Positions 1-64,000 of a stretch of 64,000 nt of DNA are shown piece by piece. Both the position numbers and the translations under genes were made by a program. The notes under the pieces were generated by a model. The model had not been told where the DNA came from. It did no database searches and worked only from the letters and a program-made list of their open reading frames with translations. The stretch's first letter is position 1. Each line of letters starts with the position of its first letter. The DNA is from Fulvivirga maritima (GTDB taxonomy: Bacteria > Bacteroidota > Bacteroidia > Cytophagales > Cyclobacteriaceae), in contig NZ_CP089980.1 in NCBI RefSeq assembly GCF_021389955.1, positions 1,611,501 to 1,675,500 on the forward strand. Direction: 5' to 3'.

Positions 1-669
1 ACAGAAGAAAAGATGCTGGCAAAAATCCGTGAGGATATCATTAATATTTTGATCCCTAAAGTGAAAGCACAGCTGAAGCCAGAGATTCAAAAATTATTTA
101 ATGATGATATCAAATACCATATCAACCCTACCGGAAAGTTTGTAATAGGCGGTCCTCATGGTGACACTGGTCTTACTGGCAGAAAAATCATTGTAGATAC
201 TTACGGAGGCAAAGGCGCTCATGGTGGTGGGGCTTTTTCAGGTAAAGATCCTTCAAAAGTAGATCGATCTGCGGCTTATGCCACCAGACACATCGCTAAA
301 AACCTGGTAGCAGCAGGAGTAGCTGATGAAGTATTAGTGCAGGTTTCTTATGCTATTGGCGTAGTAGAACCTATGGGAATTTTCATCAATACTTATGGTT
401 CATCTAAAGTAGACCTCACTGATGGCGAAATAGCTAAGAAAGTAGAAGAGATCTTTGACATGAGACCTTATGCCATAGAAACAAGACTTAAGCTCCGTAA
501 CCCTATTTACTCAGAAACGGCTGCTTATGGCCACATGGGTCGTGAAAACAAAGTAGTTACAAAAACCTTTGTAGCTGCTAATGGTACAGAAATCACAAAA
601 GAAGTAGAGTTGTTCCCTTGGGAAAAACTAGACTTTGTAGATAAAGTAAAAGAAGCATTTGGCCTTTAA
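1..669 (+). CDS. metK: S-adenosylmethionine synthase, C-terminal part (runs off the left edge)
   Basis: The reading frame is open from base 1, so the gene starts before the window. MetK makes S-adenosylmethionine from methionine and ATP in the cytoplasm. The glycine-rich family signature [13 protein letters not shown] lies around bases 148-186 and the second signature [19 protein letters not shown] follows around 226-285; both line the active site and bind ATP phosphates and metal. The C-terminal domain ending in [16 protein letters not shown] is typical. The stop overlaps the 3' end of the convergent mechanosensitive channel gene by 4 bases. Nothing looks damaged in the visible part. Confidence 0.97.
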
Positions 670-1760
670 TGGTCAAATGTCTTTTCCCTTTTTAAATCCT
701 CAATGTTATCTCCACCCAGCACAGCTCTGGTTTGTGGTAAGCATTGAGGATAATTTTTTTGTATAAAATCTATCATATGCTCCCTCACATGACACCTTAG
801 ATCAAAAGCCGTAGGGGAGTTTTTAGCAGTCATTAGCAACCTTACGGTCATAGTGCGTTCACTGGTATCTGTAATCTGAAAAGCTTTGGCATCTTTATCC
901 CAAAGATCCGTTCCGGCCAGCACTTCTTCAAAATGTTTTCTTAAAGGATCCAATGGCAAGGTATAGTCAACATATAAAAATACTGTTCCTAAAATCTGTG
1001 CTGTAGTTCGTGTCCAGTTTTGAAAGGGTGTTTCCGTAAAATAAGTAATAGGCAATACTAATCTTCGCATATCCCAAATACGCACCACCACATAAGTAAG
1101 ATTAATTTCCTCTATCCAGCCCCACTCGTTTTCAAGCACCACGGCATCATCTATTTTTATAGGCTGAGTAAAGGCAATCTGTATACCGGCAAATAAATTA
1201 GCAAGTGTTTTTTGTAAGGCAAAACCGATGATAATACCAGCCACCCCTGCACCAGTAAGAATAGTGGCTCCATATTTTCTAACGCTATCAAAGCTGAGTA
1301 AAATTACTGCTACCGCTATTACCGCCACCACCACCATAGCCATTTTTTTTACGTAAATAATCTGAGTTCTGGCTTTCCTGGCTTTTAGGTTATCCGCTTT
1401 AGACATGTCATATTTGGCAAAAAGCACATCTTCTACCACTCCTATGAGCCTAATGAGGATAATGGCTATAGAAATAATAATCACTACCTCTAATATCTTC
1501 TTGGTAATGCCCACATATTGCGGATCCAGGTAGAGATAACCAATGGCAATATGAAGCACTATGCAGGGAAAAAACAAAAACAGAGAACCTTGCAACCGCC
1601 TTTTCAAAGACCCAAATAAAATTCGATCCTGAGTTCGGGTATAGTGCTTTAGCACTTTAAACATAATGGACCGACCAATCAGTGTAAACAAAAAAGCCAG
1701 AATAAATATGCATATAGCACTGATAATCGGATGAGCCTCCATAAGTGTTTTAAGATCCAT
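666..1760 (-). CDS. MscS-family mechanosensitive ion channel
   Basis: 364-residue inner-membrane protein. Several hydrophobic helices occupy about residues 12-35, 55-80, 88-110 and 140-160, followed by the pore-lining helix with the Gly/Ala pattern typical of MscS TM3 ([31 protein letters not shown], given here only as about residues 168-198) and a soluble MscS beta domain (around [17 protein letters not shown]). It is expected to open on membrane tension and release solutes during hypo-osmotic shock. It lies downstream of the hpf terminator, so it probably has its own promoter. The ATG at 1760 is the natural start because the first transmembrane helix follows at once. The exact MscS subfamily is not assigned. 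Confidence 0.9.
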
Positions 1761-1788
1761 AGTAAACGGTTTTTAGGCAATAAAATAA

Positions 1789-1818
1789 AAAAAGGGGATC
1801 ATTTCTGAACCCCTTTTT
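1789..1818 (-). terminator. Rho-independent terminator after hpf
   Basis: Stem AAAAAGGGG (1789-1797) pairs with CCCCTTTTT (1810-1818) around a 12-base loop. On the minus strand it sits just after the hpf stop and before the MscS gene. Confidence 0.8.
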
Positions 1819-1841
1819 GAAATTTATTAAAAATTAACGCC

Positions 1842-2138
1842 TTAATGCGCCATTTGTTTAACCTTAAATTTTCTGAGTTGTCTTCTTAATGCTTCAGTAG
1901 CCAGGTCAGTGGCCTCCTCAAAACTTTTCGCATCTTCTTTAGCAAAAAGCTGATTCCCTGGTATATTTAGTTTTATTTCTACGGTTTTGTTTTCAACTCC
2001 AGAGTTGTTTAACCTAAAAAACACTTCTCCATCAATCACCCTATCGTAAAATGTCTCCAACTTATCTACTTTCTTTTGGACGAAATCGATCAGCTTTTGA
2101 TCGGCATCGAAGTGGATTGAGTGCATTTGTAACTTCAT
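1842..2138 (-). CDS. hpf: Ribosome hibernation-promoting factor, short form (HPF/RaiA family)
   Basis: 98 residues: a single beta-alpha-beta-beta-beta-alpha HPF/YfiA domain, with the starting strand MKLQMHSIHFDADQKLIDF and the C-terminal helix rich in Arg/Lys (EALRRQLRKFKVKQMAH) that contacts 16S rRNA. The long-form C-terminal dimerisation domain is absent, so this is the short type. It binds the decoding region of the 30S subunit in stationary phase and blocks translation. It follows xerC by 30 bases on the same strand and ends at a strong terminator, so hpf is the last gene of the rpsU-xerC-hpf group. Confidence 0.92.
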   Translation of the reverse strand: MKLQMHSIHFDADQKLIDFVQKKVDKLETFYDRVIDGEVFFRLNNSGVENKTVEIKLNIPGNQLFAKEDAKSFEEATDLATEALRRQLRKFKVKQMAH

Positions 2139-2168
2139 AATCTTAAAGTTTAAAAGGTTATAAAAAAT

Positions 2169-3050
2169 TTAAGCTTTTGGATGCGCCTGTTCGAAAACAG
2201 CCTTTAATTTATCCAATGAATTGTGGGTATAAACCTGCGTAGCGGCCAAGCTAGTATGACCTAGCAGATCTTTTACCGCATTAAGTTCCGCTCCCTTGTT
2301 GAGGAGGTGTGTAGCAAATGTGTGACGCAACACATGTGGACTACGTTTTTCTATTGTAGTAAATAGATTTAAATATTTTTTTACAGTACGATAGATCATC
2401 ATTGGATAGCAGTTTTCTCCTGCATCAGTAACGATCAGTCTTTCACTATCTTTTATAAAATCGTGCTTATTTTTCAATGTCAAATATTCACTCAGGGTTT
2501 TACTAAGTGAAACAGAATACGGCAATACTCTCTCTTTATTTCTCTTACCTAAAACTTTTAATGTGCGGTCTGCCTGATTAACATCGGAAACCTTTAAAGA
2601 AATAAGTTCTGACAGCCTAATGCCTGTGCCATAAAGCAACTCCAGGATTAGCTGATCTCTCTTCTCAGGGAAATTAGCACCAAACTCAAAATTGTCCAGC
2701 AGCTTCATCATCTCATTTTCCTGAACAAACTGAGGCAATTTCTTACTTGTCTTTAAAACCCTAAGTTTAGTAGTAGGATCTTTTTCTATAACCTCTGACT
2801 TAAGCAGAAATTTATAGAAAGATCTTAGGCAGGCAATTTTTCTGTTTACAGAACGAGGCTCCAGCCCTTGATCTACTAAATCAAGTATCCAGGTTCTTAA
2901 TATATTGTGATTAACTGATACTAACTCCTGATCCGGAAAATTAGTATGAACGAAATCTTCCAATTGCTCCAGATCATGACTGTATGAAGCAACGGTGTGT
3001 TTGCTGTAACGCTTTTCGTATTGTAGGTATTTTAGGAATTTTTCCCGCAT
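2169..3050 (-). CDS. xerC: Tyrosine site-specific recombinase, XerC/XerD type
   Basis: 293 residues, the usual Xer length. An N-terminal SAM-like core-binding domain (about 1-90) is followed by the catalytic domain. All six catalytic positions are visible: R145 (GTGIRLSEL), K169 (LGKRNK), H239 and R242 (SPHVLRHTFATH), H265 (LLGHTS) and nucleophile Y274 (TQVYTHNS). It should resolve chromosome dimers at dif with a partner recombinase. Its location between rpsU and hpf, with no integron or mobile-element context, favours a housekeeping Xer over an integrase. Whether it is the C or D subunit cannot be decided from sequence alone. Confidence 0.92.
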   Translation of the reverse strand: MREKFLKYLQYEKRYSKHTVASYSHDLEQLEDFVHTNFPDQELVSVNHNILRTWILDLVDQGLEPRSVNRKIACLRSFYKFLLKSEVIEKDPTTKLRVLKTSKKLPQFVQENEMMKLLDNFEFGANFPEKRDQLILELLYGTGIRLSELISLKVSDVNQADRTLKVLGKRNKERVLPYSVSLSKTLSEYLTLKNKHDFIKDSERLIVTDAGENCYPMMIYRTVKKYLNLFTTIEKRSPHVLRHTFATHLLNKGAELNAVKDLLGHTSLAATQVYTHNSLDKLKAVFEQAHPKA

Positions 3051-3084
3051 AAAAAAAAGTACTACCCTATTTGGGGGTAGTACT
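3051..3084 (-). terminator. Terminator or attenuator between rpsU and xerC
   Basis: A 10-bp stem AGTACTACCC/GGGTAGTACT around 3059-3084 is followed, on the minus strand, by eight T residues (3051-3058). It ends rpsU transcripts just before the xerC start codon; xerC and hpf must then use read-through or a promoter inside this gap. Confidence 0.8.
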
Positions 3085-3118
3085 AATTTAATGATTTGGG
3101 ACTTAAAAAAATAACCGA

Positions 3119-3313
3119 TTAATAATTTTCTTCGGCGTATTTTTTCTGTCTGTATTTTGCTTTAATAATTTCTGTTCTTCTCTGTACAGAAGGTTTTTCA
3201 TAGAAAGTTCTACCTCTTAATTCTTTAAGAACTCCAGTTTTTTCGAATTTCTTTTTGAATCTTTTAAGAGCTTTCTCTATTGATTCGTTCTCTTTTACGT
3301 TTACTACGATCAT
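3119..3313 (-). CDS. rpsU: 30S ribosomal protein bS21
   Basis: 64 residues, highly basic, starting MIVVNVKENESIEKALKRFKKK, the bS21 signature, with the Arg/Lys-rich second half (FYEKPSVQRRTEIIKAKYRQKKY). bS21 sits on the 30S platform next to the 3' end of 16S rRNA. In Bacteroidota the bS21 C-terminus helps hide the anti-Shine-Dalgarno sequence, which is why most genes lack Shine-Dalgarno sites. Here rpsU itself carries a full one (separate entry), in line with known translational autoregulation of rpsU in this phylum. The gene ends at a strong terminator. Confidence 0.96.
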   Translation of the reverse strand: MIVVNVKENESIEKALKRFKKKFEKTGVLKELRGRTFYEKPSVQRRTEIIKAKYRQKKYAEENY

Positions 3314-3320
3314 TTTATTA

Positions 3321-3330
3321 CACCTCCTTT
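3321..3330 (-). promoter_or_regulatory. Extended Shine-Dalgarno sequence of rpsU
   Basis: On the minus strand AAAGGAGGTG lies 7-9 bases before the rpsU ATG, a near-perfect complement of the 16S rRNA tail. Nearly all other starts in the window lack such a site, so it stands out. Confidence 0.9.
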
Positions 3331-3396
3331 CAAATGAAGTGCAAACTTAGCTATGAAATATGAATTATCAAAGAGATGAGTCATTAACCATTAGTT

Positions 3397-4563
3397 TTAT
3401 TTTAAAATAGCTCTTGAAATCACCAGCTTTTGTATCTCCGAAGTGCCTTCACCTATTGTGCATAGCTTAGAATCTCTGTAATACTTTTCTGCAGGATAGT
3501 CTTTAGTATAGCCATATCCGCCAAAGATCTGTACCGCATCAGTAGCATTTTCTACCGCCACTTCTGAGGCATAATATTTAGCCATGGCAGATTCCTTTTT
3601 CACCTCTTTGCCCTTATTTTTTAAGTCTGCCGCCTGAAAGGTCAGAAGCTTGGCCGCTTCTAACTTGGTAGCCATATCGGCCAGCTTAAAGGATATTCCC
3701 TGATAATTGGCTATAGGTTTATTAAATTGCTGCCTTTCCTTTGCATAGTCTATTGACACATCTAAAGCTCCTTGTGCTATACCTAAACTAAGCGCCGCTA
3801 TACTTATTCGGCCCCCGTCGAGCACCTTCATAGCCTGAATAAAACCATCTCCCACTTTACCTATAACAGTGGCCTTAGGCACTTTACAGTCCTGAAAAAT
3901 GAGTTCGGTGGTTTCAGAAGCTCTCATGCCTAGCTTATTTTCCTTCCTGCCAGCAGAAAATCCCGGAGTTCCTTTTTCTATAATGAAAGCAGTCATTCCA
4001 TGAGAATCTCCCACCTCTCCGGTTCTTGCTATAACCACCGCTACGTTACCAGATTTACCATGAGTAATAAAATTCTTAGCCCCATTAAGCACAAAAAAGT
4101 CACCATCTTCTTTTGCCACAGTACGCATATTAGCCGCATCAGATCCTGTATTGGGCTCAGTAAGCCCCCAGGCGCCAATCCATTCGCATGTAGCCAGTTT
4201 AGGCAGATACATTTGTTTTTGATCTTCGCTGGCAAACTGTAAAATATGGCCCGTGCATAAAGAATTATGTGCTGCCATAGAGAGCCCTATAGAACCATCT
4301 ATTCTTGCCAGCTCTAAAATAGCAGTTACATATTCATGATAACCGAAGCCAGCACCCCCATATTCCTGAGGTACCAGTACACCCATTAGCCCCAAGCCGC
4401 CTAGTTTTTTAAACAGCTCCACAGGAAATTCTTGTTTCTCATCCCAATCCATCATAAATGGTTTTATCTCTCGCTCACCAAAATCTCGAATCATCTCCGC
4501 AATCATTTTTTGATTCTCAGTTTGCTCCATATTAATAGTCGGGGAAATTTCTGCTGTTACCAT
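3397..4563 (-). CDS. Acyl-CoA dehydrogenase
   Basis: 388 residues, the usual length for a short/medium-chain acyl-CoA dehydrogenase. It oxidises acyl-CoA to trans-2-enoyl-CoA with FAD, passing electrons to electron-transfer flavoprotein. Visible family motifs: [17 protein letters not shown] (FAD and substrate binding, near residue 130-146), the middle beta domain, [33 protein letters not shown], and the C-terminal IGEGTSEIQ in which E372 is the probable catalytic base. A second in-frame ATG at 4530 (MEQTENQKM) could be the true start. It is divergent from ugd; a good promoter and a palindrome overlapping its -33 box lie upstream, hinting at repressor control. Substrate length (fatty acyl or branched-chain) is not decidable here. 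Confidence 0.93.
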
Positions 4564-4607
4564 AAATCTGTCTCTTATGTTATTTCAATCGTTTTAAGTC
4601 ATAATAA

Positions 4608-4638
4608 CAAATATAATATTTCTAATGAATCAACCAAA
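4608..4638 (-). promoter_or_regulatory. Bacteroidota-type promoter of the acyl-CoA dehydrogenase gene
   Basis: On the minus strand TTTG (4638-4635), a 19-base spacer, then TATATTTG (4615-4608), an exact match to TTTG-N19-TAnnTTTG. Transcription would start near 4600, leaving about a 40-base leader. Confidence 0.75.
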
Positions 4639-4653
4639 CGAATGTTAGTTTGG
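4634..4653. promoter_or_regulatory. Palindromic operator candidate over the -33 box
   Basis: CCAAAC (4634-4639) and GTTTGG (4648-4653) form an inverted repeat with 8-base spacer; the inner half-sites AAACGAAT/GTTAGTTT extend the symmetry. It covers the -33 element of the acyl-CoA dehydrogenase promoter, the position expected for a TetR-type repressor of fatty-acid degradation. The regulator is not in the window. Confidence 0.5.
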
Positions 4654-4751
4654 ATAAAAAAATTAACGTTTTATTAAAACATTTTATCGTGTGGATTTAT
4701 TTAATTTAAAATTTATTTTTACGAACTAGTAGAATCTAAACACTTAACAAT

Positions 4752-6065
4752 ATGAAAATAGCAGTAGTCGGCACAGGCTATGTCGGGTTAGTTACCGGAA
4801 CTTGCTTTGCAGAAACCGGAAATGATGTAACATGTATAGACATCGACGAAAAAAAAGTAAATAGTCTTAAAAACGGCAAAATCACCATCTACGAACCAGG
4901 CTTGGAAGTAATTTTCCAAAGAAACCTGGAACAAGGCCGCTTAAACTTCACTACTAATCTTGCAGAAGGAGTGGAAGGCGCAAAAATCATATTCTTAGCT
5001 CTGCCTACACCTCCTGGAGAAGATGGTTCTGCTGACTTAAAATATGTGCTTACTGTAGCTTCTGACTTAGGTCCAATACTTAAAGACTACGCAGTAATTG
5101 TAGACAAAAGTACTGTACCTGTAGGTACTGCAGATAAAGTAAATGCTGCTATTAAAGAAAATGCTAAGGTTGATTTCGATGTAGTTTCTAACCCTGAATT
5201 CTTAAGAGAGGGTGTAGCTGTAGATGATTTCATGAAGCCTGATAGAGTGGTAATAGGTACTACTTCTGAAAAAGCTAAAAAACTAATGGACACCTTATAT
5301 GCTCCTTTGGTTCGTCAGGGTAATCCTATCATTTTCATGGATGAGAAGTCAGCTGAGTTAACTAAATATGCTGCTAACTCATTCTTGGCTACCAAAATCA
5401 CCTTCATGAACGAAATCGCAAACATGTGCGAATTACTTGGTGCAGATGTTGATGCCGTGAGAAAAGGAGTAGGCACAGATACCAGAATTGGTAAGCGTTT
5501 CTTATTTGCTGGTATTGGTTATGGTGGTTCATGTTTCCCTAAAGATGTACAAGCCTTAGCTAAATCTGCTCAGGAAGTAAACTATAACTTCCGCATACTA
5601 AAATCAGTAATGGATGTTAACGAAGATCAAAAAACCAAACTTATCCCTAAAATCAAGGAATATTTTGGTGGTGATCTAAAAGGAAAAACTATCGGTCTTT
5701 GGGGACTTTCATTTAAGCCTTATACTGATGACATCCGTGAAGCTCCTTCATTATACAATATCGAAAAATTACTAGAAGCTGGTGCACATGTAAAAGCTTA
5801 TGATCCTGAAGGCATGGAAAATGTGCAAGGACAGATAGGTGAGAAGATCACTTATTGCCATGATGCTTATTCTGCCATTAACGGAGCTGATGCCTTGTTA
5901 ATAGCTACTGAGTGGCCTGTATTCAGAACACCTGACTTTGATAAGGTAGGTAAACTTCTTACTAACAAAGTAATTTTTGATGGAAGAAATCTTTACTCAC
6001 GTGAAGAAATGAAAGATTTAGGATTCACTTACGTAAGCATAGGAAGAGAGACTATCAATGGATAA
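4752..6065 (+). CDS. ugd: UDP-glucose 6-dehydrogenase
   Basis: 437 residues. Oxidises UDP-glucose to UDP-glucuronate with two NAD+. The N-terminal Rossmann motif is GTGYVGL (residues 7-13), FLREG of the substrate loop is present, and the active-site cysteine is C261 in [10 protein letters not shown]. The C-terminal UDP-binding domain contains [16 protein letters not shown]. Its stop overlaps the start of the next gene by 8 bases, so the two are co-translated; the neighbour uses the product UDP-glucuronate. Together they supply UDP-glucuronate and UDP-xylose for exopolysaccharide or glycan synthesis. Confidence 0.97.
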
Positions 6066-7050
6066 AAAAAGAGTACTAATAACGGGAGCAGCAGGATTTC
6101 TGGGCTCCCACCTTTGTGACAGGTTCATGAAAGAAGGCTTTTATGTCATCGGAATGGACAACCTGATCACGGGTAACCTAAAGAACATAGAGCACTTATT
6201 TGCGGATAAGGATTTTGAATTTCATCATCATGATGTATCTAACTTCGTTCATGTTTCGGGCGACTTAGACTACATTCTGCATTTCGCATCTCCTGCCAGC
6301 CCTATTGACTATCTTAAAATACCTATCCAGACCTTAAAAGTAGGTTCTTTAGGTACGCATAATCTTTTAGGTTTGGCTAAAGCTAAAAAAGCAAGGATGC
6401 TTATTGCTTCTACCTCTGAAGTATATGGAGACCCTATGGTACACCCTCAAACAGAGGCTTACTACGGTAACGTAAACCCTATAGGACCAAGAGGCGTGTA
6501 TGATGAAGCCAAAAGATTTCAGGAAGCCATGACTATGGCTTACCACACTTACCATGGTCTGGAAACCAGAATAGTGCGTATTTTCAACACCTACGGACCA
6601 AGAATGCGCTTGAATGATGGCCGTGTATTGCCAGCATTTATAGGCCAGGCTCTTAGAGGTGAAGATCTTACTGTTTTTGGTGATGGATCACAAACCAGAT
6701 CTTTCTGCTATGTAGATGACCTTATTGATGGTATTTATCGCTTATTATTTTCTGATTATGCTTACCCTGTAAACATCGGTAACCCTGATGAAATTACTAT
6801 TGGTGAGTTTGCAGAAGAGATTATTAAGCTTACTGGCACTGATCAAAAAGTGATCTATCAGCCACTGCCTAAAGATGATCCTATGCAGCGTAAGCCAGAC
6901 ATTACTAAAGCTCAGGAAATATTAGGCTGGGAGCCTAAGGTAGACAGAGCTGAAGGTCTGAAAATTACTTATGACTATTTCAAAACCCTTACTGAGGAAG
7001 AGCTTTTCACTAAAGAGCATAACACCTTTGACGGGTACATAAAAAAATAA
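6058..7050 (+). CDS. UDP-glucuronate decarboxylase (UDP-xylose synthase), extended SDR family
   Basis: 330 residues of the NAD-dependent epimerase/dehydratase fold. Rossmann motif [12 protein letters not shown] (residues 10-21), catalytic Tyr148-Lys152 (GVYDEAKRF) and the upstream Ser/Thr-rich STSEVYGDP strand are all present. The signature [11 protein letters not shown] and [10 protein letters not shown] are typical of UXS enzymes, which convert UDP-glucuronate to UDP-xylose through a 4-keto intermediate. It overlaps ugd by 8 bases and its stop shares a base with the next start (TAATG), forming a tight operon. Confidence 0.93.
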
Positions 7051-7709
7051 TGGCATTAGAAAAATCATTAAATTTTCTAGCCCAACTCAATCAAAACAAC
7101 GATCGCGACTGGATGCAGGCCAACAAGCCTGCATATCAGGAAGCGAGAGAAGAGTTTATTAATTTTGTTGGTGAAATTATTCTTAAAGTATCCTCTTTTG
7201 ATCCTTCTATATCTGATCTGGAGCCCAAGCAATGCATCTTCAGGATAAACCGAGATATACGCTTCAGTAAAGACAAAAGGCCATATAAAAATAACTTCGG
7301 TATGCTGCTCAATGAGGGCGGCAAAAAAAGTGGCACTGCAGGCTACTACCTACATATACAGCCTGGTAATCAGTCTTTTATAGCTGGCGGTTTATATTCT
7401 CCTGATGCGGAAAGGTTAGCAAAGGTTCGTCAGGAAATAGACTATAATCCGGAAGAGTTAAAAGATATTATTTTAGATGATTCATTTAAAAAAGAATTTG
7501 GCTCTATACAAGGAGATAGCTTAAAGCGATCACCAAAAGGATATGATGAAAGTCATCCTAATATTGAGCTTCTAAAACTTAAAAACTACATTGTGCTTAA
7601 GAAGATAAGTGATAGTGAGGTGAAAAAGTGGACTTCAGCAGATCAGGTAGTAGAACGATTTCAGCAAGTTGAGCCTGTTATAAGATACCTTAACGTAGCC
7701 ATAAGTTAA
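7050..7709 (+). CDS. DUF2461 (TIGR02453) family protein
   Basis: 219 residues. Family marks are visible: NNDRDWMQANKPAY near the N-terminus, CIFRINRDIRFSKDKRPYKNNFG in the middle and GYYLHIQPGNQSFIAGGLYSPDAERL afterwards. The biochemical function of this family is not known. It is translationally coupled to the UDP-xylose synthase gene through TAATG, although nothing links it to nucleotide-sugar chemistry. It is cytoplasmic by appearance: no signal peptide or membrane helix. It converges with the AsmA-like gene 9 bases away. Confidence 0.85.
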   Translation: MALEKSLNFLAQLNQNNDRDWMQANKPAYQEAREEFINFVGEIILKVSSFDPSISDLEPKQCIFRINRDIRFSKDKRPYKNNFGMLLNEGGKKSGTAGYYLHIQPGNQSFIAGGLYSPDAERLAKVRQEIDYNPEELKDIILDDSFKKEFGSIQGDSLKRSPKGYDESHPNIELLKLKNYIVLKKISDSEVKKWTSADQVVERFQQVEPVIRYLNVAIS

Positions 7710-7718
7710 CCAAGTCAA

Positions 7719-10211
7719 TTAATCATCACCCCAGTCAAAATAGTCATCTTCTTCAAGTTCTATTTCTGGGGTTTCTTCTTTCCCTTTATTTTTAAAAGCA
7801 TCTTTCAGCTCTTTTGCTTCCTTTTTAATATCACTTACAATTTTCTTCTTCACACTTTCTTTATCATAAAGCACCAGGTAATCTGAAGTATTCCCTATTA
7901 TTTTAAGATAAAGCATTGTACGGCCGCTGTCGTCTTCTTCTATTGCTCCGAAGGCCTCATCCCTGTCTATCTTTTTCTTGCTTCTGAGAGGCGCTATTAC
8001 ACGATAATCGATATTCTGATCGAAGGTATGTATACCACTGATCTTAATGTCTGTAACATTGGTAGAAACTTCCATCTGTGGCAGGTAGATTTTTTTATTT
8101 TCTATATGAATATCATTCCTCAATTCTGAGAAAATAAGATGATCAAGCTTATCTTCATCAAGGTACTTAGACAAGCGCTGCATAGGCTCAAAATTATTAA
8201 GTTGCCCGCCAATAATTGTGGTGCTAATATTACTTACCAAGCTTCCCGGATAGAGGTGCAGGTTATCACTAAAGGTCATGCTGGCCTGCACATCTGCCTT
8301 AATTTTGCCTTTAAGATGTTTGTCTTGCAAAAAATCTTGATTGAAATTTTCAAAAACGTAAAAAATACTATCCACATCAATATTATCAAGCGCAAAAGAG
8401 GTGTTGACCCTGAGCAGTTTATCATAAGAGGCATCTACTTTGCCATCTAAGGTAATGCTGCCACCCATAGCATTAAATTGGATGCGGTTAGACTGGGCCA
8501 CCTCATTTCTTACTATGAGATCTCCCTTAATATTTGTAGGATTAAATCTTCTGAATTTTAATTGATCCACATCACAATCAAACTTTAGCACCAGTTTAGG
8601 GGAGATGGTAAATTTATATTTCGAATCACTTTCCTCTCCAGGATTGGCGGCCAACAGCTCATCCAGATCTATGAACTTAGAGCGCAGGTCTGATTCTATA
8701 CCTACCGGTTCATTTTCAAAAAGCAAATAGGCTATTATATTTTTAAAGAAACCATTGAGTAAAAAATCACTATTACCCAACTTACCTGAGACATCACTTA
8801 GTGCAAGGTCATTATTGTTAAAAAGAAGATTTCCAGAAACATTATCCAGCTTCAAAGGGTAGTGTGATAATTTTAAAGTGAGGGCATCTAAATTAATATC
8901 TCCTGTGGTTTTAAACCTGCCTGAACTGGCCTTCTTCTGCAAGTCCTTGACCTGTCCTTCAAAATTAAGGTGCGCATCTAACTGACCACTACCGGCTTGA
9001 ACACTCTCCGATTTGTAAAACTTAAAAACAGATTCCAGATCGAGCTTTCCTTCAAAATTTCCCTTTACGTAAGGAGTATTGAAATTTTTGAGATACAGGT
9101 TAGCCTTAAAATTATGATCTTCCACCACTCCATTAATATCCTTTAAGTCTAAAACGGAATTATTAATATTGTTGAGATCTGTGGCTATAAAAGTACCTCT
9201 TAACACAGCATGAGTAACCTTCACCCGCGTATCAGGATGATAGAGCTCACTGTCATTAAGCCCAAAGTTTATAGTCATTTTAGGCGATGTTTTCTCTCCT
9301 ATCTCACCATCAAGAATCATAGAAAAATATACCTCCCCTTTGCTTTGGTACTTATCAAAGTCCTGCACCATGGTGTGGGGCAGTATAGAAAGCAAGGTCT
9401 GTATATCAGTATCTTTTCCATCTACATTCAATGAAATTAGCTGCTTTTCTAAAAACTGATAGGTGCCTTCTACAGCAAAGTCAGAAGAATTAACAGTGAT
9501 CACAGAAGGCCTGATAAGTAAATCTTTTAATTCATCATTATATTTTAAATCCGCTTCTACTTGAGTCTGTTTATTTTCTGCCCACACAGTATTATTCACA
9601 CTCACATGGTTAACGGCTACTTTACCTTCTGCGAGAATATCATAAACGCGCCCTACGGCATTTAGCCTGGCAGTAAGAGATGGGGTAGTAAAATCTAAAT
9701 CAACATTTCTAAGCTGATTCTGATATTTAAAAGTGGTTTCCTCTAATACAATTTTTGATAGATCTACCTTAACCGTTTGAGTAGTAGCTGTAGTATCTGG
9801 CTGTTTGAAGATGTCATAATTTATATTTCCGTTTTTATCCATCTTCAAATGGAAGAAGCCTTTTTTAATAAAAACTTTTTCTACGGTATAATTTTTTCTA
9901 AAAACAGCGATGGGATTAAAAGTGAAATCAATTTTTTCGGCCTGCAAAAGTGGCGCACTACTTTTGTCAAAACTTTCTTCAATATAAACACCATCAAAAG
10001 TGAGAGAGATAGAGGGGAAGTTTTTCAACGAAGAAACACTTATTTTATCTACATGTACCGGAGTGTTCAAACTCTTATTGGCTTCCCTGATAAAGTGGTC
10101 TATCAACCGATCTCTATACAAGTAAGTAGCTAATATACTGGCTGTTACCACTACCACCACGGTAAGCACCAGGTAAAATATAATCTTCTTTACTACTCTT
10201 TTTATGTCCAA
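7719..10211 (-). CDS. AsmA-like protein, large periplasmic beta-groove protein
   Basis: 830 residues. A single N-terminal membrane helix (about residues 10-32, rich in Val/Ile) anchors a long periplasmic region with an N-terminal AsmA domain (SLNTPVHVDKISVSSLKNFPSISLTFDGVYIEES) and a C-terminal AsmA/DUF748-like region. The tail is acidic (ELEEDDYFDWGDD). AsmA-like (TamB/YhdP-type) proteins are thought to form hydrophobic grooves carrying phospholipid to the outer membrane; for this member that is inference. The start is TTG at 10211: no ATG lies close enough to retain the membrane anchor. A second, related protein lies at 60351-63332. Confidence 0.85.
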   Translation of the reverse strand: MDIKRVVKKIIFYLVLTVVVVVTASILATYLYRDRLIDHFIREANKSLNTPVHVDKISVSSLKNFPSISLTFDGVYIEESFDKSSAPLLQAEKIDFTFNPIAVFRKNYTVEKVFIKKGFFHLKMDKNGNINYDIFKQPDTTATTQTVKVDLSKIVLEETTFKYQNQLRNVDLDFTTPSLTARLNAVGRVYDILAEGKVAVNHVSVNNTVWAENKQTQVEADLKYNDELKDLLIRPSVITVNSSDFAVEGTYQFLEKQLISLNVDGKDTDIQTLLSILPHTMVQDFDKYQSKGEVYFSMILDGEIGEKTSPKMTINFGLNDSELYHPDTRVKVTHAVLRGTFIATDLNNINNSVLDLKDINGVVEDHNFKANLYLKNFNTPYVKGNFEGKLDLESVFKFYKSESVQAGSGQLDAHLNFEGQVKDLQKKASSGRFKTTGDINLDALTLKLSHYPLKLDNVSGNLLFNNNDLALSDVSGKLGNSDFLLNGFFKNIIAYLLFENEPVGIESDLRSKFIDLDELLAANPGEESDSKYKFTISPKLVLKFDCDVDQLKFRRFNPTNIKGDLIVRNEVAQSNRIQFNAMGGSITLDGKVDASYDKLLRVNTSFALDNIDVDSIFYVFENFNQDFLQDKHLKGKIKADVQASMTFSDNLHLYPGSLVSNISTTIIGGQLNNFEPMQRLSKYLDEDKLDHLIFSELRNDIHIENKKIYLPQMEVSTNVTDIKISGIHTFDQNIDYRVIAPLRSKKKIDRDEAFGAIEEDDSGRTMLYLKIIGNTSDYLVLYDKESVKKKIVSDIKKEAKELKDAFKNKGKEETPEIELEEDDYFDWGDD

Positions 10212-10316
10212 TGAAATATGGCTTAAAGCTAATCTAGTTCGAAAGCTACGTTATTCGCTCAAAAACATCAAACGTAATGCCAGCAGAAAAAATTTATTAT
10301 TTTTTTAACTGCAATG

Positions 10317-10347
10317 TTTGCAAAAATTAAAAAGTTAACTACATTTG
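10317..10347 (+). promoter_or_regulatory. Promoter of tRNA-Val copy 1
   Basis: TTTG (10317-10320), 19-base spacer, TACATTTG (10340-10347): a perfect Bacteroidota sigma-A promoter 37 bases before the tRNA. Confidence 0.88.
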
Positions 10348-10383
10348 CACTCCCATTCACAAACAGTGAAACACTAAATGAAA

Positions 10384-10458
10384 GGGCGCTTAGCTCAGCT
10401 GGTTCAGAGCATCTCGTTTACACCGAGGGGGTCGGGGGTTCGAATCCCTCAGCGCCCA
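10384..10458 (+). tRNA. tRNA-Val(UAC), copy 1
   Basis: 75-nt cloverleaf. Acceptor GGGCGCT/AGCGCCC, D arm GCTC/GAGC, anticodon stem TCTCG/CGAGG with loop TTTACAC giving anticodon TAC (10419-10421), T arm with TTCGAAT loop, discriminator A. CCA is not encoded. It reads valine codons ending in A/G. Identical to the copy at 10769. Confidence 0.97.
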
Positions 10459-10465
10459 CAAAAAA

Positions 10466-10491
10466 GGCAGTCAAATTTGACTGCCTTTTTT
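10466..10491 (+). terminator. Terminator after tRNA-Val copy 1
   Basis: GGCAGTCAAA/TTTGACTGCC stem followed by six T residues, a strong intrinsic terminator 7 bases after the tRNA. Confidence 0.9.
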
Positions 10492-10700
10492 CATTTAAAA
10501 GAGCCTTTCTTCTTAAGAGATAAGACAAATCCACGAAGTGGCATTATTCAAACTTTACTTTTCATAAAAAGCTTATCTGTCTTTATTATCCACGGTAAAG
10601 CATAAGCATATATGAAGTGAAAAGCCTATCCATTATGCTATTCCTAATTGGATATCCTTCTATTTTCTAAGCCAAGGTTTAATAAGGAAAGAAGATAATG

Positions 10701-10731
10701 TTTGCACAAATTAAAAAGTTAACTACATTTG
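10701..10731 (+). promoter_or_regulatory. Promoter of tRNA-Val copy 2
   Basis: TTTG (10701-10704), 19-base spacer, TACATTTG (10724-10731). It is the duplicated version of the copy 1 promoter, with few changes across the spacer. Confidence 0.88.
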
Positions 10732-10768
10732 CATTCCTATTCACAAATGGTGAATCAAAAAAAGAAAG

Positions 10769-10843
10769 GGGCGCTTAGCTCAGCTGGTTCAGAGCATCTC
10801 GTTTACACCGAGGGGGTCGGGGGTTCGAATCCCTCAGCGCCCA
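10769..10843 (+). tRNA. tRNA-Val(UAC), copy 2
   Basis: Sequence identical over all 75 nt to the tRNA at 10384, with the same anticodon TAC. It has its own promoter and terminator, so the two are separate transcription units 385 bases apart, not one tRNA operon. Confidence 0.97.
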
Positions 10844-10852
10844 CAAAGAAAA

Positions 10853-10879
10853 GGCAGTCAATTATGACTGCCTTTTTTT
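10853..10879 (+). terminator. Terminator after tRNA-Val copy 2
   Basis: GGCAGTCA/TGACTGCC stem with a short loop followed by seven T residues; homologous to the copy 1 terminator but with a diverged loop. Confidence 0.9.
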
Positions 10880-10958
10880 ATTTATAGGAATCCCGTTTTT
10901 CTGATTCAGATATAATTTGCTGATTTTAAAATCACAAATTACGATATCACTCCAATTC

Positions 10959-13376
10959 CTATTGATCTTTTAAAGCTTCTACCGGATTAGCTTTTGCCGC
11001 TTTATAGGTAAGATAAGAAAGTGTAAGCCAGGCAATCATTACCAATAATGCGCCTGACAGCACAAACACCAACGGATTGATTTCAATTTTGTAAATAAAG
11101 TTATTTAACCATTTTTCAGATAAATACCAGGCCAGGGGCACAGCAATAATAATTGCCAATATTATCAGCTTAGAAAAATCTTTCAGCAATAAAGCCAGCA
11201 CAGAAAAAACTGATGCTCCGAGTACTTTTCTAATCCCCACCTCTTTAGTTCTGGTTTCAAAAGACAAACTAGCCAAGCCAAACAACCCGAAACAAGCAAT
11301 AAGTATAGCAATAAAAGAAAAGCCACTAAAAATCTTGGCCGTTTTTTCTTCAGACAAATACTGATAGCTTAAGTCATCAGAAAGCACACTGTATTCAAAA
11401 CCAAAACGATCTATATAATTACCCCACAGCTCACGGATTTGAGCTATGGTATTTTGATAATTATCGCCTTCAATTTTCAAAAGCATATAATTATAGTCTT
11501 CAGCATATTTGAGCACCAGCGGTTTCACCTCCTCATGTAATGATTGATAATTGAAATCCTTCACCACACCTATAATGGTTTGCTTCATTAATCCTCCCCC
11601 GGTATGGCGCTCCCACATAACCTCCTTACCCACAGCATTTTCCAGGTTTAGTGCTTTTACTGCTGCTTCATTAATAACAATAGCATCTTCAGCATCCGTG
11701 CTTATATTTCTAGAAAAACTTCTTCCTTCTTTCATTTCCAAACCCAAGGTTTTCACTAATTCATCATCACTAAACATTTCTGAAATGTTAATAATATGCT
11801 GCGGATTAGAAACCTCATAAACAGAATGCTGATTAAACTGAAGTCCCGGAACATTAGACATACCTGAGACAGCCTCTACACCTGAGATTTTTTTGAGCTC
11901 ATTTTTCATGGCAAAAAACTGATCATCCAGATCGTCATTCTTCAAAGGAATATTGAGAATTCGACTTTTATCAAAACCGAGGTCTTTATTTTCCATAAAA
12001 TACAATTGATTATTAATGATGATGCTACCCGTAATAAGCACCATAGAAATCAGAAATTGAAAAACCACCAGTCCACTCCTAAACCAAACCCCTGATGGCT
12101 TCACTTTTTCTACACCTTTCATGCTCACCACCGGATGAATGGAAGACAAAAACAGCGCAGGATACAGCCCAGCTACCAAACCTACAAAAGCACCCGTACC
12201 CACCAGCAATAACAAAGAGAACGGATGATGAAGATAATGAGTCTGCAACTGCTTACCCGTAACATAATTAAACCCGGGAAGTGCCACTTCCGCCAACAGC
12301 CCTGCCAAAATAATCGCAATGACCGATATCAATAATGACTCACCCAGGAACTGCCATGAAATCTGACTTTTATGCGCGCCCAATGATTTCCGCACACCTA
12401 TTTCCTTAGACCGCCCTACTGATTGAGACGTACTCAGATTCATGAAATTAACACAGGCAATAATTAGAATGAGCAAAGCGGCTGTAACCATAATATACAC
12501 ATACTCAATATTACCATTAGGCTCTAACTCCCACCGAATATGTGATTTCAAATGTATATCTGTAAGCGGATCTAGGGTAAAGTGCATTTGCCCCTGAGCA
12601 ATTCGCTGCAAGGTTTCATCTGACCAGTCTACATAATTACGAACCCAAGTTAGTAGCTGTCCTTCCAGTTGCGCAGCATCAGCATCCGCTTTTAATTTGA
12701 TATAATTATAATGACCAAAATCATCCCAGGTATAAAAGGCATCATTAGGATTCATGGCCTTGAGCGTAACGTAAGAAAGCAAAATATCGAAATGAAAGTG
12801 AGAATTATGAGGCACATCTTCAAAAATCCCCTCTACCTGAGCCAGCGTTTTATCATCATTAAAAGAAAGATATTTACCTACCGGATTTTCACCTTCAAAA
12901 TATTTATGAGCATAGCTTTCAGAAATCAGCACGCCACCCACATTTCTTAAAACCTCATTTTTATTTCCATGAATAAGTTTAAAATCAAAAACTTTGAAAA
13001 AAGTGCTATCCACCCCCAGAATGCCACGCTCATCATAAACTATATCATTTTCAGGATTTTTAACAGAAAACACTCTTTTAGTTAATCCTGCGCCCCAGAG
13101 CGGCGTCAGTGAAGTAGCCTCCAGCACTTCAGGATAATCTTGCTTCAAAGCCAGAGCCATAGGGTGTGGCGTTCGCGTTTGAGGCACATCTCCATACCAT
13201 TCTATACGATAAATATTACCAGCATGAAATCGGTCATAGCTCCACTCATCCGCCACATAAAGTGATATGAGTATGACACAAGACAAGCCAAAAGCAAGGC
13301 CAAGAATATTAATCAAGGCATATAACTTGTTTTTAAGCAGGTTTCTAAAAGCTATTTTTAAGTAGTTTTTTATCAT
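10959..13376 (-). CDS. ABC transporter permease, FtsX/MacB type
   Basis: 805 residues from the ATG at 13376 (MIKNYLKIAFRNLLKNK, the usual beginning of this family). The frame stays open to 13478, but the extra 34 residues are Cys-rich and unlike the family, and a GAGGAGG purine run lies just before 13376. Layout: N-terminal membrane helix, MacB periplasmic domain, three helices (about 285-430) with SKEIGVRKSLGAHK, a second periplasmic domain, and three C-terminal helices with TKEVGIRKVLGAS. Such proteins work with an ATPase partner, not present here, in export or mechanotransmission. The upstream region carries two 17-bp dyads and faces a sigma-54 activator gene, the likely regulator. Confidence 0.88.
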   Translation of the reverse strand: MIKNYLKIAFRNLLKNKLYALINILGLAFGLSCVILISLYVADEWSYDRFHAGNIYRIEWYGDVPQTRTPHPMALALKQDYPEVLEATSLTPLWGAGLTKRVFSVKNPENDIVYDERGILGVDSTFFKVFDFKLIHGNKNEVLRNVGGVLISESYAHKYFEGENPVGKYLSFNDDKTLAQVEGIFEDVPHNSHFHFDILLSYVTLKAMNPNDAFYTWDDFGHYNYIKLKADADAAQLEGQLLTWVRNYVDWSDETLQRIAQGQMHFTLDPLTDIHLKSHIRWELEPNGNIEYVYIMVTAALLILIIACVNFMNLSTSQSVGRSKEIGVRKSLGAHKSQISWQFLGESLLISVIAIILAGLLAEVALPGFNYVTGKQLQTHYLHHPFSLLLLVGTGAFVGLVAGLYPALFLSSIHPVVSMKGVEKVKPSGVWFRSGLVVFQFLISMVLITGSIIINNQLYFMENKDLGFDKSRILNIPLKNDDLDDQFFAMKNELKKISGVEAVSGMSNVPGLQFNQHSVYEVSNPQHIINISEMFSDDELVKTLGLEMKEGRSFSRNISTDAEDAIVINEAAVKALNLENAVGKEVMWERHTGGGLMKQTIIGVVKDFNYQSLHEEVKPLVLKYAEDYNYMLLKIEGDNYQNTIAQIRELWGNYIDRFGFEYSVLSDDLSYQYLSEEKTAKIFSGFSFIAILIACFGLFGLASLSFETRTKEVGIRKVLGASVFSVLALLLKDFSKLIILAIIIAVPLAWYLSEKWLNNFIYKIEINPLVFVLSGALLVMIAWLTLSYLTYKAAKANPVEALKDQ

Positions 13377-13402
13377 ATTCTTAAGTGTTTCCTCCTCAAT
13401 AT

Positions 13403-13416
13403 GCCAATAGCATACC
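13403..13416 (-). promoter_or_regulatory. Possible sigma-54 promoter of the permease gene (weak)
   Basis: On the minus strand GG (13416-13415), 10 bases, GC (13404-13403) with flanks GGGTATG and TGGCA. The GG-N10-GC spacing fits -24/-12 but the flanking match is partial. Start near 13391 would leave only a 15-base leader and place the two dyads at about -98 and -121, a usual enhancer distance. Confidence 0.35.
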
Positions 13417-13480
13417 CGATTATATATATTACTGAATAACAGATAATTACATAATATACAGAGGCACAATTTCGCCAACC

Positions 13481-13520
13481 TGTTCCATTATGAAACATAA
13501 ATTTGTTCCAGATGAGAACA
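13481..13520. promoter_or_regulatory. Pair of 17-bp dyads, candidate activator binding sites
   Basis: TGTTCCATTATGAAACA (13481-13497) and TGTTCCAGATGAGAACA (13504-13520) share the pattern TGTTCCA-N4-GA-N-AACA. Their centres are 23 bases apart, about two helical turns, in the gap between the permease and the sigma-54 regulator genes. Confidence 0.55.
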
Positions 13521-13558
13521 ACTTCTATCTTCATCATAAAAATAAGCTTCTAAAATAA

Positions 13559-14935
13559 ATGAACCGGCTGACCGCTAATATTTTAATTATTGATGACGAC
13601 CTAGATGTGCTGCACTCTGCCCGGATGGCATTAAAACCCATTTTCACTCAAATCACCGCAGAGAGTCAACCCCAGCAAATCAACTATCTACTCAATCAAA
13701 ACGTGTATGATGTCATTCTGCTAGACATGAACTATACCACAGGAGCTACCAGCGGCAGAGAAGGCCTCATGTGGCTTCAGAATATCATAGACAAAAAACC
13801 CACGCAGCAAGTAGTGATGATCACCGCTTATGGCGACATAAAGTTAGCTGTAGAAGCCATGAAAATAGGAGCTACCGATTTTGTGGTGAAACCCTGGGAT
13901 AATGAAAAGCTACAAGCCACCGTACGTGCGGCCTATCAGCTGAGCCAATCACAAAGAGAAGTGAAACAGCTACGAGAAAAGCAGTCAGGCATGAAAGCCC
14001 TTCTTAACCAACCCGGAGTAGAAATAATAGGACAATCACCTACCATGAAGGAGCTGTTTCGCATGACTGATAAAGTAGCCACCACAGATGCTAATGTTAT
14101 CATTTTTGGTGAAAATGGCACCGGAAAAGAGTTATTAGCTCAGTTTATCCACGAAAAATCAGAAAGGCGAGAAAATGTATTTGTAAAGGTAGATCTGGGC
14201 ACTATTAGCGAGAGTTTATTCGAATCAGAAATGTTTGGCCATACTAAAGGATCCTTTACAGATGCCAGGCAAGATAAAATTGGCCGGTTTGAATTAGCGC
14301 AAGGAGGCACCTTATTTCTTGATGAAATTGGCAACTTGTCTTTGCCGCTTCAAGCGAAACTACTAACAGCTATTCAGCACAAAACTATCACCAGAGTAGG
14401 CTCCACTACCCCCATAAGCATTGATTGCCGTATTATTTCCGCCACCAATAATAATCTTTTTGAAATGGTAGAGAAAGGCGAGTTTAGGGAAGACTTACTT
14501 TACAGACTCAATACCGTGGAACTCATGGTGCCAGCATTAGCCAAAAGGCCGGAAGACATTCCTTTACTAGCAGATCATTTTATTCAAATATTTGCAAATA
14601 AATACCGTAAAGGCGCCATGAAACTCAGCCGTAAGAGCTACGACTTACTGAGCAAGCATCTTTGGCCGGGTAATATCAGGGAGCTGCAACATGCCATGGA
14701 AAGAGCGGTAATCATGAGCGACGAGTCCACACTGCAGCCACACCATTTTTTACTACAAAGCTCCAAGCCCAAAGTCAGCCCTTCAAATTCAGTGAACTTA
14801 AATGAAATTGAAAAAGAAACCATAGAAATTGCTATTGCGAAACATCAGGGAAACATTTCCAAAGCAGCCAAAGAATTAGGCCTGGGACGCACCACCATTT
14901 ACAGAAAAATGGATAAGTATGGCATAAAGTATTAA
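13559..14935 (+). CDS. Sigma-54-dependent response regulator (NtrC type)
   Basis: 458 residues. Receiver domain with phospho-acceptor D56 (DVILLDMNY) and conserved K111; AAA+ domain with Walker A GENGTGKE (184-191) and Walker B TLFLDE (251-256); Fis-type helix-turn-helix at the C-terminus (ISKAAKELGLGRTTIYRKM). The sigma-54 contact loop reads GSFTDA (231-236) instead of the canonical GAFTGA; variants of this kind are common in Bacteroidota paralogues. The sensor kinase gene follows after 3 bases. It is divergent from the FtsX-type permease, a pairing seen often in this phylum, which suggests it controls that transporter in response to envelope or peptide stress (inference). Confidence 0.93.
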   Translation: MNRLTANILIIDDDLDVLHSARMALKPIFTQITAESQPQQINYLLNQNVYDVILLDMNYTTGATSGREGLMWLQNIIDKKPTQQVVMITAYGDIKLAVEAMKIGATDFVVKPWDNEKLQATVRAAYQLSQSQREVKQLREKQSGMKALLNQPGVEIIGQSPTMKELFRMTDKVATTDANVIIFGENGTGKELLAQFIHEKSERRENVFVKVDLGTISESLFESEMFGHTKGSFTDARQDKIGRFELAQGGTLFLDEIGNLSLPLQAKLLTAIQHKTITRVGSTTPISIDCRIISATNNNLFEMVEKGEFREDLLYRLNTVELMVPALAKRPEDIPLLADHFIQIFANKYRKGAMKLSRKSYDLLSKHLWPGNIRELQHAMERAVIMSDESTLQPHHFLLQSSKPKVSPSNSVNLNEIEKETIEIAIAKHQGNISKAAKELGLGRTTIYRKMDKYGIKY

Positions 14936-14938
14936 AAC

Positions 14939-16276
14939 ATGAATTTTAAAAACTTTAGAATTTTCGTAATTACAGCCGTAGCCCTTATAATAATTCTGGC
15001 CTTTGGCATAGCATACACAATCATTTATACAGAATGGATTTTCACACCGCTAGCATTAGCCATAATACTAATGGCCACAAGCATCTACCTGATAAGACAC
15101 ACCGAAAAAACGAATATTAAACTCACCCATTTTTTGCTTTCCATTAAGCAAGGAGGCTTTACCTCTACCTTTTCAAAAGGCAAAAGCAATCCGACTGACG
15201 CACAATTGAATTCTGCTTTAAATGATATTATTCAGGAATTTCAAAAAATCAATTTAGAAAAAGAAAGGCAATTTCAATACTTAAAAACCCTCAATGAAAA
15301 TATAGGAGTAGGGTTAATAAGTTATGCCGAAGATGGCAACATTGAAATGATAAACCCGGCAGCCAAAAGTTTATTACAAAAGCCCTTAATCAGAAGTATT
15401 AGTGACTTAAAAACCATTGACAGCAAGCTCCATGAAACCATCAGCCATTTAAAAGCGGAAGAAAAAAGAGTAATTAAAACTTATATAGGTCAGGAAACAC
15501 TGCAGCTCTCTGTGCAGCTCAAAGAGTTTATAATAGACCGCAAAAAGGTAAAGCTACTACTGATACAAAATTTGCTTTTTGAATTGGACCAAAAAGAAGT
15601 TGAAGCATGGCAAAAACTGATCAGTGTGCTTACTCATGAAATCATGAACTCTGTAACCCCAATTGCCTCACTTAACAGCTCAGTGAATCAATTGCTACAT
15701 CAGAATAACCAGCAGCAACTGTCACCAGATGACCGCGAAGACATTTATTGCAGCTTAGACACCATTGAAAAGAGAAGCAAAGGACTTATTAAATTCATTA
15801 ATGTATATAAAGATTTCTCTAAGACACCCGAGCTTACTTATAGCAGATTCAACCTGATCAGCATTGTCAATCGTCTACTACAGCTCCTGGCTCCTGATAT
15901 GGAAAAAGCGAAAGTGCAGCATGAGCTACATTGTTCTTCAACAGAAATAAAAATATGGGCAGATCAACAGCTCATAGAGCAGGTAATTATTAACCTACTA
16001 AAAAATGCTCTGGAAGCTGTAAAAGAAACTGAAAAGCCATTAATAAAAATAAATATAGAAGCCGCAATTAATAAAACCAGGATCAGCATAACTAATAATG
16101 GCCCCTGGATACCCGCCGAAGAGCTGGAAAAGATATTCATACCGTTCTATAGCACAAAAAAAGGAGGCTCTGGAATAGGTTTAAGCCTCGCCAAGCAAAT
16201 TATGAAATTGCATCGAGGCAATATACAAGCCTACTCTACAGAGAATGGAAACTCCACCTTCACTCTCACCTTTTAA
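14939..16276 (+). CDS. Membrane sensor histidine kinase
   Basis: 445 residues. Two membrane helices (about 9-27 and 34-53) with almost no periplasmic loop, a PAS-like segment (about 115-215), an H-box with H233 (VLTHEIMNS), N-box (VIINLLKNALEAV) and G-boxes (ITNNGPWIP; GGSGIGLSLAKQIM). The tight double helix with no sensor loop suggests sensing inside the membrane or cytoplasm. It is the partner of the sigma-54 regulator 3 bases upstream. It ends before a long gene-free stretch. Confidence 0.93.
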   Translation: MNFKNFRIFVITAVALIIILAFGIAYTIIYTEWIFTPLALAIILMATSIYLIRHTEKTNIKLTHFLLSIKQGGFTSTFSKGKSNPTDAQLNSALNDIIQEFQKINLEKERQFQYLKTLNENIGVGLISYAEDGNIEMINPAAKSLLQKPLIRSISDLKTIDSKLHETISHLKAEEKRVIKTYIGQETLQLSVQLKEFIIDRKKVKLLLIQNLLFELDQKEVEAWQKLISVLTHEIMNSVTPIASLNSSVNQLLHQNNQQQLSPDDREDIYCSLDTIEKRSKGLIKFINVYKDFSKTPELTYSRFNLISIVNRLLQLLAPDMEKAKVQHELHCSSTEIKIWADQQLIEQVIINLLKNALEAVKETEKPLIKINIEAAINKTRISITNNGPWIPAEELEKIFIPFYSTKKGGSGIGLSLAKQIMKLHRGNIQAYSTENGNSTFTLTF

Positions 16277-16320
16277 CTAATTGAATATTACCATAAAATC
16301 CATACAAATGTTAATAACTA

Positions 16321-16394
16321 TGTGATTATCAATATAAATATGTGGATAAACTTGTGATTATAGATATAAATAAAGGTGGAAAAGTTGTGAATAA
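16321..16394 (+). other. Cluster of DnaA-box-like sites, candidate replication-origin element
   Basis: Five sites in one orientation: TGTGATTAT (16321), TGTGGATAA (16341, exact reverse complement of the consensus TTATCCACA), TGTGATTAT (16353), GGTGGAAAA (16375) and TGTGAATAA (16386, one mismatch). Spacings of 20, 12, 22 and 11 bases keep them nearly on one helix face. AT-rich sequence lies on the upstream side (16277-16320). No dnaA, dnaN or parAB is nearby, so origin function is uncertain; a DnaA-titration or regulatory site is the alternative. Confidence 0.4.
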
Positions 16395-16413
16395 TACAAC
16401 TTAATGAAATTTG
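16385..16413 (+). promoter_or_regulatory. Promoter of the candidate structured RNA
   Basis: TTG (16385-16387), 18-base spacer, GAAATTTG (16406-16413), one mismatch from TAnnTTTG. The -33 triplet lies inside the last DnaA-like box, so DnaA binding could affect this promoter. Confidence 0.45.
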
Positions 16414-16419
16414 GACTGC

Positions 16420-16870
16420 AAAGATATTATTACGACCTTAGATATACCAAGTAAGAGATAAGCTTGACTGCTACAAAAGAGTAGCGGATGAGTAATGTGG
16501 ACTTGCTAAATATTTACACAAAGGGTTAAGGTACATACTGATAGCCTGAAAAGACTAAAGTCACCAGTTGAAAATATTTAATAGAACTGTCTGAAGCACT
16601 ATCTAGTATAGAAATTCAGATTTTCGCAGAATGGTTAAAGGAGTCAGGACGCAATGTTTATGACTTGAAATAACTAAAGTTACAGAAAGCATTTTGTGAG
16701 AGTATGGCGCAAGCTGTATAGTTTGAGAGAACACAAGAAAGTTAGATTCAGTACCATTCCATCGTGGGTGGCTCGCTGATGAAGCTAAGTGAACAGTAGC
16801 TTGGCACAAGCACCTCTACGGAGGCACTTGTGAAATGGGAATTCTTGAAAAAAGGGTTCCCATTTTTGTT
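16420..16870 (+). ncRNA. Candidate structured non-coding RNA, about 450 nt, family not recognised
   Basis: This gene-free stretch has a promoter-like site before it and a strong terminator at its end, and no credible ORF on either strand. Local stems are frequent: GCTAC/GTAGC (16470/16481), GACT/AGTC (16553-16562), CAGTT/AACTG (16565/16585), TCTGAA/TTCAGA (16590/16615), AGTCA/TGACT (16642/16661), TAAC-TAAA-GTTA (16671-16682), AAGCTA/TAGCTT (16782/16797), and CACAAG/CTTGTG enclosing CCTC/GAGG with a TACG tetraloop (16805-16832). Two stems carry the same TAAA loop with changed pairs. Signatures of RNase P RNA, tmRNA and SRP RNA were looked for and not found; a degenerate group II intron is possible but no domain V is visible. 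Function unknown. Confidence 0.5.
16833..16870 (+). terminator. Intrinsic terminator ending the candidate RNA
   Basis: AAATGGGAA (16833-16841) pairs perfectly with TTCCCATTT (16857-16865) and is followed by a T-rich tract. It precedes ispH and insulates it. Confidence 0.85.
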
Positions 16871-16932
16871 TTACTCTCACCCTCCTCGCTTGCCACACAA
16901 TCTGCTGAATTTCTCTATGTTATTGTTTACTT

Positions 16933-18186
16933 TTGCAGCGAGCACAACAAAAGGACAGTACTATCAAAAAATTCGATATACCCGAGTATTATAAATCTTC
17001 CATAACAGGCAGAATAAAGGAAGCACGCAGAATTCTTGATCCGCGCAAAAAGGATTTCACCCCCACCGAACTAGATTTCGGACCGGTTAAATTTTACATT
17101 GCCCGGCATTTTGGCTTTTGCTATGGTGTAGAAAATGCCATTGAAAAAAGCTACAAAGCGCTAGAAGATAATCCCGATAAAAAGGTATACCTGCTTAGCC
17201 AGATGATTCATAATCAGGAAGTTAACAGAGACTTACAATCAAAGGGTATAGAATTTATTATGGATACTGATGGTACACAGTTTATTCCGTGGGAAAACCT
17301 TAAGCCTGAAGATATTGTGATCATACCTGCTTTTGGCACCACATTGGAGATAGAGCAAAAGCTTGAAAATATTGGTATAGAAATACAGAAATACAATACT
17401 ACTTGTCCTTTTGTAGAGAAAGTATGGAAACGATCTGCCAAGTTGGGAGAGGAACAGCATACTATAATTATTCATGGCAAGCACAACCATGAAGAGACCA
17501 GAGCTACTTTTTCGCATAGTGCAGAAAAAGCACCCGCTGTAATTGTTAAAAACCTGAAAGAAGCAGAGTTACTGGGAGAAGTGATAAAGGGTAAGATCAG
17601 CAAAAATGAATTTTATGAGCTCTTCAAAGGCAAATATTCTGATGGCTTTGATCCTGAAATTCATTTTAACAAGGTGGGAGTGGTAAACCAAACCACCATG
17701 CTCGCTACAGAAACTCAGGAAATAGCCGATTACATTAAAAATGTAATTATAGAATTGTACCCTGAAGATCATAAAGAGCATTTCGCAGACACCAGAGACA
17801 CGCTCTGCTACGCTACTAATGATAATCAGGATGCTACCTATGGCCTGCTAGAGCAAGAGGCTGACCTGGCACTCATTGTAGGTGGATACAACAGTTCGAA
17901 CACCTCGCATATAGTAGAGCTATGCGAAAGGAAATTCCCTTCTTACTTTATCAATTCGGCCAATGAAATAATATCTCGCCAAGAGATTAATCATTTTGAT
18001 TATAAGAACAAAAAGGAACTTAGAACACAGGCCTGGCTACCCGAAAATGAACCGCTGAAAATAGTGCTCACCAGCGGAGCCTCATGCCCCGACACGTTGG
18101 TAGACGAAGTAATGCTTAAGGTATTATCCTTTTTTGAAAACACTATGACCGTAGAAGCTTTATTAGCAAAATTTGAAGTAGAATAA
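16933..18186 (+). CDS. ispH: 4-hydroxy-3-methylbut-2-enyl diphosphate reductase
   Basis: Last step of the MEP isoprenoid pathway: a [4Fe-4S] enzyme making IPP and DMAPP. The three cluster ligands are visible: C63 (HFGFCYGVENA), C158 (NTTCPFVEKV) and C385 (GASCPDTLVDE). The long Bacteroidota form (about 410 residues) carries an insert after residue 185. The start is uncertain: the first canonical codon, TTG at 16933, lies inside a promoter-like TACTTTTG (16928-16935). The conserved part begins IKKFDIPEYY, and an ATC at 16963 sits at a good distance from AAAAGGA; no ATG/GTG/TTG exists in frame after 16933. The TTG is used here only as the outer limit. Confidence 0.93.
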   Translation: MQRAQQKDSTIKKFDIPEYYKSSITGRIKEARRILDPRKKDFTPTELDFGPVKFYIARHFGFCYGVENAIEKSYKALEDNPDKKVYLLSQMIHNQEVNRDLQSKGIEFIMDTDGTQFIPWENLKPEDIVIIPAFGTTLEIEQKLENIGIEIQKYNTTCPFVEKVWKRSAKLGEEQHTIIIHGKHNHEETRATFSHSAEKAPAVIVKNLKEAELLGEVIKGKISKNEFYELFKGKYSDGFDPEIHFNKVGVVNQTTMLATETQEIADYIKNVIIELYPEDHKEHFADTRDTLCYATNDNQDATYGLLEQEADLALIVGGYNSSNTSHIVELCERKFPSYFINSANEIISRQEINHFDYKNKKELRTQAWLPENEPLKIVLTSGASCPDTLVDEVMLKVLSFFENTMTVEALLAKFEVE

Positions 18187-18247
18187 CCATACACTTCTTA
18201 GGCTGTTAAATTAAGGCATACTTACAAATACTGAGATCTTAGTGCCC

Positions 18248-18982
18248 ATGATTACAGCATATAAACGCTTATTACTTGAATTAGGAAGACATAAGTCGGA
18301 ATACATACTTTTTATTACCTCACTGATTATTCCGGCAATTATCTGCCTGCTTTCATTAGATGCCTTTCTGGAAATTACAGAAAGAATGAAAGCCGATGAA
18401 CTCCTTCACTTCGATAATAACGTGACTAACTTTGTATTTCAATACCGAGCTGACACCACTACCCAGTGGGTCACTTTTATTACTAACCTGGGCGATGCGT
18501 GGGCCTACTCTATTATAATACCTATCATAGCCGCTTTACTTTATTACCGTGGACATAGATGGAAAGTATCCATTCAGGCCTCTCTGGTGCTAGCCACAGC
18601 ATTTTTGCTCAATATCACCATTAAGCACTTGTTAGGGCGCCCGAGACCCTTGGAAGCCGTCCGCTTAGTCACTGCACATTCTTACAGCTTCCCTAGCGGA
18701 CATAGCATGAGCGCTATGGCCTTTTATGGCTTTCTGGTTTACCTCACTTACAAATACATCCCCAATTTATGGGTTAAAATCCTGCTTATTACTGTAGAAT
18801 TATCGCTTATCATTCTCATAGGACTGAGTAGGGTATATCTGGGCGTACACTATCCTAGTGATGTACTGGCCGGATTTATTGCTGGGTTATTCTGGCTGAT
18901 TATCTGCATAGTAGTATTTAAGTTTATCAACTTTTACAGACAGCAGCGCGCTAAAAAGCTGGCTCAGGAAAATAAAGCGTAA
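18248..18982 (+). CDS. PAP2-family membrane phosphatase
   Basis: 244 residues from the ATG at 18248; a GTG two codons earlier is also possible. The three phosphatase signatures are all there: KHLLGRPRP, PSGHSMSAM and SRVYLGVHYPSDVLAG, with the catalytic histidines in the second and third. Five or six membrane helices surround them. Relatives dephosphorylate undecaprenyl pyrophosphate, phosphatidate or phosphatidylglycerophosphate at the outer face of the inner membrane; the substrate cannot be told from sequence. It meets the exchanger gene tail to tail 2 bases away. Confidence 0.92.
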   Translation: MITAYKRLLLELGRHKSEYILFITSLIIPAIICLLSLDAFLEITERMKADELLHFDNNVTNFVFQYRADTTTQWVTFITNLGDAWAYSIIIPIIAALLYYRGHRWKVSIQASLVLATAFLLNITIKHLLGRPRPLEAVRLVTAHSYSFPSGHSMSAMAFYGFLVYLTYKYIPNLWVKILLITVELSLIILIGLSRVYLGVHYPSDVLAGFIAGLFWLIICIVVFKFINFYRQQRAKKLAQENKA

Positions 18983-18984
18983 AG

Positions 18985-19944
18985 TTAACCTCTTTGCAAA
19001 AGGAAGGTGATATACCAGGCATAAGCAATAAGAAAGAAAAAACCTTCCCACCGGCTAATAACCGGCTTTTTACCAATTACCACGGCCAGGATAAGCAGCG
19101 TACTGGAAGCTATGATCATAAAAATATCTGCATTGCTGATCACATCATAAGGAATAGGCTTAATAGAGGCGCTCACACCGAGTATCCAGAGTAAGTTAAA
19201 AATATTGGACCCCACCACATTACCCACGGCTATATCAGTATTTTTCTTAAAAGCCGCCATAGCCGAAGTAACTAATTCGGGCAGTGAAGTTCCTAAAGCA
19301 ATAATAGTAAGACCAATAAAGCCTTCGCTCATATGAAAAGCACGGGCAATGGTTACTGCACCATCTACCACCCAAATACCTCCAAAGTAAAGACCCACTA
19401 TACCTATGACTATAAATATTACCGATTTGGTTATAGGCATTTGCTTAAACTCATCGGAATTAAATTCAGTTCTTTTCTGCTTAGAGACTATATACACATA
19501 GCCCATAAAAAGCACAAAAAAGAACAGCAAGATAAAGCCATCATACTGACTGATAATGAAGTCATTAGTTTTACCAAAGAAAGAGGCATTTGCCAAAAAG
19601 CCTACCAACAGTGTAGCGGTTAATGAAAATGGAACTTCTATGAAATAGGTGTTTTTAGTGATTGGCAATGGGTTAATGATAGCCGCCACACCTAAAATAA
19701 GTAAGATGTTAGCGATGTTGCTACCCAAAACATTCCCCACCCCTATATCAGGATTATCGTTATAACTGGCAATAAGGTTAACCAGTAACTCAGGCAAGGA
19801 CGTGCCAAAAGACACTATAGTAAGCCCTATGACTATACTGGAAATGTTCAGCCTTCTTCCTATAGAAGTAGCTCCCTCCACCAGTAAATCGGCCCCTTTA
19901 ATTAAGAAAACAAATCCAACTATAAATAATATATAAACCTGCAT
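18985..19944 (-). CDS. Sodium/calcium exchanger family protein (CaCA, YrbG type)
   Basis: 319 residues from the ATG at 19944; a TTG at 19986 would add 14 polar residues before the first helix and is less likely. About ten membrane helices in two inverted repeats, each with the alpha-repeat motif: FGTSLPELLVNL with GNVLGSNIANILLILG in the first, ALGTSLPELVTS with GNVVGSNIFNLLWILG in the second. These bind the cation. The protein should exchange Ca2+ (or K+) for Na+ or H+ across the inner membrane; the ion preference is not known. Confidence 0.92.
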   Translation of the reverse strand: MQVYILFIVGFVFLIKGADLLVEGATSIGRRLNISSIVIGLTIVSFGTSLPELLVNLIASYNDNPDIGVGNVLGSNIANILLILGVAAIINPLPITKNTYFIEVPFSLTATLLVGFLANASFFGKTNDFIISQYDGFILLFFFVLFMGYVYIVSKQKRTEFNSDEFKQMPITKSVIFIVIGIVGLYFGGIWVVDGAVTIARAFHMSEGFIGLTIIALGTSLPELVTSAMAAFKKNTDIAVGNVVGSNIFNLLWILGVSASIKPIPYDVISNADIFMIIASSTLLILAVVIGKKPVISRWEGFFFLIAYAWYITFLLQRG

Positions 19945-20036
19945 ATAGACAATATGGTCTTTTTCTTCCAAAAAAGCTTTTAACAAAAATGCCTTTTTTT
20001 TAGGGAATAGCTAAAAATTAAGACCAAAAAGAAGAT

Positions 20037-20072
20037 AAAAACTGCCCTTTTTAGTATTCAGGGCAGTTTTTT
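20037..20072. terminator. Bidirectional terminator after creD
   Basis: AAAACTGCCCT and AGGGCAGTTTT (20060-20070) form an 11-bp stem with A/T runs on both sides. It directly follows the creD stop codon. Confidence 0.85.
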
Positions 20073-20076
20073 ATAC

Positions 20077-21426
20077 TTATTGAAGCCCTTCTACCGGCTT
20101 TTTATTGATATTATACCAATCTATGTTTCTTGAAAAATACATAACACAAGCTAAAGCTACGAACAATCCTACGCTACCTACCAGCAAGGCAAAATCTTGA
20201 AGCTGAAGAATGATATAGATAAAGAAGTAAATAACAGAGAGCAACACTGTAGTAATGGCTGTAATTTTAATTTGCTTAAATACTGCTGAAATATAGATGG
20301 ATATGAGCGCTACTACCGCTACACTGGAGATAAGGTAAGCTACATTAAAACCAGTATGCTCAGAAAAGGAGAGCAATAGACTATAAAAAAGCACTATAGC
20401 CAAACCTACTAATACATACTGAAAAGGATGGAATCTTTTCTTGTTAAGTATTTCCACCAGAAAAAATATAGCGAATGTAAAAGCTATAATCAGCATAGCG
20501 TATTTAGCTGACCGCATATTCTTTTGATAATCATCTACCGGCAATAATAAATTTACCCCAAAAGAAGCCGCATTCACTTTATAGGCATCATTTATCCACT
20601 GTTGAGGGAAGTTTCTGTTAAGAGAAAAGATCTTCCATTTAGCATCAAAGCCATCATCGGTCACTTCCCTTTCACTGGGCAGGAAGTTACCCATAAAACT
20701 AGGATCTGCCCAAGGCGACTCTAGTGCCACGGTAGTACTTTTACCTAAAGGGATAAAACTCAGGCTCTCGTTTCCATTTAAATCTAAAGTGAAATTAAAA
20801 GTATGTTTCTCGTCTGTAGAATCTGACAGTGCCACCCGAGAAGTTATACCTGAACTAACAATATCATAATCAGCCAAGCCGCCTTCAACAGGAAGCTTAC
20901 GCTTATCCCACAAAACATCTACCTGCTCTTTTACGCCTGACATATCAGGTATTCCTATTGAAAGATAGGCGTCATCCCAAAGGATATCATCATTATTAAC
21001 ATTCCACATAGAAAAGTCAGGCTTAGAAAAGATACCTGAGAAGTTAAGCTTGGTATTATATAGCACCACTTCATAGATCCCCCTTTTTAACTTGTTAGGA
21101 GTAACTACGCCATTAATATCAAGGTCTTCTGGTAAGAAATGAGCTCTTTTTATTTCATATTTCACCTCTCCATCACTCTTATAATACTTCTTGTATGGCA
21201 CTGTGAGGTATGGACCCGTAAGCTCCTGCATTCCACCCCATTTAGAGCTCACTTCTTTCACTGCTTCCGTTCTATTAAACTGTCTTTCATAAATTAATGA
21301 CTCTATGCTACTTGCCGGTATAAGCAAAAGCAAGGCAATAACAGTAATAGTAATGACCTTTAAAATAATGGAATTCTTAATGCCACTATTTATCCTTTCC
21401 AATGTGTTGTTTTCTGATTGTTCCAT
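20077..21426 (-). CDS. creD: CreD-like inner membrane protein
   Basis: 449 residues. N-terminal membrane helix (about 24-45), a large periplasmic domain with family motifs (EAVKEVSSKWGGMQELTGP; HFLPEDLDINGVV; GIYEVVLYN), then five C-terminal helices (about 310-440). CreD is an envelope protein of unknown biochemistry, tied in proteobacteria to beta-lactam and stress responses. Here it follows a winged-helix regulator and a membrane protein on the same strand. A perfect 8-5-8 inverted repeat sits 20 bases before its ATG and recurs before the upstream pair, indicating joint control by that regulator. Confidence 0.9.
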   Translation of the reverse strand: MEQSENNTLERINSGIKNSIILKVITITVIALLLLIPASSIESLIYERQFNRTEAVKEVSSKWGGMQELTGPYLTVPYKKYYKSDGEVKYEIKRAHFLPEDLDINGVVTPNKLKRGIYEVVLYNTKLNFSGIFSKPDFSMWNVNNDDILWDDAYLSIGIPDMSGVKEQVDVLWDKRKLPVEGGLADYDIVSSGITSRVALSDSTDEKHTFNFTLDLNGNESLSFIPLGKSTTVALESPWADPSFMGNFLPSEREVTDDGFDAKWKIFSLNRNFPQQWINDAYKVNAASFGVNLLLPVDDYQKNMRSAKYAMLIIAFTFAIFFLVEILNKKRFHPFQYVLVGLAIVLFYSLLLSFSEHTGFNVAYLISSVAVVALISIYISAVFKQIKITAITTVLLSVIYFFIYIILQLQDFALLVGSVGLFVALACVMYFSRNIDWYNINKKPVEGLQ

Positions 21427-21445
21427 AGATTTATCCTTTTTAAAA

Positions 21446-21466
21446 GTACTTTGAAATACAAAGTAC
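21446..21466. promoter_or_regulatory. Operator copy 1 (upstream of creD)
   Basis: GTACTTTG (21446-21453), 5 bases, CAAAGTAC (21459-21466): a perfect inverted repeat. The same motif occurs at 22455. Likely bound by the winged-helix protein encoded at 21481-21783. Confidence 0.75.
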
Positions 21467-21480
21467 AGGGGTAAAAAAAT

Positions 21481-21783
21481 TTATTTTGATTGTTCCTTTA
21501 TCAATTTTTCCAATGCATCTAAGTGCTCAGCAAAAGCCTTCTTTCCTGCTTTAGTAATCATATATGAGGTATTAGGCTTTCTGCCAATAAATGACTTTTG
21601 CACCTCTATAAACTGCTCCTTTTCCAGAGCCTTCAAGTGACTGGCCAGGTTGCCGTCTGTCACCCCTAGCAACTCTCTTAGCTCATTAAAACTCACCGAT
21701 TCGTTTACCGCCAAAGCGGACATAACACCGAGCCGGGTTCTGTTTTCAAATGCCTTATGTAGATTATTTAAATAACTTTTCAC
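21481..21783 (-). CDS. Winged-helix transcriptional regulator (ArsR/MarR-like, PF13601 type)
   Basis: 100 residues, one winged helix-turn-helix domain: SFNELRELLGVTDGNLASHLKALEKEQFIEVQKSFIGRKPNTSYMITKAGKKAF spans about residues 30-84 (recognition helix around DGNLASHLKAL). No metal-binding cysteines, so not a classic ArsR metal sensor. It starts with GTG overlapping the stop of the upstream membrane-protein gene by 4 bases (GTGA), a translational coupling. The matched inverted repeats before creD and before the membrane-protein gene are the expected autoregulatory operators. Confidence 0.88.
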   Translation of the reverse strand: MKSYLNNLHKAFENRTRLGVMSALAVNESVSFNELRELLGVTDGNLASHLKALEKEQFIEVQKSFIGRKPNTSYMITKAGKKAFAEHLDALEKLIKEQSK

Positions 21784-22418
21784 CGCTCGTATTTAAAATA
21801 CATTACTGCACCATAAATTATGTGCAACACCCCAAAACCAATAGTCCAAAAAAGCAGCCCATAACCAATAAAATAGCAGCTTGCCAAGCCCAGCAATATT
21901 TCTAACAAGCCCAACTGTCGGATATCAGAGTAAGTATATTTACTACCATTAACCAAGGCCAGACCATAAAAAATGAGGGTAGCCGGAGCTAAGAGACCAA
22001 TGGCTCCTTTAAAAAACATGATCAGTACAAATATGCCACCGGTTGCCAGCGGTATTCCAAAATTAATGAGCATACGCCGGGCAGTAGCATCCCACATTTT
22101 CTGATCATTTTTCTTTGCCCTTCTGTATGACAACAAAAAGCCAGTACCTACCGCCATAACCAAGGTAGCCACTGCCACCAGTAATAACTTTATTACATTG
22201 CCAGATAGCTTTTGATAGGCCAAAGACTCGTAAATAATCTCATCTGAGAAATAAAATATTTGATAAGATATATAGGCAGCAATTAATGCATATACCCCTG
22301 CCAGCACACCAGAAAGGCCACTTAACGCCATAAAGCGAGATGACTTTTCCATCATACTCCTGATCTCAAATATATCTTGACTATAATTCTTTTCTGCTGT
22401 TGCCTTATCTTTATCCAT
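21780..22418 (-). CDS. Six-helix membrane protein of unknown function
   Basis: 212 residues with about six membrane helices (roughly 38-60, 73-96, 113-132, 134-152, 165-182, 184-204) after a charged N-terminus. I do not recognise a named family beyond its recurrent pairing with winged-helix regulator genes. Translational coupling to the regulator suggests it acts as the regulator's membrane partner or as a signal input, but that is inference. The operator copy at 22455 lies 37 bases upstream, so the gene is probably repressed by its neighbour. Confidence 0.8.
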   Translation of the reverse strand: MDKDKATAEKNYSQDIFEIRSMMEKSSRFMALSGLSGVLAGVYALIAAYISYQIFYFSDEIIYESLAYQKLSGNVIKLLLVAVATLVMAVGTGFLLSYRRAKKNDQKMWDATARRMLINFGIPLATGGIFVLIMFFKGAIGLLAPATLIFYGLALVNGSKYTYSDIRQLGLLEILLGLASCYFIGYGLLFWTIGFGVLHIIYGAVMYFKYER

Positions 22419-22454
22419 TTCAATATAATTTACAACGCCACAAATAAATAGAAA

Positions 22455-22475
22455 GTACTTTGAATTACAAAGTAA
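22455..22475. promoter_or_regulatory. Operator copy 2 (upstream of the membrane protein-regulator pair)
   Basis: GTACTTTG (22455-22462), 5 bases, CAAAGTAA (22468-22475): same repeat as at 21446 with one base changed at the end. Confidence 0.72.
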
Positions 22476-22543
22476 TTATATAATTATTAACCACCAACTT
22501 AACACCCCTTTCATTGTTAGGGAAATATTGATTTTATTAGTAC

Positions 22544-23884
22544 ATGGAAATATTTAACTCATACACAGCCATTATTACCATTTCGATCATAGTAATAATG
22601 TCTTATTTTTTTAACATCATCTCCAAGAAAACCAATATACCCAGTGTATTATTGTTAATTCTTTCCGGGGTGCTGATTAAACTGGGACTCAATTACTTTG
22701 ACATCCCCACCGGGCAAGTCATGTTTCACATACTCGAGATCTTGGGTATAGTAGGGTTAATTATGATTGTGCTGGAAGCTTCGCTAGACCTGGAACTGAC
22801 CTGGGAGAAGTGGCCGCTCATTTGGAAATCATTCGCCGTTGCTTTCATCGCTCTTTTAGTTTGTTCATTTATTATTTCCTATCTGCTTCAGATTCTTGTA
22901 GGCGTTTCCTTCATTACCGGACTTTTATATGCTATTCCGCTAGCTATTATGAGTAGTGCCATAGTAATACCTTCTGTAGGTGAACTTACTGATGATAAAA
23001 AGGAATTTATGGTATATGAAAGCACTTTTTCTGATATACTAGGAATAATGTATTTCTACTTCCTTACGGGAAACCTCAATAACGACAATGTAAATTCTGT
23101 AGTGTGGGATGTGTTTTCAAACATCTTCATCACCATAGTACTTTCTATTATTATCAGCTATGCTCTAGTGCTTATTTTCCAAAAAGTACAGACTCAGGTA
23201 AAACTGTTCTTACTGATAGCTGTATTACTGCTGTTATATTCCATTGGTAAGCAGTTTCACCTATCATCATTACTGATCATACTTATATTTGGGCTGGTAC
23301 TAAATAACCATAAAGTATTCTTTAGAGGCAAACTTCGAAAGCTTCTTCACACACCATCTTTAGGCAGTATTTTAAGAAACTTTCACTTGGTCACTTTAGA
23401 GTCGGCCTTTGTAGTAAGAACATTCTTCTTCGTAATATTCGGTATTACTATTGATTTAAATTCTTTACTTAATCTGAATGTACTACTCATCAGTGCTGGT
23501 ATTATTGTAGTGATTCTGGGGGTCAGAGGCTTGGCTCTATGGCTGTTTAAAGGAAAGAATCTCATGCCTGAAATTCTCATTGCTCCTCGTGGGCTTATCA
23601 CCATTCTGCTCTTCTTTGATATACCTACAGAATTTCAAAGTGATAATTTTAATTCAGGGATATTGCTTTACACCATACTTATAACCAGTGTAGTAATGGC
23701 CATTTCGCTGATATCTACAGGCAAGCATATAGAGCCCGTGGAAGCTGTAAAAATGGCCTATTGGAAGGAAGTAGATAAACAAATTGATTCCATACCAGAA
23801 CAAGACAAAAATAAATCGGTTGAAAAGAAAAAAGAAGAAGCCGAAAATGACAATTCAGAACCTGAACAAAAACTAAATGAATAA
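22544..23884 (+). CDS. Cation:proton antiporter (CPA family)
   Basis: 446 residues, about 12 membrane helices and a charged C-terminal tail (about 400-446) rich in Lys/Glu. The N-terminal half has the pattern of Na+/H+ exchangers: SGVLIKLGLNYF, IMIVLEASLDLELTWEKWP, PLAIMSSAIVIPSVGELTDDKKEFMVYESTFSDILGIM, the last with acidic residues expected at the ion site (positions about 140-170). It should exchange Na+ or K+ for H+ for pH and salt balance. The gene is divergent from the regulated membrane-protein operon. A 29-codon ORF overlaps its last 8 bases. Confidence 0.9.
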   Translation: MEIFNSYTAIITISIIVIMSYFFNIISKKTNIPSVLLLILSGVLIKLGLNYFDIPTGQVMFHILEILGIVGLIMIVLEASLDLELTWEKWPLIWKSFAVAFIALLVCSFIISYLLQILVGVSFITGLLYAIPLAIMSSAIVIPSVGELTDDKKEFMVYESTFSDILGIMYFYFLTGNLNNDNVNSVVWDVFSNIFITIVLSIIISYALVLIFQKVQTQVKLFLLIAVLLLLYSIGKQFHLSSLLIILIFGLVLNNHKVFFRGKLRKLLHTPSLGSILRNFHLVTLESAFVVRTFFFVIFGITIDLNSLLNLNVLLISAGIIVVILGVRGLALWLFKGKNLMPEILIAPRGLITILLFFDIPTEFQSDNFNSGILLYTILITSVVMAISLISTGKHIEPVEAVKMAYWKEVDKQIDSIPEQDKNKSVEKKKEEAENDNSEPEQKLNE

Positions 23885-23966
23885 AACTGCAGTAAGAATT
23901 ATAGCTGGCATACTCATCATGCTGATGCTAGTATGGCTACTGGCCGATACTTTAGGCTGGTATTAA
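23877..23966 (+). CDS. Candidate 29-residue membrane microprotein
   Basis: ATG at 23877 overlaps the antiporter stop by 8 bases, so it could be translated by coupling. The peptide (MNKTAVRIIAGILIMLMLVW, then LLADTLGWY) is one hydrophobic helix with a basic N-terminus and a C-terminal aromatic end, the design of small regulatory membrane proteins. It ends 5 bases before the terminator repeat, so it is inside the same transcript. There is no homology evidence; a chance ORF cannot be excluded. Confidence 0.4.
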   Translation: MNKTAVRIIAGILIMLMLVWLLADTLGWY

Positions 23967-23971
23967 AAAAA

Positions 23972-24021
23972 ACGGGGCTGTCTCAAAAGTAGATTTGAAC
24001 TTACTTTTGAGACAGCCCCGT
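23972..24021. repeat. Perfect inverted repeat, bidirectional terminator (short member of a family)
   Basis: A 20-bp perfect stem (23972-23991 with 24002-24021) around a 10-base loop; the arm contains GGGGCTGTCTCAAAAGTA. It lies between the convergent antiporter and TPR-like genes. Longer relatives occur at 54445 and 60199. Confidence 0.85.
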
Positions 24022-24044
24022 ACTGAGTGGTACTTAAACTTGAA

Positions 24045-24446
24045 TTAAAGTTTCTTATTAGCTTTGTCTATTTTAGCTTGCAAAGCATCAGTATCTGCAT
24101 AGAAATCTTTTTGCTTTAATAATTTCATGCTATTTACATATGAAGTAATTGCTTTTTCATACAACTTGTAACTCATATAATAATCACCTGCTACTTCATG
24201 GGCAAACGCACTTTCTTTAATCTGCAGTGAGGTATCTAACCATTGTTTCGCTTCTTTTAAGTTCACTCCTTTTTTGAAACACATCTCAGCAGATTCTGCT
24301 AATGTATACCAATCATCTGGAGCAGCTTTACTTACTGCCTCTCTTGCTTTCTCTGTGGTTTTATCAGGGCTGGCAGCCATAACAGATACTGACATCATAA
24401 ATACTGCGATTAAAGCTAAAGCGGAAGTTTGGATTAAAGTTTTCAT
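24045..24446 (-). CDS. Small exported TPR-like protein
   Basis: 133 residues from the ATG at 24446, which opens a clear signal peptide (MKTLIQTSALALIAVFMMSVSVMA, cut after AxA is likely near residue 24). An upstream in-frame extension to 24503 has no signal character. The mature part is all helical with TPR-like periodicity: WYTLAESAEMCFKKG, AKQWLDTSLQI, AFAHEVAGDYYMSYKLYEKAITSYVNSMKLL. I do not recognise a named family. It is likely periplasmic and may act as a scaffold. It is monocistronic between a terminator repeat and the ypdA terminator. Confidence 0.75.
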   Translation of the reverse strand: MKTLIQTSALALIAVFMMSVSVMAASPDKTTEKAREAVSKAAPDDWYTLAESAEMCFKKGVNLKEAKQWLDTSLQIKESAFAHEVAGDYYMSYKLYEKAITSYVNSMKLLKQKDFYADTDALQAKIDKANKKL

Positions 24447-24516
24447 AATTCTAAAAATTTGAGTTTTTGATTTAATGTTGTTGTCTTCCCTTATTACCAG
24501 CATCGTGCCAAACTAT

Positions 24517-24563
24517 AAAAAAGGCTGTAAATCAGCTATTTACAAATAAACTGACTTACAGCC
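24517..24563 (-). terminator. Terminator of the YpdA-like gene
   Basis: GGCTGTAAaTCAG (24523-24535) pairs with CTGAcTTACAGCC (24551-24563) with one mismatch, and a run of six T follows on the minus strand (24517-24522). Confidence 0.75.
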
Positions 24564-24641
24564 CCTCAAATTATTGATCACAGACAATACAGCCTATGTT
24601 CACTTTCGTGCAGATAACCTTTTATTTTTTATACCGTATGG

Positions 24642-25607
24642 CTATTTCACTTTTTTTGCCAGGTCATCAATAATCACTTCAGCATGCACTCTAGAATTCT
24701 CGATAAACCATTTATTAGTTTTTAAACCTCCACACACCACTCCGGCTAAGTAGATGTTTTCCACATTACTCTCCTGAGTCTGGTCATTGTATTTAGGCGT
24801 ATTAAACTGATCATCCTGAAATTCTATACCCATAGCTTCCATAAATGAGAAGTTAGGCTTATACCCCGTCATTGCCATTACGTAATCATTCTCCAGCGTT
24901 TTTGGTCCATCAGGAGTCATGATATCTACCTCATAAGGTCTTATCTCTGTTATCTGAGAATTAAAATATGACTTGATAGATTTTTCTGCTATCCTATTTT
25001 CTATATCAGGCCTCACCCAATATTTTACAGTATCTAAAATGCCAGACTCACGCACCACCATGGTAACATCAGCTCCTTTACGATATGTCTCCAGAGCCAC
25101 ATCTACAGCAGAGTTAGCAGCTCCTACCACTATAATTTTCTGCCCTATATATGGGTGAGGTTCCTTATAATAGTGCATTACTTTAGGCAGGTCTTCGCCA
25201 GGAACATTCATTAAATAGGGAATATCATAAAAGCCAGTAGCCAGTATTATGGCCTTACTTGTATAAGTACCCTTTGCAGTAGTAATGGTGAAAATACCAT
25301 CTTCACCTTTAACAGTAGTTTTTACTTCTTCATAGAGTTTTACATTAAGCTCATAGTTCATGGTCACTCTTCTGTAATACTCTAAAGCTTCAAATCTATT
25401 TGGTTTATTCAAATGAGAAACAAAAGGCACTCCTCCTATCTCCAACTTCTCAGAGGTAGAAAAAAAGGTCATACCCAGTGGGTAATTAAACACTGAATTT
25501 ACAAGGCACCCTTTATCAATAATTACATATTCCAACCCAGCTTTTTTAGCTTCTATACCACAAGCCAAACCTATGGGGCCGGCACCTATTATCAAAACAT
25601 CATACAT
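24642..25607 (-). CDS. ypdA: YpdA-type FAD-dependent disulfide reductase
   Basis: 321 residues from the ATG at 25607 (MYDVLIIGAGPIGLACG), with the FAD-binding GxGxxG at the very N-terminus. The NADPH-binding motif is VVGAANSAVDVALE (about 163-176). It lacks the CxxC of thioredoxin reductases, as YpdA enzymes do. Relatives reduce bacillithiol disulfide. Bacillithiol genes are not in this window, so the substrate is inferred from the family. The upstream TTG extension is not needed. Confidence 0.85.
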   Translation of the reverse strand: MYDVLIIGAGPIGLACGIEAKKAGLEYVIIDKGCLVNSVFNYPLGMTFFSTSEKLEIGGVPFVSHLNKPNRFEALEYYRRVTMNYELNVKLYEEVKTTVKGEDGIFTITTAKGTYTSKAIILATGFYDIPYLMNVPGEDLPKVMHYYKEPHPYIGQKIIVVGAANSAVDVALETYRKGADVTMVVRESGILDTVKYWVRPDIENRIAEKSIKSYFNSQITEIRPYEVDIMTPDGPKTLENDYVMAMTGYKPNFSFMEAMGIEFQDDQFNTPKYNDQTQESNVENIYLAGVVCGGLKTNKWFIENSRVHAEVIIDDLAKKVK

Positions 25608-25678
25608 TTTGTAACTATTTAAATTTCTCAAAGTATTCTTAATAACAATATTAGGTCAAAAAACTCAATTTAAATGGA

Positions 25679-25710
25679 AAAAGCGGCAGAAATGGCCGCT
25701 TTTCTTCTTT
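25679..25710 (+). terminator. Hairpin with T-run between divergent genes
   Basis: AAGCGGC (25681-25687) and GCCGCTT (25695-25701) form a 7-bp GC-rich stem followed by a T-rich tract. It precedes the GNAT gene by 22 bases, where a terminator is not expected. It could block read-through or act as an attenuator. Confidence 0.6.
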
Positions 25711-25731
25711 TACAATTTGTATATTAGACCT

Positions 25732-26187
25732 ATGATAAATATACAAAGAGCCGATTCATCACACATAGACACTATTATTGATTTCCAGAAAAAAATGGCC
25801 TGGCAAACTGAAGAGCTGGAGCTAGATACTGACACTTTACAAAAAGGAGTATCTGCCGTTTTTGATGATCCCACCAAAGGTCAATATTATGTGGCCATTA
25901 ATGAAGAAGAAGTAATTGGCTGCCTGCTGGTAACGCCTGAGTGGAGCGAGTGGAGAAATGGCACGGTACTTTGGATACAATCTGTATATGTTATAAAAGA
26001 ATACCGCAAGCAAGGTGTATTTAAGCAAATGTATAATTACCTCAAAGCCAAAGTAATAGCAGACGAAAAACTTATGGGATTAAGGTTGTATGTAGAAAAA
26101 ACCAACCTCCCCGCCCAAAAAGTATACGAGGCCATAGGAATGAACGGAGATCATTATCATTTCTTTGAATGGATGAAAACCTTTTAG
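25732..26187 (+). CDS. GNAT-family N-acetyltransferase
   Basis: 151 residues from the ATG at 25732. The acetyl-CoA-binding core is clear: VLWIQSVYVIKEYRKQGVFKQMYNYLKAKVIADEKLMGLRLYV with the R/Q-x-x-G-x-G/A-like loop YRKQGVFK, and the C-terminal ARKVYEAIGM-like segment PAQKVYEAIGM. It should transfer an acetyl group to an amine, but the acceptor is unknown. It is a single-domain cytoplasmic protein, monocistronic, divergent from ypdA. Confidence 0.9.
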   Translation: MINIQRADSSHIDTIIDFQKKMAWQTEELELDTDTLQKGVSAVFDDPTKGQYYVAINEEEVIGCLLVTPEWSEWRNGTVLWIQSVYVIKEYRKQGVFKQMYNYLKAKVIADEKLMGLRLYVEKTNLPAQKVYEAIGMNGDHYHFFEWMKTF

Positions 26188-26405
26188 TATATTACAAGTA
26201 TGACAATACCCCGTAGATGGACACTTACTAAGTGTTGTGGCTTTACTTTTAAATACGAAATTCAAAAAAAAGTGCCTCCTGCCAACGAATAAGCAGTTCT
26301 CTGTGTCTTAACCTAAACCTTTGGATTGAGAATAGTCACAACACACGCCCAAAAACCATCTACATACACTATTTTTTAACTACCTAATAACAGCTATTAT
26401 AAACC

Positions 26406-26646
26406 ATGAAAAGAAAAATTGCCATTTATCTATTTTTTACGGCTATAATCACCGTTGCCTGCCACTCTTCTAAAAATGACAATTGCATAGATGAGAAAAA
26501 AAATTAACACTGAAGCCATGTGTACAAAAGAATACATGCCTGTATGCGGCTGTAACGGACAAACTTATGGCAATAAATGTGAGGCTAAAGCAGCAGGACT
26601 CACTTCCTGGACAGACGGCGCCTGCCCAGAGAAACCATCAAAGTGA
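26406..26646 (+). pseudogene. Kazal-type serine protease inhibitor lipoprotein, frameshifted at an A8 run
   Basis: From ATG 26406 the frame encodes a lipoprotein signal peptide (MKRKIAIYLFFTAIITVAC) and about 13 more residues, then stops at 26505 just after eight A residues (26496-26503). One base less in that run joins it to a complete Kazal domain: MCTKEYMPVCGCNGQTYGNKC, and on to SWTDGAC, ending at 26644-26646. Cysteine spacing (C-x7-C-x-C-NGQTY-x-N-x-C) is canonical. Such domains inhibit serine proteases; as a lipoprotein it would face the periplasm or outside. The last 9 bases overlap the convergent gene. Genuine mutation, slippage-dependent expression or sequencing error are all possible. 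Confidence 0.75.
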
Positions 26647-27093
26647 TAAAATAATCTCTTTTCTGCTAAAAGAAATAAACCATACTCCTAGCAGACTATC
26701 ACCTTCTACTATGGGAGCCGAGTATAAAAGATCTTCACCGTCTTTCTGCACGTTGTCACCTAGCTGAGAAGGATGGGCTGCTACATACTTATAGGCGTCC
26801 CATATACTTTTTTGCGTTTCGTTGAGGTCTGGCTCACCTACGTTATTCACACGTTTCACGGTACATTTACAGGCAGAAACTACTTCTGTAAGTGCCACTG
26901 AATCACTGTTTAATGATGAGAGAATAGTCCTGCCATCATCAAGCGCTTTTTCAAATATGGATTCTTCTGAAATCTTTTTTATGGCGCGTTCATTCATTTC
27001 ATTATGTAGCGCCTTTCTTTCCTCATTAGAAAGATTACCTCCACAGCTTGCCGCCATAATGATCAGACCTAAAAGTATAATTCCTCTACTCAT
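26638..27093 (-). CDS. Small lipoprotein of unknown function
   Basis: 151 residues. N-terminal lipoprotein signal (MSRGIILLGLIIMAASC) with lipobox cysteine at 17. The mature part is helical and charged at first, then contains a CKC pair (VVSACKCTVKRVN) and ends in a beta-rich segment (DLLYSAPIVEGDSLLGVWFISFSRKE). I do not recognise the family. It is monocistronic and ends within the 3' end of the Kazal gene on the other strand. Confidence 0.75.
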   Translation of the reverse strand: MSRGIILLGLIIMAASCGGNLSNEERKALHNEMNERAIKKISEESIFEKALDDGRTILSSLNSDSVALTEVVSACKCTVKRVNNVGEPDLNETQKSIWDAYKYVAAHPSQLGDNVQKDGEDLLYSAPIVEGDSLLGVWFISFSRKEIILSL

Positions 27094-27148
27094 TTAGTAC
27101 GTATTGGTGAATATTTCTCAAAGCTACAACATAATCGTGCTGTTTTGT

Positions 27149-27156
27149 TAATTTTG
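27149..27156 (+). promoter_or_regulatory. -7 box of prfA
   Basis: TAATTTTG (27149-27156) is an exact TAnnTTTG; a matching -33 element is not convincing. Start would be about 15 bases before the prfA ATG. Confidence 0.4.
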
Positions 27157-27178
27157 TTGTAAGAATAACATAATCCTT

Positions 27179-28246
27179 ATGATTGAAAAGTTAGAAGAGA
27201 TAAAGCATCGATTTGAAGAAGTGAGCCAACTCATAGTGCAGCCAGACGCTATGGCCGATATGAAAAAGTACTCACAGCTAAACAAGGAGTATAAAGATCT
27301 CGACAAGATTGTAAAGAAATATGAGGAGTATAAAGATATACTCTCCAACATAGATAACGCTAAGGAGGTCATTAAAACTGAAAAAGATGAAGAGTTCAGA
27401 GACATGGCCAAAATGGAGTTGGATGAGCTTCAGCCTCAGAAAGAAGAGTTGGAAGAAGAGCTCAAACAGCTGCTAATACCTAAAGATCCTAATGATGATA
27501 AGGATGCTATTCTTGAGATCAGAGCCGGTACAGGAGGTGACGAAGCCGCCATATTTGCTGGTGATCTTTTTAGAATGTACCAAAGATTTTGTGAGAAAAA
27601 AGGCCTTAACCTTACCGTATTAGAGCTTACTGAAGGCACAAGCGGTGGGTATAAAGAAATAGTAAGCATTGTTTCCGGAGAAAACGCCTTTGGCACCCTT
27701 AAATTTGAATCTGGCGTGCACCGTGTACAAAGAGTGCCACAAACAGAAACTCAGGGGCGCGTACATACTTCAGCAGCTACTGTAGCCGTTTTACCTGAAA
27801 TGGATGAAGTAGAAGTAGAAATAGACATGAATGATGTAAGAAAAGACACTTTCTGTTCTTCAGGACCTGGAGGTCAGTCAGTAAACACTACTTACTCAGC
27901 GGTGCGCCTTACGCACATGCCTACAGGCATAGTAGTTTCTTGTCAGGATCAAAAATCTCAAATCAAAAACTTCGAAAAGGCACTTAAAGTATTAAGGTCA
28001 AGAATATATGAAATAGAGCTGACCAAGCATAATGATGCTGTAGGAGCTCAAAGGAAATCCATGGTTGGTAGCGGTGACCGTTCTGATAAAATTAGAACTT
28101 ACAACTATCCTCAAAGTAGGGTGACTGACCACCGTATTAACTACAGCCAGCATAACTTACCTTCAGTAATGGATGGAGAAATAGAAGAATTTATAGAGCA
28201 ACTCCATTTGGCTGAAAGTGCTGAAAAAATGAAAGAAGGAGCATAA
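27179..28246 (+). CDS. prfA: Peptide chain release factor 1
   Basis: 355 residues, normal RF1 length. The catalytic GGQ is at residues 231-233 ([14 protein letters not shown]), which is methylated in active factors and triggers peptidyl-tRNA hydrolysis at UAA and UAG codons. The N-terminal coiled helices and the [13 protein letters not shown] segment are typical. [19 protein letters not shown] matches RF1/RF2 domain 3. It starts a rightward transcript followed by a lipoprotein gene and yjbQ. Confidence 0.96.
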
Positions 28247-28257
28247 AATATTATCAT

Positions 28258-29664
28258 TTGAAATACATTCTGCCGGTTTTATGTCTATTCATTACCATTT
28301 GGGCCTGTAAGCCCGAAGAGGAAAAATTTACTTATGATAGTGACGCAGCACTGCGGTTCTCTGCCGATACAGTGCTATTTGACACTATCTTCTCCTCAGT
28401 AGGTAGTGTTACCAAGCGCTTTAAAGTATATAACAATAACAAAAACGCCGTAAACATAGAAAGCATAGCGCTGGCAGATGAATCTTCTCCTTATACTATT
28501 TATGTAAATGGAAGAGCAGCATCACGCTTCTCTGACACCCGACTGCTAGGCGAGGACAGCCTGCTGGTACTAGTAGAAGTTACAATAGACCCAAATGATC
28601 AGGACCTGCCTTTTATAGTGGCTGATGAAATAGTTTTTAATACTAATGGAAATACGCAAGATATAAAGCTGGTCTCCTGGGGGCAGGATGCTAATTTCAT
28701 TAACGGAACCGCTGTGCTTTGCGATGAGGTATGGACCTCTGATAGGCCCTACGTCATATATAATTCGGTAATTGTAGATTCTCTGTGCAAGCTTACCATA
28801 GAAGCAGGCACCAAAATCTACTCTCATAACTCCAGCTACATACTGGTACAGGGCACCATTACCGCAGAAGGTACTGCTGAAGAAAGAATATCTTTTACTA
28901 ATGACAGGCTGGATTATGAAGATGTGCCGGGCCAATGGGGCGGTATAGTATTTTTGCCAGGCAGCAAAGATAATTCTATCACCTATGCTGATATCAGAAA
29001 TGCCGAAGTAGGCATCTACCTGGGCACCCCTGATGATGATGACATACCAGACCTGATCCTTGGCAACTGTACTATTGAAAACATAGGTGGATTAGCCGAA
29101 AACCCTATAACTGGCGGACTGGTAGCTCCAGGATATGGTGTTTTAGCCATTACCTCAGACCTGTACATGTACAATACGCTAATTAATAACTGCGCAGTAA
29201 ATGTGTTAGGAAATTATGCCGGAGGAAATTATGTGTACGACCATTGCACCTTTGCTAACTATTCTTTTGACTTTTTCAGGGAAGATCCTGCCGTGGTTTT
29301 TTCTAATAACCTTCAACTACTGGCCGATAGCTTATTGGTAGATGACCTAAGCATTCAGCTCTCTAACAGTATCATCTGGGGTAGTGCACGAGATGAAATA
29401 GTAATAAGCAGTGAAAATAGCAAAAGCTTTGAACTAGGCATGTCTAACAATATCATTCGTACCAGTTTGCAGGAATTTAACACCAGCAATAACATTATAA
29501 ACGAGGATCCGCGCTTTGTTAATCCAGGCAATTATAATTACCATCTTGACACGCTTTCTGTAGCTAAAGATGCCGGCGTAAACCTTGGCCTAAGCACAGA
29601 TCATGATGGTAACAGCAGAGATGCTAATCCGGATATAGGCGCTTTTGAAAGAACAGAAAATTAG
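28258..29664 (+). CDS. Lipoprotein with predicted parallel beta-helix (choice-of-anchor Q type end)
   Basis: 468 residues starting with TTG at 28258. The first 17 residues form a lipoprotein signal with the Cys in WACKPEE; no ATG occurs near enough to keep it. Residues about 25-130 look like an Ig-like fold (ADTVLFDTIFSSVGSVTKRFKVYNNNKNAVNIESI), common in Bacteroidota surface lipoproteins. The rest has beta-helix repeats (GTITAEGTAEERISFTND, NSITYADIRNAEVGIYLG, LYMYNTLINNCAVNV) and the end DANPDIGAFERTE. It is probably an outer-membrane or secreted cell-surface protein; ligand unknown. It follows prfA by 11 bases. Confidence 0.8.
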   Translation: MKYILPVLCLFITIWACKPEEEKFTYDSDAALRFSADTVLFDTIFSSVGSVTKRFKVYNNNKNAVNIESIALADESSPYTIYVNGRAASRFSDTRLLGEDSLLVLVEVTIDPNDQDLPFIVADEIVFNTNGNTQDIKLVSWGQDANFINGTAVLCDEVWTSDRPYVIYNSVIVDSLCKLTIEAGTKIYSHNSSYILVQGTITAEGTAEERISFTNDRLDYEDVPGQWGGIVFLPGSKDNSITYADIRNAEVGIYLGTPDDDDIPDLILGNCTIENIGGLAENPITGGLVAPGYGVLAITSDLYMYNTLINNCAVNVLGNYAGGNYVYDHCTFANYSFDFFREDPAVVFSNNLQLLADSLLVDDLSIQLSNSIIWGSARDEIVISSENSKSFELGMSNNIIRTSLQEFNTSNNIINEDPRFVNPGNYNYHLDTLSVAKDAGVNLGLSTDHDGNSRDANPDIGAFERTEN

Positions 29665-29668
29665 AACC

Positions 29669-30091
29669 ATGAAATTCTACCAAACAGAACTTTCCCTTCC
29701 TGCATTTTCAAGAGGCTTTCACCTCATCACCTCAAAAATAGAAGATGCCTTACCTGAAATAGGCAATATTGAAGCAGGCATGCTACAGGTGTTCATTAAG
29801 CACACCTCAGCCAGCCTTAGTATTAATGAAAACGCAGACCCTACTGTAAGGGAAGACTTCGAAAGCCATTTCAATAAGATGGTACCAGAAAATGCTCCTT
29901 ACTATAAGCACACACTGGAAGGATCTGACGATATGCCAGCTCACATAAAAAGCTCGCTGCTGGGCAGCTCTGTAAATATTCCTATTACCCAAGGCTCTCT
30001 TAACCTGGGCACATGGCAAGGCATTTACCTTTGCGAACACCGTGATTACGGAGGCAGAAGGAGGGTGGTTATCAGTGCTTTTGGCAGCTAA
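29669..30091 (+). CDS. YjbQ family protein (secondary thiamine-phosphate synthase-like)
   Basis: 140 residues from the ATG at 29669, five bases after the preceding stop. Family marks: VFIKHTSASLSINENADPTVREDFE and SLNLGTWQGIYLCEHRD. The conserved His and Asp residues (H58 of the HTS motif; D/E positions in NADPTVRED) form a metal-free or metal site in homologues. YjbQ proteins show a weak thiamine-phosphate synthase activity; the physiological role is unclear. It ends the prfA transcript group. Confidence 0.88.
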   Translation: MKFYQTELSLPAFSRGFHLITSKIEDALPEIGNIEAGMLQVFIKHTSASLSINENADPTVREDFESHFNKMVPENAPYYKHTLEGSDDMPAHIKSSLLGSSVNIPITQGSLNLGTWQGIYLCEHRDYGGRRRVVISAFGS

Positions 30092-30164
30092 AACGCCTAG
30101 CTTTTACCCTTGAAAAAATAACCTGATTTTGTAACTTATAAAATAATTACTTGTTAGGTTCTTT

Positions 30165-33100
30165 ATGACTAAAGCGGTAAGCACACTGGTTATAGTCCTT
30201 TTTTGTCTAAGCGGGCTATCAGGTATTCAGGCACAGGATATAGAGCATAAGGTATTTTTGCTCGGAAACATTGCAGACATTGACAACAAAGAAGCCTTTG
30301 CTTCTGATTTCATCAAAACACTTAATAACACCTCCACTCCTTACACTATTCTTGTAGATGGAGACATCATACATTCTGACCCTACAGAAGAAAGCACTCA
30401 GGATTTAAAAAAACTTTTCACCAGTCTCAACAAAGCCTCTAAAGGAAAAATAATTATAGTGCCCGGAGATCGTGATTGGGATGACTCTGGCAAAGACGGA
30501 TGGAAAGCCGTTAAAAAGCTGGAAAAAATAGTAAAAGACTGGGATCTGGATAAAGTAAAATGGCCTAATGATGACGCTTGTCCCGGACCTGAAGATATAG
30601 AGCTGAGCTCAGACTTACTGCTTATAACTATAGATACGCAATGGTGGAACCATCCTTACCGCAAAACCACACCAGCTGATGCCGATTGTAAAATCTCTAC
30701 TACCGGAGATTACCTGGAAGAGTTTACAGACTTACTTAATGAAAACCCCAACAAAAATATTCTTGTTGCCGGCCACCACCCTTTGCATTCTATGGGCCAT
30801 TATGGCGGTCGGTTTAATCTCAAAGACTGGCTATGGCCGGTTCCTATAGCTAAAGGATTTGTCACTTCTTACCGTCAGAATATTGGCCGGTCTATAGACT
30901 TGTCTAATGAAAATTACAGCCCCTTTGCCTATACCATGACGCAGGTTTTAAGAGACTATAATTCAATAATATATGCCTCTACTCATGAAAAAAATCAACA
31001 GATCATGAGGGCTAAAGATAATATTTATATCAATAGCGGAGCACTCGGCACTTCTGATTACCTGCCCCAAAACCCTCCTATCCGCTTCGGATCAGAAGAA
31101 AAGGGCTTTCTGGTTATTAACTATTTTACTAATGGAAAGGTCACTTCTGATTTCATGACTTTAAATTCTCAAAAAGCCTCTAAAGAAATTCCGCTTTTTG
31201 AATCATTATGCACCCAAAGCAATGACTCTACTGCACTCATTAACCACCGTGGCTCTCCCTGTAAAGAAGAAGTGGAGCTTCCGAGCCAAAGGAAAGATAC
31301 TGCTCAATATGTAATGCGAGTAGCAGGACCTGAATACAGAAAAGATATCATATACAAACTCTTCTTTGGTCAGCACTATCGTAGCAGCTGGCTCACCCCC
31401 GTAAAAGTGCCTTATCTTCATCTGGACACTACCTTTCAAGGACTGAAACCTTATGCAGTAGGTGGCGGAAGACAAACTACTTCTTTAAAACTAAAAGGAG
31501 GTAATGGAAAAGAATACACTTTCAGGTCTGTTAATAAAAATCCTATTAAAGCACTTCCTTATGAGCTGCGAGAAACTATTGTAAGTAATGTACTGCGAGA
31601 CCAAACCACTACCGAGCAGCCCTACGGAGCTATGGCTTCCAGTATTATGCTCGATGAAATAGGCATATTACACCCTCGCCCAACTCTTTATGTTTTGCCA
31701 GAAAGTCCTGAGCTAGGTAAATTCAGTGAAAAATATACGCACTTACTCGGTATGCTCGAAGAGAAGCCTATTAATCCTGATAAAGTGGAAATAGTATTTG
31801 GCAATGGAGATGATGTGAAGCACTCTCTGCAAATGTTTAGAGACTTATATGAAGACAATGATAATCATATAGCTACCGATGAGTTTATAAAAGCCCGTGT
31901 ATTTGATATTCTGGTAGGTGACTGGGGTAAACATGAAGGCAACTGGAAGTGGATCGGCTATGATCAGGAAAAGGGAACCCTCTACCGGCCTGTACCAAGA
32001 GATAGAGATCATGTTTTTTCTAAATGGGATGGTATATTACCATGGCTGGCCGACCGGGAGTGGGCCAAACCCAGTGGAGATAATTTTGATTATGAAATAA
32101 AAGGCCTTCGAAGCCTCATGTGGCAGGCTCGTCATATGGATAAAGCCTTGGCCAACGAGTCATCTAAACAAGACTGGATAGCAGCGGCTAATGATATTCA
32201 AAATAAAATTACTGATGACATCATACACAAAGCGGTGCTTAATATGCCTCCTGAAATTTATAATCCGGATGGTAAAGAAATAGAAGATAAGCTAAAAGCC
32301 AGAATAAAAGACCTTGACAAGTACGCCGTAGAATACTACCTCATGCTAGCCAAAGAAGTAGATATTGTCGGTTCTGAAAAACATGAATATTTCGATGTAG
32401 TAAGAAAAGAAGACGGAAGTGTTGATGTAACCGTGTATAAAATGTTGAAAGACGGAGAAAAGACCAAAATCATATACCACCGCCTTTTCTACCCTGAAGA
32501 AACCAATGAAATCCGCCTCTTCGGATTAGCTGATGAAGATGTTTTCAAAATTTCAGGCCAGAGTGAAAAACCATCTATTCTAATAAGAGTGATCCCCGGA
32601 CCTGGAGATGATACTATTGAAGATACCTCCTCTGCGCCTAACATAAGCAAACAGACCATAGTATATGATTCTAATGGCCAACAAAATTATGCTTTGGGCA
32701 CGGAAGGAAAAATGTCAAAATCAAAAAATCCTGATGCATATATTTATAACCGTACAGCTTTTAAGTATGACACATACTTTCCTGTAGCCTATCTATCTTA
32801 CAATGCTGACAATGGCGTTTCTTTCAATGCAGGAATACGCTTTACACAGCAAAAATATGGCAAGCCAGACTTTAGCAGCACACATTTCATCAGTGCTTCT
32901 GCCACTACTATTGGTAACCTTGGCTTTAAATATGAAGGCCGATGGAAATACACCTTCGGCAAATGGGATACTTATTTAGATGCAGAAGCAGGCGTTCCTC
33001 ATAAAATCAACTATTATTTCGGACGCGGAAATGACACTGACAAGACCGATGATCTGATGGACGCAGATTATTATGATGTTCAATACAATACATATAATGC

Positions 33101-33821
33101 CAGCGCTGGGTTAGAAAGAGATTTCCTTAAGTTTAGCAGCATTAAAATAGGAATAGGTTACGAACATAATAGTGAGCAGCTGAAAAACAACAGCATTTAC
33201 TATGCTAATACTGAAAATATTCCTCTTCCCGCTAGTGATGACCAAAGCTTTTTTACTTCTCAGGCACAGCTCAATCTGGATTTCAGAGACAGGCCAAACC
33301 TCTCTTTAAGAGGAATGCGTTTTTACCTAGACTATAAAAACGGCAACTACCTTAATAATTCGGGTTACGATAATTTTGGCCTGGCCTATGCCTCGCTGGA
33401 GCAGTTTATGTCTAACTACTGGCAAAACCCACTCACCCTGGGTCTGAAAATAGGAGGCTCCACATCTTTTGGCGATATACCCTTTTATAACCTCAAATAT
33501 CTGGGGCAAAATAATGACTTGAGGGGCTTTAGAAGGAACCGTTTCACGGGTGAGTCAACCGCCTTTGTTAACAGCGAAGTAAGACTGCAACTTTTTCAAA
33601 GGCGAACACACATTTTACCTATCAAAGTGGGCCTTCGTGGCTTTGTAGATAGCGGACGTGTATTTGATGACCTGGACGTGTCAAATAAGTGGCATACAGG
33701 CTATGGAATGGGTTTTTACCTGGTTCCGTTACAAGAAAAATTCACCCTCAACCTATCCGTTGCCTTCTCTGAAGAAGAATCCGGACTGATATTATTCAGC
33801 TTGGGTAATGTTTTTAACTGA
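30165..33821 (+). CDS. Calcineurin-like phosphoesterase / kinase-like / outer-membrane barrel fusion
   Basis: 1218 residues with a signal peptide (cut near SGIQAQ, residue 24). Residues about 25-330 are a metallophosphoesterase-like domain with altered metal motifs: VDGDIIHSD, PGDRDWDD, AGHHPLHSMG and STHEKNQ in place of the usual GDN, GNHD and GHxH. Residues about 430-700 look like a protein-kinase-related fold of FAM20/HipA/CotH type: Lys-containing strand YTFRSVNK, Glu helix, DILVGDWGKHEGNW (about 581-594) and RDRDHVF (about 610-616). Residues about 850-1218 form a bacterial-surface-antigen (Omp85/BamA-like) beta-barrel ending in LILFSLGNVFN with a C-terminal aromatic pattern. It should sit in the outer membrane with the front domains in the periplasm or outside. 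Kinase assignment is inference. Confidence 0.8.
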   Translation: MTKAVSTLVIVLFCLSGLSGIQAQDIEHKVFLLGNIADIDNKEAFASDFIKTLNNTSTPYTILVDGDIIHSDPTEESTQDLKKLFTSLNKASKGKIIIVPGDRDWDDSGKDGWKAVKKLEKIVKDWDLDKVKWPNDDACPGPEDIELSSDLLLITIDTQWWNHPYRKTTPADADCKISTTGDYLEEFTDLLNENPNKNILVAGHHPLHSMGHYGGRFNLKDWLWPVPIAKGFVTSYRQNIGRSIDLSNENYSPFAYTMTQVLRDYNSIIYASTHEKNQQIMRAKDNIYINSGALGTSDYLPQNPPIRFGSEEKGFLVINYFTNGKVTSDFMTLNSQKASKEIPLFESLCTQSNDSTALINHRGSPCKEEVELPSQRKDTAQYVMRVAGPEYRKDIIYKLFFGQHYRSSWLTPVKVPYLHLDTTFQGLKPYAVGGGRQTTSLKLKGGNGKEYTFRSVNKNPIKALPYELRETIVSNVLRDQTTTEQPYGAMASSIMLDEIGILHPRPTLYVLPESPELGKFSEKYTHLLGMLEEKPINPDKVEIVFGNGDDVKHSLQMFRDLYEDNDNHIATDEFIKARVFDILVGDWGKHEGNWKWIGYDQEKGTLYRPVPRDRDHVFSKWDGILPWLADREWAKPSGDNFDYEIKGLRSLMWQARHMDKALANESSKQDWIAAANDIQNKITDDIIHKAVLNMPPEIYNPDGKEIEDKLKARIKDLDKYAVEYYLMLAKEVDIVGSEKHEYFDVVRKEDGSVDVTVYKMLKDGEKTKIIYHRLFYPEETNEIRLFGLADEDVFKISGQSEKPSILIRVIPGPGDDTIEDTSSAPNISKQTIVYDSNGQQNYALGTEGKMSKSKNPDAYIYNRTAFKYDTYFPVAYLSYNADNGVSFNAGIRFTQQKYGKPDFSSTHFISASATTIGNLGFKYEGRWKYTFGKWDTYLDAEAGVPHKINYYFGRGNDTDKTDDLMDADYYDVQYNTYNASAGLERDFLKFSSIKIGIGYEHNSEQLKNNSIYYANTENIPLPASDDQSFFTSQAQLNLDFRDRPNLSLRGMRFYLDYKNGNYLNNSGYDNFGLAYASLEQFMSNYWQNPLTLGLKIGGSTSFGDIPFYNLKYLGQNNDLRGFRRNRFTGESTAFVNSEVRLQLFQRRTHILPIKVGLRGFVDSGRVFDDLDVSNKWHTGYGMGFYLVPLQEKFTLNLSVAFSEEESGLILFSLGNVFN

Positions 33822-33875
33822 GGCTTTGAATACCAAGCCAAAATTGCCGTTTTTTGCAGCAAACCTTTTAAAATT

Positions 33876-35396
33876 ATGAGCAAGAAAGTCTTATTAATGA
33901 TATTAGATGGTTGGGGCCTGGGTACAAACCCTGAGGTTTCAGCTATCGAGGCAGCCAACACTCCCTTTGTTGATAGCTGCTTTGAAAAATTCTCCCACAG
34001 TAAATTAGAAGCTTCAGGTCTGGCTGTAGGCCTGCCTGAGGGGCAAATGGGTAACTCCGAAGTGGGACACATGAATATAGGTGCTGGTAGAGTAGTTTAT
34101 CAGGATCTGGTTAAAATCAATAAGGCATTCGAAGAGCACACCATTGATGACAATCCTGTACTTAACGAAGCCTTTGAATATGCAAAAAGCAATGGAAAAA
34201 ATGTCCATTTCATGGGGCTGCTTTCTGATGGTGGCGTGCACTCTCATATTAAGCACCTGAAAGGACTTTGCTCTTTAGCTAAAGATAAAAGTCTTGATAA
34301 CGTATACATCCACGCCTTTACTGACGGCCGTGATACTGACCCTAAAGGTGGAGAAGGTTATTTAAAAGACCTTATAGATCATACTGAAAAAACCACTGGT
34401 ACAATTGCTTCTATAGTAGGTAGATACTACGCTATGGACAGAGATAACAGATGGGAAAGAGTGAAGTTAGCTTATGATGCCATGGTAAAAGGGGTGGGCA
34501 AAGAGGCTACTGATCTTATTGCTGCAGTAAAAGAATCATATGCTGATGATGTTACTGATGAGTTTATCAAACCAATTGTACACGTAGGTGAAGATGGTAA
34601 GCCAGTGGCTACTATTCAGGAAGATGATGTAGTAATATGCTTCAACTTCAGAACTGACCGTGGTAGACAAATCAGCCAGGCACTTACTCAGAAAGATTTC
34701 CCTGAGCAAGACATGAAAAAGCTGAAGCTGAACTACCTTACTATGACCACCTATGATGAATCTTTCAAAGGTGTAAAAGTGTTATTTGAAAAAGATAACC
34801 TTAAAAACACATTAGGTGAGGTACTTGAAAAAGCAGGCAAGAAACAAATAAGAATAGCTGAAACAGAGAAATACCCACACGTAACTTTCTTCTTCTCAGG
34901 AGGTCGTGAAAGTGAGTTCGATGGAGAAAAAAGGTTATTATGCCCATCTCCAAAAGTAGCTACTTATGATTTACAGCCCGAAATGAGTGCTAATGACATC
35001 AAGGGTAAAATTATCCCTGAGTTACAATCTAAGGAGCCTGACTTTATTTGTCTTAACTTTGCTAACCCTGATATGGTGGGGCATACCGGCGTATTTGAAG
35101 CAGCAGTTAAAGCATGTGAAACCGTAGACGGATGTGCTAAAGCGGTAACTGAAACAGCCCTGGAAAACGGATATGACATCATTATCATAGCTGACCACGG
35201 TAACTCAGATATTATGATTAACCCTGATGGTACGCCTAACACAGCTCACACTACTAACCTGGTACCTTGTATACTGGCTAGTAATGACTATAAAGGGGAA
35301 TTAAAAAATGGTAAATTAGGTGATTTAGCACCTACTATCCTTACCCTTATGGGTGTAGATATACCTGAAGAAATGACTGGAGACGTATTAGTTTAG
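33876..35396 (+). CDS. gpmI: 2,3-bisphosphoglycerate-independent phosphoglycerate mutase
   Basis: 506 residues, the normal iPGM length. It interconverts 3- and 2-phosphoglycerate in glycolysis using two Mn2+ ions. Visible: metal-binding ILDGWG (D11), phospho-acceptor S61 in GNSEVGHMNIG, the insert domain with DGRDTDP, and the C-terminal metal site ADHGNSD with HTTN. The following lipoprotein gene starts at the next base after its stop. Confidence 0.96.
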   Translation: MSKKVLLMILDGWGLGTNPEVSAIEAANTPFVDSCFEKFSHSKLEASGLAVGLPEGQMGNSEVGHMNIGAGRVVYQDLVKINKAFEEHTIDDNPVLNEAFEYAKSNGKNVHFMGLLSDGGVHSHIKHLKGLCSLAKDKSLDNVYIHAFTDGRDTDPKGGEGYLKDLIDHTEKTTGTIASIVGRYYAMDRDNRWERVKLAYDAMVKGVGKEATDLIAAVKESYADDVTDEFIKPIVHVGEDGKPVATIQEDDVVICFNFRTDRGRQISQALTQKDFPEQDMKKLKLNYLTMTTYDESFKGVKVLFEKDNLKNTLGEVLEKAGKKQIRIAETEKYPHVTFFFSGGRESEFDGEKRLLCPSPKVATYDLQPEMSANDIKGKIIPELQSKEPDFICLNFANPDMVGHTGVFEAAVKACETVDGCAKAVTETALENGYDIIIIADHGNSDIMINPDGTPNTAHTTNLVPCILASNDYKGELKNGKLGDLAPTILTLMGVDIPEEMTGDVLV

Positions 35397-35972
35397 ATGA
35401 GATATATCACATTATTAATAATCCTTTTCCTGGCTTCATGCAACATGAAGCCAGAAAAGGAAATTTCTTATTATTATAACATTGATAGCCTGATGACTGC
35501 GCAGAAAAACCTGCTCATAGCCAGAGGCGCTGTCATTCATAAATCTGCTATAGTGGCTGGTGATACAGCTACCTCCACCATAGAGCCAGATAGCGCTGTA
35601 TGGGATAAGGAATTTAAGATTTTTGAAAACATAAATATTAATAAGCCCACGCTAAGAGGGGTATATACTCAAAAAGATTATCAGGATAGCAAAAGCAATT
35701 TAAAAATCCGTTCTTACTCTACTAATAATGAAGATGTGGAGATTAAATACTTGAAGATTTACTACTTAGATGATATCAGCAATATCAAAAAAGTAGAAGC
35801 GAAGTATGAGGAAGATAATCCTGTCTATCATTCAGCCAGATTGCTAAGGTTTACTTTTGATGACATTAAAAAAGAGCCCGTTCTTACGCACTATCAAATA
35901 ATAGGTGATCAAAAAACCATCTTAAGAGATCCTGTAAAAATAAAAATCAACTCAAAAGTAGCTATCAGATAG
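35397..35972 (+). CDS. Lipoprotein of unknown function
   Basis: 191 residues, starting immediately after gpmI stop (TAG-ATG), hence co-transcribed. Lipoprotein signal MRYITLLIILFLASC with Cys15. The mature protein is mixed alpha/beta and polar; the central region (YSTNNEDVEIKYLKIYYLDDISNIKKVEAKYEEDN) and end (HYQIIGDQKTILRDPVKIKINSK) suggest a beta-sandwich. It is common in Bacteroidota next to gpmI, but I know no function. A bidirectional terminator follows. Confidence 0.8.
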   Translation: MRYITLLIILFLASCNMKPEKEISYYYNIDSLMTAQKNLLIARGAVIHKSAIVAGDTATSTIEPDSAVWDKEFKIFENININKPTLRGVYTQKDYQDSKSNLKIRSYSTNNEDVEIKYLKIYYLDDISNIKKVEAKYEEDNPVYHSARLLRFTFDDIKKEPVLTHYQIIGDQKTILRDPVKIKINSKVAIR

Positions 35973-35992
35973 GAAATCCTTGAAAAGCAAAA

Positions 35993-36030
35993 GGCCTTCC
36001 TTTGTATAAAAAAGAAGGCCCTAATTTTTT
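35993..36030. terminator. Bidirectional terminator between convergent genes
   Basis: GGCCTTC (35993-35999) pairs with GAAGGCC (36014-36020) with a T-run after it in the plus direction. Confidence 0.8.
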
Positions 36031-36034
36031 TGAT

Positions 36035-36946
36035 TTAGAGATTAAGCAGTGCTTGCAAAAAGTTAAGATTCTCATTTTTATCTTTAACTATTAACAGTGG
36101 GATAGCCCTGTTATAAGAAACCATTTTGTCGGCTACGCTACCTAAAAGAATAGAGGCTAATCCAGTTCTTCCTTTAGAACCTATTGTTACCATATCCACT
36201 TTCTTTTCTTCAGCCACCTTCCAGGCCATATCAGCAGGATCATCCTCCTCATCATGAGACAGGATTATTTCCACGTCGCTCTCTTTTACCTTGTTATCAT
36301 AGAGAAACTCTACCACATCCTCATAGGCATTACTTCTCATTATCTCAGTAAACTCTTCATATGATTTACCACTAGTATGATAACCTGATGGCACCTCAAA
36401 TGAATTTTGCACTATAACCTGAGCTCCTGTTTTTTCTTTAAAAAACATAGCCTGATCTAGTGCCAGAGCTGATGTTTCAGAACAATCAGTAGCTATCAAT
36501 ACAGAAGAAACCGAATTATTGGCCATTTCAGGCACAAAAAGTACGGAACAGTGTATAGTTTTTGCCAGCTTACCTGTTAAAGTACCTCTACCTTTAAGGT
36601 TCACTTTTTTACCTACTACCAGCAGGTCTATCTCTTTGATATCAGCCCAGCGTAAAATTTTATCTTCAGCATTACCTTCCTTTATTTCTACACTAAATTC
36701 GCACTTAGCGGTAAAGTTGTTTTCTACTTTTTTTTGTATTTGCTCCTGAAGCGCTTCGTCAGTGGGAGCCATCAGGTCAGGATATGCCTCTTTCACTTTT
36801 TGTGGAAGCTCTAAAGACTTAGCCACATGAAAGAAATATACCTTCTCAGTACCAAGAATTTCTACTAATTTAGAAGTATATGAAAATAATGTCTCGTCCA
36901 TTTCTGTAAGGTCGAGCGCTACTAATAATCGTTTATAGGAATACAT
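36035..36946 (-). CDS. Tandem universal stress protein
   Basis: 303 residues from the ATG at 36946 (MYSYKRLLVALDLTE); the frame is open to 37003 but the extension does not look like the family. Two UspA domains: the first ends VVGKKVNLKGRGTLTGKLAKTIHCSVLFVP, the second VTIGSKGRTGLASILLGSVADKMVSYNRAIPLLIV. The second keeps the ATP-binding G-x2-G-x9-G(S/T) pattern more clearly. Function in stress tolerance is by family; no partner is in the operon, which is monocistronic. Confidence 0.9.
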   Translation of the reverse strand: MYSYKRLLVALDLTEMDETLFSYTSKLVEILGTEKVYFFHVAKSLELPQKVKEAYPDLMAPTDEALQEQIQKKVENNFTAKCEFSVEIKEGNAEDKILRWADIKEIDLLVVGKKVNLKGRGTLTGKLAKTIHCSVLFVPEMANNSVSSVLIATDCSETSALALDQAMFFKEKTGAQVIVQNSFEVPSGYHTSGKSYEEFTEIMRSNAYEDVVEFLYDNKVKESDVEIILSHDEEDDPADMAWKVAEEKKVDMVTIGSKGRTGLASILLGSVADKMVSYNRAIPLLIVKDKNENLNFLQALLNL

Positions 36947-37096
36947 AACTCTACTTATTAATCTACTTAAAGATATGGTAAAAATCCGAATTACTCCGGC
37001 CAATTACATATTTTGAACGCTTGATTAGTCTATAAAGTTATTAGTCGATAAATTTGTGGCTGCACAATTGGCAAATCTTATATAAAGATATATTGA

Positions 37097-38917
37097 ATGG
37101 CTAAAAGAAGAGGAAGAGAGCCCTTAGAAGAAGGTGAAAAAAGGAAACTTGATAAAAAGAATTTTGCGAAGCTGATAAGGGTATTTCGATACATCCTTCC
37201 CTACAAATCAACATTTATTTTCGGCATGGTGTGCCTGTTTTTCAGCAGCACTACCTTGTTGGGTTTCCCCTACTTTGCGGGTAAACTCATAGACATTGCC
37301 GACGGCAAACCCTGGGTAATAGTGCCTGGAAAAGACTGGGTTATCACCTCAATTGGTGAAGTTACTCTTATTCTGATCGGTATTTTGTTTGTTCAAAGTA
37401 TATTCTCCTTTTTTAGAGTATACCTATTTGCCCTAGTAAACGAAAGGTCTATGGCCGACTTAAGGCAAGATCTGTTCAGTAAAATACTAATGCTCCCTAT
37501 CAAATTTTTTGATAACCGAAGAGTAGGAGAGTTAATCAGCCGCATCACCTCTGATGTCTCTCTATTGCAAGATACCTTTTCAATTACCTTAGCGGAGCTC
37601 TTCCGCCAAATGGCCAGCCTGATAATAGGTACAGTAATTATAGCGGTAATAGCTCCTAAGCTTACCCTTTTTATGATATGCACTTTTCCAATCGTGGTTA
37701 TTGCAGCTCTTGTTTTTGGAAAATTCATCAGAAATTTATCAAAATCTACCCAAGATAAACTGGCTGAAACCAACGTAATAGTAGAAGAGACTATTCATGC
37801 CGTAAATACTGTAAAAGCCTTTAATAATGAGATATTTGAAATTAATCGCTACACTAAAAAAGTAAATGAAACAGTAAACATAGCTTTAAAAACTGCCAAG
37901 TATAGAGGTATGCTTATTTCATTTATCATTTTTGCTCTTCTAGGTGCTTTAGTGGCAATTATGTGGTATGGTGCCACCTTGGTGCAAAATGGCCATATGA
38001 GTGTAGGAGATCTGATGACATTCGTGCTTTACACCGCTTTCATAGGAGGTTCATTAGCTGGATTAGGAGAAGTTTTCAGCCAAATTCAAAGAGCCATTGG
38101 TGCTTCTGAAAGAGTAATTGAAATCATCAATGAAACGCCAGAAAACAGAAATGGAATAGCCAATGAGCAAAAGCTAAAAGGAAACATCATTTATGACAAT
38201 GTTACTTTCGCCTATCCTGGCAGAAAAGAAATAGACATTTTAAAAGGCATGAGCCTTACCATAAAAGAAGGTCAAAAAATAGCATTAGTAGGACCTAGTG
38301 GTGCGGGTAAGTCTACTATCATTCAGCTATTAATGAGGTTTTACAACATTAATTCTGGCAATATATTAATAGACAATAAACCTTATACGGAATATGACCT
38401 GGCTTACTACCGTAGCAACCTGGGCATAGTACCACAAGAGGTAATGCTCTTTGGCGGAAGCATAAAAGAAAACATAGCTTATGCCAAACCTGGAGCTACT
38501 GATGAAGAAATTAAAAATGCTGCAGAAAAAGCTAACGCTCTGGAATTTATAGAGAATTTTCCGGAGAAATTTGATACATTAGTAGGGGACAGAGGGATTA
38601 AGCTTAGTGGGGGCCAAAGGCAAAGAATAGCTATTGCCAGAGCCATTTTGAAAGATCCGTCTATACTTATTTTAGATGAAGCTACCAGCGCGCTGGATGC
38701 CGAGTCTGAAGTGCTGGTACAAGAAGCACTAGACAAACTAATGGAAGGAAGAACAACTATTATGATAGCTCATAGACTTTCTACCATTAGAAAAGCTGAT
38801 AATATATTCGTGATTAAAAATGGCAATATAGTAGAATCAGGCACCCATGAGGAACTTTCTACTTATGAAAAAGGTATATATAGTCACTTGCTTAGCCTTC
38901 AGTTTCAGGCAAATTAA
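37097..38917 (+). CDS. ABC transporter, fused permease and ATPase (MsbA-like)
   Basis: 606 residues: six helices (about 35-330) with the ABC type I exporter fold, then one nucleotide-binding domain. Walker A GPSGAGKST (about 399-407), signature LSGGQRQR (about 503-510), Walker B ILILDEATSALD (about 521-532), and the switch His in AHRLST. Half-transporters of this type form homodimers and flip lipids or export drugs; MsbA flips lipid A precursors. The substrate is not certain. A TAAATTTG -7 box lies at 37049-37056. The fur gene follows 11 bases after its stop. Confidence 0.92.
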   Translation: MAKRRGREPLEEGEKRKLDKKNFAKLIRVFRYILPYKSTFIFGMVCLFFSSTTLLGFPYFAGKLIDIADGKPWVIVPGKDWVITSIGEVTLILIGILFVQSIFSFFRVYLFALVNERSMADLRQDLFSKILMLPIKFFDNRRVGELISRITSDVSLLQDTFSITLAELFRQMASLIIGTVIIAVIAPKLTLFMICTFPIVVIAALVFGKFIRNLSKSTQDKLAETNVIVEETIHAVNTVKAFNNEIFEINRYTKKVNETVNIALKTAKYRGMLISFIIFALLGALVAIMWYGATLVQNGHMSVGDLMTFVLYTAFIGGSLAGLGEVFSQIQRAIGASERVIEIINETPENRNGIANEQKLKGNIIYDNVTFAYPGRKEIDILKGMSLTIKEGQKIALVGPSGAGKSTIIQLLMRFYNINSGNILIDNKPYTEYDLAYYRSNLGIVPQEVMLFGGSIKENIAYAKPGATDEEIKNAAEKANALEFIENFPEKFDTLVGDRGIKLSGGQRQRIAIARAILKDPSILILDEATSALDAESEVLVQEALDKLMEGRTTIMIAHRLSTIRKADNIFVIKNGNIVESGTHEELSTYEKGIYSHLLSLQFQAN

Positions 38918-38928
38918 ACTGGCAAATC

Positions 38929-39339
38929 ATGGATACAAAAAAAATTCTGAATGACTATAAATTAAAATCTACACCATGTAGATCAGAGGTACTTCAGTTA
39001 TTAATTAACAATGAACACGCCCTTTCTAATTCGGACATAGAAAACCAAATAGATGTAAGTCATGATCGCGTTACAGTATACCGAACTCTTAAATCATTTT
39101 TAGATAAAGGTATTATTCACAAAGTGCTTGATGACGAAGGCATCACTAAATATGCTGTATGCCACGAATGTAGTAAAGAGGAGCATCATCATGAACATGT
39201 GCACTTTAAGTGTGAACTCTGTGGCCTCACTCAGTGCCTGGACAATATTCAAATACCACAAATAAAACTGCCTTTGGGCTTTATAGCCAAGGAAAAAAAT
39301 CTATTAATTCAAGGGATATGCGCTCAATGCAATAATTAA
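38929..39339 (+). CDS. Fur-family transcriptional regulator
   Basis: 136 residues. DNA-binding winged helix in the N-terminal part (SNSDIENQIDVSHDRVTVYRTLKSFLDKGIIHKV), then a metal-binding part with CHEC, an extended His cluster (EEHHHEHVHF), CELC and the C-terminal CAQC; both Zn-binding Cys pairs are present. The His-rich region is like Fur and Zur. Which metal is sensed cannot be told. It is likely co-transcribed with the ABC exporter. Confidence 0.92.
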   Translation: MDTKKILNDYKLKSTPCRSEVLQLLINNEHALSNSDIENQIDVSHDRVTVYRTLKSFLDKGIIHKVLDDEGITKYAVCHECSKEEHHHEHVHFKCELCGLTQCLDNIQIPQIKLPLGFIAKEKNLLIQGICAQCNN

Positions 39340-39393
39340 TGAAAATGTTTTAATTTTGAATTAAAATTTTTATTATAATCCATTGAATCAAAC

Positions 39394-39423
39394 TTTGAGG
39401 TTAAAATTTATTTTGTACTTTTG
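39394..39423 (+). promoter_or_regulatory. Promoter of the terC-like gene
   Basis: TTTG (39394-39397), 18-base spacer, TACTTTTG (39416-39423), matching the Bacteroidota consensus. Start would be near 39430, about 64 bases before the ATG. Confidence 0.7.
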
Positions 39424-39493
39424 GAAGTATTGTTCTATAGTTAAATGGCCTAAAATATTGGATAATTATCCTTCCCTCTTGAGTCGCGGTTGA

Positions 39494-40456
39494 ATGTCAG
39501 CATTTTCACTTTTTGATAACGCCAATGAGCCTATTCTTTTTGGGATATTCGGAGCAATTATCATCTCCTTTTTAATAATTGATCTGGGTGTTTTCAATAG
39601 AAAAGCACATAAAATATCTACCCGATCAGCTTTGTTTCAATCCATTTTCTGGGTTGTAGTTTCCGTCATTTTCGGATATTTAATCTACCTGAACGATGGA
39701 GGAGCAGAAACTTCATTAGCCTATTTTTCGGCCTACCTTACGGAATACGCCCTCTCAGTAGATAATATTTTTGTTATACTACTCATACTCAGATACTTTA
39801 AGGTTAAAGAAGATTACTACCATAATATATTGTTTTGGGGAATAATAGGAGCTATTCTTTTCAGGGCGATATTCATTTTTGTGGGTGCTTATCTCATCAG
39901 CCAATTTCACTGGATACTCTACATTTTCGGTGTTTTTCTGGTTTACTCTGGCATTAAAATATATTTTGAAGGAGATGATGAGGAAATTGACCCTGGGAAA
40001 AACCCCATATTAAAGTTTACCAGAAAGCATCTAAAAATAACTAAAGGAGATTTTGGAGGGAAGTTCATAGTAAAGAATAAGGGTCGCATTTTATTTACTC
40101 CACTCTTTTTGGTGATTGTACTAATAGAAACCACGGATCTTATTTTCGCCGTAGACTCTATACCAGCGGCCTTTGCAATTACTCAAAGTGAGTTTATAAT
40201 CTACACATCTAATATTTTTGCTGTATTAGGCCTAAGAGCCAAGTTTTTCCTTTTGGCTAATATTATAGACCGATTCTACCTCCTGCAAAAGGGTCTCGCG
40301 TTTATTCTTATATTTATCGGAGTAAAAATGTTACTGGAAATATTCAGCATTGATATACCCATCTATATCTCTTTTGCTGTAATATTATTAACATTAATTG
40401 CCTCTATTGTGCTTTCAGTAATAGTGCCTGAAGGGAAAGAAGAAAAGACTAGCTAG
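39494..40456 (+). CDS. TerC-family membrane protein
   Basis: 320 residues, seven to nine membrane helices. The TerC signature YALSVDNIFVILLILRYF (near 89-106) and the second conserved stretch TTDLIFAVDSIPAAFAIT (near 214-231) carry the two acidic membrane residues expected to bind metal. TerC-like proteins export Mn2+ or act with tellurite-resistance factors and protein secretion. The last 8 bases overlap the convergent LETM1-like gene. Confidence 0.92.
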   Translation: MSAFSLFDNANEPILFGIFGAIIISFLIIDLGVFNRKAHKISTRSALFQSIFWVVVSVIFGYLIYLNDGGAETSLAYFSAYLTEYALSVDNIFVILLILRYFKVKEDYYHNILFWGIIGAILFRAIFIFVGAYLISQFHWILYIFGVFLVYSGIKIYFEGDDEEIDPGKNPILKFTRKHLKITKGDFGGKFIVKNKGRILFTPLFLVIVLIETTDLIFAVDSIPAAFAITQSEFIIYTSNIFAVLGLRAKFFLLANIIDRFYLLQKGLAFILIFIGVKMLLEIFSIDIPIYISFAVILLTLIASIVLSVIVPEGKEEKTS

Positions 40457-41720
40457 CCAGAAGTAAGACGCCCTTTATTACTTCTCTGGGAATAATTCTT
40501 AGTAGTATTTTAAAAGAAAGAAACTCTTTAGGAAGAGCGATTACCCTAAAGCTGGGTATTTGTTTCAGTAGCAGCACCAACCTGTCTTTCAATATATCCT
40601 TTTCCTTATCACTCAGCTCTACCTGTACCCCTTTTTTTATCAACTGCACAAGTATTTCATCTCCAGATATAGCACTGCTAATCCTGTTTTTATATTTCTC
40701 TACTACTCGTGATATACGGTCAATATACTCATCACTTACTTCTCCAAATTCCTTCTTATCCTGCAAAGAATCGAGCTGATGCCAGTTTTCCAATACAAAG
40801 CCCTCCACAGCTATCATGCTATGGTCAAAGTCATCATCCTGAAAACCCAAGGACTGATTGAATTTGTTTAGGAAATCAATTTCTACCTGCTCCACCTTTT
40901 TATCAGACCAAATAGTGAGCACCGCCAGTTCCAGAAAAAACTTACGAATTATCCAAGGATCAGATTTCTCAATGGGTATATCCTGAATACCCAGGCCATG
41001 GTCAAAATACTCTTGAGCCACCCTTCTCTTTTCTAGAGGAATAGCCGTATTTTCTATAAAATGCTGGAATAGCTTTCGTTCTTCTTCCTCCACTTTATAA
41101 TTAGCATGAGCTGCAGCGGCCATTACTTTTACAGAAGTGTAACTCAAATCTGCCTTTTCTTCCTTAAAAAACTCAGCTAATACCCTATCAGGTCTGGTAT
41201 GGCTCCACTGGCTAAAAATATATACATCATGAAAAAGCTGAGTATTATAAAAAAACTCAGCCCAAAAGTTACCCATGCTCTTTTTGAAAGCCATATCTAT
41301 TCGCTTTTCAAGCACCTTTTCGGTAACTATAAATGTATCTCTTGCTCTACCTAACCAGCTTTTACTGGAAGTAGCTATTTCAGGGTAAACACTGTTATAA
41401 AAGCTGTTCACCTTTTGCATAGTGGCCTCCATAAATTTCCAGTAATCTATCCGCTCGGTAGAATAATTATAAAGCTCAGCGATATTAATAAAGGTATCCA
41501 GCAATATAATCTTCACCTTATCTTCATGATCCCAGCTATTTTGATGTTCGTCATCAATGGTATTAACAGGATAGCCGTACATAATACCAGTAGGCTGTAT
41601 AAGTCCATAAAATGATTGGTCAGGATTCTGCCCTTTTACCTTATGGTTAATATTATATAAAAAAGATTCCTTTCTTTCTTCCAGAAACTCACGTACCCAC
41701 CCTTTTTTTGATGGATTCAT
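40449..41720 (-). CDS. LETM1-related protein with TerB-like helical repeats
   Basis: 423 residues, cytosolic and helical. The middle (about 175-290) resembles TerB-like helical units (VKVMAAAAHANYKVEEEERKLFQHF; LELAVLTIWSDKKVEQVEIDFLNKF). The C-terminus (LLLKQIPSFRVIALPKEFLSFKILLRIIP) resembles the LETM1 ribosome-binding end. A family described in Bacteroidota as LETM1-related biofilm-associated has this layout; I call it by that resemblance. Function is not established. It is a convergent neighbour of terC, sharing 8 bases at the 3' ends. Confidence 0.7.
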   Translation of the reverse strand: MNPSKKGWVREFLEERKESFLYNINHKVKGQNPDQSFYGLIQPTGIMYGYPVNTIDDEHQNSWDHEDKVKIILLDTFINIAELYNYSTERIDYWKFMEATMQKVNSFYNSVYPEIATSSKSWLGRARDTFIVTEKVLEKRIDMAFKKSMGNFWAEFFYNTQLFHDVYIFSQWSHTRPDRVLAEFFKEEKADLSYTSVKVMAAAAHANYKVEEEERKLFQHFIENTAIPLEKRRVAQEYFDHGLGIQDIPIEKSDPWIIRKFFLELAVLTIWSDKKVEQVEIDFLNKFNQSLGFQDDDFDHSMIAVEGFVLENWHQLDSLQDKKEFGEVSDEYIDRISRVVEKYKNRISSAISGDEILVQLIKKGVQVELSDKEKDILKDRLVLLLKQIPSFRVIALPKEFLSFKILLRIIPREVIKGVLLLAS

Positions 41721-41912
41721 ATTTTAGTTGATTAGTTGAATCTTCAATAATAATACAATTAAATAACTATTTCATTCTTTTTTAAATATATAACCAGGAT
41801 TCAGCCGTATTTACAATCAAATGATAATCAAAGTGTTCACACATAATTTCAACCACAGTACCCAGATAATAATTGGATAGAATAGACAATATCAATATCT
41901 TCAAACACTGAT

Positions 41913-42608
41913 ATGAATAGTAACTTGTCTAGGAGCATAACCAAGCTGATCTACGCTACCATTTTATTCCTGATTAGCCTAGTAGTAGGTACAGGAGGAT
42001 ACATAGTGCTGGAAAATTATTCCTTTATAGATGCACTATATATGGCCGTGATCACTTTTGCCACAGTAGGTTATACAGAAGTAAATGCATTATCGGCCAG
42101 TGGAAAAATCTTCACGCTGGTATACATTATTTTTAATCTTGGCATTTTTGCGTATACTGTTTCTGTGCTATCCACCTTCTTGTTTGAAGGAGAACTAAGC
42201 CGTGTTTTTAAAAATTATATTTCTAACAGAGAAGTGAATAAGTTAAAAGACCATGTTATTGTATGTGGCTTTGGCAGAAATGGAGCCATGGCTTGCGAAG
42301 AGCTGCATAAAGCACAAAAAGAATTTGTAATTATAGAAAGGGATAATTCACTGATAGAAGCCTTTCCTTTAGATAGAAAATATTCATTCATCAACGGTAA
42401 TGCTACGCTAGATGAAATACTTTTAGAAGCCGGCCTGGAGAGAGCCTCTACAGTGATCACCGCACTGCCTAGCGATGCTGACAACGTATTTATTACCCTT
42501 ACAGCCAAGGAGATCAACCCTAGAATAAATGTTATAGCCAAGGCCTCTGAAACCAATTCTGAAAAAAAAATTATACCGCGCTGGGGCCTCTCACGTGGTT
42601 ATGCCTGA
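41913..42608 (+). CDS. Potassium channel, pore plus TrkA-N part (frameshifted gene, N-terminal piece)
   Basis: Two membrane helices (about 8-30 and 66-92) flank the pore loop with filter FATVGYTEV; a TrkA-N/RCK domain follows (VIVCGFGRNGAMACEEL with the GxGxxG nucleotide site). The frame is lost at the A9 run 42562-42570, after which it reads IIPRWGLSRGYA and stops. With one A less, it continues LYRAGASHVVMPDRLGG into the TrkA-C piece. The full protein would have about 341 residues, a normal two-helix K+ channel with RCK gating. Confidence 0.8.
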   Translation: MNSNLSRSITKLIYATILFLISLVVGTGGYIVLENYSFIDALYMAVITFATVGYTEVNALSASGKIFTLVYIIFNLGIFAYTVSVLSTFLFEGELSRVFKNYISNREVNKLKDHVIVCGFGRNGAMACEELHKAQKEFVIIERDNSLIEAFPLDRKYSFINGNATLDEILLEAGLERASTVITALPSDADNVFITLTAKEINPRINVIAKASETNSEKKIIPRWGLSRGYA

Positions 42609-42936
42609 TAGGCTTGGAGGTATACATATGGCTAACCTAATAACCAAGCCATATGTAATTGAGTTTTTGGAGCTTCTTAATGGCGTAGGAGATGCTAAGC
42701 TAGAGTTAGAAGAGGTAAGCTATGCTAAACTGAAAAATGAATTCCACAATAAAACTATTAAAGAGCTAGACATCAGAAATAAAAGTGGTGTTACTATTCT
42801 GGCTTTTAAAGATGATTTAGAAGGATTTATATTCAACCCTCAGTCTGATAAGAAAATAGAAAAAGGTGATGTGCTGATTATATTAGGAACAAAGAGGAAC
42901 TTAAATAATTTTAAAATCAATTATATTAAAAATTAA
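42595..42936 (+). CDS. Potassium channel, TrkA-C part (frameshifted gene, C-terminal piece)
   Basis: 113 codons from an internal ATG, in the frame that follows the A9 run. It carries the end of TrkA-N (VMPDRLGGIHMANLI) and a TrkA-C domain (TIKELDIRNKSGVTILAF; DVLIILGTKRNLNNFKINYI). The in-frame coding continues upstream to about 42571 without a start, so this is almost certainly the C-terminal half of the preceding gene, not a separate gene. Whether the halves are joined in the cell depends on slippage or on a sequencing error. Confidence 0.75.
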   Translation: MVMPDRLGGIHMANLITKPYVIEFLELLNGVGDAKLELEEVSYAKLKNEFHNKTIKELDIRNKSGVTILAFKDDLEGFIFNPQSDKKIEKGDVLIILGTKRNLNNFKINYIKN

Positions 42937-42943
42937 TACCGTT

Positions 42944-43330
42944 ATGGAACTCAGGAATGATGCTTTTGCATCTATAGTCTTCGAAAAAGACATGAATGCT
43001 ATAGTAGTAGTCTGGAAAAAAATTCCCTCAGAAGAAATTTATAAAGGCGTATTCTCACAAGCCGTAATAGAACTAAACAGCAAAGGAGCTGATAAGTGGC
43101 TAAGTGATATTAGAAAACAAGGCGTAGTGGGCCCTTCTAACACCAAATGGCTTCAGGAAGAAATACTGCCAAGAGCGGTTAAAGCCGGATTGCGCAAAAT
43201 TGCCATTGTAGTAGAAAAAGACATTTTCAAAAAGTTTTATATTGATAATGTAAAAACTACCATGAGTGAAACTGCCGAAATGCACTATTTTGACAATGAT
43301 GAAGAAGCCAGAAAATGGTTAAATAGCTAA
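42944..43330 (+). CDS. STAS/SpoIIAA-like fold protein of unknown function
   Basis: 128 residues, mixed alpha/beta with no membrane or export signal. Pattern of strands and helices (NAIVVVWKKI; KGADKWLSDIRKQGVVGP; AVKAGLRKIAIVVEKDIF; AEMHYFDNDEEARKWL) fits the SpoIIAA-like fold found widely in Bacteroidota. A related-looking small protein lies at 56465-56899. No function is known. It follows the K+ channel by 7 bases and may be co-transcribed. Confidence 0.65.
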   Translation: MELRNDAFASIVFEKDMNAIVVVWKKIPSEEIYKGVFSQAVIELNSKGADKWLSDIRKQGVVGPSNTKWLQEEILPRAVKAGLRKIAIVVEKDIFKKFYIDNVKTTMSETAEMHYFDNDEEARKWLNS

Positions 43331-43345
43331 TAGCTACCCAAATAC

Positions 43346-43864
43346 CTACTGTGGAATACCGATTTTAATTCTGTTAAAATCGGTATGAGACTCTATAGCT
43401 TCTAATAAGGTGCCAAAACCTATAGAGTGCATATGCACTTTTATCTTATTGTTATTGCTAATGATTTTCAATTCTAGCGATACTTTACCAAAAGAAACAT
43501 CCTGAATATCAGACCACTCTATAGCCTTGGTTTTACCCAGCATGGTGCGCTGCTCTACGCCTGCATCTTTTATTATTAAGCGGAAATTCAAGCCCATTAA
43601 CAATAACGGCACCGCTAAACCCAATATCAACACTACTGTAAACAGCAAAGCAAACGGACTCTCTGGTTCATGGTTGATTAAGCCATATACCAACACGGCC
43701 ACAGCTCCAAATACTGCTAACAGCCCAACTATTAAATAGAAAATAGGCAATTTCAATATGACATTACCCTTGTCATCCACCTTAGGCTGCTTCTTAGATG
43801 CTGACATTAAAAACATCATGATTATTAAGACAACTACAGGGATGGCATAGGTAGAGATATCCAT
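43346..43864 (-). CDS. Membrane protein with PH-like cytoplasmic domain
   Basis: 172 residues. Three hydrophobic helices (about 7-22, 42-63, 73-95) and a C-terminal soluble part of about 75 residues, beta-rich with WSDIQDVSFGKVSLELKIISNNNKIKVHMHSIGF, similar to bacterial PH domains. Function not known. It is monocistronic, and converges with the STAS-like gene. Confidence 0.65.
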   Translation of the reverse strand: MDISTYAIPVVVLIIMMFLMSASKKQPKVDDKGNVILKLPIFYLIVGLLAVFGAVAVLVYGLINHEPESPFALLFTVVLILGLAVPLLLMGLNFRLIIKDAGVEQRTMLGKTKAIEWSDIQDVSFGKVSLELKIISNNNKIKVHMHSIGFGTLLEAIESHTDFNRIKIGIPQ

Positions 43865-44056
43865 AATGGTTTGATAGTAAGAGAGATAAAGATTTAAGTG
43901 TTTAGATACAGTAAATATATAACTTTTTTTACATAATATATCATATCGCTGATTACTAAAATGTTAAGCTTATCCTAATTCTCAATATACAGGCCTTCAA
44001 CCCCACTTTAATCGAAAAGTGAATTCATCAAGTAATAAAAAGCTAAATAATTGATT

Positions 44057-45940
44057 TTAATTACTACAAGATTCGCAGTATTGATCTTTCAATTTTGCAT
44101 TTGATAGAAGCTGAAAAGTAATGCCCCCTTCCAGAGAACTATTGAACAGCTGGCAAAACCTCTCAGGGTTCTTATTTGAAGCATTAATAAGCAGGGATCT
44201 ATAACTAGGAGAATTGATTAATTTAGGATCAACAATGGTAAGGTTGATGTAGAAAAAGAGAAGGTCTTCTGAAGTATCAATCTGATTAATGTAAGGCTTC
44301 ATTATAGAAACTGCCAAGGGATATTGCTGAAAACTCACAAAATACTTGGCCATACTTAAGGCATCAGCTTCAGACAGATCATGAGATGAATAAATGTCAT
44401 AAATAGTTCTGAGCATATCGTTTTTCTCCTTATATCTACGCTCATAATTCAACTTATCACTTTTTATGATTCCATAGTTAATTTGCAGCCTATCTACCAA
44501 AGATTTCTCAAGTGAAGATTTACTTAATTTCTTTATTCTGCCTAGGATTTGATTTTCATCTAAAGTAGGATCACTATAAGCAAAAATCTCCAGCTGCAAT
44601 GCCACCAGGTTATATAAAACACGCGGATTTTCTGGTATTAATTGATATAGCTTTTCAAATTCATCTAAAGCATAATAAATATTTTGAGGAGCAAAAGTGC
44701 GCTTAAATACCAACTTATTATTGATCACAGGGCCAAAGAAACTGGTTTGAGGTACTTCGAGCTTATCAATAAGGCTTTCAGGCATACTTTGGCTTTGAAT
44801 GTAGTAAAATGCAGCCTTCTGTATGGCCAGCGCTGCTTCCAAATTTTCCTGCTTCACGGCTTCATTAAACAATGATATAGCCTGCTCTTCGCTTTCAAAT
44901 TGATAGGTCGCTTTCTTTTCTAAGGTCATATATAAAATGGCCTTTCTATGTTTACTTAATATGGGCTCTAAGCGCTCAAGCACCTTTTCATTTTTGAGTT
45001 GCTCTTTGATGTTGCCCTTATTCATATTCTCCCATGACCGGAATGGAGTATCTTGAATATCAGTAAAAAAATCTACCCAGTTTTCTGCTGTCTTTATTTC
45101 GATATTAAGATCGTGCTCTTGTAGCTCTGCGAGTGCACTGGCTATAGAGTTAGCCCTTTTCTGCTGTAACTCCTCATTCACCTCCCGAGAGCCCTCTATG
45201 GAGGTATAAGCCTCTATGGTAAGCTGTTTTATGTCATAGTCATATAATTGCAGAGAATCATAAATGGGTTTGATATCTGCCGGATCATATACTGACTTGC
45301 TCTTCTCAAAAGGAATCTCAAACTTAAACTGCTTATTTAAGCTAATAGCCTTATCTATAACATTGGTGTTCTGCAAGGTATCTACAAACAGGCCCATGTC
45401 TAGCAGTTCCCATTTAGCTCCTTCAATATTAAAAAACCATTGATAATAGCATAAATAATGATCTTGCAGAAATAGAATATTAAACTCAAGCTCCTGATTT
45501 CGGTAGGTGGTGGGAATGGTGCCGACCTTAATTTTTAAAAAGCTATCTTCAGAATAAAGGGCGCTGGCCAGAAGTTCCTTTTTATATAATGGAGGCAAGA
45601 GATAGCCTCTGTACATTGATGATTTATCAAAATGATTTTTAGAATCGCATCTAAATTGCTTCTTGGATATAATATCAATGGCTATACCATCACCATTGCT
45701 ACCCATTAAATTAACAAACCATTCGGCATCAGTACATAGAAAGTAAATATCATTACCTTCCGCCATCACACCAAATTCTACCTCCACAGCCTTAGAGGTA
45801 ATCATGTTATTACACTCAGCACATTTTTTTTCATAATTATCTCCTGCCGATTTTATATCATAGGGAGCATCTCGCTGAGCATAAAGAGGGCTGATTATCA
45901 AACCTAAAAAAGAAATAATGGCAAGCGTTCTTGTTTTCAT
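44057..45940 (-). CDS. Secreted protein with OmpA-like segment
   Basis: 627 residues from the ATG at 45940; signal peptide MKTRTLAIISFLGLIISPLYA then QRDAPYD. A Cys pair (KCAECNNM) near residue 35 and another (YCESCSN) at the extreme C-terminus could form disulfides or bind metal. Residues about 235-280 (TIEAYTSIEGSREVNEELQQKRANSIASALAE) are like an OmpA C-terminal peptidoglycan-binding module. The rest is helical with repeat-like character (KAAFYYIQSQS; YALDEFEKLYQLIPENPRVLYNLVALQLEI), TPR-like. It is the last gene after purE, 22 bases downstream. Confidence 0.7.
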   Translation of the reverse strand: MKTRTLAIISFLGLIISPLYAQRDAPYDIKSAGDNYEKKCAECNNMITSKAVEVEFGVMAEGNDIYFLCTDAEWFVNLMGSNGDGIAIDIISKKQFRCDSKNHFDKSSMYRGYLLPPLYKKELLASALYSEDSFLKIKVGTIPTTYRNQELEFNILFLQDHYLCYYQWFFNIEGAKWELLDMGLFVDTLQNTNVIDKAISLNKQFKFEIPFEKSKSVYDPADIKPIYDSLQLYDYDIKQLTIEAYTSIEGSREVNEELQQKRANSIASALAELQEHDLNIEIKTAENWVDFFTDIQDTPFRSWENMNKGNIKEQLKNEKVLERLEPILSKHRKAILYMTLEKKATYQFESEEQAISLFNEAVKQENLEAALAIQKAAFYYIQSQSMPESLIDKLEVPQTSFFGPVINNKLVFKRTFAPQNIYYALDEFEKLYQLIPENPRVLYNLVALQLEIFAYSDPTLDENQILGRIKKLSKSSLEKSLVDRLQINYGIIKSDKLNYERRYKEKNDMLRTIYDIYSSHDLSEADALSMAKYFVSFQQYPLAVSIMKPYINQIDTSEDLLFFYINLTIVDPKLINSPSYRSLLINASNKNPERFCQLFNSSLEGGITFQLLSNAKLKDQYCESCSN

Positions 45941-45962
45941 TATCAAATCAGCCCTTAATATT

Positions 45963-46487
45963 TTATTGGAATCCTATTTTTCCTCCTCTCCACCCTTTGG
46001 TTTCAAGGCTCTTAGCAGACTCCAGTACTTTATCTTTCAATTGCTTTTTATATTTAGCAAGATTATCGGCCACCTTATCATCAAAGGCACCAATCATCTC
46101 TGCAGCTAAGATACCGGCATTTTTTGCTCCATCTAACGCCACAGTAGCCACAGGTATGCCACCTGGCATCTGTAAAATAGATAATACAGAATCCCAGCCA
46201 TCAATAGAGTTACTGGACTTAACAGGCACACCTATTACCGGTAGGGTAGTCATAGAAGACACCATCCCAGGTAAGTGAGCGGCTCCGCCTGCACCAGCAA
46301 TAATTACTTTAAGACCTTTGTCTCTGGCTCCTTCAGCATAACTCACCATTCGCTCTGGCGTACGGTGGGCAGAAACAATGGTAAGTTCATATTCCACCTC
46401 CAGTTCTTCTAATATTTCAGCAGCCTCCTTCATCACTTTTAGGTCTGACTGGCTACCCATAATAATTCCTACTTGCGCCTTACTCAT
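45963..46487 (-). CDS. purE: N5-carboxyaminoimidazole ribonucleotide mutase
   Basis: 174 residues. Converts N5-CAIR to CAIR in purine synthesis. Family signature MGSQSDLKVMKEA at the N-terminus binds the ribonucleotide phosphate, and SAHRTPERM and GAGGAAHLPGMV contain the active-site residues (H45 of AHRTP). Directly follows purK with a 6-base gap. Confidence 0.96.
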   Translation of the reverse strand: MSKAQVGIIMGSQSDLKVMKEAAEILEELEVEYELTIVSAHRTPERMVSYAEGARDKGLKVIIAGAGGAAHLPGMVSSMTTLPVIGVPVKSSNSIDGWDSVLSILQMPGGIPVATVALDGAKNAGILAAEMIGAFDDKVADNLAKYKKQLKDKVLESAKSLETKGWRGGKIGFQ

Positions 46488-46493
46488 TGTTAT

Positions 46494-47633
46494 CTATGCT
46501 TTTACTTTTAATGTATTTTTAACGAAATCAACTTTTTCTTTAAGCAGTTCTACATCTGCTTCCACTATGGTTACATGCCCCATTTTGCGAAATGGCTTAG
46601 TGATCTTTTTTCCATATAAATGTACATGAACACCTTTTGTAGCTATAGTTTCATCTAACCCTTCGTACTTGGCTATACCGGTAAATCCTTCCTCGCCCAA
46701 TAAATTTACCATAGCTGAAGGTAAAACCAAATCAGTATTACCTAAAGGTAGATTAAAAATGGCCCTCAGGTGCTGCTCATATTGTGAGGTGAAATTAGCT
46801 TCTATAGTTTGATGACCGCTATTATGGGGCCTTGGTGCTATCTCATTAACCAATACCTCATCATCTTGAGTAACAAACATTTCTACCGCTAAAAGACCTA
46901 CCATATCCAACTCTTTGATCACCTCTGTAGCGATAGCTTTTGCCTTTTTATCCACTTCATCAGCAATTTCTGCCGGAGCAAAAAGGTATTCCACCAAATT
47001 AGCTTCCGGGTGAAAAACAAGTTCCACCACAGGAAAGGTGTTTATATCTCCCTTTTCATTTCGAGCTACTATTACAGCTATTTCTTTCTTAAAATTGATC
47101 AACTTCTCAAGCAAACTAGGTGCTTCAAAGGCCTTTTTTAAATCATCTTCAGTACGTAATATCTGCACCCCACGACCATCATAGCCTTCTTTGCCCAACT
47201 TATTAACTGCAGGCAGAAAATCAGCGTTCTGTTGTACGGCCTCTTTCGTATCTGTAAGTATAAAGTCAGCCGTAGGTATTCCTTTATCTTTATAAAACTG
47301 CTTTTGTACCCTTTTATCTTGTATAAGCTCTATCACCTCTGGCTGAGGAAATACTTTTTTCCCTTCTGCCTGCAGCTTTTTCAAAGCTTCTACATTTACG
47401 CTTTCAATCTCGATACTGATAATATCCAGATCCTTACCGAAATTATAAACCGTATCATATTCTTTCAATGAACCCACGGTGAAAGTGCTTGCCACATTTT
47501 TACATGGTGCATTTTCATCAGGATCCAGAATATGAATATCAATATTAAAATCTAAAGCAGATTGTATAAGCATACGACCCAACTGGCCTCCTCCGAGTAT
47601 GCCTAATTTTTGTGTTTGAACTGATGCGGACAT
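46494..47633 (-). CDS. purK: N5-carboxyaminoimidazole ribonucleotide synthase
   Basis: 379 residues. ATP-dependent carboxylation of AIR with bicarbonate. ATP-grasp fold: N-terminal GGGQLGRMLIQSA, the central KLGKEGYDGRGVQI loop, and metal site EMFVTQDDEVLVNEIAPRPHNSGH. It precedes purE and follows the HEAT/cyclophilin lipoprotein gene by 12 bases; the product is unstable and passes to PurE. Confidence 0.96.
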   Translation of the reverse strand: MSASVQTQKLGILGGGQLGRMLIQSALDFNIDIHILDPDENAPCKNVASTFTVGSLKEYDTVYNFGKDLDIISIEIESVNVEALKKLQAEGKKVFPQPEVIELIQDKRVQKQFYKDKGIPTADFILTDTKEAVQQNADFLPAVNKLGKEGYDGRGVQILRTEDDLKKAFEAPSLLEKLINFKKEIAVIVARNEKGDINTFPVVELVFHPEANLVEYLFAPAEIADEVDKKAKAIATEVIKELDMVGLLAVEMFVTQDDEVLVNEIAPRPHNSGHQTIEANFTSQYEQHLRAIFNLPLGNTDLVLPSAMVNLLGEEGFTGIAKYEGLDETIATKGVHVHLYGKKITKPFRKMGHVTIVEADVELLKEKVDFVKNTLKVKA

Positions 47634-47645
47634 GCCGTTTCTCTG

Positions 47646-49601
47646 TTATTTTTGTTTACTTCCTATTACTTCTACCGACTGAATAACAGTACCTACCTCT
47701 ACTTGGTGTACCACCTCCATGCCATCGGTCACTTGTGCAAATATAGTATATCTGCCATCTAAATGTGGAGTAGGAGAATGAGTAATAAACCACTGCGTGC
47801 CTTCTGTATCTTTACCAGCAGAGGCCATACCCACCGATCCTTCCTGATACCGAAGATTGGCCATCTCAGAACGAATAGAATAATTTTCTCCGCCATAACC
47901 ATCTCCTCGGTTACAGCCGCCTTGAACCACGAAGTTAGGGACTACCCTATGAAAATTTTTGCCATTGAAATACCCGCTTTTTGCCAGTTGCACAAAATTA
48001 GCCACTGAACCAGGGGCCTCATTAACCAAAAACCTCATAGTAATATCACCTTTATCTGTTTTCACTAAAACTTCCTGATTTTGAGGTAGGTCCTTAATCA
48101 GATCCCAGTCTATAGGGTGATTAAATTCATTTACAGTCACAGGCACTTCATCCTTCCCTTCAAAGTAAGCAATGGTTTTATTTAAGACTTGCAGTGCCTC
48201 ATTGTCTTTAGGCAGAGAAAGCTTTGATTTAGCTGTGTAAAGAAAATTGATACTATCATATTCTTCCTTAAAATGATAAGTAGTGTCAGAAAAAAGCGTG
48301 GAAGTAATAGCCACCATAGCAATATCTCCGGTTTCCATTGCTTGCTTAAAAATATCAGCAAACGCAGGTTTTAGCTCATCAGGAAATGAGGGTTGCATTC
48401 TTAAAGATGCCAATGCTTCCATGCCAGCAGTGGAAATAGCCGGATGCTCTGCTGCAAAGGTTTTGGTGATAATGTACTCATACCCTTTCAGATAATCTGA
48501 CAGTGCTGTTAATAAAGCAGCTTTAAAATATGGATTGTCACTACTTTCATACTGCTCTTTTATTTGTCTGAAAATATCTGATTTGCTATCGGTTATTTTC
48601 AAGGCTGTGCCGAGCAATGTTGCTTTTACTCTCCAGTTAGCCGCCTTTAATGCTGCTTCCGTAATATAAACTTCATCTGAAGAATCTGCCTTTTCATAAA
48701 TCAGATCTGCGGCCGTAATAGCCACATTAACATTTTTATCAGTCAGTCCATTATACAAGGCCACTTTTATATCTTCGTAGTCATAATTATACAGTACTCT
48801 CAAGGCATTTACCTTAACACGGTAGTCATTATCTCCTATAATCTCTTTAGACAAAAGCTCCACTACATCTTTGGTAGTAATATTTTTAAGAGCAGCTGCA
48901 AGAGCCATTTTCACATTCTCTGATTGATCTCTGGTAAATGCTGAAACAATGGTCTTTTTATATTTATTTAAATCCAAGCCCTGAGTTCTTGCCAAATAAT
49001 GAGCCGCTCCCAAACGAGTAAGATAAGAATTACCACTATCTAAAAGGTTTACCGCCCACTCGGTAGTAACACCATCATGCACGCTCCTGAGTCCTGCTCT
49101 ATACAAGCCCCAAGCCAGGCCTTGCTTAATATCATCATCAATAGGACGCTTATACAAAAGTTCAATCTGAGGTTGTGTTACCACTTTACCCAAAGCCTCT
49201 AAAAGCTCATTTTTCACCATTACGCTATCTTCTCCACTAAGGGCCTGGGCCAAAAGTTTAACTGAACTGCTATCATAAGTCTGCCCCAAGGCATAAGCGG
49301 CGGCCTTCCTTACTTTGGCATTATCATCATTAAGCACAACACCCAATTTGGGTATAGCCATACTATCTTGCACAGAGCCGAAGGCCTCAGCGGCCAGCTC
49401 TCGATATTTTGGATTATCGCTATCCAGGTAAGCGAGTAAAGCTTCAGTATCACGCCTATCCGCCAGGTCGTAGATCTCTACTATAGTAGAATCAGAAAAC
49501 AGGTTAGCATGGGTAACAGGCTTCTGTACTGTAGATTCACAGGCGGCTATACACATGATAGCTCCAAGTAGCCATAATAAGGATAAGTTTTTAGTTGACA
49601 C
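47646..49601 (-). CDS. HEAT-repeat lipoprotein with C-terminal cyclophilin-type peptidyl-prolyl isomerase
   Basis: 651 residues from the GTG at 49601, the start that gives a clean lipoprotein signal (STKNLSLLWLLGAIMCIAAC, residues 2-21); the TTG at 49631 would add ten odd residues. Residues about 50-470 are helical HEAT repeats (DNAKVRKAAAYALGQ, ENVKMALAAAL and similar). The last 150 are a cyclophilin domain: FHRVVPNFVVQGG, ENYSIRSE, GSVGMASAGKDTEGTQWFITHSP, HLDGRYTIFAQV. It would fold proteins in the periplasm. First gene of the purKE transcript, with which it has no metabolic link. Confidence 0.85.
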   Translation of the reverse strand: MSTKNLSLLWLLGAIMCIAACESTVQKPVTHANLFSDSTIVEIYDLADRRDTEALLAYLDSDNPKYRELAAEAFGSVQDSMAIPKLGVVLNDDNAKVRKAAAYALGQTYDSSSVKLLAQALSGEDSVMVKNELLEALGKVVTQPQIELLYKRPIDDDIKQGLAWGLYRAGLRSVHDGVTTEWAVNLLDSGNSYLTRLGAAHYLARTQGLDLNKYKKTIVSAFTRDQSENVKMALAAALKNITTKDVVELLSKEIIGDNDYRVKVNALRVLYNYDYEDIKVALYNGLTDKNVNVAITAADLIYEKADSSDEVYITEAALKAANWRVKATLLGTALKITDSKSDIFRQIKEQYESSDNPYFKAALLTALSDYLKGYEYIITKTFAAEHPAISTAGMEALASLRMQPSFPDELKPAFADIFKQAMETGDIAMVAITSTLFSDTTYHFKEEYDSINFLYTAKSKLSLPKDNEALQVLNKTIAYFEGKDEVPVTVNEFNHPIDWDLIKDLPQNQEVLVKTDKGDITMRFLVNEAPGSVANFVQLAKSGYFNGKNFHRVVPNFVVQGGCNRGDGYGGENYSIRSEMANLRYQEGSVGMASAGKDTEGTQWFITHSPTPHLDGRYTIFAQVTDGMEVVHQVEVGTVIQSVEVIGSKQK

Positions 49602-49631
49602 AGGTAATAATGGTAATTGGTGAATTATCAA

Positions 49632-49954
49632 ATATACAAATTCTCAATTTTACCCATAATGAAGATGGTTAAGCGGCAGTGGAATGTTAAGAAAGGCCTT
49701 CCTCAAGCTAACCTGCTAACATTGTTATTTTAATATCCAGTATTTACAATACTCAGAATTCATGCAAATAAATAACCTATTGAAGCTCGTAACCTGTTCA
49801 TATTTAAGTAATAAACAATTATTTCCTATATCAGTAAAGAAAAACCCTCATTATAAGATTCATATATCAATAACAATTCTGGGAATTATAGCATGAGATT
49901 AAACATTAGGCCCGCTTTTTCACTTATCATATCTATAATTAACTGATTTTGTAC
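49632..49954. other. Intergenic stretch with no clear feature
   Basis: 323 bases between divergent genes, AT-rich. No ORF, tRNA, terminator-class hairpin or consensus promoter is convincing; a partial TGATTTTG at 49944 is too close to the CNNM start to serve it. Confidence 0.5.
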
Positions 49955-50998
49955 ATGGGCTTACTCATTATATATCTGCTATTAGCAATACTCATTTCCT
50001 TTCTATGCTCAGTGCTGGAGGCTGTCTTACTTTCTATTACACCTTCCTATATAGCCTCTTTAAAAGAAAAAGGCAAATATGCTTTGAGTGAAAAGCTTGG
50101 TAAAATGAAAGATGAAATAGACAAGCCCCTTGCTGCCATCCTTTCTTTTAACACCATAGCACACACTGTAGGGGCAGCAGGAGTAGGAGCTCAAGCAGCC
50201 ATTGTATTTGGAGACGAATATCTGGGAGTGGTATCTGCTGTACTTACTATTCTCATTTTAATTTTTTCAGAAATAATACCGAAAACTATAGGGGCAAATT
50301 ATTGGAAGTCTCTGGGCAGGTTCACTGCTTCAACACTGAAAGTTCTTATCTTCCTCATGTACCCGCTAGTGCTTTTGTCTCAAGGCATAACAAAATTACT
50401 TTCTAATGACGAAGTTAAATCTTCTATCAGCCGAGATGAAGTTTCTGCCATGGCAGATATAGGACACAAAGAAGGCATCTTTCAGGAAATGGAATCTCGA
50501 ATGCTTAAAAACATGGTGAGATTCAGAAATATTACCGCCGAAGACATAATGACCCCAAGAACAGTAATGATAATGGTCAGAGAAAGCCATACCATCTTAA
50601 ACCTGTATAAGAATAAAGATTTTTCAAAATTTTCCAGGATTCCGGTCTTTTCTGAAAACCGAGATGACATTACCGGTTATGTACATAAAAATGATGTACT
50701 CACCGAGATGGCAGAAGATAATCATGAAAAAAAACTTTATGAAATAAAAAGAGACATTACCATGATCTCAAAAGATATTCGGCTGCCTGTTTTGTTAGAT
50801 CAATTTCTGGAAAGCAAAGAGCATATTGCACTGGCCACCGATAGGTATGGAGGGGTTTCCGGACTGCTCACCATGGAAGATGTAATGGAAACTTTACTAG
50901 GCGAAGAAATCATGGATGAGTATGATAATGTGGAAGATATGCAAGAGTATGCCAGGATAAGATGGAAAAAAAAGGGCCATGAAACTCGGCATAATTGA
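49955..50998 (+). CDS. CNNM/CorC-family transporter (DUF21 plus CBS pair), C-terminus frameshifted
   Basis: 347 residues from the ATG at 49955 as the frame stands. N-terminal DUF21 domain with about four helices (1-160), then CBS domains (about 195-320: DIMTPRTVMIMVRES; GYVHKNDVLTEM; GGVSGLLTMEDVMETLLGEEIMDE). Such proteins are Mg2+/Co2+ transporters. Near the end the frame reads RWKKKGHETRHN and stops; after the A8-GGG run (50976-50986), one base less gives the family-like RWKKKAMKLGIIEE and an acidic tail to the stop at 51117-51119. The intact gene is probably 49955-51119. Confidence 0.85.
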   Translation: MGLLIIYLLLAILISFLCSVLEAVLLSITPSYIASLKEKGKYALSEKLGKMKDEIDKPLAAILSFNTIAHTVGAAGVGAQAAIVFGDEYLGVVSAVLTILILIFSEIIPKTIGANYWKSLGRFTASTLKVLIFLMYPLVLLSQGITKLLSNDEVKSSISRDEVSAMADIGHKEGIFQEMESRMLKNMVRFRNITAEDIMTPRTVMIMVRESHTILNLYKNKDFSKFSRIPVFSENRDDITGYVHKNDVLTEMAEDNHEKKLYEIKRDITMISKDIRLPVLLDQFLESKEHIALATDRYGGVSGLLTMEDVMETLLGEEIMDEYDNVEDMQEYARIRWKKKGHETRHN

Positions 50999-51243
50999 AG
51001 AGCAACAGTCACCGGATAATAATAGCGAAGACGCAGAAGAAGTAGTACAGTTTGGCATTACAGGAGGGCAGCCTCCACATGAAGAAAATAACGAAGACGA
51101 AGAATCGAAAGAAGCTTAATCTTCAAGAACTTCTTACATGTTATTAATTTTTTAATGCAAAAAATTCCCAAGGTTTAAGAGACTTTTATACTTTTACTCA
51201 TCTATAGCGGGTTACAATACTTACTTTTTTGCTATTATTACCT

Positions 51244-52287
51244 ATGAAAGGTTTAAAGTTTCTACTTTACATTTTTATTCTTGTCTTACTGGTTGTCCTA
51301 TTTCTAATTCCTTTTTATTATAGTGATATCAGTACATTGATATCAGACATCAATAATGGACAGCAAACACTTTCCTCTGTTTGGGAACGAACAACAGGGT
51401 ATTTTGCCAATGTAGACAGCTGGAATATTCTTGGCTTCTTCTTTTTGGCTGCCACCATTTTGGTAATACACAGTGTTGTAGACCATTTTGTGCTTTATAA
51501 ACTGGATAAGTTTTATTCAGGTACTTTTTTTCTGGATGGTTTACTATGGATGGCCAAAAGACTACTAAGCTTAGTTTTTACTACACTACTTTTCATTTTT
51601 ATGGCTAACCTCTTTGTAGATTTTTACTCTAACACAAGAATAGCCTCAAAAACAACTGATCTGGAAAAAAGGAAATACACAGTATTACTATTAGGCACCA
51701 GTAAAATGTTGCAAGATGGTGTACACGAAAACTTCTATTACACCGCACGTATCGATGCCGTAAAAGAACTATATGATGCAGGTTATATCTCTAAAATACT
51801 AATTAGTGGAGATAACAGCACTGCAGATTATAACGAACCGGCAGATATGATGCACAGCCTCGTAAAACGGGGCATTCCTAAAAAAATCATTAAATTAGAT
51901 TTTGCCGGATTCCGAACCTTAGACTCTATTGTTCGTTCCAAAAGATACTTTGGCATGCAAGATGTTGTAATTGTAAGCCAAGGATTTCATTTGCAACGAG
52001 CATTATTTCTCTCATGGCACTTCGGTGTAGATGCCCGCGGCTACGAAGCCAAAGGCGATATGAACTGGGCCATGTTTGTGAGAGAACATCTGGCAGTACC
52101 AAAAATGATTCTGGATATAGCTGTATTAAACACGCAACCAGAGTATGGTACTACAGGAGTAAGGCGGCAAATTAATTTCGGTCAAAGAGATCTTGTTTTT
52201 ATTGCATTTATACTCATATACTTAGGTATAGCAATATACCTTTCTTATGATGCTTTCGACTTTGGTAAAAAAAGAAGAACCGTATAG
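51244..52287 (+). CDS. SanA/ElyC-like DUF218 membrane protein
   Basis: 347 residues from the ATG at 51244 (MKGLKFLLYIFILVLL); the TTG at 51229 is less likely. Three or four helices (about 5-27, 60-80, 97-125, 322-338) and a central DUF218 domain: YTVLLLGTSKM, GYISKILISGDN, EPADMMHSLVKRGIP, DVVIVSQGFHLQRALFLSWHFG. Relatives act in envelope integrity and vancomycin exclusion, on undecaprenyl-linked sugars. The precise reaction is not known. Confidence 0.85.
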   Translation: MKGLKFLLYIFILVLLVVLFLIPFYYSDISTLISDINNGQQTLSSVWERTTGYFANVDSWNILGFFFLAATILVIHSVVDHFVLYKLDKFYSGTFFLDGLLWMAKRLLSLVFTTLLFIFMANLFVDFYSNTRIASKTTDLEKRKYTVLLLGTSKMLQDGVHENFYYTARIDAVKELYDAGYISKILISGDNSTADYNEPADMMHSLVKRGIPKKIIKLDFAGFRTLDSIVRSKRYFGMQDVVIVSQGFHLQRALFLSWHFGVDARGYEAKGDMNWAMFVREHLAVPKMILDIAVLNTQPEYGTTGVRRQINFGQRDLVFIAFILIYLGIAIYLSYDAFDFGKKRRTV

Positions 52288-52356
52288 ATATATATAGATC
52301 AAAATCTTTGATATTAGCTAAAAAATTTCAAAGTTAAGGGATTAAATCACTGATTC

Positions 52357-53796
52357 ATGAAAAATTCATTCTTCAGGTTATTTTTTATTATTGCCTTTTC
52401 GGCTACTTTTTCATCTCCATCTTTTTCCCAAAAGATTGAACCGATACCAGTAAAACAGTTTTACATGGATCGGGTAAATAGAAATTTACAATTTCTATGT
52501 AAAGAGGCCGAATGTTTAGACAATGTGGTAGCAAATGACCGAGGCCTGTACATCTACTCCACCAGCCAAAAGGTTAATAAGCCAGAATTTGTACTTCACT
52601 GGCGCGAAATGCCTCACTTTAACGAGCTGTTGGAAACTAAGACCAATGAAGAAATTATAGATATCCTTAAAAGAAAAGGAACTCAATATTTCTACGGAAT
52701 CAATGATACCCACGTGGACCCTGCCAAATATCCTGTAAGTGAATTTAAAGGCTTAAAAATAGCGCTTGACCCTGGTCATATGGCCGGTAACTTTGAGCAG
52801 GCAGAATTTGAAAAAAGGTACGTAAAAGTAGAAGGCAAATACTATAAGCAAAAAAGAGATATTTCCTTTTTCGAAGCCAACCTGGCTTACACCACCGCGC
52901 TCAGACTAAAAGAAATGCTTGAGGACAAAGGTGCTAAGGTAATGCTCACTCATGACTATGGTAAAAGCTCCATGGGTTCTACTTTTGAAGAATGGAAAAA
53001 TTCCAGTACCAGAAAAAATGATATCGTAGCAGGATACAAAAGTGACTGGTTCAATCGTGAAAAATTAGACTATTTTTTATCAGGAGATGCCACTGACTTT
53101 ATGCTTTTCTATGATGTGTACAGAAATATGGATTTTGTACAAAGAGCCAATAAAATCAATGAGTTCGACCCTGATCTGACACTAGTTATTCACTTTAATG
53201 CCAGTGAAAATAACCCTAGATATAATGATAAGTACCTTAAGCCTGTAAACAGTAATTACAGCATGGTATTTATTCCGGGTTCATTTATGGGCTTTGAGAT
53301 AGATGGCAACGAACAACTAGATCAAAGATTTGAGCTATTAAGACTGTTAGTTTCTCATGATCTGGAAGAGTCAAACGTATTTGCTTCTAACATAATAAAA
53401 GCGCTTAACGATGAGCTTAAAGTAGAAGCTGTACCGGTAGATAATGACTTTGGCTTTGCCGAAAATTACTCTATCCTTTCTGACCTTTCTACTGGTGTAT
53501 ACCACAGAAACCTGTACTTAACCAGAGTAGTAAAAGGACCGATTGGCTATACAGAAGCTCTTTATCAAGATAATGTTGATGAAATACCATTACTAGGTAA
53601 AACTGATTATACAATAGAAGGCATCAGAACCAGCAGCAGAGTGAAAGAGGTTGCTCAAGTGTATTTCAGTGCTATTGAACACTGGCTAAACTACAATCAG
53701 GAATATTCTAAAACACTCGATGCACTGTATGAAGATAAATACGGTGATGAAGAAGCCTATCAGGAATTCTTAAAAGAAAAGAAACAAAAGAGGTAA
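52357..53796 (+). CDS. N-acetylmuramoyl-L-alanine amidase (Amidase_3 family)
   Basis: 479 residues with signal peptide (cut near SPSFSQ, residue 24). Zn-binding site: H141 in ALDPGHMAG, the Glu of FFEANLAYTTALRLKEML, and the His of LVIHFNASENN. It cleaves the amide bond between MurNAc and the stem peptide in the periplasm. The catalytic domain is longer than usual because of inserts. Five stretches of charged residues form the C-terminal tail (EEAYQEFLKEKKQKR). It follows the DUF218 gene in the same direction but with its own gap. Confidence 0.88.
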   Translation: MKNSFFRLFFIIAFSATFSSPSFSQKIEPIPVKQFYMDRVNRNLQFLCKEAECLDNVVANDRGLYIYSTSQKVNKPEFVLHWREMPHFNELLETKTNEEIIDILKRKGTQYFYGINDTHVDPAKYPVSEFKGLKIALDPGHMAGNFEQAEFEKRYVKVEGKYYKQKRDISFFEANLAYTTALRLKEMLEDKGAKVMLTHDYGKSSMGSTFEEWKNSSTRKNDIVAGYKSDWFNREKLDYFLSGDATDFMLFYDVYRNMDFVQRANKINEFDPDLTLVIHFNASENNPRYNDKYLKPVNSNYSMVFIPGSFMGFEIDGNEQLDQRFELLRLLVSHDLEESNVFASNIIKALNDELKVEAVPVDNDFGFAENYSILSDLSTGVYHRNLYLTRVVKGPIGYTEALYQDNVDEIPLLGKTDYTIEGIRTSSRVKEVAQVYFSAIEHWLNYNQEYSKTLDALYEDKYGDEEAYQEFLKEKKQKR

Positions 53797-53882
53797 CTAG
53801 CTGATTTCTGGTTAATTTCAGGCCATATTTTTAACTGGCCTGATCTTTGGTTAAGTTTAACTACTTCCAAATATAATTAATT

Positions 53883-54434
53883 ATGAAAAAGACTATTTAC
53901 CTACTATACAGCCTCTCTGTATTATTTTTATTAAGCGCATGTGGCGAAGGAGATGTGGGACCTCAAGGTCCGCAGGGTCCCCAAGGGCCAGAAGGCCCTG
54001 AAGGTCCAGGATCGTTTATTTTTGAGTATGAGGATGTTGACTTCACAGCAGAAAACGATTATATTGTAATATTACCTTATCCATCGGATTTCGAGGGCCT
54101 TGATAGTGATATAGCTCTTGTATACATGTATAATGGAGTAGAGGAGGGCCTTGATGTATGGACTCCACTACCTAACACATTAATTACTGATAACGGAATA
54201 CTTCAGTACAAGTATAATTTTACATTGGGAGATGTAAAGGTATTTCTAGATGGTGATTTCGATCTTGATCTTTTAGAGCCAAATGAGACCGATGCATGGA
54301 TTATAAGAGTAGTGGTAGTGCCTGGCGAATTTTGGAGCACCACAGGCAGACAAGATTTATCTTATCAGACAGTAATAGAAGCCTTAGGGTTAGAAGACCT
54401 TCCTTCTCCAGGAGCATCAAAAGGAAGAAAATAA
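53883..54434 (+). CDS. Lipoprotein with collagen-like Gly-X-Y repeat
   Basis: 183 residues. Lipoprotein signal ending LLSAC (Cys20), then GEGDVGPQGPQGPQGPEGPE, the Gly-X-Y repeat of about seven triplets ending near residue 43. The remainder is a beta-rich domain (FIFEYEDVDFTAEN; IALVYMYNGVEEGLDVWTPLP; DAWIIRVVVVPGEFW) that looks like a surface binding module. It is probably surface-exposed. It ends before an inverted-repeat element. Confidence 0.8.
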   Translation: MKKTIYLLYSLSVLFLLSACGEGDVGPQGPQGPQGPEGPEGPGSFIFEYEDVDFTAENDYIVILPYPSDFEGLDSDIALVYMYNGVEEGLDVWTPLPNTLITDNGILQYKYNFTLGDVKVFLDGDFDLDLLEPNETDAWIIRVVVVPGEFWSTTGRQDLSYQTVIEALGLEDLPSPGASKGRK

Positions 54435-54444
54435 ATATTTAAAA

Positions 54445-54568
54445 GGCTGTTTCAAAAGTAAAAGTTTAGTCAAACTGAAGCACTCGAAATGATCATTATT
54501 ATGATCAGTAAACATTTCGACTATCTCAATAAGACATTCACTAATCTAGTTCTGCTTTTGAAACAGCC
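54445..54568. repeat. Inverted-repeat element 2 (MITE-like), 124 bp
   Basis: Ends GGCTGTTTCAAAAG (54445-54458) and its reverse complement (54555-54568) match perfectly. The inside carries a further pair TCGAAATG/CATTTCGA. It lies between the convergent collagen-like and MutS-like genes. Confidence 0.75.
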
Positions 54569-54583
54569 TCTCTTTATTATAGC

Positions 54584-56392
54584 TTACTGAATCCTAATTC
54601 CTATTTTTTCCATTAGCTTACTAGCATTAAAGCTCTTGCATAAACCTTCTTCCAGCTTATAGTTAAAAATGATTTCATCATTCTCTATTATACTATTAAA
54701 GCTATAGTTTTTAACACCTTCTAACTCGTTTTCCAGCTGTCCAAGATCCAAGTCATGGGTAGATACAAATCCCATTGCTTTTTCATCTACAAGTTGCCGT
54801 ACAAGCCCAGAGGCTCCTTTGTGTCTATCAATAGAATTGGTTCCTTTGAGTATTTCATCAAGCATAAATAACACTGGCCATTTGCTGTCTTTAAGCAGAT
54901 CTAATAAAGCGCGTATTCGTTTTAACTCGGCATAAAAAGAAGAGGTATTATCTTCCAGGTTATCTTCTGTACGCATACTGGTGAAAATCTGAAACACAGA
55001 AGTTTCCATTTCACTGGCACAAACAGGAGCACCTGCAAGTGCCATAACCATATTTACGCCTAATGTACGTAAGAAGGTGCTCTTGCCTGACATATTAGAA
55101 CCTGTGATAATATTAATGGTTCCTTCCCCACTCATTTCCAGATCATTATTTACTCGGGTACCAGGTGTAATAAGTGGATGCCCCAGAGCAGTGGTTTTGA
55201 TATTATAAGCTCCCTCTGTAACAGCAGGGAAATTATAATCAGGGTTAGCATACGCTACTGCCGCAAAGCTCGAAAGCGCTTCTAATTCTCCTATGCTTTC
55301 AAACCACTTATTAATATCTGCCTGTTGCTCCTTTTTCCATTTCTCAGCTCTTAATACCAAATGAATATCCATCAAAAAGAAAAGGTTAAATATGGCATAA
55401 AACCAATTAGCTCGAGACTGGAGGAAATCTAAAATCTTATTCAATTTTAGAATAGAAACTGAAGCCTTTACATTTTCATGAACAAATACTTGCCTTAACT
55501 CTGCCAGCCTAGGAGCTTTAAATTCTTTATCTTCAATATGGCTGATCATTCTTCCATAAGCGCCTAATACCTCGGTTCCGGCAGAAGTCTTTTCAGTAAG
55601 ATTGGTTACATATTCCACAAATCGTTTTAGAACTACACCATTTATAGCCATCATACCAATGAGAAAGTATATGCTGGTACCTAACCATATCACGCCAGCC
55701 ATGCTGGCTAAGGCAAGCCCTGGAAGCACGTATGACAGCACCTTAGGCCAGGCCTTATGAATCACCTCATTAGGCTCATTAATCCAGTTAAGCAGTACTT
55801 GTGTCTTGCTATCATCTTTCTGACTGGTCATACCAGAGGCTTGAAAATTTTGCCGCCAGCTAAGCTCCGGAATCAGTTCCTTTACAGCCTCTTGTCGTGA
55901 AATAATTTCATTACTATTGGCTGCATTTTTAAGCCAGTGCGCCAGAGTAGCCCTACCGCTGGGCGTGTCAGACCTTTGAATAAATTGATATATTGAATGC
56001 TCTCCAAAAACATCGAGATCTTTAATATAAGGATGTGCAGGCTCTAAGAAGTTAAGTCCGGTATCTATACCCGAAAAATTATATTCCAACCTCTGAAGCT
56101 CATGATGATTAATAAGCATAAGTGCTCTGGCATTATCCCTTTTTTGCCCCAACTTATTATGATATTTTACTAACAACACAAATACCACTAAAAATACTAC
56201 CGAGCTTATAAACATACCTGTAACCAGACGAGCATTGGCAAGCCACACCACTAATACTAAGGTGATTAGGAAAATAATTATGCGCAAAGCTGATACAAAA
56301 GCATGTTTCCTTTCGAGCTTTTGGAAGATATTTTCATAAGAAATAGCCTTGTCTGAAAACTTTTCTTTTATACTATTGCTATTTTCTGTCAT
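54584..56392 (-). CDS. Membrane-anchored MutS-like ATPase
   Basis: 602 residues. Two membrane helices near the N-terminus (about 33-70) and another pair in the middle (about 215-245) are unusual for MutS. The C-terminal ATPase is clear: Walker A TGSNMSGKSTFLRTLG (about 429-444), Walker B VLFMLDEILKGTNS (about 508-521), and the signature FVSTHDLDLGQLE. The mismatch-binding and connector domains of true MutS are not evident. It resembles the MutS2/MutS-V superfamily; function is not clear. It follows a repeat element on the left and is divergent from the STAS-like gene. Confidence 0.82.
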   Translation of the reverse strand: MTENSNSIKEKFSDKAISYENIFQKLERKHAFVSALRIIIFLITLVLVVWLANARLVTGMFISSVVFLVVFVLLVKYHNKLGQKRDNARALMLINHHELQRLEYNFSGIDTGLNFLEPAHPYIKDLDVFGEHSIYQFIQRSDTPSGRATLAHWLKNAANSNEIISRQEAVKELIPELSWRQNFQASGMTSQKDDSKTQVLLNWINEPNEVIHKAWPKVLSYVLPGLALASMAGVIWLGTSIYFLIGMMAINGVVLKRFVEYVTNLTEKTSAGTEVLGAYGRMISHIEDKEFKAPRLAELRQVFVHENVKASVSILKLNKILDFLQSRANWFYAIFNLFFLMDIHLVLRAEKWKKEQQADINKWFESIGELEALSSFAAVAYANPDYNFPAVTEGAYNIKTTALGHPLITPGTRVNNDLEMSGEGTINIITGSNMSGKSTFLRTLGVNMVMALAGAPVCASEMETSVFQIFTSMRTEDNLEDNTSSFYAELKRIRALLDLLKDSKWPVLFMLDEILKGTNSIDRHKGASGLVRQLVDEKAMGFVSTHDLDLGQLENELEGVKNYSFNSIIENDEIIFNYKLEEGLCKSFNASKLMEKIGIRIQ

Positions 56393-56464
56393 TTTAAAAC
56401 TGTATATTCATAATAACTTGAAACCAGTTTGCATCTATTATACGTAGATATAAACTTTAAAATA

Positions 56465-56899
56465 ATGAACTCGTTCAACCAAAAAATATTCATGCCAGTT
56501 TACTCTGATTTCACAAAACTTGAAAATGGCATTTATTTAAATAAAATTAATGCCGAAGGTGCTAAACCTGAAATATTCGATCAATATTTAATAGATTGTA
56601 AGTCATTTCTGGAAAACCTGGAGTCTAAAATAGTAGTTATTGCTGACTTAAGAGTAGCTAAAATAATTACAGTAGACCAAAAATCACAATTAGCCTATTT
56701 TTATAGGGAACACAAAAAGCTTATAAGTGAAAAACTCCTGGGGTTAATCTATGTAGCACCATCTGCTCCCATGAAAATAACCCTTAATACGGTGTTTTTT
56801 ATATGTTCACCCGCCACAGACTATAAAGTGGTAAGCAGCATGGAAGTAGCTACTAACTGGGCCAGGAAAAAACTTATAAGCGAAAAAACTCAGCCTTAA
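56465..56899 (+). CDS. STAS/SpoIIAA-like protein of unknown function
   Basis: 144 residues from the ATG at 56465; a TTG at 56429 would add 12. Alternating strands and helices (SKIVVIADLRVAKIITVDQKSQLAYFYREH; LLGLIYVAPSAPMKITLNTVFF; VVSSMEVATNWARKKL) fit the same fold as the gene at 42944, with low similarity. No export signal. The last 4 bases overlap feoB tail to tail. Confidence 0.6.
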   Translation: MNSFNQKIFMPVYSDFTKLENGIYLNKINAEGAKPEIFDQYLIDCKSFLENLESKIVVIADLRVAKIITVDQKSQLAYFYREHKKLISEKLLGLIYVAPSAPMKITLNTVFFICSPATDYKVVSSMEVATNWARKKLISEKTQP

Positions 56900-59010
56900 G
56901 AAAATATATTGTAGGCTATAAAAGCAGATACATAAGCTAATGCAGTCATATACAGCAACTGAATAAGTGGCCATTTCCACCCTTTAGTTTCACGGTATAC
57001 TATAGCTAATGTACTCATACACTGCATAGCAAAGGCATAGAATATTAATAATGATGAGCCCGTAGCCAAGCTGTAGCGAGGTCCTCCTGTATCAGGGTTA
57101 ATCTCACGCTTCATTCTATTCTTTATGGTCAATTCATCATCAGTTTCACCTATACTGTAAATAGTAGCCATTGTACCTACAAATACCTCACGGGCAGCAA
57201 AGGAAGTAATCAGTGCTATACCTATTTTCCAATCATAACCCAATGGCTTAATAACAGGCTCAATAGTCTTACCGAAGATACCTGCATAGGAATTCTCCAG
57301 CTTATAAGATTCTATCTTATTATGCAGTTGCCGCTCTGTTAGCTGCTGATTCTGGGTCTCTGCCATTACTACTTCCTCGGCTTTATCTATCCTATCACCT
57401 GGGCCATAAGAAGCGAGCACCCACAATACTATTGAAATAGCAAAAATGATTTTACCTGCCTCAAATACGAAGGTCTTAGACTTCTCGAACATAGTAATAC
57501 CCACATTCTTCCATCTTGGCATTTTATAAGTAGGCAGCTCCATTACCAGGAAGCTTCTTTCTTTACTTCTAAGAATGAGTTTCATAACCCAAGCAGAAAT
57601 AATAGCAGCCAAAAAACCTAATAAGTAAAGTCCCATAAGCGCCACACCTTGCAGGTTAATAAACCAGAACAAACTTCTGTCTGGCACAATAAGCGCTATC
57701 AAAATGGTATAAATAGGCAAACGAGCAGAACAGCTCATTAGCGGTGTTACGAAAATTGTAATTAGCCTTTCTTTCCAGTTTTCAATGGTTCTGGTAGCCA
57801 TAATAGCAGGTATAGCACAGGCTACCCCAGAGATAAGAGGCACCACACTTTTGCCGTTAAGGCCGAATTTACGCATGATTTTATCCATAAGGAAAACCAC
57901 CCGTGACATATAGCCTGTCTCTTCCAGAATAGCTATAAAAGCAAAAAGAATAGCGATCTGAGGAATAAATATTACAATACCACCTATGCCCGGCACTATG
58001 CCTTCTGTAAGCAACCTGGTAAGTACTCCAGGTGGCAGGGTATTGCTAAGCCATGTGGCCAGCTCAGAAAAAGTAAGATCGATAAGATCCATTGGCACTT
58101 CTGCCCATGCAAATATCGATTGGAATATAAGGAACAGGATCAGGAAGAATATAGCATAGCCAAAAATCTTATGCGTAAATATTCTATCGAGTCTCTGAGT
58201 CCAGTGTTTAGGAAGCGTAGTAAAGTTCTCTTTTACTGATCCATCAATAAAATGATTAATGGCTGCATACCTATCCAGCGTTTCTTTTCTTCTAAGATCA
58301 TCTCTTGAGAAGTTATGTTTTTCTACCAGATCAGTGAGTAGATTCTTCTCATTTTGCGTTAATGACTGGTTGATACGATGTTGCTGCAGCATTTGATAAG
58401 CTACATAGTCCTCTTCAATTGAGAACATTTCTTTTACCGAGTCAATAGCCTCTGGTGCGTGCGATCTGGCATCGAAGATAGGACTGAAGTGGTAGTCCAT
58501 ATCATTTAGCAAGGTGTTTTTTAGTACATCAACACCTTTACCTTTCCGGGCTTTCATAGGTATAACGGGTACACCCAATTCTTTAGAAAGCTTCTTCTCA
58601 TCTATGCTGAGGCCTGTTTTTTCCACAATGTCCATCATGTTAAGCACTAACACGGTAGGAATATGCAGATCATAAAGCTGAGTAAATAAAAGTAAATTCC
58701 TCTTAAAATTAGAGGCATCTACAATTACCACTACAATATCAGGATGGAGAGGGTTGTTCTTGTTTCCTAGTATATCGAAGACGATTTTCTCGTCTGTAGA
58801 GTTGGGATAAATACTGTAGGTACCAGGCAAGTCAATAATTTCTGCCTTATGTGTAGCATCCAGATTACAGATGCCCGTTTTTTTATCTACAGTTACTCCG
58901 GGGAAATTTCCTATTTTCTGGTTTAATCCAGTGAGGTGATTAAAAAGCGATGACTTGCCAGAATTAGGATTCCCTACTAATGCAATTTTGGGAATGGTCC
59001 TTTTTGACAT
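56896..59010 (-). CDS. feoB: Ferrous iron transport protein B
   Basis: 704 residues. N-terminal G domain with G1 GNPNSGKSS (residues 13-21), G3 DLPGTYS, G4 NMMD, and then a membrane domain of about ten helices with the Gate motifs (CAIPAIMATRTIENWKERL; LLIFYAFAMQCMST). It is a GTP-driven Fe2+ importer in the inner membrane. feoA ends one base before its start, so the two are co-translated. Confidence 0.96.
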   Translation of the reverse strand: MSKRTIPKIALVGNPNSGKSSLFNHLTGLNQKIGNFPGVTVDKKTGICNLDATHKAEIIDLPGTYSIYPNSTDEKIVFDILGNKNNPLHPDIVVVIVDASNFKRNLLLFTQLYDLHIPTVLVLNMMDIVEKTGLSIDEKKLSKELGVPVIPMKARKGKGVDVLKNTLLNDMDYHFSPIFDARSHAPEAIDSVKEMFSIEEDYVAYQMLQQHRINQSLTQNEKNLLTDLVEKHNFSRDDLRRKETLDRYAAINHFIDGSVKENFTTLPKHWTQRLDRIFTHKIFGYAIFFLILFLIFQSIFAWAEVPMDLIDLTFSELATWLSNTLPPGVLTRLLTEGIVPGIGGIVIFIPQIAILFAFIAILEETGYMSRVVFLMDKIMRKFGLNGKSVVPLISGVACAIPAIMATRTIENWKERLITIFVTPLMSCSARLPIYTILIALIVPDRSLFWFINLQGVALMGLYLLGFLAAIISAWVMKLILRSKERSFLVMELPTYKMPRWKNVGITMFEKSKTFVFEAGKIIFAISIVLWVLASYGPGDRIDKAEEVVMAETQNQQLTERQLHNKIESYKLENSYAGIFGKTIEPVIKPLGYDWKIGIALITSFAAREVFVGTMATIYSIGETDDELTIKNRMKREINPDTGGPRYSLATGSSLLIFYAFAMQCMSTLAIVYRETKGWKWPLIQLLYMTALAYVSAFIAYNIFS

Positions 59011-59235
59011 CTACTGAATAGAAATAGTAATAGCTTCGTCTAATCTAAGTGAAAGATTATATCCTGACACACTTACACAGATTGGGTCTCCAAGAGGCGC
59101 TGCAAAATTATATTTGATGGGTTGGCCGGGTAAACATCCCATTTCCAATAGCTTCAAAGAAAGCGTATCATCCATAAAGCCATTAATTATTCCACTTTCT
59201 CCCGGGGTCAAGTCTACTACACTTCTTGTATTCAC
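59011..59235 (-). CDS. feoA: Ferrous iron transport protein A
   Basis: 74 residues, SH3-like fold: GESGIINGFMDDTLSLKLLEMGCLPGQPIKY, then PLGDPICVSVSGYNLSLRLDEA. It starts with GTG at 59235 (MNTRSVVD) and the stop touches the feoB ATG. FeoA interacts with FeoB and is needed for Fe2+ uptake. A Fur box upstream was looked for and not found with confidence. Confidence 0.94.
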   Translation of the reverse strand: MNTRSVVDLTPGESGIINGFMDDTLSLKLLEMGCLPGQPIKYNFAAPLGDPICVSVSGYNLSLRLDEAITISIQ

Positions 59236-59407
59236 CTTCTTTTATTTAGATTAATTACAAACTATTGCGAAGATATGACCTAGCGGCCTTTTTGCCAAAG
59301 GTTTAATTCAAAATAAGATCATTAATTTGACTGATTTTTGTCATTAACTTGCGAAATGAGCACATTTTTAACCTTTTAGCAAAGTCAAATGTTAACCAAT
59401 AAAAAGT

Positions 59408-60193
59408 ATGCCTGAACTACCTGAAGTAGAAATGTACCGTAGATATGCGGAAAGCACCGTACTTCACAAAAAAGTAATTAAAACAGAAGTCACCGACACC
59501 AAGCTCCTCAAGGTATCCATACCTACATTCAAAAAACATATAGAGGGTCAATCCTTCTCCGCCATCACACGAGTAGGAAAGTATATCTTCATAAAAACCA
59601 CAGGAGCAAAATACATAGTAGTACATTTTGGAATGACTGGCAACTGGCAATATTTTAAAGACGAAGAAGATATTCCCAAATACTCAAAAGTACTTTTCTA
59701 CTTTGATAATGGCTTTAAGTTATCATACATCAGCAAAAGAAAATTCGGCTGGTTAAACCTCACTGATAGCATAGAAAAGTTTCAGCAAGATAATAACCTA
59801 GGCCCTGATGCTCTAGACACTAGCATGGAGGCATTCATCAAAAGTTTGGAAGGACGTAAAGCTCCAATTAAAAGCTTTCTACTTAACCAAAAGACTATGT
59901 CTGGCATTGGCAACTGGATGGCTGATGATATACTTTACCAAAGCAAAATGCACCCGGAAACGCCAATAAACCACCTTACCTCAGATGATAAGAAAATCAT
60001 TTATGAAAAAATTCAGCATGTGTGCAAAGTAGCCATTGAAAAGGACGCTCATTATGATGATTTCCCTCCTTATTTTCTAATCCACAACCGTAAAAAAGGA
60101 GGTAAATGCTACCACACAGGAGATGAACTAGAAAAAATTACAGTAGGAGGAAGGGGCACTTTTATAAGCCCGAAATGGCAAATTAAAAAGTAA
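59408..60193 (+). CDS. Formamidopyrimidine-DNA glycosylase-like protein, zincless
   Basis: 261 residues beginning MPELPEVEMYRRY: catalytic P2 and E3 of the Fpg/Nei fold. The helix-two-turn-helix (MSGIGNWMADDILYQSKMHPETP) is intact. The C-terminal zinc finger is altered: only one Cys (GKCYHTG) remains of the usual four, and the end reads GGRGTFISPKWQ where CPxCQ is normal. The Arg of GGRGTF, which contacts DNA, stays. This resembles zincless glycosylases such as NEIL1. It would remove oxidised bases such as 8-oxoguanine or formamidopyrimidine. Monocistronic and divergent from feoAB. Confidence 0.85.
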   Translation: MPELPEVEMYRRYAESTVLHKKVIKTEVTDTKLLKVSIPTFKKHIEGQSFSAITRVGKYIFIKTTGAKYIVVHFGMTGNWQYFKDEEDIPKYSKVLFYFDNGFKLSYISKRKFGWLNLTDSIEKFQQDNNLGPDALDTSMEAFIKSLEGRKAPIKSFLLNQKTMSGIGNWMADDILYQSKMHPETPINHLTSDDKKIIYEKIQHVCKVAIEKDAHYDDFPPYFLIHNRKKGGKCYHTGDELEKITVGGRGTFISPKWQIKK

Positions 60194-60198
60194 AAAAA

Positions 60199-60328
60199 GG
60201 GCTATCTCGAAAGTAGTTACTTGATTATTAAATATCAGATTGATGTACTCGAAATATCTATCCATTCATACTGGATATTGATTTCAAGAAAACTGAATCT
60301 GACTTAAAAGTAACTTTTGAGTTAGCCC
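60199..60328. repeat. Inverted-repeat element 3 (MITE-like), 130 bp
   Basis: Ends GGGCTATCTCGAAAGTA at the left and the reverse complement of GGGCTAACTCAAAAGTTACT at the right, imperfect but clear. Inside, CTCGAAAT is shared with element 2. It sits between the convergent glycosylase and AsmA-like genes. Confidence 0.65.
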
Positions 60329-60350
60329 TTTTCGTTCAGGTTATATTTCT

Positions 60351-63332
60351 TTAATCTTTCTTTTTGAAAAGATCTTTTATTTTATCCTTAGCTTCTTCTT
60401 TTACCTTATCCATATCTACTTTAGGTTCCTCTTTTTGGGTAGCTGTAGTATCTGATTTTTTGTTACCCAGAATATTACCAATTACCTCTTTAGCCTTCTC
60501 ATCTTTCACCTTGTCCAGCAGATCAGAAGCGGCTTCTTTTACTTCTTCCTTAGCCTTTTCTTTAGCAGCTTCTTTTACTTGTTCTTTCTGTTCACTGCTT
60601 ATTAGCGTAGCCTTTGGATCATCATAAGTACCACCAATTCCAATATTTAAAGGAATAGTAGAACCTGAAGAGTTTGACGTACCAGAATATTGAGCTATAA
60701 GGCTATTAAACTGAGTACCTAATTTACCCGCAGGTACATCCATCTTTAAATTATAGTTAATACCTCCATCTAAAGCCGTAGTACCTGAAATATTAGTAGT
60801 ATAATCTCCCAATTTCACATCAAACGGCTCCACTTTAAGCTTACCATCTTCTATTTTAATAGACATCATAACATCTTTAAGCGTTACCTGATCAGTATTA
60901 TTTAACTTAGTAAGACTAGTAATGCCCTTCACTATTTTTGAGTCTTTCATAGAAGCCTGAAGAACTTCTAATACGCCGCTTCCATTTACAGTAGCCATTT
61001 TAGGCATCATTTCTTTATCAAGAGCACCGCTGATTTTAAAGTCAGTAGACACATCTCCGTTTACAGTTTTAGCTATAGGAGCATATGTTTGTACTATACT
61101 AAATGTTTGGAAGGCCTTTTGAATAGAAAGTTTCTCTATACCTAATGAGAAATTATACTTAGGATCATTAATGTCTTTCGCATTATAATCACCATTTACG
61201 GCAAAGGCACCGCCAAGCAAATTAAATTTCAAATCACTAAGGTTAGCAATACCATTACGGACTATAATATCACCCTTAGCATTGGTAATATCCATGTCCA
61301 TTACTTTCACGGTTTTAATATTAGAATGTAATACAAAATCTATGTTTTCTGGTACTTGTATTACTCCATAAGAAGCTTCTTCTTCTCCTATAGCAGGCGC
61401 AGGATCTTCCTCTTCTTCCATAAACTCATTCAAATCCAACAGGTTAGAGTTGAAGTTCATAGTACCTTCTATGGTTTGGTTATCACCAAACATGTAGCCT
61501 ATATAATTAGAAACTGACCCAGTAATAGCCATATCACTTTTACCTACAGTTCCTTTAAAGTTCTCAATAGCCATTTTCTGAGGATCAAAAGATACAGCGG
61601 CATTGGAAATGGTAACATCGTAAGGCAACTCACTATCTTTATAAGTAAAGCTCTCTACGCTTACTTTACCGCTAGTTGGTAGATTTTGATATCTCTCTGC
61701 TTCCAGCTCAGCCATATTACCTGCTGTTTTAAGATCAGCATTAATTTTTCCGGTAAGCTCCATTCCTTCAAGTGGGAATACCTTGGTAATTTTTTCAAGG
61801 TCTATACCACCTTTAGCATTAACATCCCAAGTATAGTTATCCAGATTACTCACTACCAAGCCGGCCTCAAAAGGCTGACCATCCATAACCATCTTAAAGT
61901 TTTGAACCACCGCTTTGAAATCCTTCATTTTACCGGTAGGATCTTTAATACTGGCATCAAACCCTAAGTTTTCTAAAGCATAAGGGAAATCAGAAGTCTT
62001 AACATATCCATTTTTCATGCTCATGGTAGCATCAATGCTTGGTATGATTTGCTTCACGCTATCATATACTCCTGAGGCAGACATATCAATATTAAAGTTT
62101 CCTTTTATAGCCATCCCTTCCATAGGAAACATTTTGCTAAGCTCCTCAAGGTTAAGACTCCCCTTTACATTAGCATCCATGTCATAATTATAAAGGTTCT
62201 TCAAAAGCAGCTTAGCATCAAAAGGATTGCTGCCAAACTCCATGTGTAGCTGTTTTAGGTCTACCACAGTATTATCAATAACTCCGTCAGTATTATCTAC
62301 AGCCAAATCCATATTTATATTCTTAATGGCAGTAGGCAAGTCAGGATATTGAAACATGGCATCATTAACCTTCATATTAACATTAAAAGCAGGCATATGT
62401 AAACTATCATAAACCCCTTTTACACCGCCATCAAAGGCAAGAGTACCTTCTGTTTGGATATCATTAAAACTTTCTGTGTACACACCTGGTACTAGCGAAA
62501 GCAGACTCTTAAAAGTATTTTCTTTGGTACCATAGGTAAGGTCCATATCCATGCTGCCATCTTCCAGCAACGCCAGATAACCATCAAAGCTTAAGGCAAA
62601 ATCATTCACCTTAGCGGTATTCTCCTTAAAGGTGTATTTACTATACTCATCACTGATACTCAAAATAGCATCAATTTCTACATGCTTATTGGTAATGTAT
62701 TCTGTTCCGTCAAAATCAACAGTAACCGAATCAGCAGTGGTATAGGTAGTTAAATCAAAAATATCTTGAGTGAAATCTCCACTACCTGTGTGATTGAGCT
62801 CTTTTAGTTCGAGCTTAAATGGTAGGGACTTGTCATCATAAACAACGTGGCCATTATTAATCTCCCAATGATCAATACCAATATTATAAGCCACAGCGGT
62901 GGTATCTACAGTAGCCTCCACAGCGGTAGAATCAGAAATAGCTATATCATAATTTGCTCTTCCATCTTCCAGCACCTTGATAAATACTTCAGGTCGGTTA
63001 AGCTTAACCCCTTTAATTTTTATCTGATCACCAAAGAGACTAAACAAATCTACCTCCACCTCAAACTGCTGTACAGCAAAAAGCAACTGTCCATCAAAAG
63101 GAGCATGATTCAAAACCCCAAAGTTATTGAGGTTAGCTGTAGCATTAGGGAAATTTTTAAATAATGAGATACTAAAGTCCTCAACATCCCAGACTATATC
63201 AGCATCTACAGACTCAACCAGGGCTTTATCTATGCTTGCTTTTATCTCATCCTTAAATGCTATGGGGATGATAAATGCAGCTGCCAACAGTATCAAGATG
63301 ATACTACCAAAAATAATAAGGACTTTCTTCAT
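60351..63332 (-). CDS. AsmA-like protein with C-terminal charged helix
   Basis: 993 residues. One N-terminal membrane helix (about 3-24) followed by an AsmA N-terminal domain (VWDVEDFSISLFKNFPNATANLNNFGVL) and a long beta-rich region with repeated units (AGLVVSNLDNYTWDVNAKGGIDLEKITKVFPLEGMELTGKINADL near 492-536, echoed earlier at about 370-420). The end, from about 915, is a Lys/Glu-rich helix (EQVKEAAKEKAKEEVKEA). It is probably a periplasmic lipid-transport or barrel-assembly helper. Related in layout to the protein at 7719-10211. A TAAATTTG box lies on the minus strand at 63356-63363. Confidence 0.82.
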   Translation of the reverse strand: MKKVLIIFGSIILILLAAAFIIPIAFKDEIKASIDKALVESVDADIVWDVEDFSISLFKNFPNATANLNNFGVLNHAPFDGQLLFAVQQFEVEVDLFSLFGDQIKIKGVKLNRPEVFIKVLEDGRANYDIAISDSTAVEATVDTTAVAYNIGIDHWEINNGHVVYDDKSLPFKLELKELNHTGSGDFTQDIFDLTTYTTADSVTVDFDGTEYITNKHVEIDAILSISDEYSKYTFKENTAKVNDFALSFDGYLALLEDGSMDMDLTYGTKENTFKSLLSLVPGVYTESFNDIQTEGTLAFDGGVKGVYDSLHMPAFNVNMKVNDAMFQYPDLPTAIKNINMDLAVDNTDGVIDNTVVDLKQLHMEFGSNPFDAKLLLKNLYNYDMDANVKGSLNLEELSKMFPMEGMAIKGNFNIDMSASGVYDSVKQIIPSIDATMSMKNGYVKTSDFPYALENLGFDASIKDPTGKMKDFKAVVQNFKMVMDGQPFEAGLVVSNLDNYTWDVNAKGGIDLEKITKVFPLEGMELTGKINADLKTAGNMAELEAERYQNLPTSGKVSVESFTYKDSELPYDVTISNAAVSFDPQKMAIENFKGTVGKSDMAITGSVSNYIGYMFGDNQTIEGTMNFNSNLLDLNEFMEEEEDPAPAIGEEEASYGVIQVPENIDFVLHSNIKTVKVMDMDITNAKGDIIVRNGIANLSDLKFNLLGGAFAVNGDYNAKDINDPKYNFSLGIEKLSIQKAFQTFSIVQTYAPIAKTVNGDVSTDFKISGALDKEMMPKMATVNGSGVLEVLQASMKDSKIVKGITSLTKLNNTDQVTLKDVMMSIKIEDGKLKVEPFDVKLGDYTTNISGTTALDGGINYNLKMDVPAGKLGTQFNSLIAQYSGTSNSSGSTIPLNIGIGGTYDDPKATLISSEQKEQVKEAAKEKAKEEVKEAASDLLDKVKDEKAKEVIGNILGNKKSDTTATQKEEPKVDMDKVKEEAKDKIKDLFKKKD

Positions 63333-63376
63333 GTTTGCTAAGATTTTATTAGAAACAAATTTAGCAAAGATTAATA

Positions 63377-63754
63377 TTAAATGTTAGGGTAGTCCTTTTT
63401 GAGATGAAGATTAACCTTCACATCATCAGCAAATGAGAGCTCAATATCATTATGAGAGCGCTCTATCACTCTATATTTTAATAAAACCTGGTTATCTAAT
63501 CTCTTAAGGGTAAGCTCCTTATCGTTAAGATCCCACTCATAATTAACCTTCACTGTGTCATTAACAAAAAGCGAAGTGTTATTACCGTAGATTTGTAGTC
63601 TGGCCAAATTATCTTTATACAAAACCAGCTCTCCGTTTACCAGTTCTTGCCCAGAACTCCAAGAAACTGACCACTGACTTTGTACATTATAAGTGTCCTG
63701 ATCCTCAACACATCCCACGGTTGCAATCAGGCAAAGCAACGCTAATCTTTTCAT
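63377..63754 (-). CDS. Small lipoprotein, lipocalin-like
   Basis: 125 residues. Lipoprotein signal MKRLALLCLIATVGC with Cys15. The mature part is an all-beta module (QWSVSWSSGQELVNGELVLYKDNLARLQIYG; TVKVNYEWDLNDKELTLKRLDNQVLLKYRVIERSHNDIELSF) suggesting a small barrel of the lipocalin-like kind common in this phylum. Function unknown. It lies 45 bases upstream of the AsmA-like gene on the same strand and may share its transcript. Confidence 0.7.
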   Translation of the reverse strand: MKRLALLCLIATVGCVEDQDTYNVQSQWSVSWSSGQELVNGELVLYKDNLARLQIYGNNTSLFVNDTVKVNYEWDLNDKELTLKRLDNQVLLKYRVIERSHNDIELSFADDVKVNLHLKKDYPNI

Positions 63755-63824
63755 CCATTCTCCTTGTTCTTACCTTATGAACGCAATACCTATCTCAACA
63801 TTGTATTATGATCTAAAAAATCCA

Positions 63825-63896
63825 ATGTTAACTTAATGTTAACAAATGTTGTCTTTTATCCTCTTTTATGTTAACTTAATGTTAAGTTTTAACAAG
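63825..63896. promoter_or_regulatory. Two blocks of TGTTAAC direct repeats, OmpR/PhoB-type site candidate
   Basis: Block 1 (63826-63851): TGTTAAC, TGTTAAC, TGTTGTC at 11- and 10-base period. Block 2 (63869-63896): TGTTAAC, TGTTAAG, TTTTAAC with the same period. The blocks are 43 bases apart. Half-sites in direct repeat at 10-11 bases are characteristic of PhoB/OmpR-family regulators. The site precedes the exported-protein gene at 63903. Confidence 0.55.
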
Positions 63897-63902
63897 AGGG
63901 CC

Positions 63903-64000
63903 ATGCAGAAGATCATAATTTTTTCCCTAGCAGTGGCTTTAGGTTCGTTTATCCCCACCTTAGCCCAACAAACCTCCGATCTGAGGTATCAATCATCATT
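63903..64000 (+). CDS. Start of an exported protein (cut by the right edge)
   Basis: 32 codons are visible: signal peptide MQKIIIFSLAVALGSFIPTLA with a cleavage site ALA-QQ, then QTSDLRYQSS. The family cannot be told from so little. A phosphate-selective porin would fit with the repeat blocks upstream, but that is a guess only. Confidence 0.6.
   Translation, partial: MQKIIIFSLAVALGSFIPTLAQQTSDLRYQSS

Follow-up and report, generated by a model that had tools for sequence, protein, structure and literature searches.

A widespread and apparently undescribed family of structured RNAs in Bacteroidota, represented by a predicted two-unit RNA gene next to ispH in Fulvivirga maritima

The window, by which we mean the whole stretch of 64,000 nucleotides of Fulvivirga maritima DNA that was analyzed, contains an intergenic region (16277-16932) between a histidine-kinase gene (14939-16276) and ispH (16933-18186). 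Judged from its sequence, the segment 16418-16870 of this region encodes a member of a widespread and apparently undescribed RNA family of Bacteroidota. The original prediction had described the stretch as gene-free, which was borne out by the lack of any sense open reading frame of at least 30 amino acids within 16418-16830; the longest sense frame inside the RNA comprises 27 codons. The features of the locus, all on the + strand, are as follows.

16309-16317, +: DnaA-box-like 9-mer TGTTAATAA, degenerate
16321-16329, +: DnaA-box-like 9-mer TGTGATTAT, degenerate
16341-16349, +: DnaA-box-like 9-mer TGTGGATAA, exact consensus and the sole exact box in the row of the window
16353-16361, +: DnaA-box-like 9-mer TGTGATTAT, degenerate
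16375-16383, +: DnaA-box-like 9-mer GGTGGAAAA, degenerate
16386-16394, +: DnaA-box-like 9-mer TGTGAATAA, degenerate
TTG at 16385-16387 and TTTG at 16410-16413, +: promoter-like elements of the Bacteroidota type, recognized by sequence
16418-16870, +: RNA gene, two-unit member of the family, ends approximate (homologues, fold z of -4.1, covariation)
16435-16461, +: most conserved 5′ block, ACCTTAGATATACCAAGTAAGAGATAA (three alignments of family members)
16447-16452, +: 5′ strand of the closing helix P1, CCAAGT, pairing with 16799-16804
16470-16485, +: hairpin P2, GCTAC-AAAAGA-GTAGC (two-sided changes in 3 of 5 pairs)
16524-16563, +: unit 1 module, with stem 16524-16528/16542-16546, UGAAA linker and TAAA-capped stem 16552-16555/16560-16563 (two-sided changes in 8 of 9 pairs; 9 of 10 pairs predicted in a 44-sequence alignment)
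16589-16621, +: inter-unit hairpin, stem 16589-16595/16615-16621 (two-sided changes in 5 of 7 pairs, 84% of cells paired)
16641-16682, +: unit 2 module, with stem 16641-16646/16661-16666, UGAAA linker and TAAA-capped stem 16671-16674/16679-16682 (two-sided changes in 9 of 10 pairs)
16748-16779, +: hairpin P6, stem 16748-16751/16776-16779 (two-sided changes in 4 of 4 pairs)
16799-16804, +: 3′ strand of P1, GCTTGG, within the conserved 3′ core AACAGTAGCTTGGC, pairing with 16447-16452
16805-16832, +: hairpin P7 with a C(UACG)G cap (compact-class counterpart with two-sided changes in 13 of 14 pairs)
16832-16870, +: intrinsic terminator, stem and T run (helix counted as 100% paired in 15 sequences)

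The promoter-like arrangement TTG (16385-16387)-N18-GAAATTTG (16406-16413), which had been predicted to flank the stretch at one end, is present as claimed, and a similar layout recurs in relatives, as judged by eye. The label follows what we take to be the Bacteroidota promoter consensus; a generic sigma-70 scan of 16200-17100 gave no excess of sites (3 versus 3.1 expected). The terminator postulated at the other end was found at 16832-16866 on the + strand as a stem of 15 pairs with a T run after it. Elsewhere in the window, two tRNA genes (10384-10458 and 10769-10843) with the same covariance score (66.4 bits) lie about 310 bp apart and probably represent a duplication.

The RNA had been assigned to no recognized family, and the check named for this claim upheld it: Rfam 15 gave no match at E ≤ 10 in 16250-16940 and none at E ≤ 1 in 14000-19000. 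Neither 6S model (RF00013; RF01685, 6S-Flavo) matched the locus at E ≤ 10. At 11 other member loci, nothing was detected over the RNA at E ≤ 1 except for one overlap with Termite-leu at the 3′ end of locus L122, which was taken as chance (24.3 bits compared to a cut-off of 51; E of 0.28). The reported absence of rnpB and ssrA signatures also held. The only rnpB match of the window's genome (G000) lies at 6,109,368 (266 bits), and the single ssrA match over the cut-off lies at 2,726,655 (114 bits), with nine weaker matches, none of them at the RNA. Among the matches listed in a search of the open-licence literature, the portions of text available contained no description of this RNA.

Energy folding of the + strand yielded -122 kcal/mol, compared to -101.3 ± 5.0 kcal/mol for shuffled sequences (z of -4.1; none of 100 shuffles was as good), and the - strand folded barely better than its shuffles (z of -1.7; 6 of 100). 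Covariation was evaluated in two alignments. Of the 864 cells in the window-type alignment (15 sequences, 58 pairs), 89.1% were standard pairs (shuffles, 75.8 ± 0.8) and two-sided changes occurred in 42 of the 58 pairs (shuffles, 26.7 ± 2.5), values that none of 500 shuffles reached. For the compact class (55 pairs in 19 sequences), pairing reached 89.4% of 1038 cells (shuffles, 76.8 ± 0.7) and 39 of the 55 pairs had two-sided changes (shuffles, 24.5 ± 2.8; above all 500). The shuffle figures of both alignments are not probabilities, because the structures were drawn from the tested sequences and the sequences are related. Sliding the alignments out of register left 30 to 42% (window type) and 29 to 47% (compact class) of the cells paired, a comparison in which definition on the same sequences favors the tested structures. 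By these measures, nearly every helix shows compensatory pairing.

At least eight local stems had been predicted, and ten helices including the terminator (11 segments) could be tested for covariation. The two stems with TAAA loops and compensating pairs that had been pointed out (16552-16563 and 16671-16682) both covaried. The double stem capped by TACG (16805-16832) was supported in its outer part, but its inner part is weak, with 58% of cells paired and gaps in the window-type alignment. This inner part of P7 and lower P6 in the compact class (68% paired) were the weakest parts of the two structures.

Three features are absent from the original prediction, namely, the long-range helix P1, the repeated unit and the row of boxes upstream. 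In P1, a 5′ YCAAGY sequence pairs with a 3′ RCUUGR sequence just ahead of the last hairpins and thereby closes the molecule. A scripted search of 57 distinct copies found 6 of 6 pairs in 51 and at least 5 of 6 in 56; the 5′ pattern fixes CAA and the 3′ anchor lies outside the helix, so this test rests on the 3′ strand and the variable ends. The single failure, L044, for which the script had picked an incorrect site downstream, was kept in the count, and L041 and L181, both covarying by eye, were missed by the script. Variants include CCAAG/CUUGG, UCAAG/CUUGA, CCAAA/UUUGG, UCAAA/UUUGA and ACAAG/CUUGU. P1 was not formed by energy folding of the window sequence alone, in which a local AGCUA/UAGCU hairpin was preferred, and was recovered by RNAalifold on the compact class. 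A second long-range pairing, of a 5′ CCUUAG with CUAAGG before P6, was rejected; it is perfect in some members, is paired to 64% over the compact alignment and ranked fifth of 272 windows.

The architecture of the family comprises a conserved 5′ block and a 3′ core joined by P1, a 3′ hairpin that is often UACG-capped and an intrinsic terminator. The interior of countable members consists of one, two (as in the window) or four units, in each of which a UGARA linker joins a stem to a capped stem. The distance from the 5′ block to the 3′ core was 214 to 248 nt in 22 compact loci, 177 nt in L154, 319 nt in L101, 355 to 396 nt in 17 window-type loci and 534 to 541 nt in 8 four-unit loci; in this survey, L106/L116 were measured to the 3′ core of their second copy, and one end pattern, 5′ or 3′, gave no match in L041, L098 and L110. 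Roseivirga members measured 381 to 592 nt, without a clear module count by pattern search. The UGARA modules of the four-unit form lie at about +106, +214, +325 and +427; five of the eight loci have all four, and the pattern was found at three of the four places in L130, L136 and L140. One genus (g103) holds all three forms, with one unit in L054 and L055, two in L101 (second unit read by eye) and four in L126, L130 and L140. Each unit adds about 100 to 107 nt in this genus and about 140 nt in window-type members; in the window, the TAAA-capped stems of units 1 and 2 are spaced by 119 nt, and models of the first 150 nt match unit 2 as well. The family spans about 330 to 700 nt, with compact members at about 330 nt.

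A DNA search gave matches in 14 of 58 genomes, including the window's own, and 13 of these belong to Fulvivirga (the matches in G003 and G028 and the second one in G008 were judged by eye to be chance; the true G003 copy lies elsewhere). With a covariance model built on the 5′ domain (E ≤ 0.01), matches were obtained in 46 of 295 genomes of the window's taxonomic family, including 14 of 15 of Fulvivirga (all but G006, whose copy has no 5′ domain); this is a raw tally, in which reading of the matches by eye showed one of two in G192 (L109) to be coding, and the 249 genomes without a match partly reflect limited sensitivity of the model. With a broader model (E ≤ 0.001), 57 of 390 genomes sampled from the order gave a match; 43 of these belong to the window's family and the other 14 do not. 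This is again a raw tally, and the 43 (family f1) were read in part. In family f8, the six of eight genomes that were read (all except G422 and G456) had true members, complete with both conserved ends (5′ block and 3′ core), the capped hairpin and the terminator. In six genomes of other families (G394, G452, G459, G469, G472 and G481), the 3′ core is missing, and these matches were regarded as false.

In a sample of the class (E ≤ 1e-4), 10 of 395 genomes matched, five of them outside the window's family. Both conserved ends were present in G670 (f31), G717 (f44) and G618 and G933 (both f23), and the 5′ block alone was present in G663 (f68). The full architecture was seen by eye in five of nine genomes of the order of G670; one of 13 genomes in the family of G933, G933 itself, matched. 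A phylum-wide draw (E ≤ 0.001) gave 11 matches in 395 genomes, none convincing outside Bacteroidia; five in f102, f114 and f115 and one in f1 (G031) were judged false. Named carriers include Fulvivirga lutimaris, F. imtechensis, Roseivirga pacifica, R. thermotolerans, R. ehrenbergii and an Algoriphagus MAG; 3 of 24 named matches (Proteus, Alkalibacterium and Aquimarina) were set aside as chance, with about four expected by a rough estimate. Conservation in relatives, on which the original prediction was to be judged, was found across Fulvivirga, Roseivirga, Algoriphagus and other genera and in other families of Bacteroidia. Its proposal of a large functional RNA is supported by conservation, compensatory pairing and the lack of an Rfam match, and we regard it as nearly certain that the RNA family is real and absent from Rfam.

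Several genomes carry more than one copy. Tandem copies 0.7 to 1.5 kb apart were found at L180, L182 and L184 (f8, genomes of about 1.2 to 1.6 Mb) and at L045, L053 and L106; the three f8 genomes have two copies about 1.5 kb apart, with TGTTGA-type boxes upstream. Second compact copies occur in Roseivirga (L195 and L196) and in two other genomes (L193 and L197). Upstream of L195 and L196, GATGAC/GTCATC-like inverted repeats take the place of DnaA boxes, which suggests a paralogue that may be under other control. Tandem and dispersed second copies could also indicate a degenerate mobile element, a group II intron fragment or an omega-type guide RNA. We consider the chance of this to be negligible: Rfam gave no match, the window member has no plasmid match, the sole pattern match on a viral contig resembles coding sequence by eye, and P1 and the two conserved ends persist from family to family. 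One Fulvivirga genome (G006) retains a degraded copy without the 5′ domain (L004) beside an ispH whose protein is 94% identical to that of the window, probably owing to a recent loss. Because this degraded copy alone remains there, the RNA is dispensable in that genome.

In the window, in most window-type members and in a few other genomes, the RNA immediately precedes ispH, which would fit an ispH leader or riboswitch acting in cis. Such a leader would always lie upstream of ispH and be cotranscribed with it, but a strong terminator intervenes, 66 bp ahead of the ispH open reading frame, genes other than ispH follow the RNA in Roseivirga and other genera, ispH lies upstream of the RNA in L042, and some genomes have the tandem or second copies described above. 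We therefore view a leader function as very improbable. Because the neighbors differ in other genera, the RNA is an independent gene rather than an ispH leader, and it is very likely that it acts in trans.

The row of boxes at 16309-16394 (+ strand) has all its members in one orientation. Our survey covered 160 nt of upstream sequence for each of 46 members, which all come from the window's family (f1) and include close relatives. Exact TGTGGATAA had 31 occurrences on the strand of the RNA and a single one on the opposite strand (shuffle mean, 0.1), and with up to one mismatch the counts were 93 and 1 (shuffle mean, 3.2; maximum, 8). At this level, 44 of the 46 regions had at least one box, 32 at least two and 14 at least three. 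The most common spacing was 12 bp, followed by 11 bp (up to two mismatches). Among control promoters of the window's genome, searched with two mismatches, that of rnpB had no box and that of ssrA had one. A 12-bp tandem pair was found 42 times in 20 genomes, 27 times at the RNA promoter (counted from the table), compared to three matches for the reversed control. The pair was exclusive to the RNA in 8 of the 20 genomes (G092, G240, G304, G308, G312, G025, G163 and G165) and occurred both there and elsewhere in five; it was present elsewhere in 12 overall, and in seven genomes (six Fulvivirga and G152) no such pair was detected at the RNA.

We infer from the box sequence that the row binds DnaA. 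Members of f31, however, have TGTTCATAA-like repeats in place of the DnaA-like boxes, and no row is visible in the 100 nt examined upstream of the paralogues L193, L195, L196 and L197 (both by eye). Judged by a box row at the promoter, the RNA would thus count as a DnaA-controlled gene in f1 but not in f31 or for the four paralogues. Because the repeat of f31 is a variant and the upstream sequence of the four paralogues differs, the factor may not be DnaA. Overall, we consider the odds for and against DnaA control of the RNA promoter to be even.

Four exact TGTGGATAA boxes cluster at 1,778,240-1,778,803 of the window's genome (L086), apparently in an intergenic region near the GC-skew switch, and this cluster is the probable oriC. 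A location of the RNA at oriC was rejected, as the skew minimum lies near 1.74 Mb (1.52 to 1.98 Mb examined), the box cluster at the coordinates given and the RNA at 1,627,918. DnaA-titrating sites such as datA and DARS are known, and the row itself could be the selected element, a site of this kind to which transcription of the RNA is secondary. The density and directionality of the row, the uniqueness of the tandem pair in 8 of 20 genomes and the distance of the RNA from the oriC-like cluster (about 150 kb in the window's genome; 167 kb in G004) are consistent with this reading. It is nevertheless improbable in view of the extensive compensatory evolution within the RNA, the paralogues that keep the RNA without the row and the window member with only one exact box.

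The explanation that we favor, and regard as somewhat better than even, is an RNA of several units that acts in trans as a protein scaffold or sponge and is tuned by DnaA; this hypothesis was fitted to the anatomy. The RNA would act in trans, and the UGARA hairpin of each unit would bind one copy of a protein. With one protein site per unit, the number of units would set the valency, in the manner of the GGA hairpins of CsrB-type RNAs. Protein binding by multiple units has, in our estimation, slightly less than an even chance. DnaA, probably as a cooperative oligomer of its ATP form on the 11- to 12-bp row, would repress or activate the promoter and so might couple the amount of RNA to the initiation of replication or to growth rate. 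A bolder version, which we put forward as tentative and rather doubtful, is a new RNA class that grows by protein-docking units of about 100 to 140 nt, with a promoter that serves as a DnaA oligomerization array and doses an RNA-protein particle by the replication-initiation cycle in several families of Bacteroidia.

Judged against Rfam 15 and the literature searched, the novelty lies in an RNA class defined by sequence and architecture. Large new bacterial RNA classes are rare, and several, such as OLE, have no known biochemical function. Natural one-, two- and four-unit versions exist in one genus, and therefore the role of the unit is directly testable. The promoter row suggests a tie to DnaA and hence to the control of replication or growth in Bacteroidota.

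Among known systems, the CsrB-type RNAs bind protein through GGA hairpins and contain several copies of this motif in variable number. In the RNA family, as in the CsrB/RsmZ sponges, a hairpin motif is repeated a variable number of times, but the repeat is a UGARA-hairpin-CAGAA unit and apparently not a GGA loop, and the family differs further in its closure by P1, its conserved 5′ and 3′ cores and the lack of an Rfam match. OLE, ROOL and GOLLD are, in the parts of the sources available, likewise large and ornate, with functions that are structural or not established, and the accessible part of one report describes all three as forming homo-oligomers (PMC12286853). An RNA-only architecture of this sort would fold without a partner and might be a homo-oligomer or a ribozyme, with the units serving self-assembly instead of the binding of protein. 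The closure by a long-range helix, the conserved unpaired bases of both cores and the GNRA-like caps that compact members show by eye (GNAA for the module and GYAA for P6) speak for it, as do the known homo-oligomers. We hold it to be unlikely, as compact members are only about 330 nt, the number of units differs among close relatives, which a fixed cage would hardly tolerate, and no match to OLE, ROOL or GOLLD was obtained as far as Rfam 15 holds them. The family is also shorter than these RNAs, and its length grows by added units. CcnA of Caulobacter, as far as the accessible text describes it, is a 182-nt RNA encoded at the origin with weak DnaA boxes in its gene and presumably activated by CtrA (PMC8959179). 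CcnA and the family are both noncoding RNA genes tied to DnaA boxes, and CcnA is tied to the cell cycle as well; according to that description, rather than by sequence comparison, CcnA is set apart by its smaller size, its location at the origin and its boxes inside the gene. 6S RNA, a further structured noncoding RNA, is a single long bulged hairpin of about 190 nt. A 6S-flavo RNA is known in Bacteroidetes, according to the part of the source available (PMC2864571). The RNA family differs from 6S RNA in being multi-branched and about 330 to 700 nt in length.
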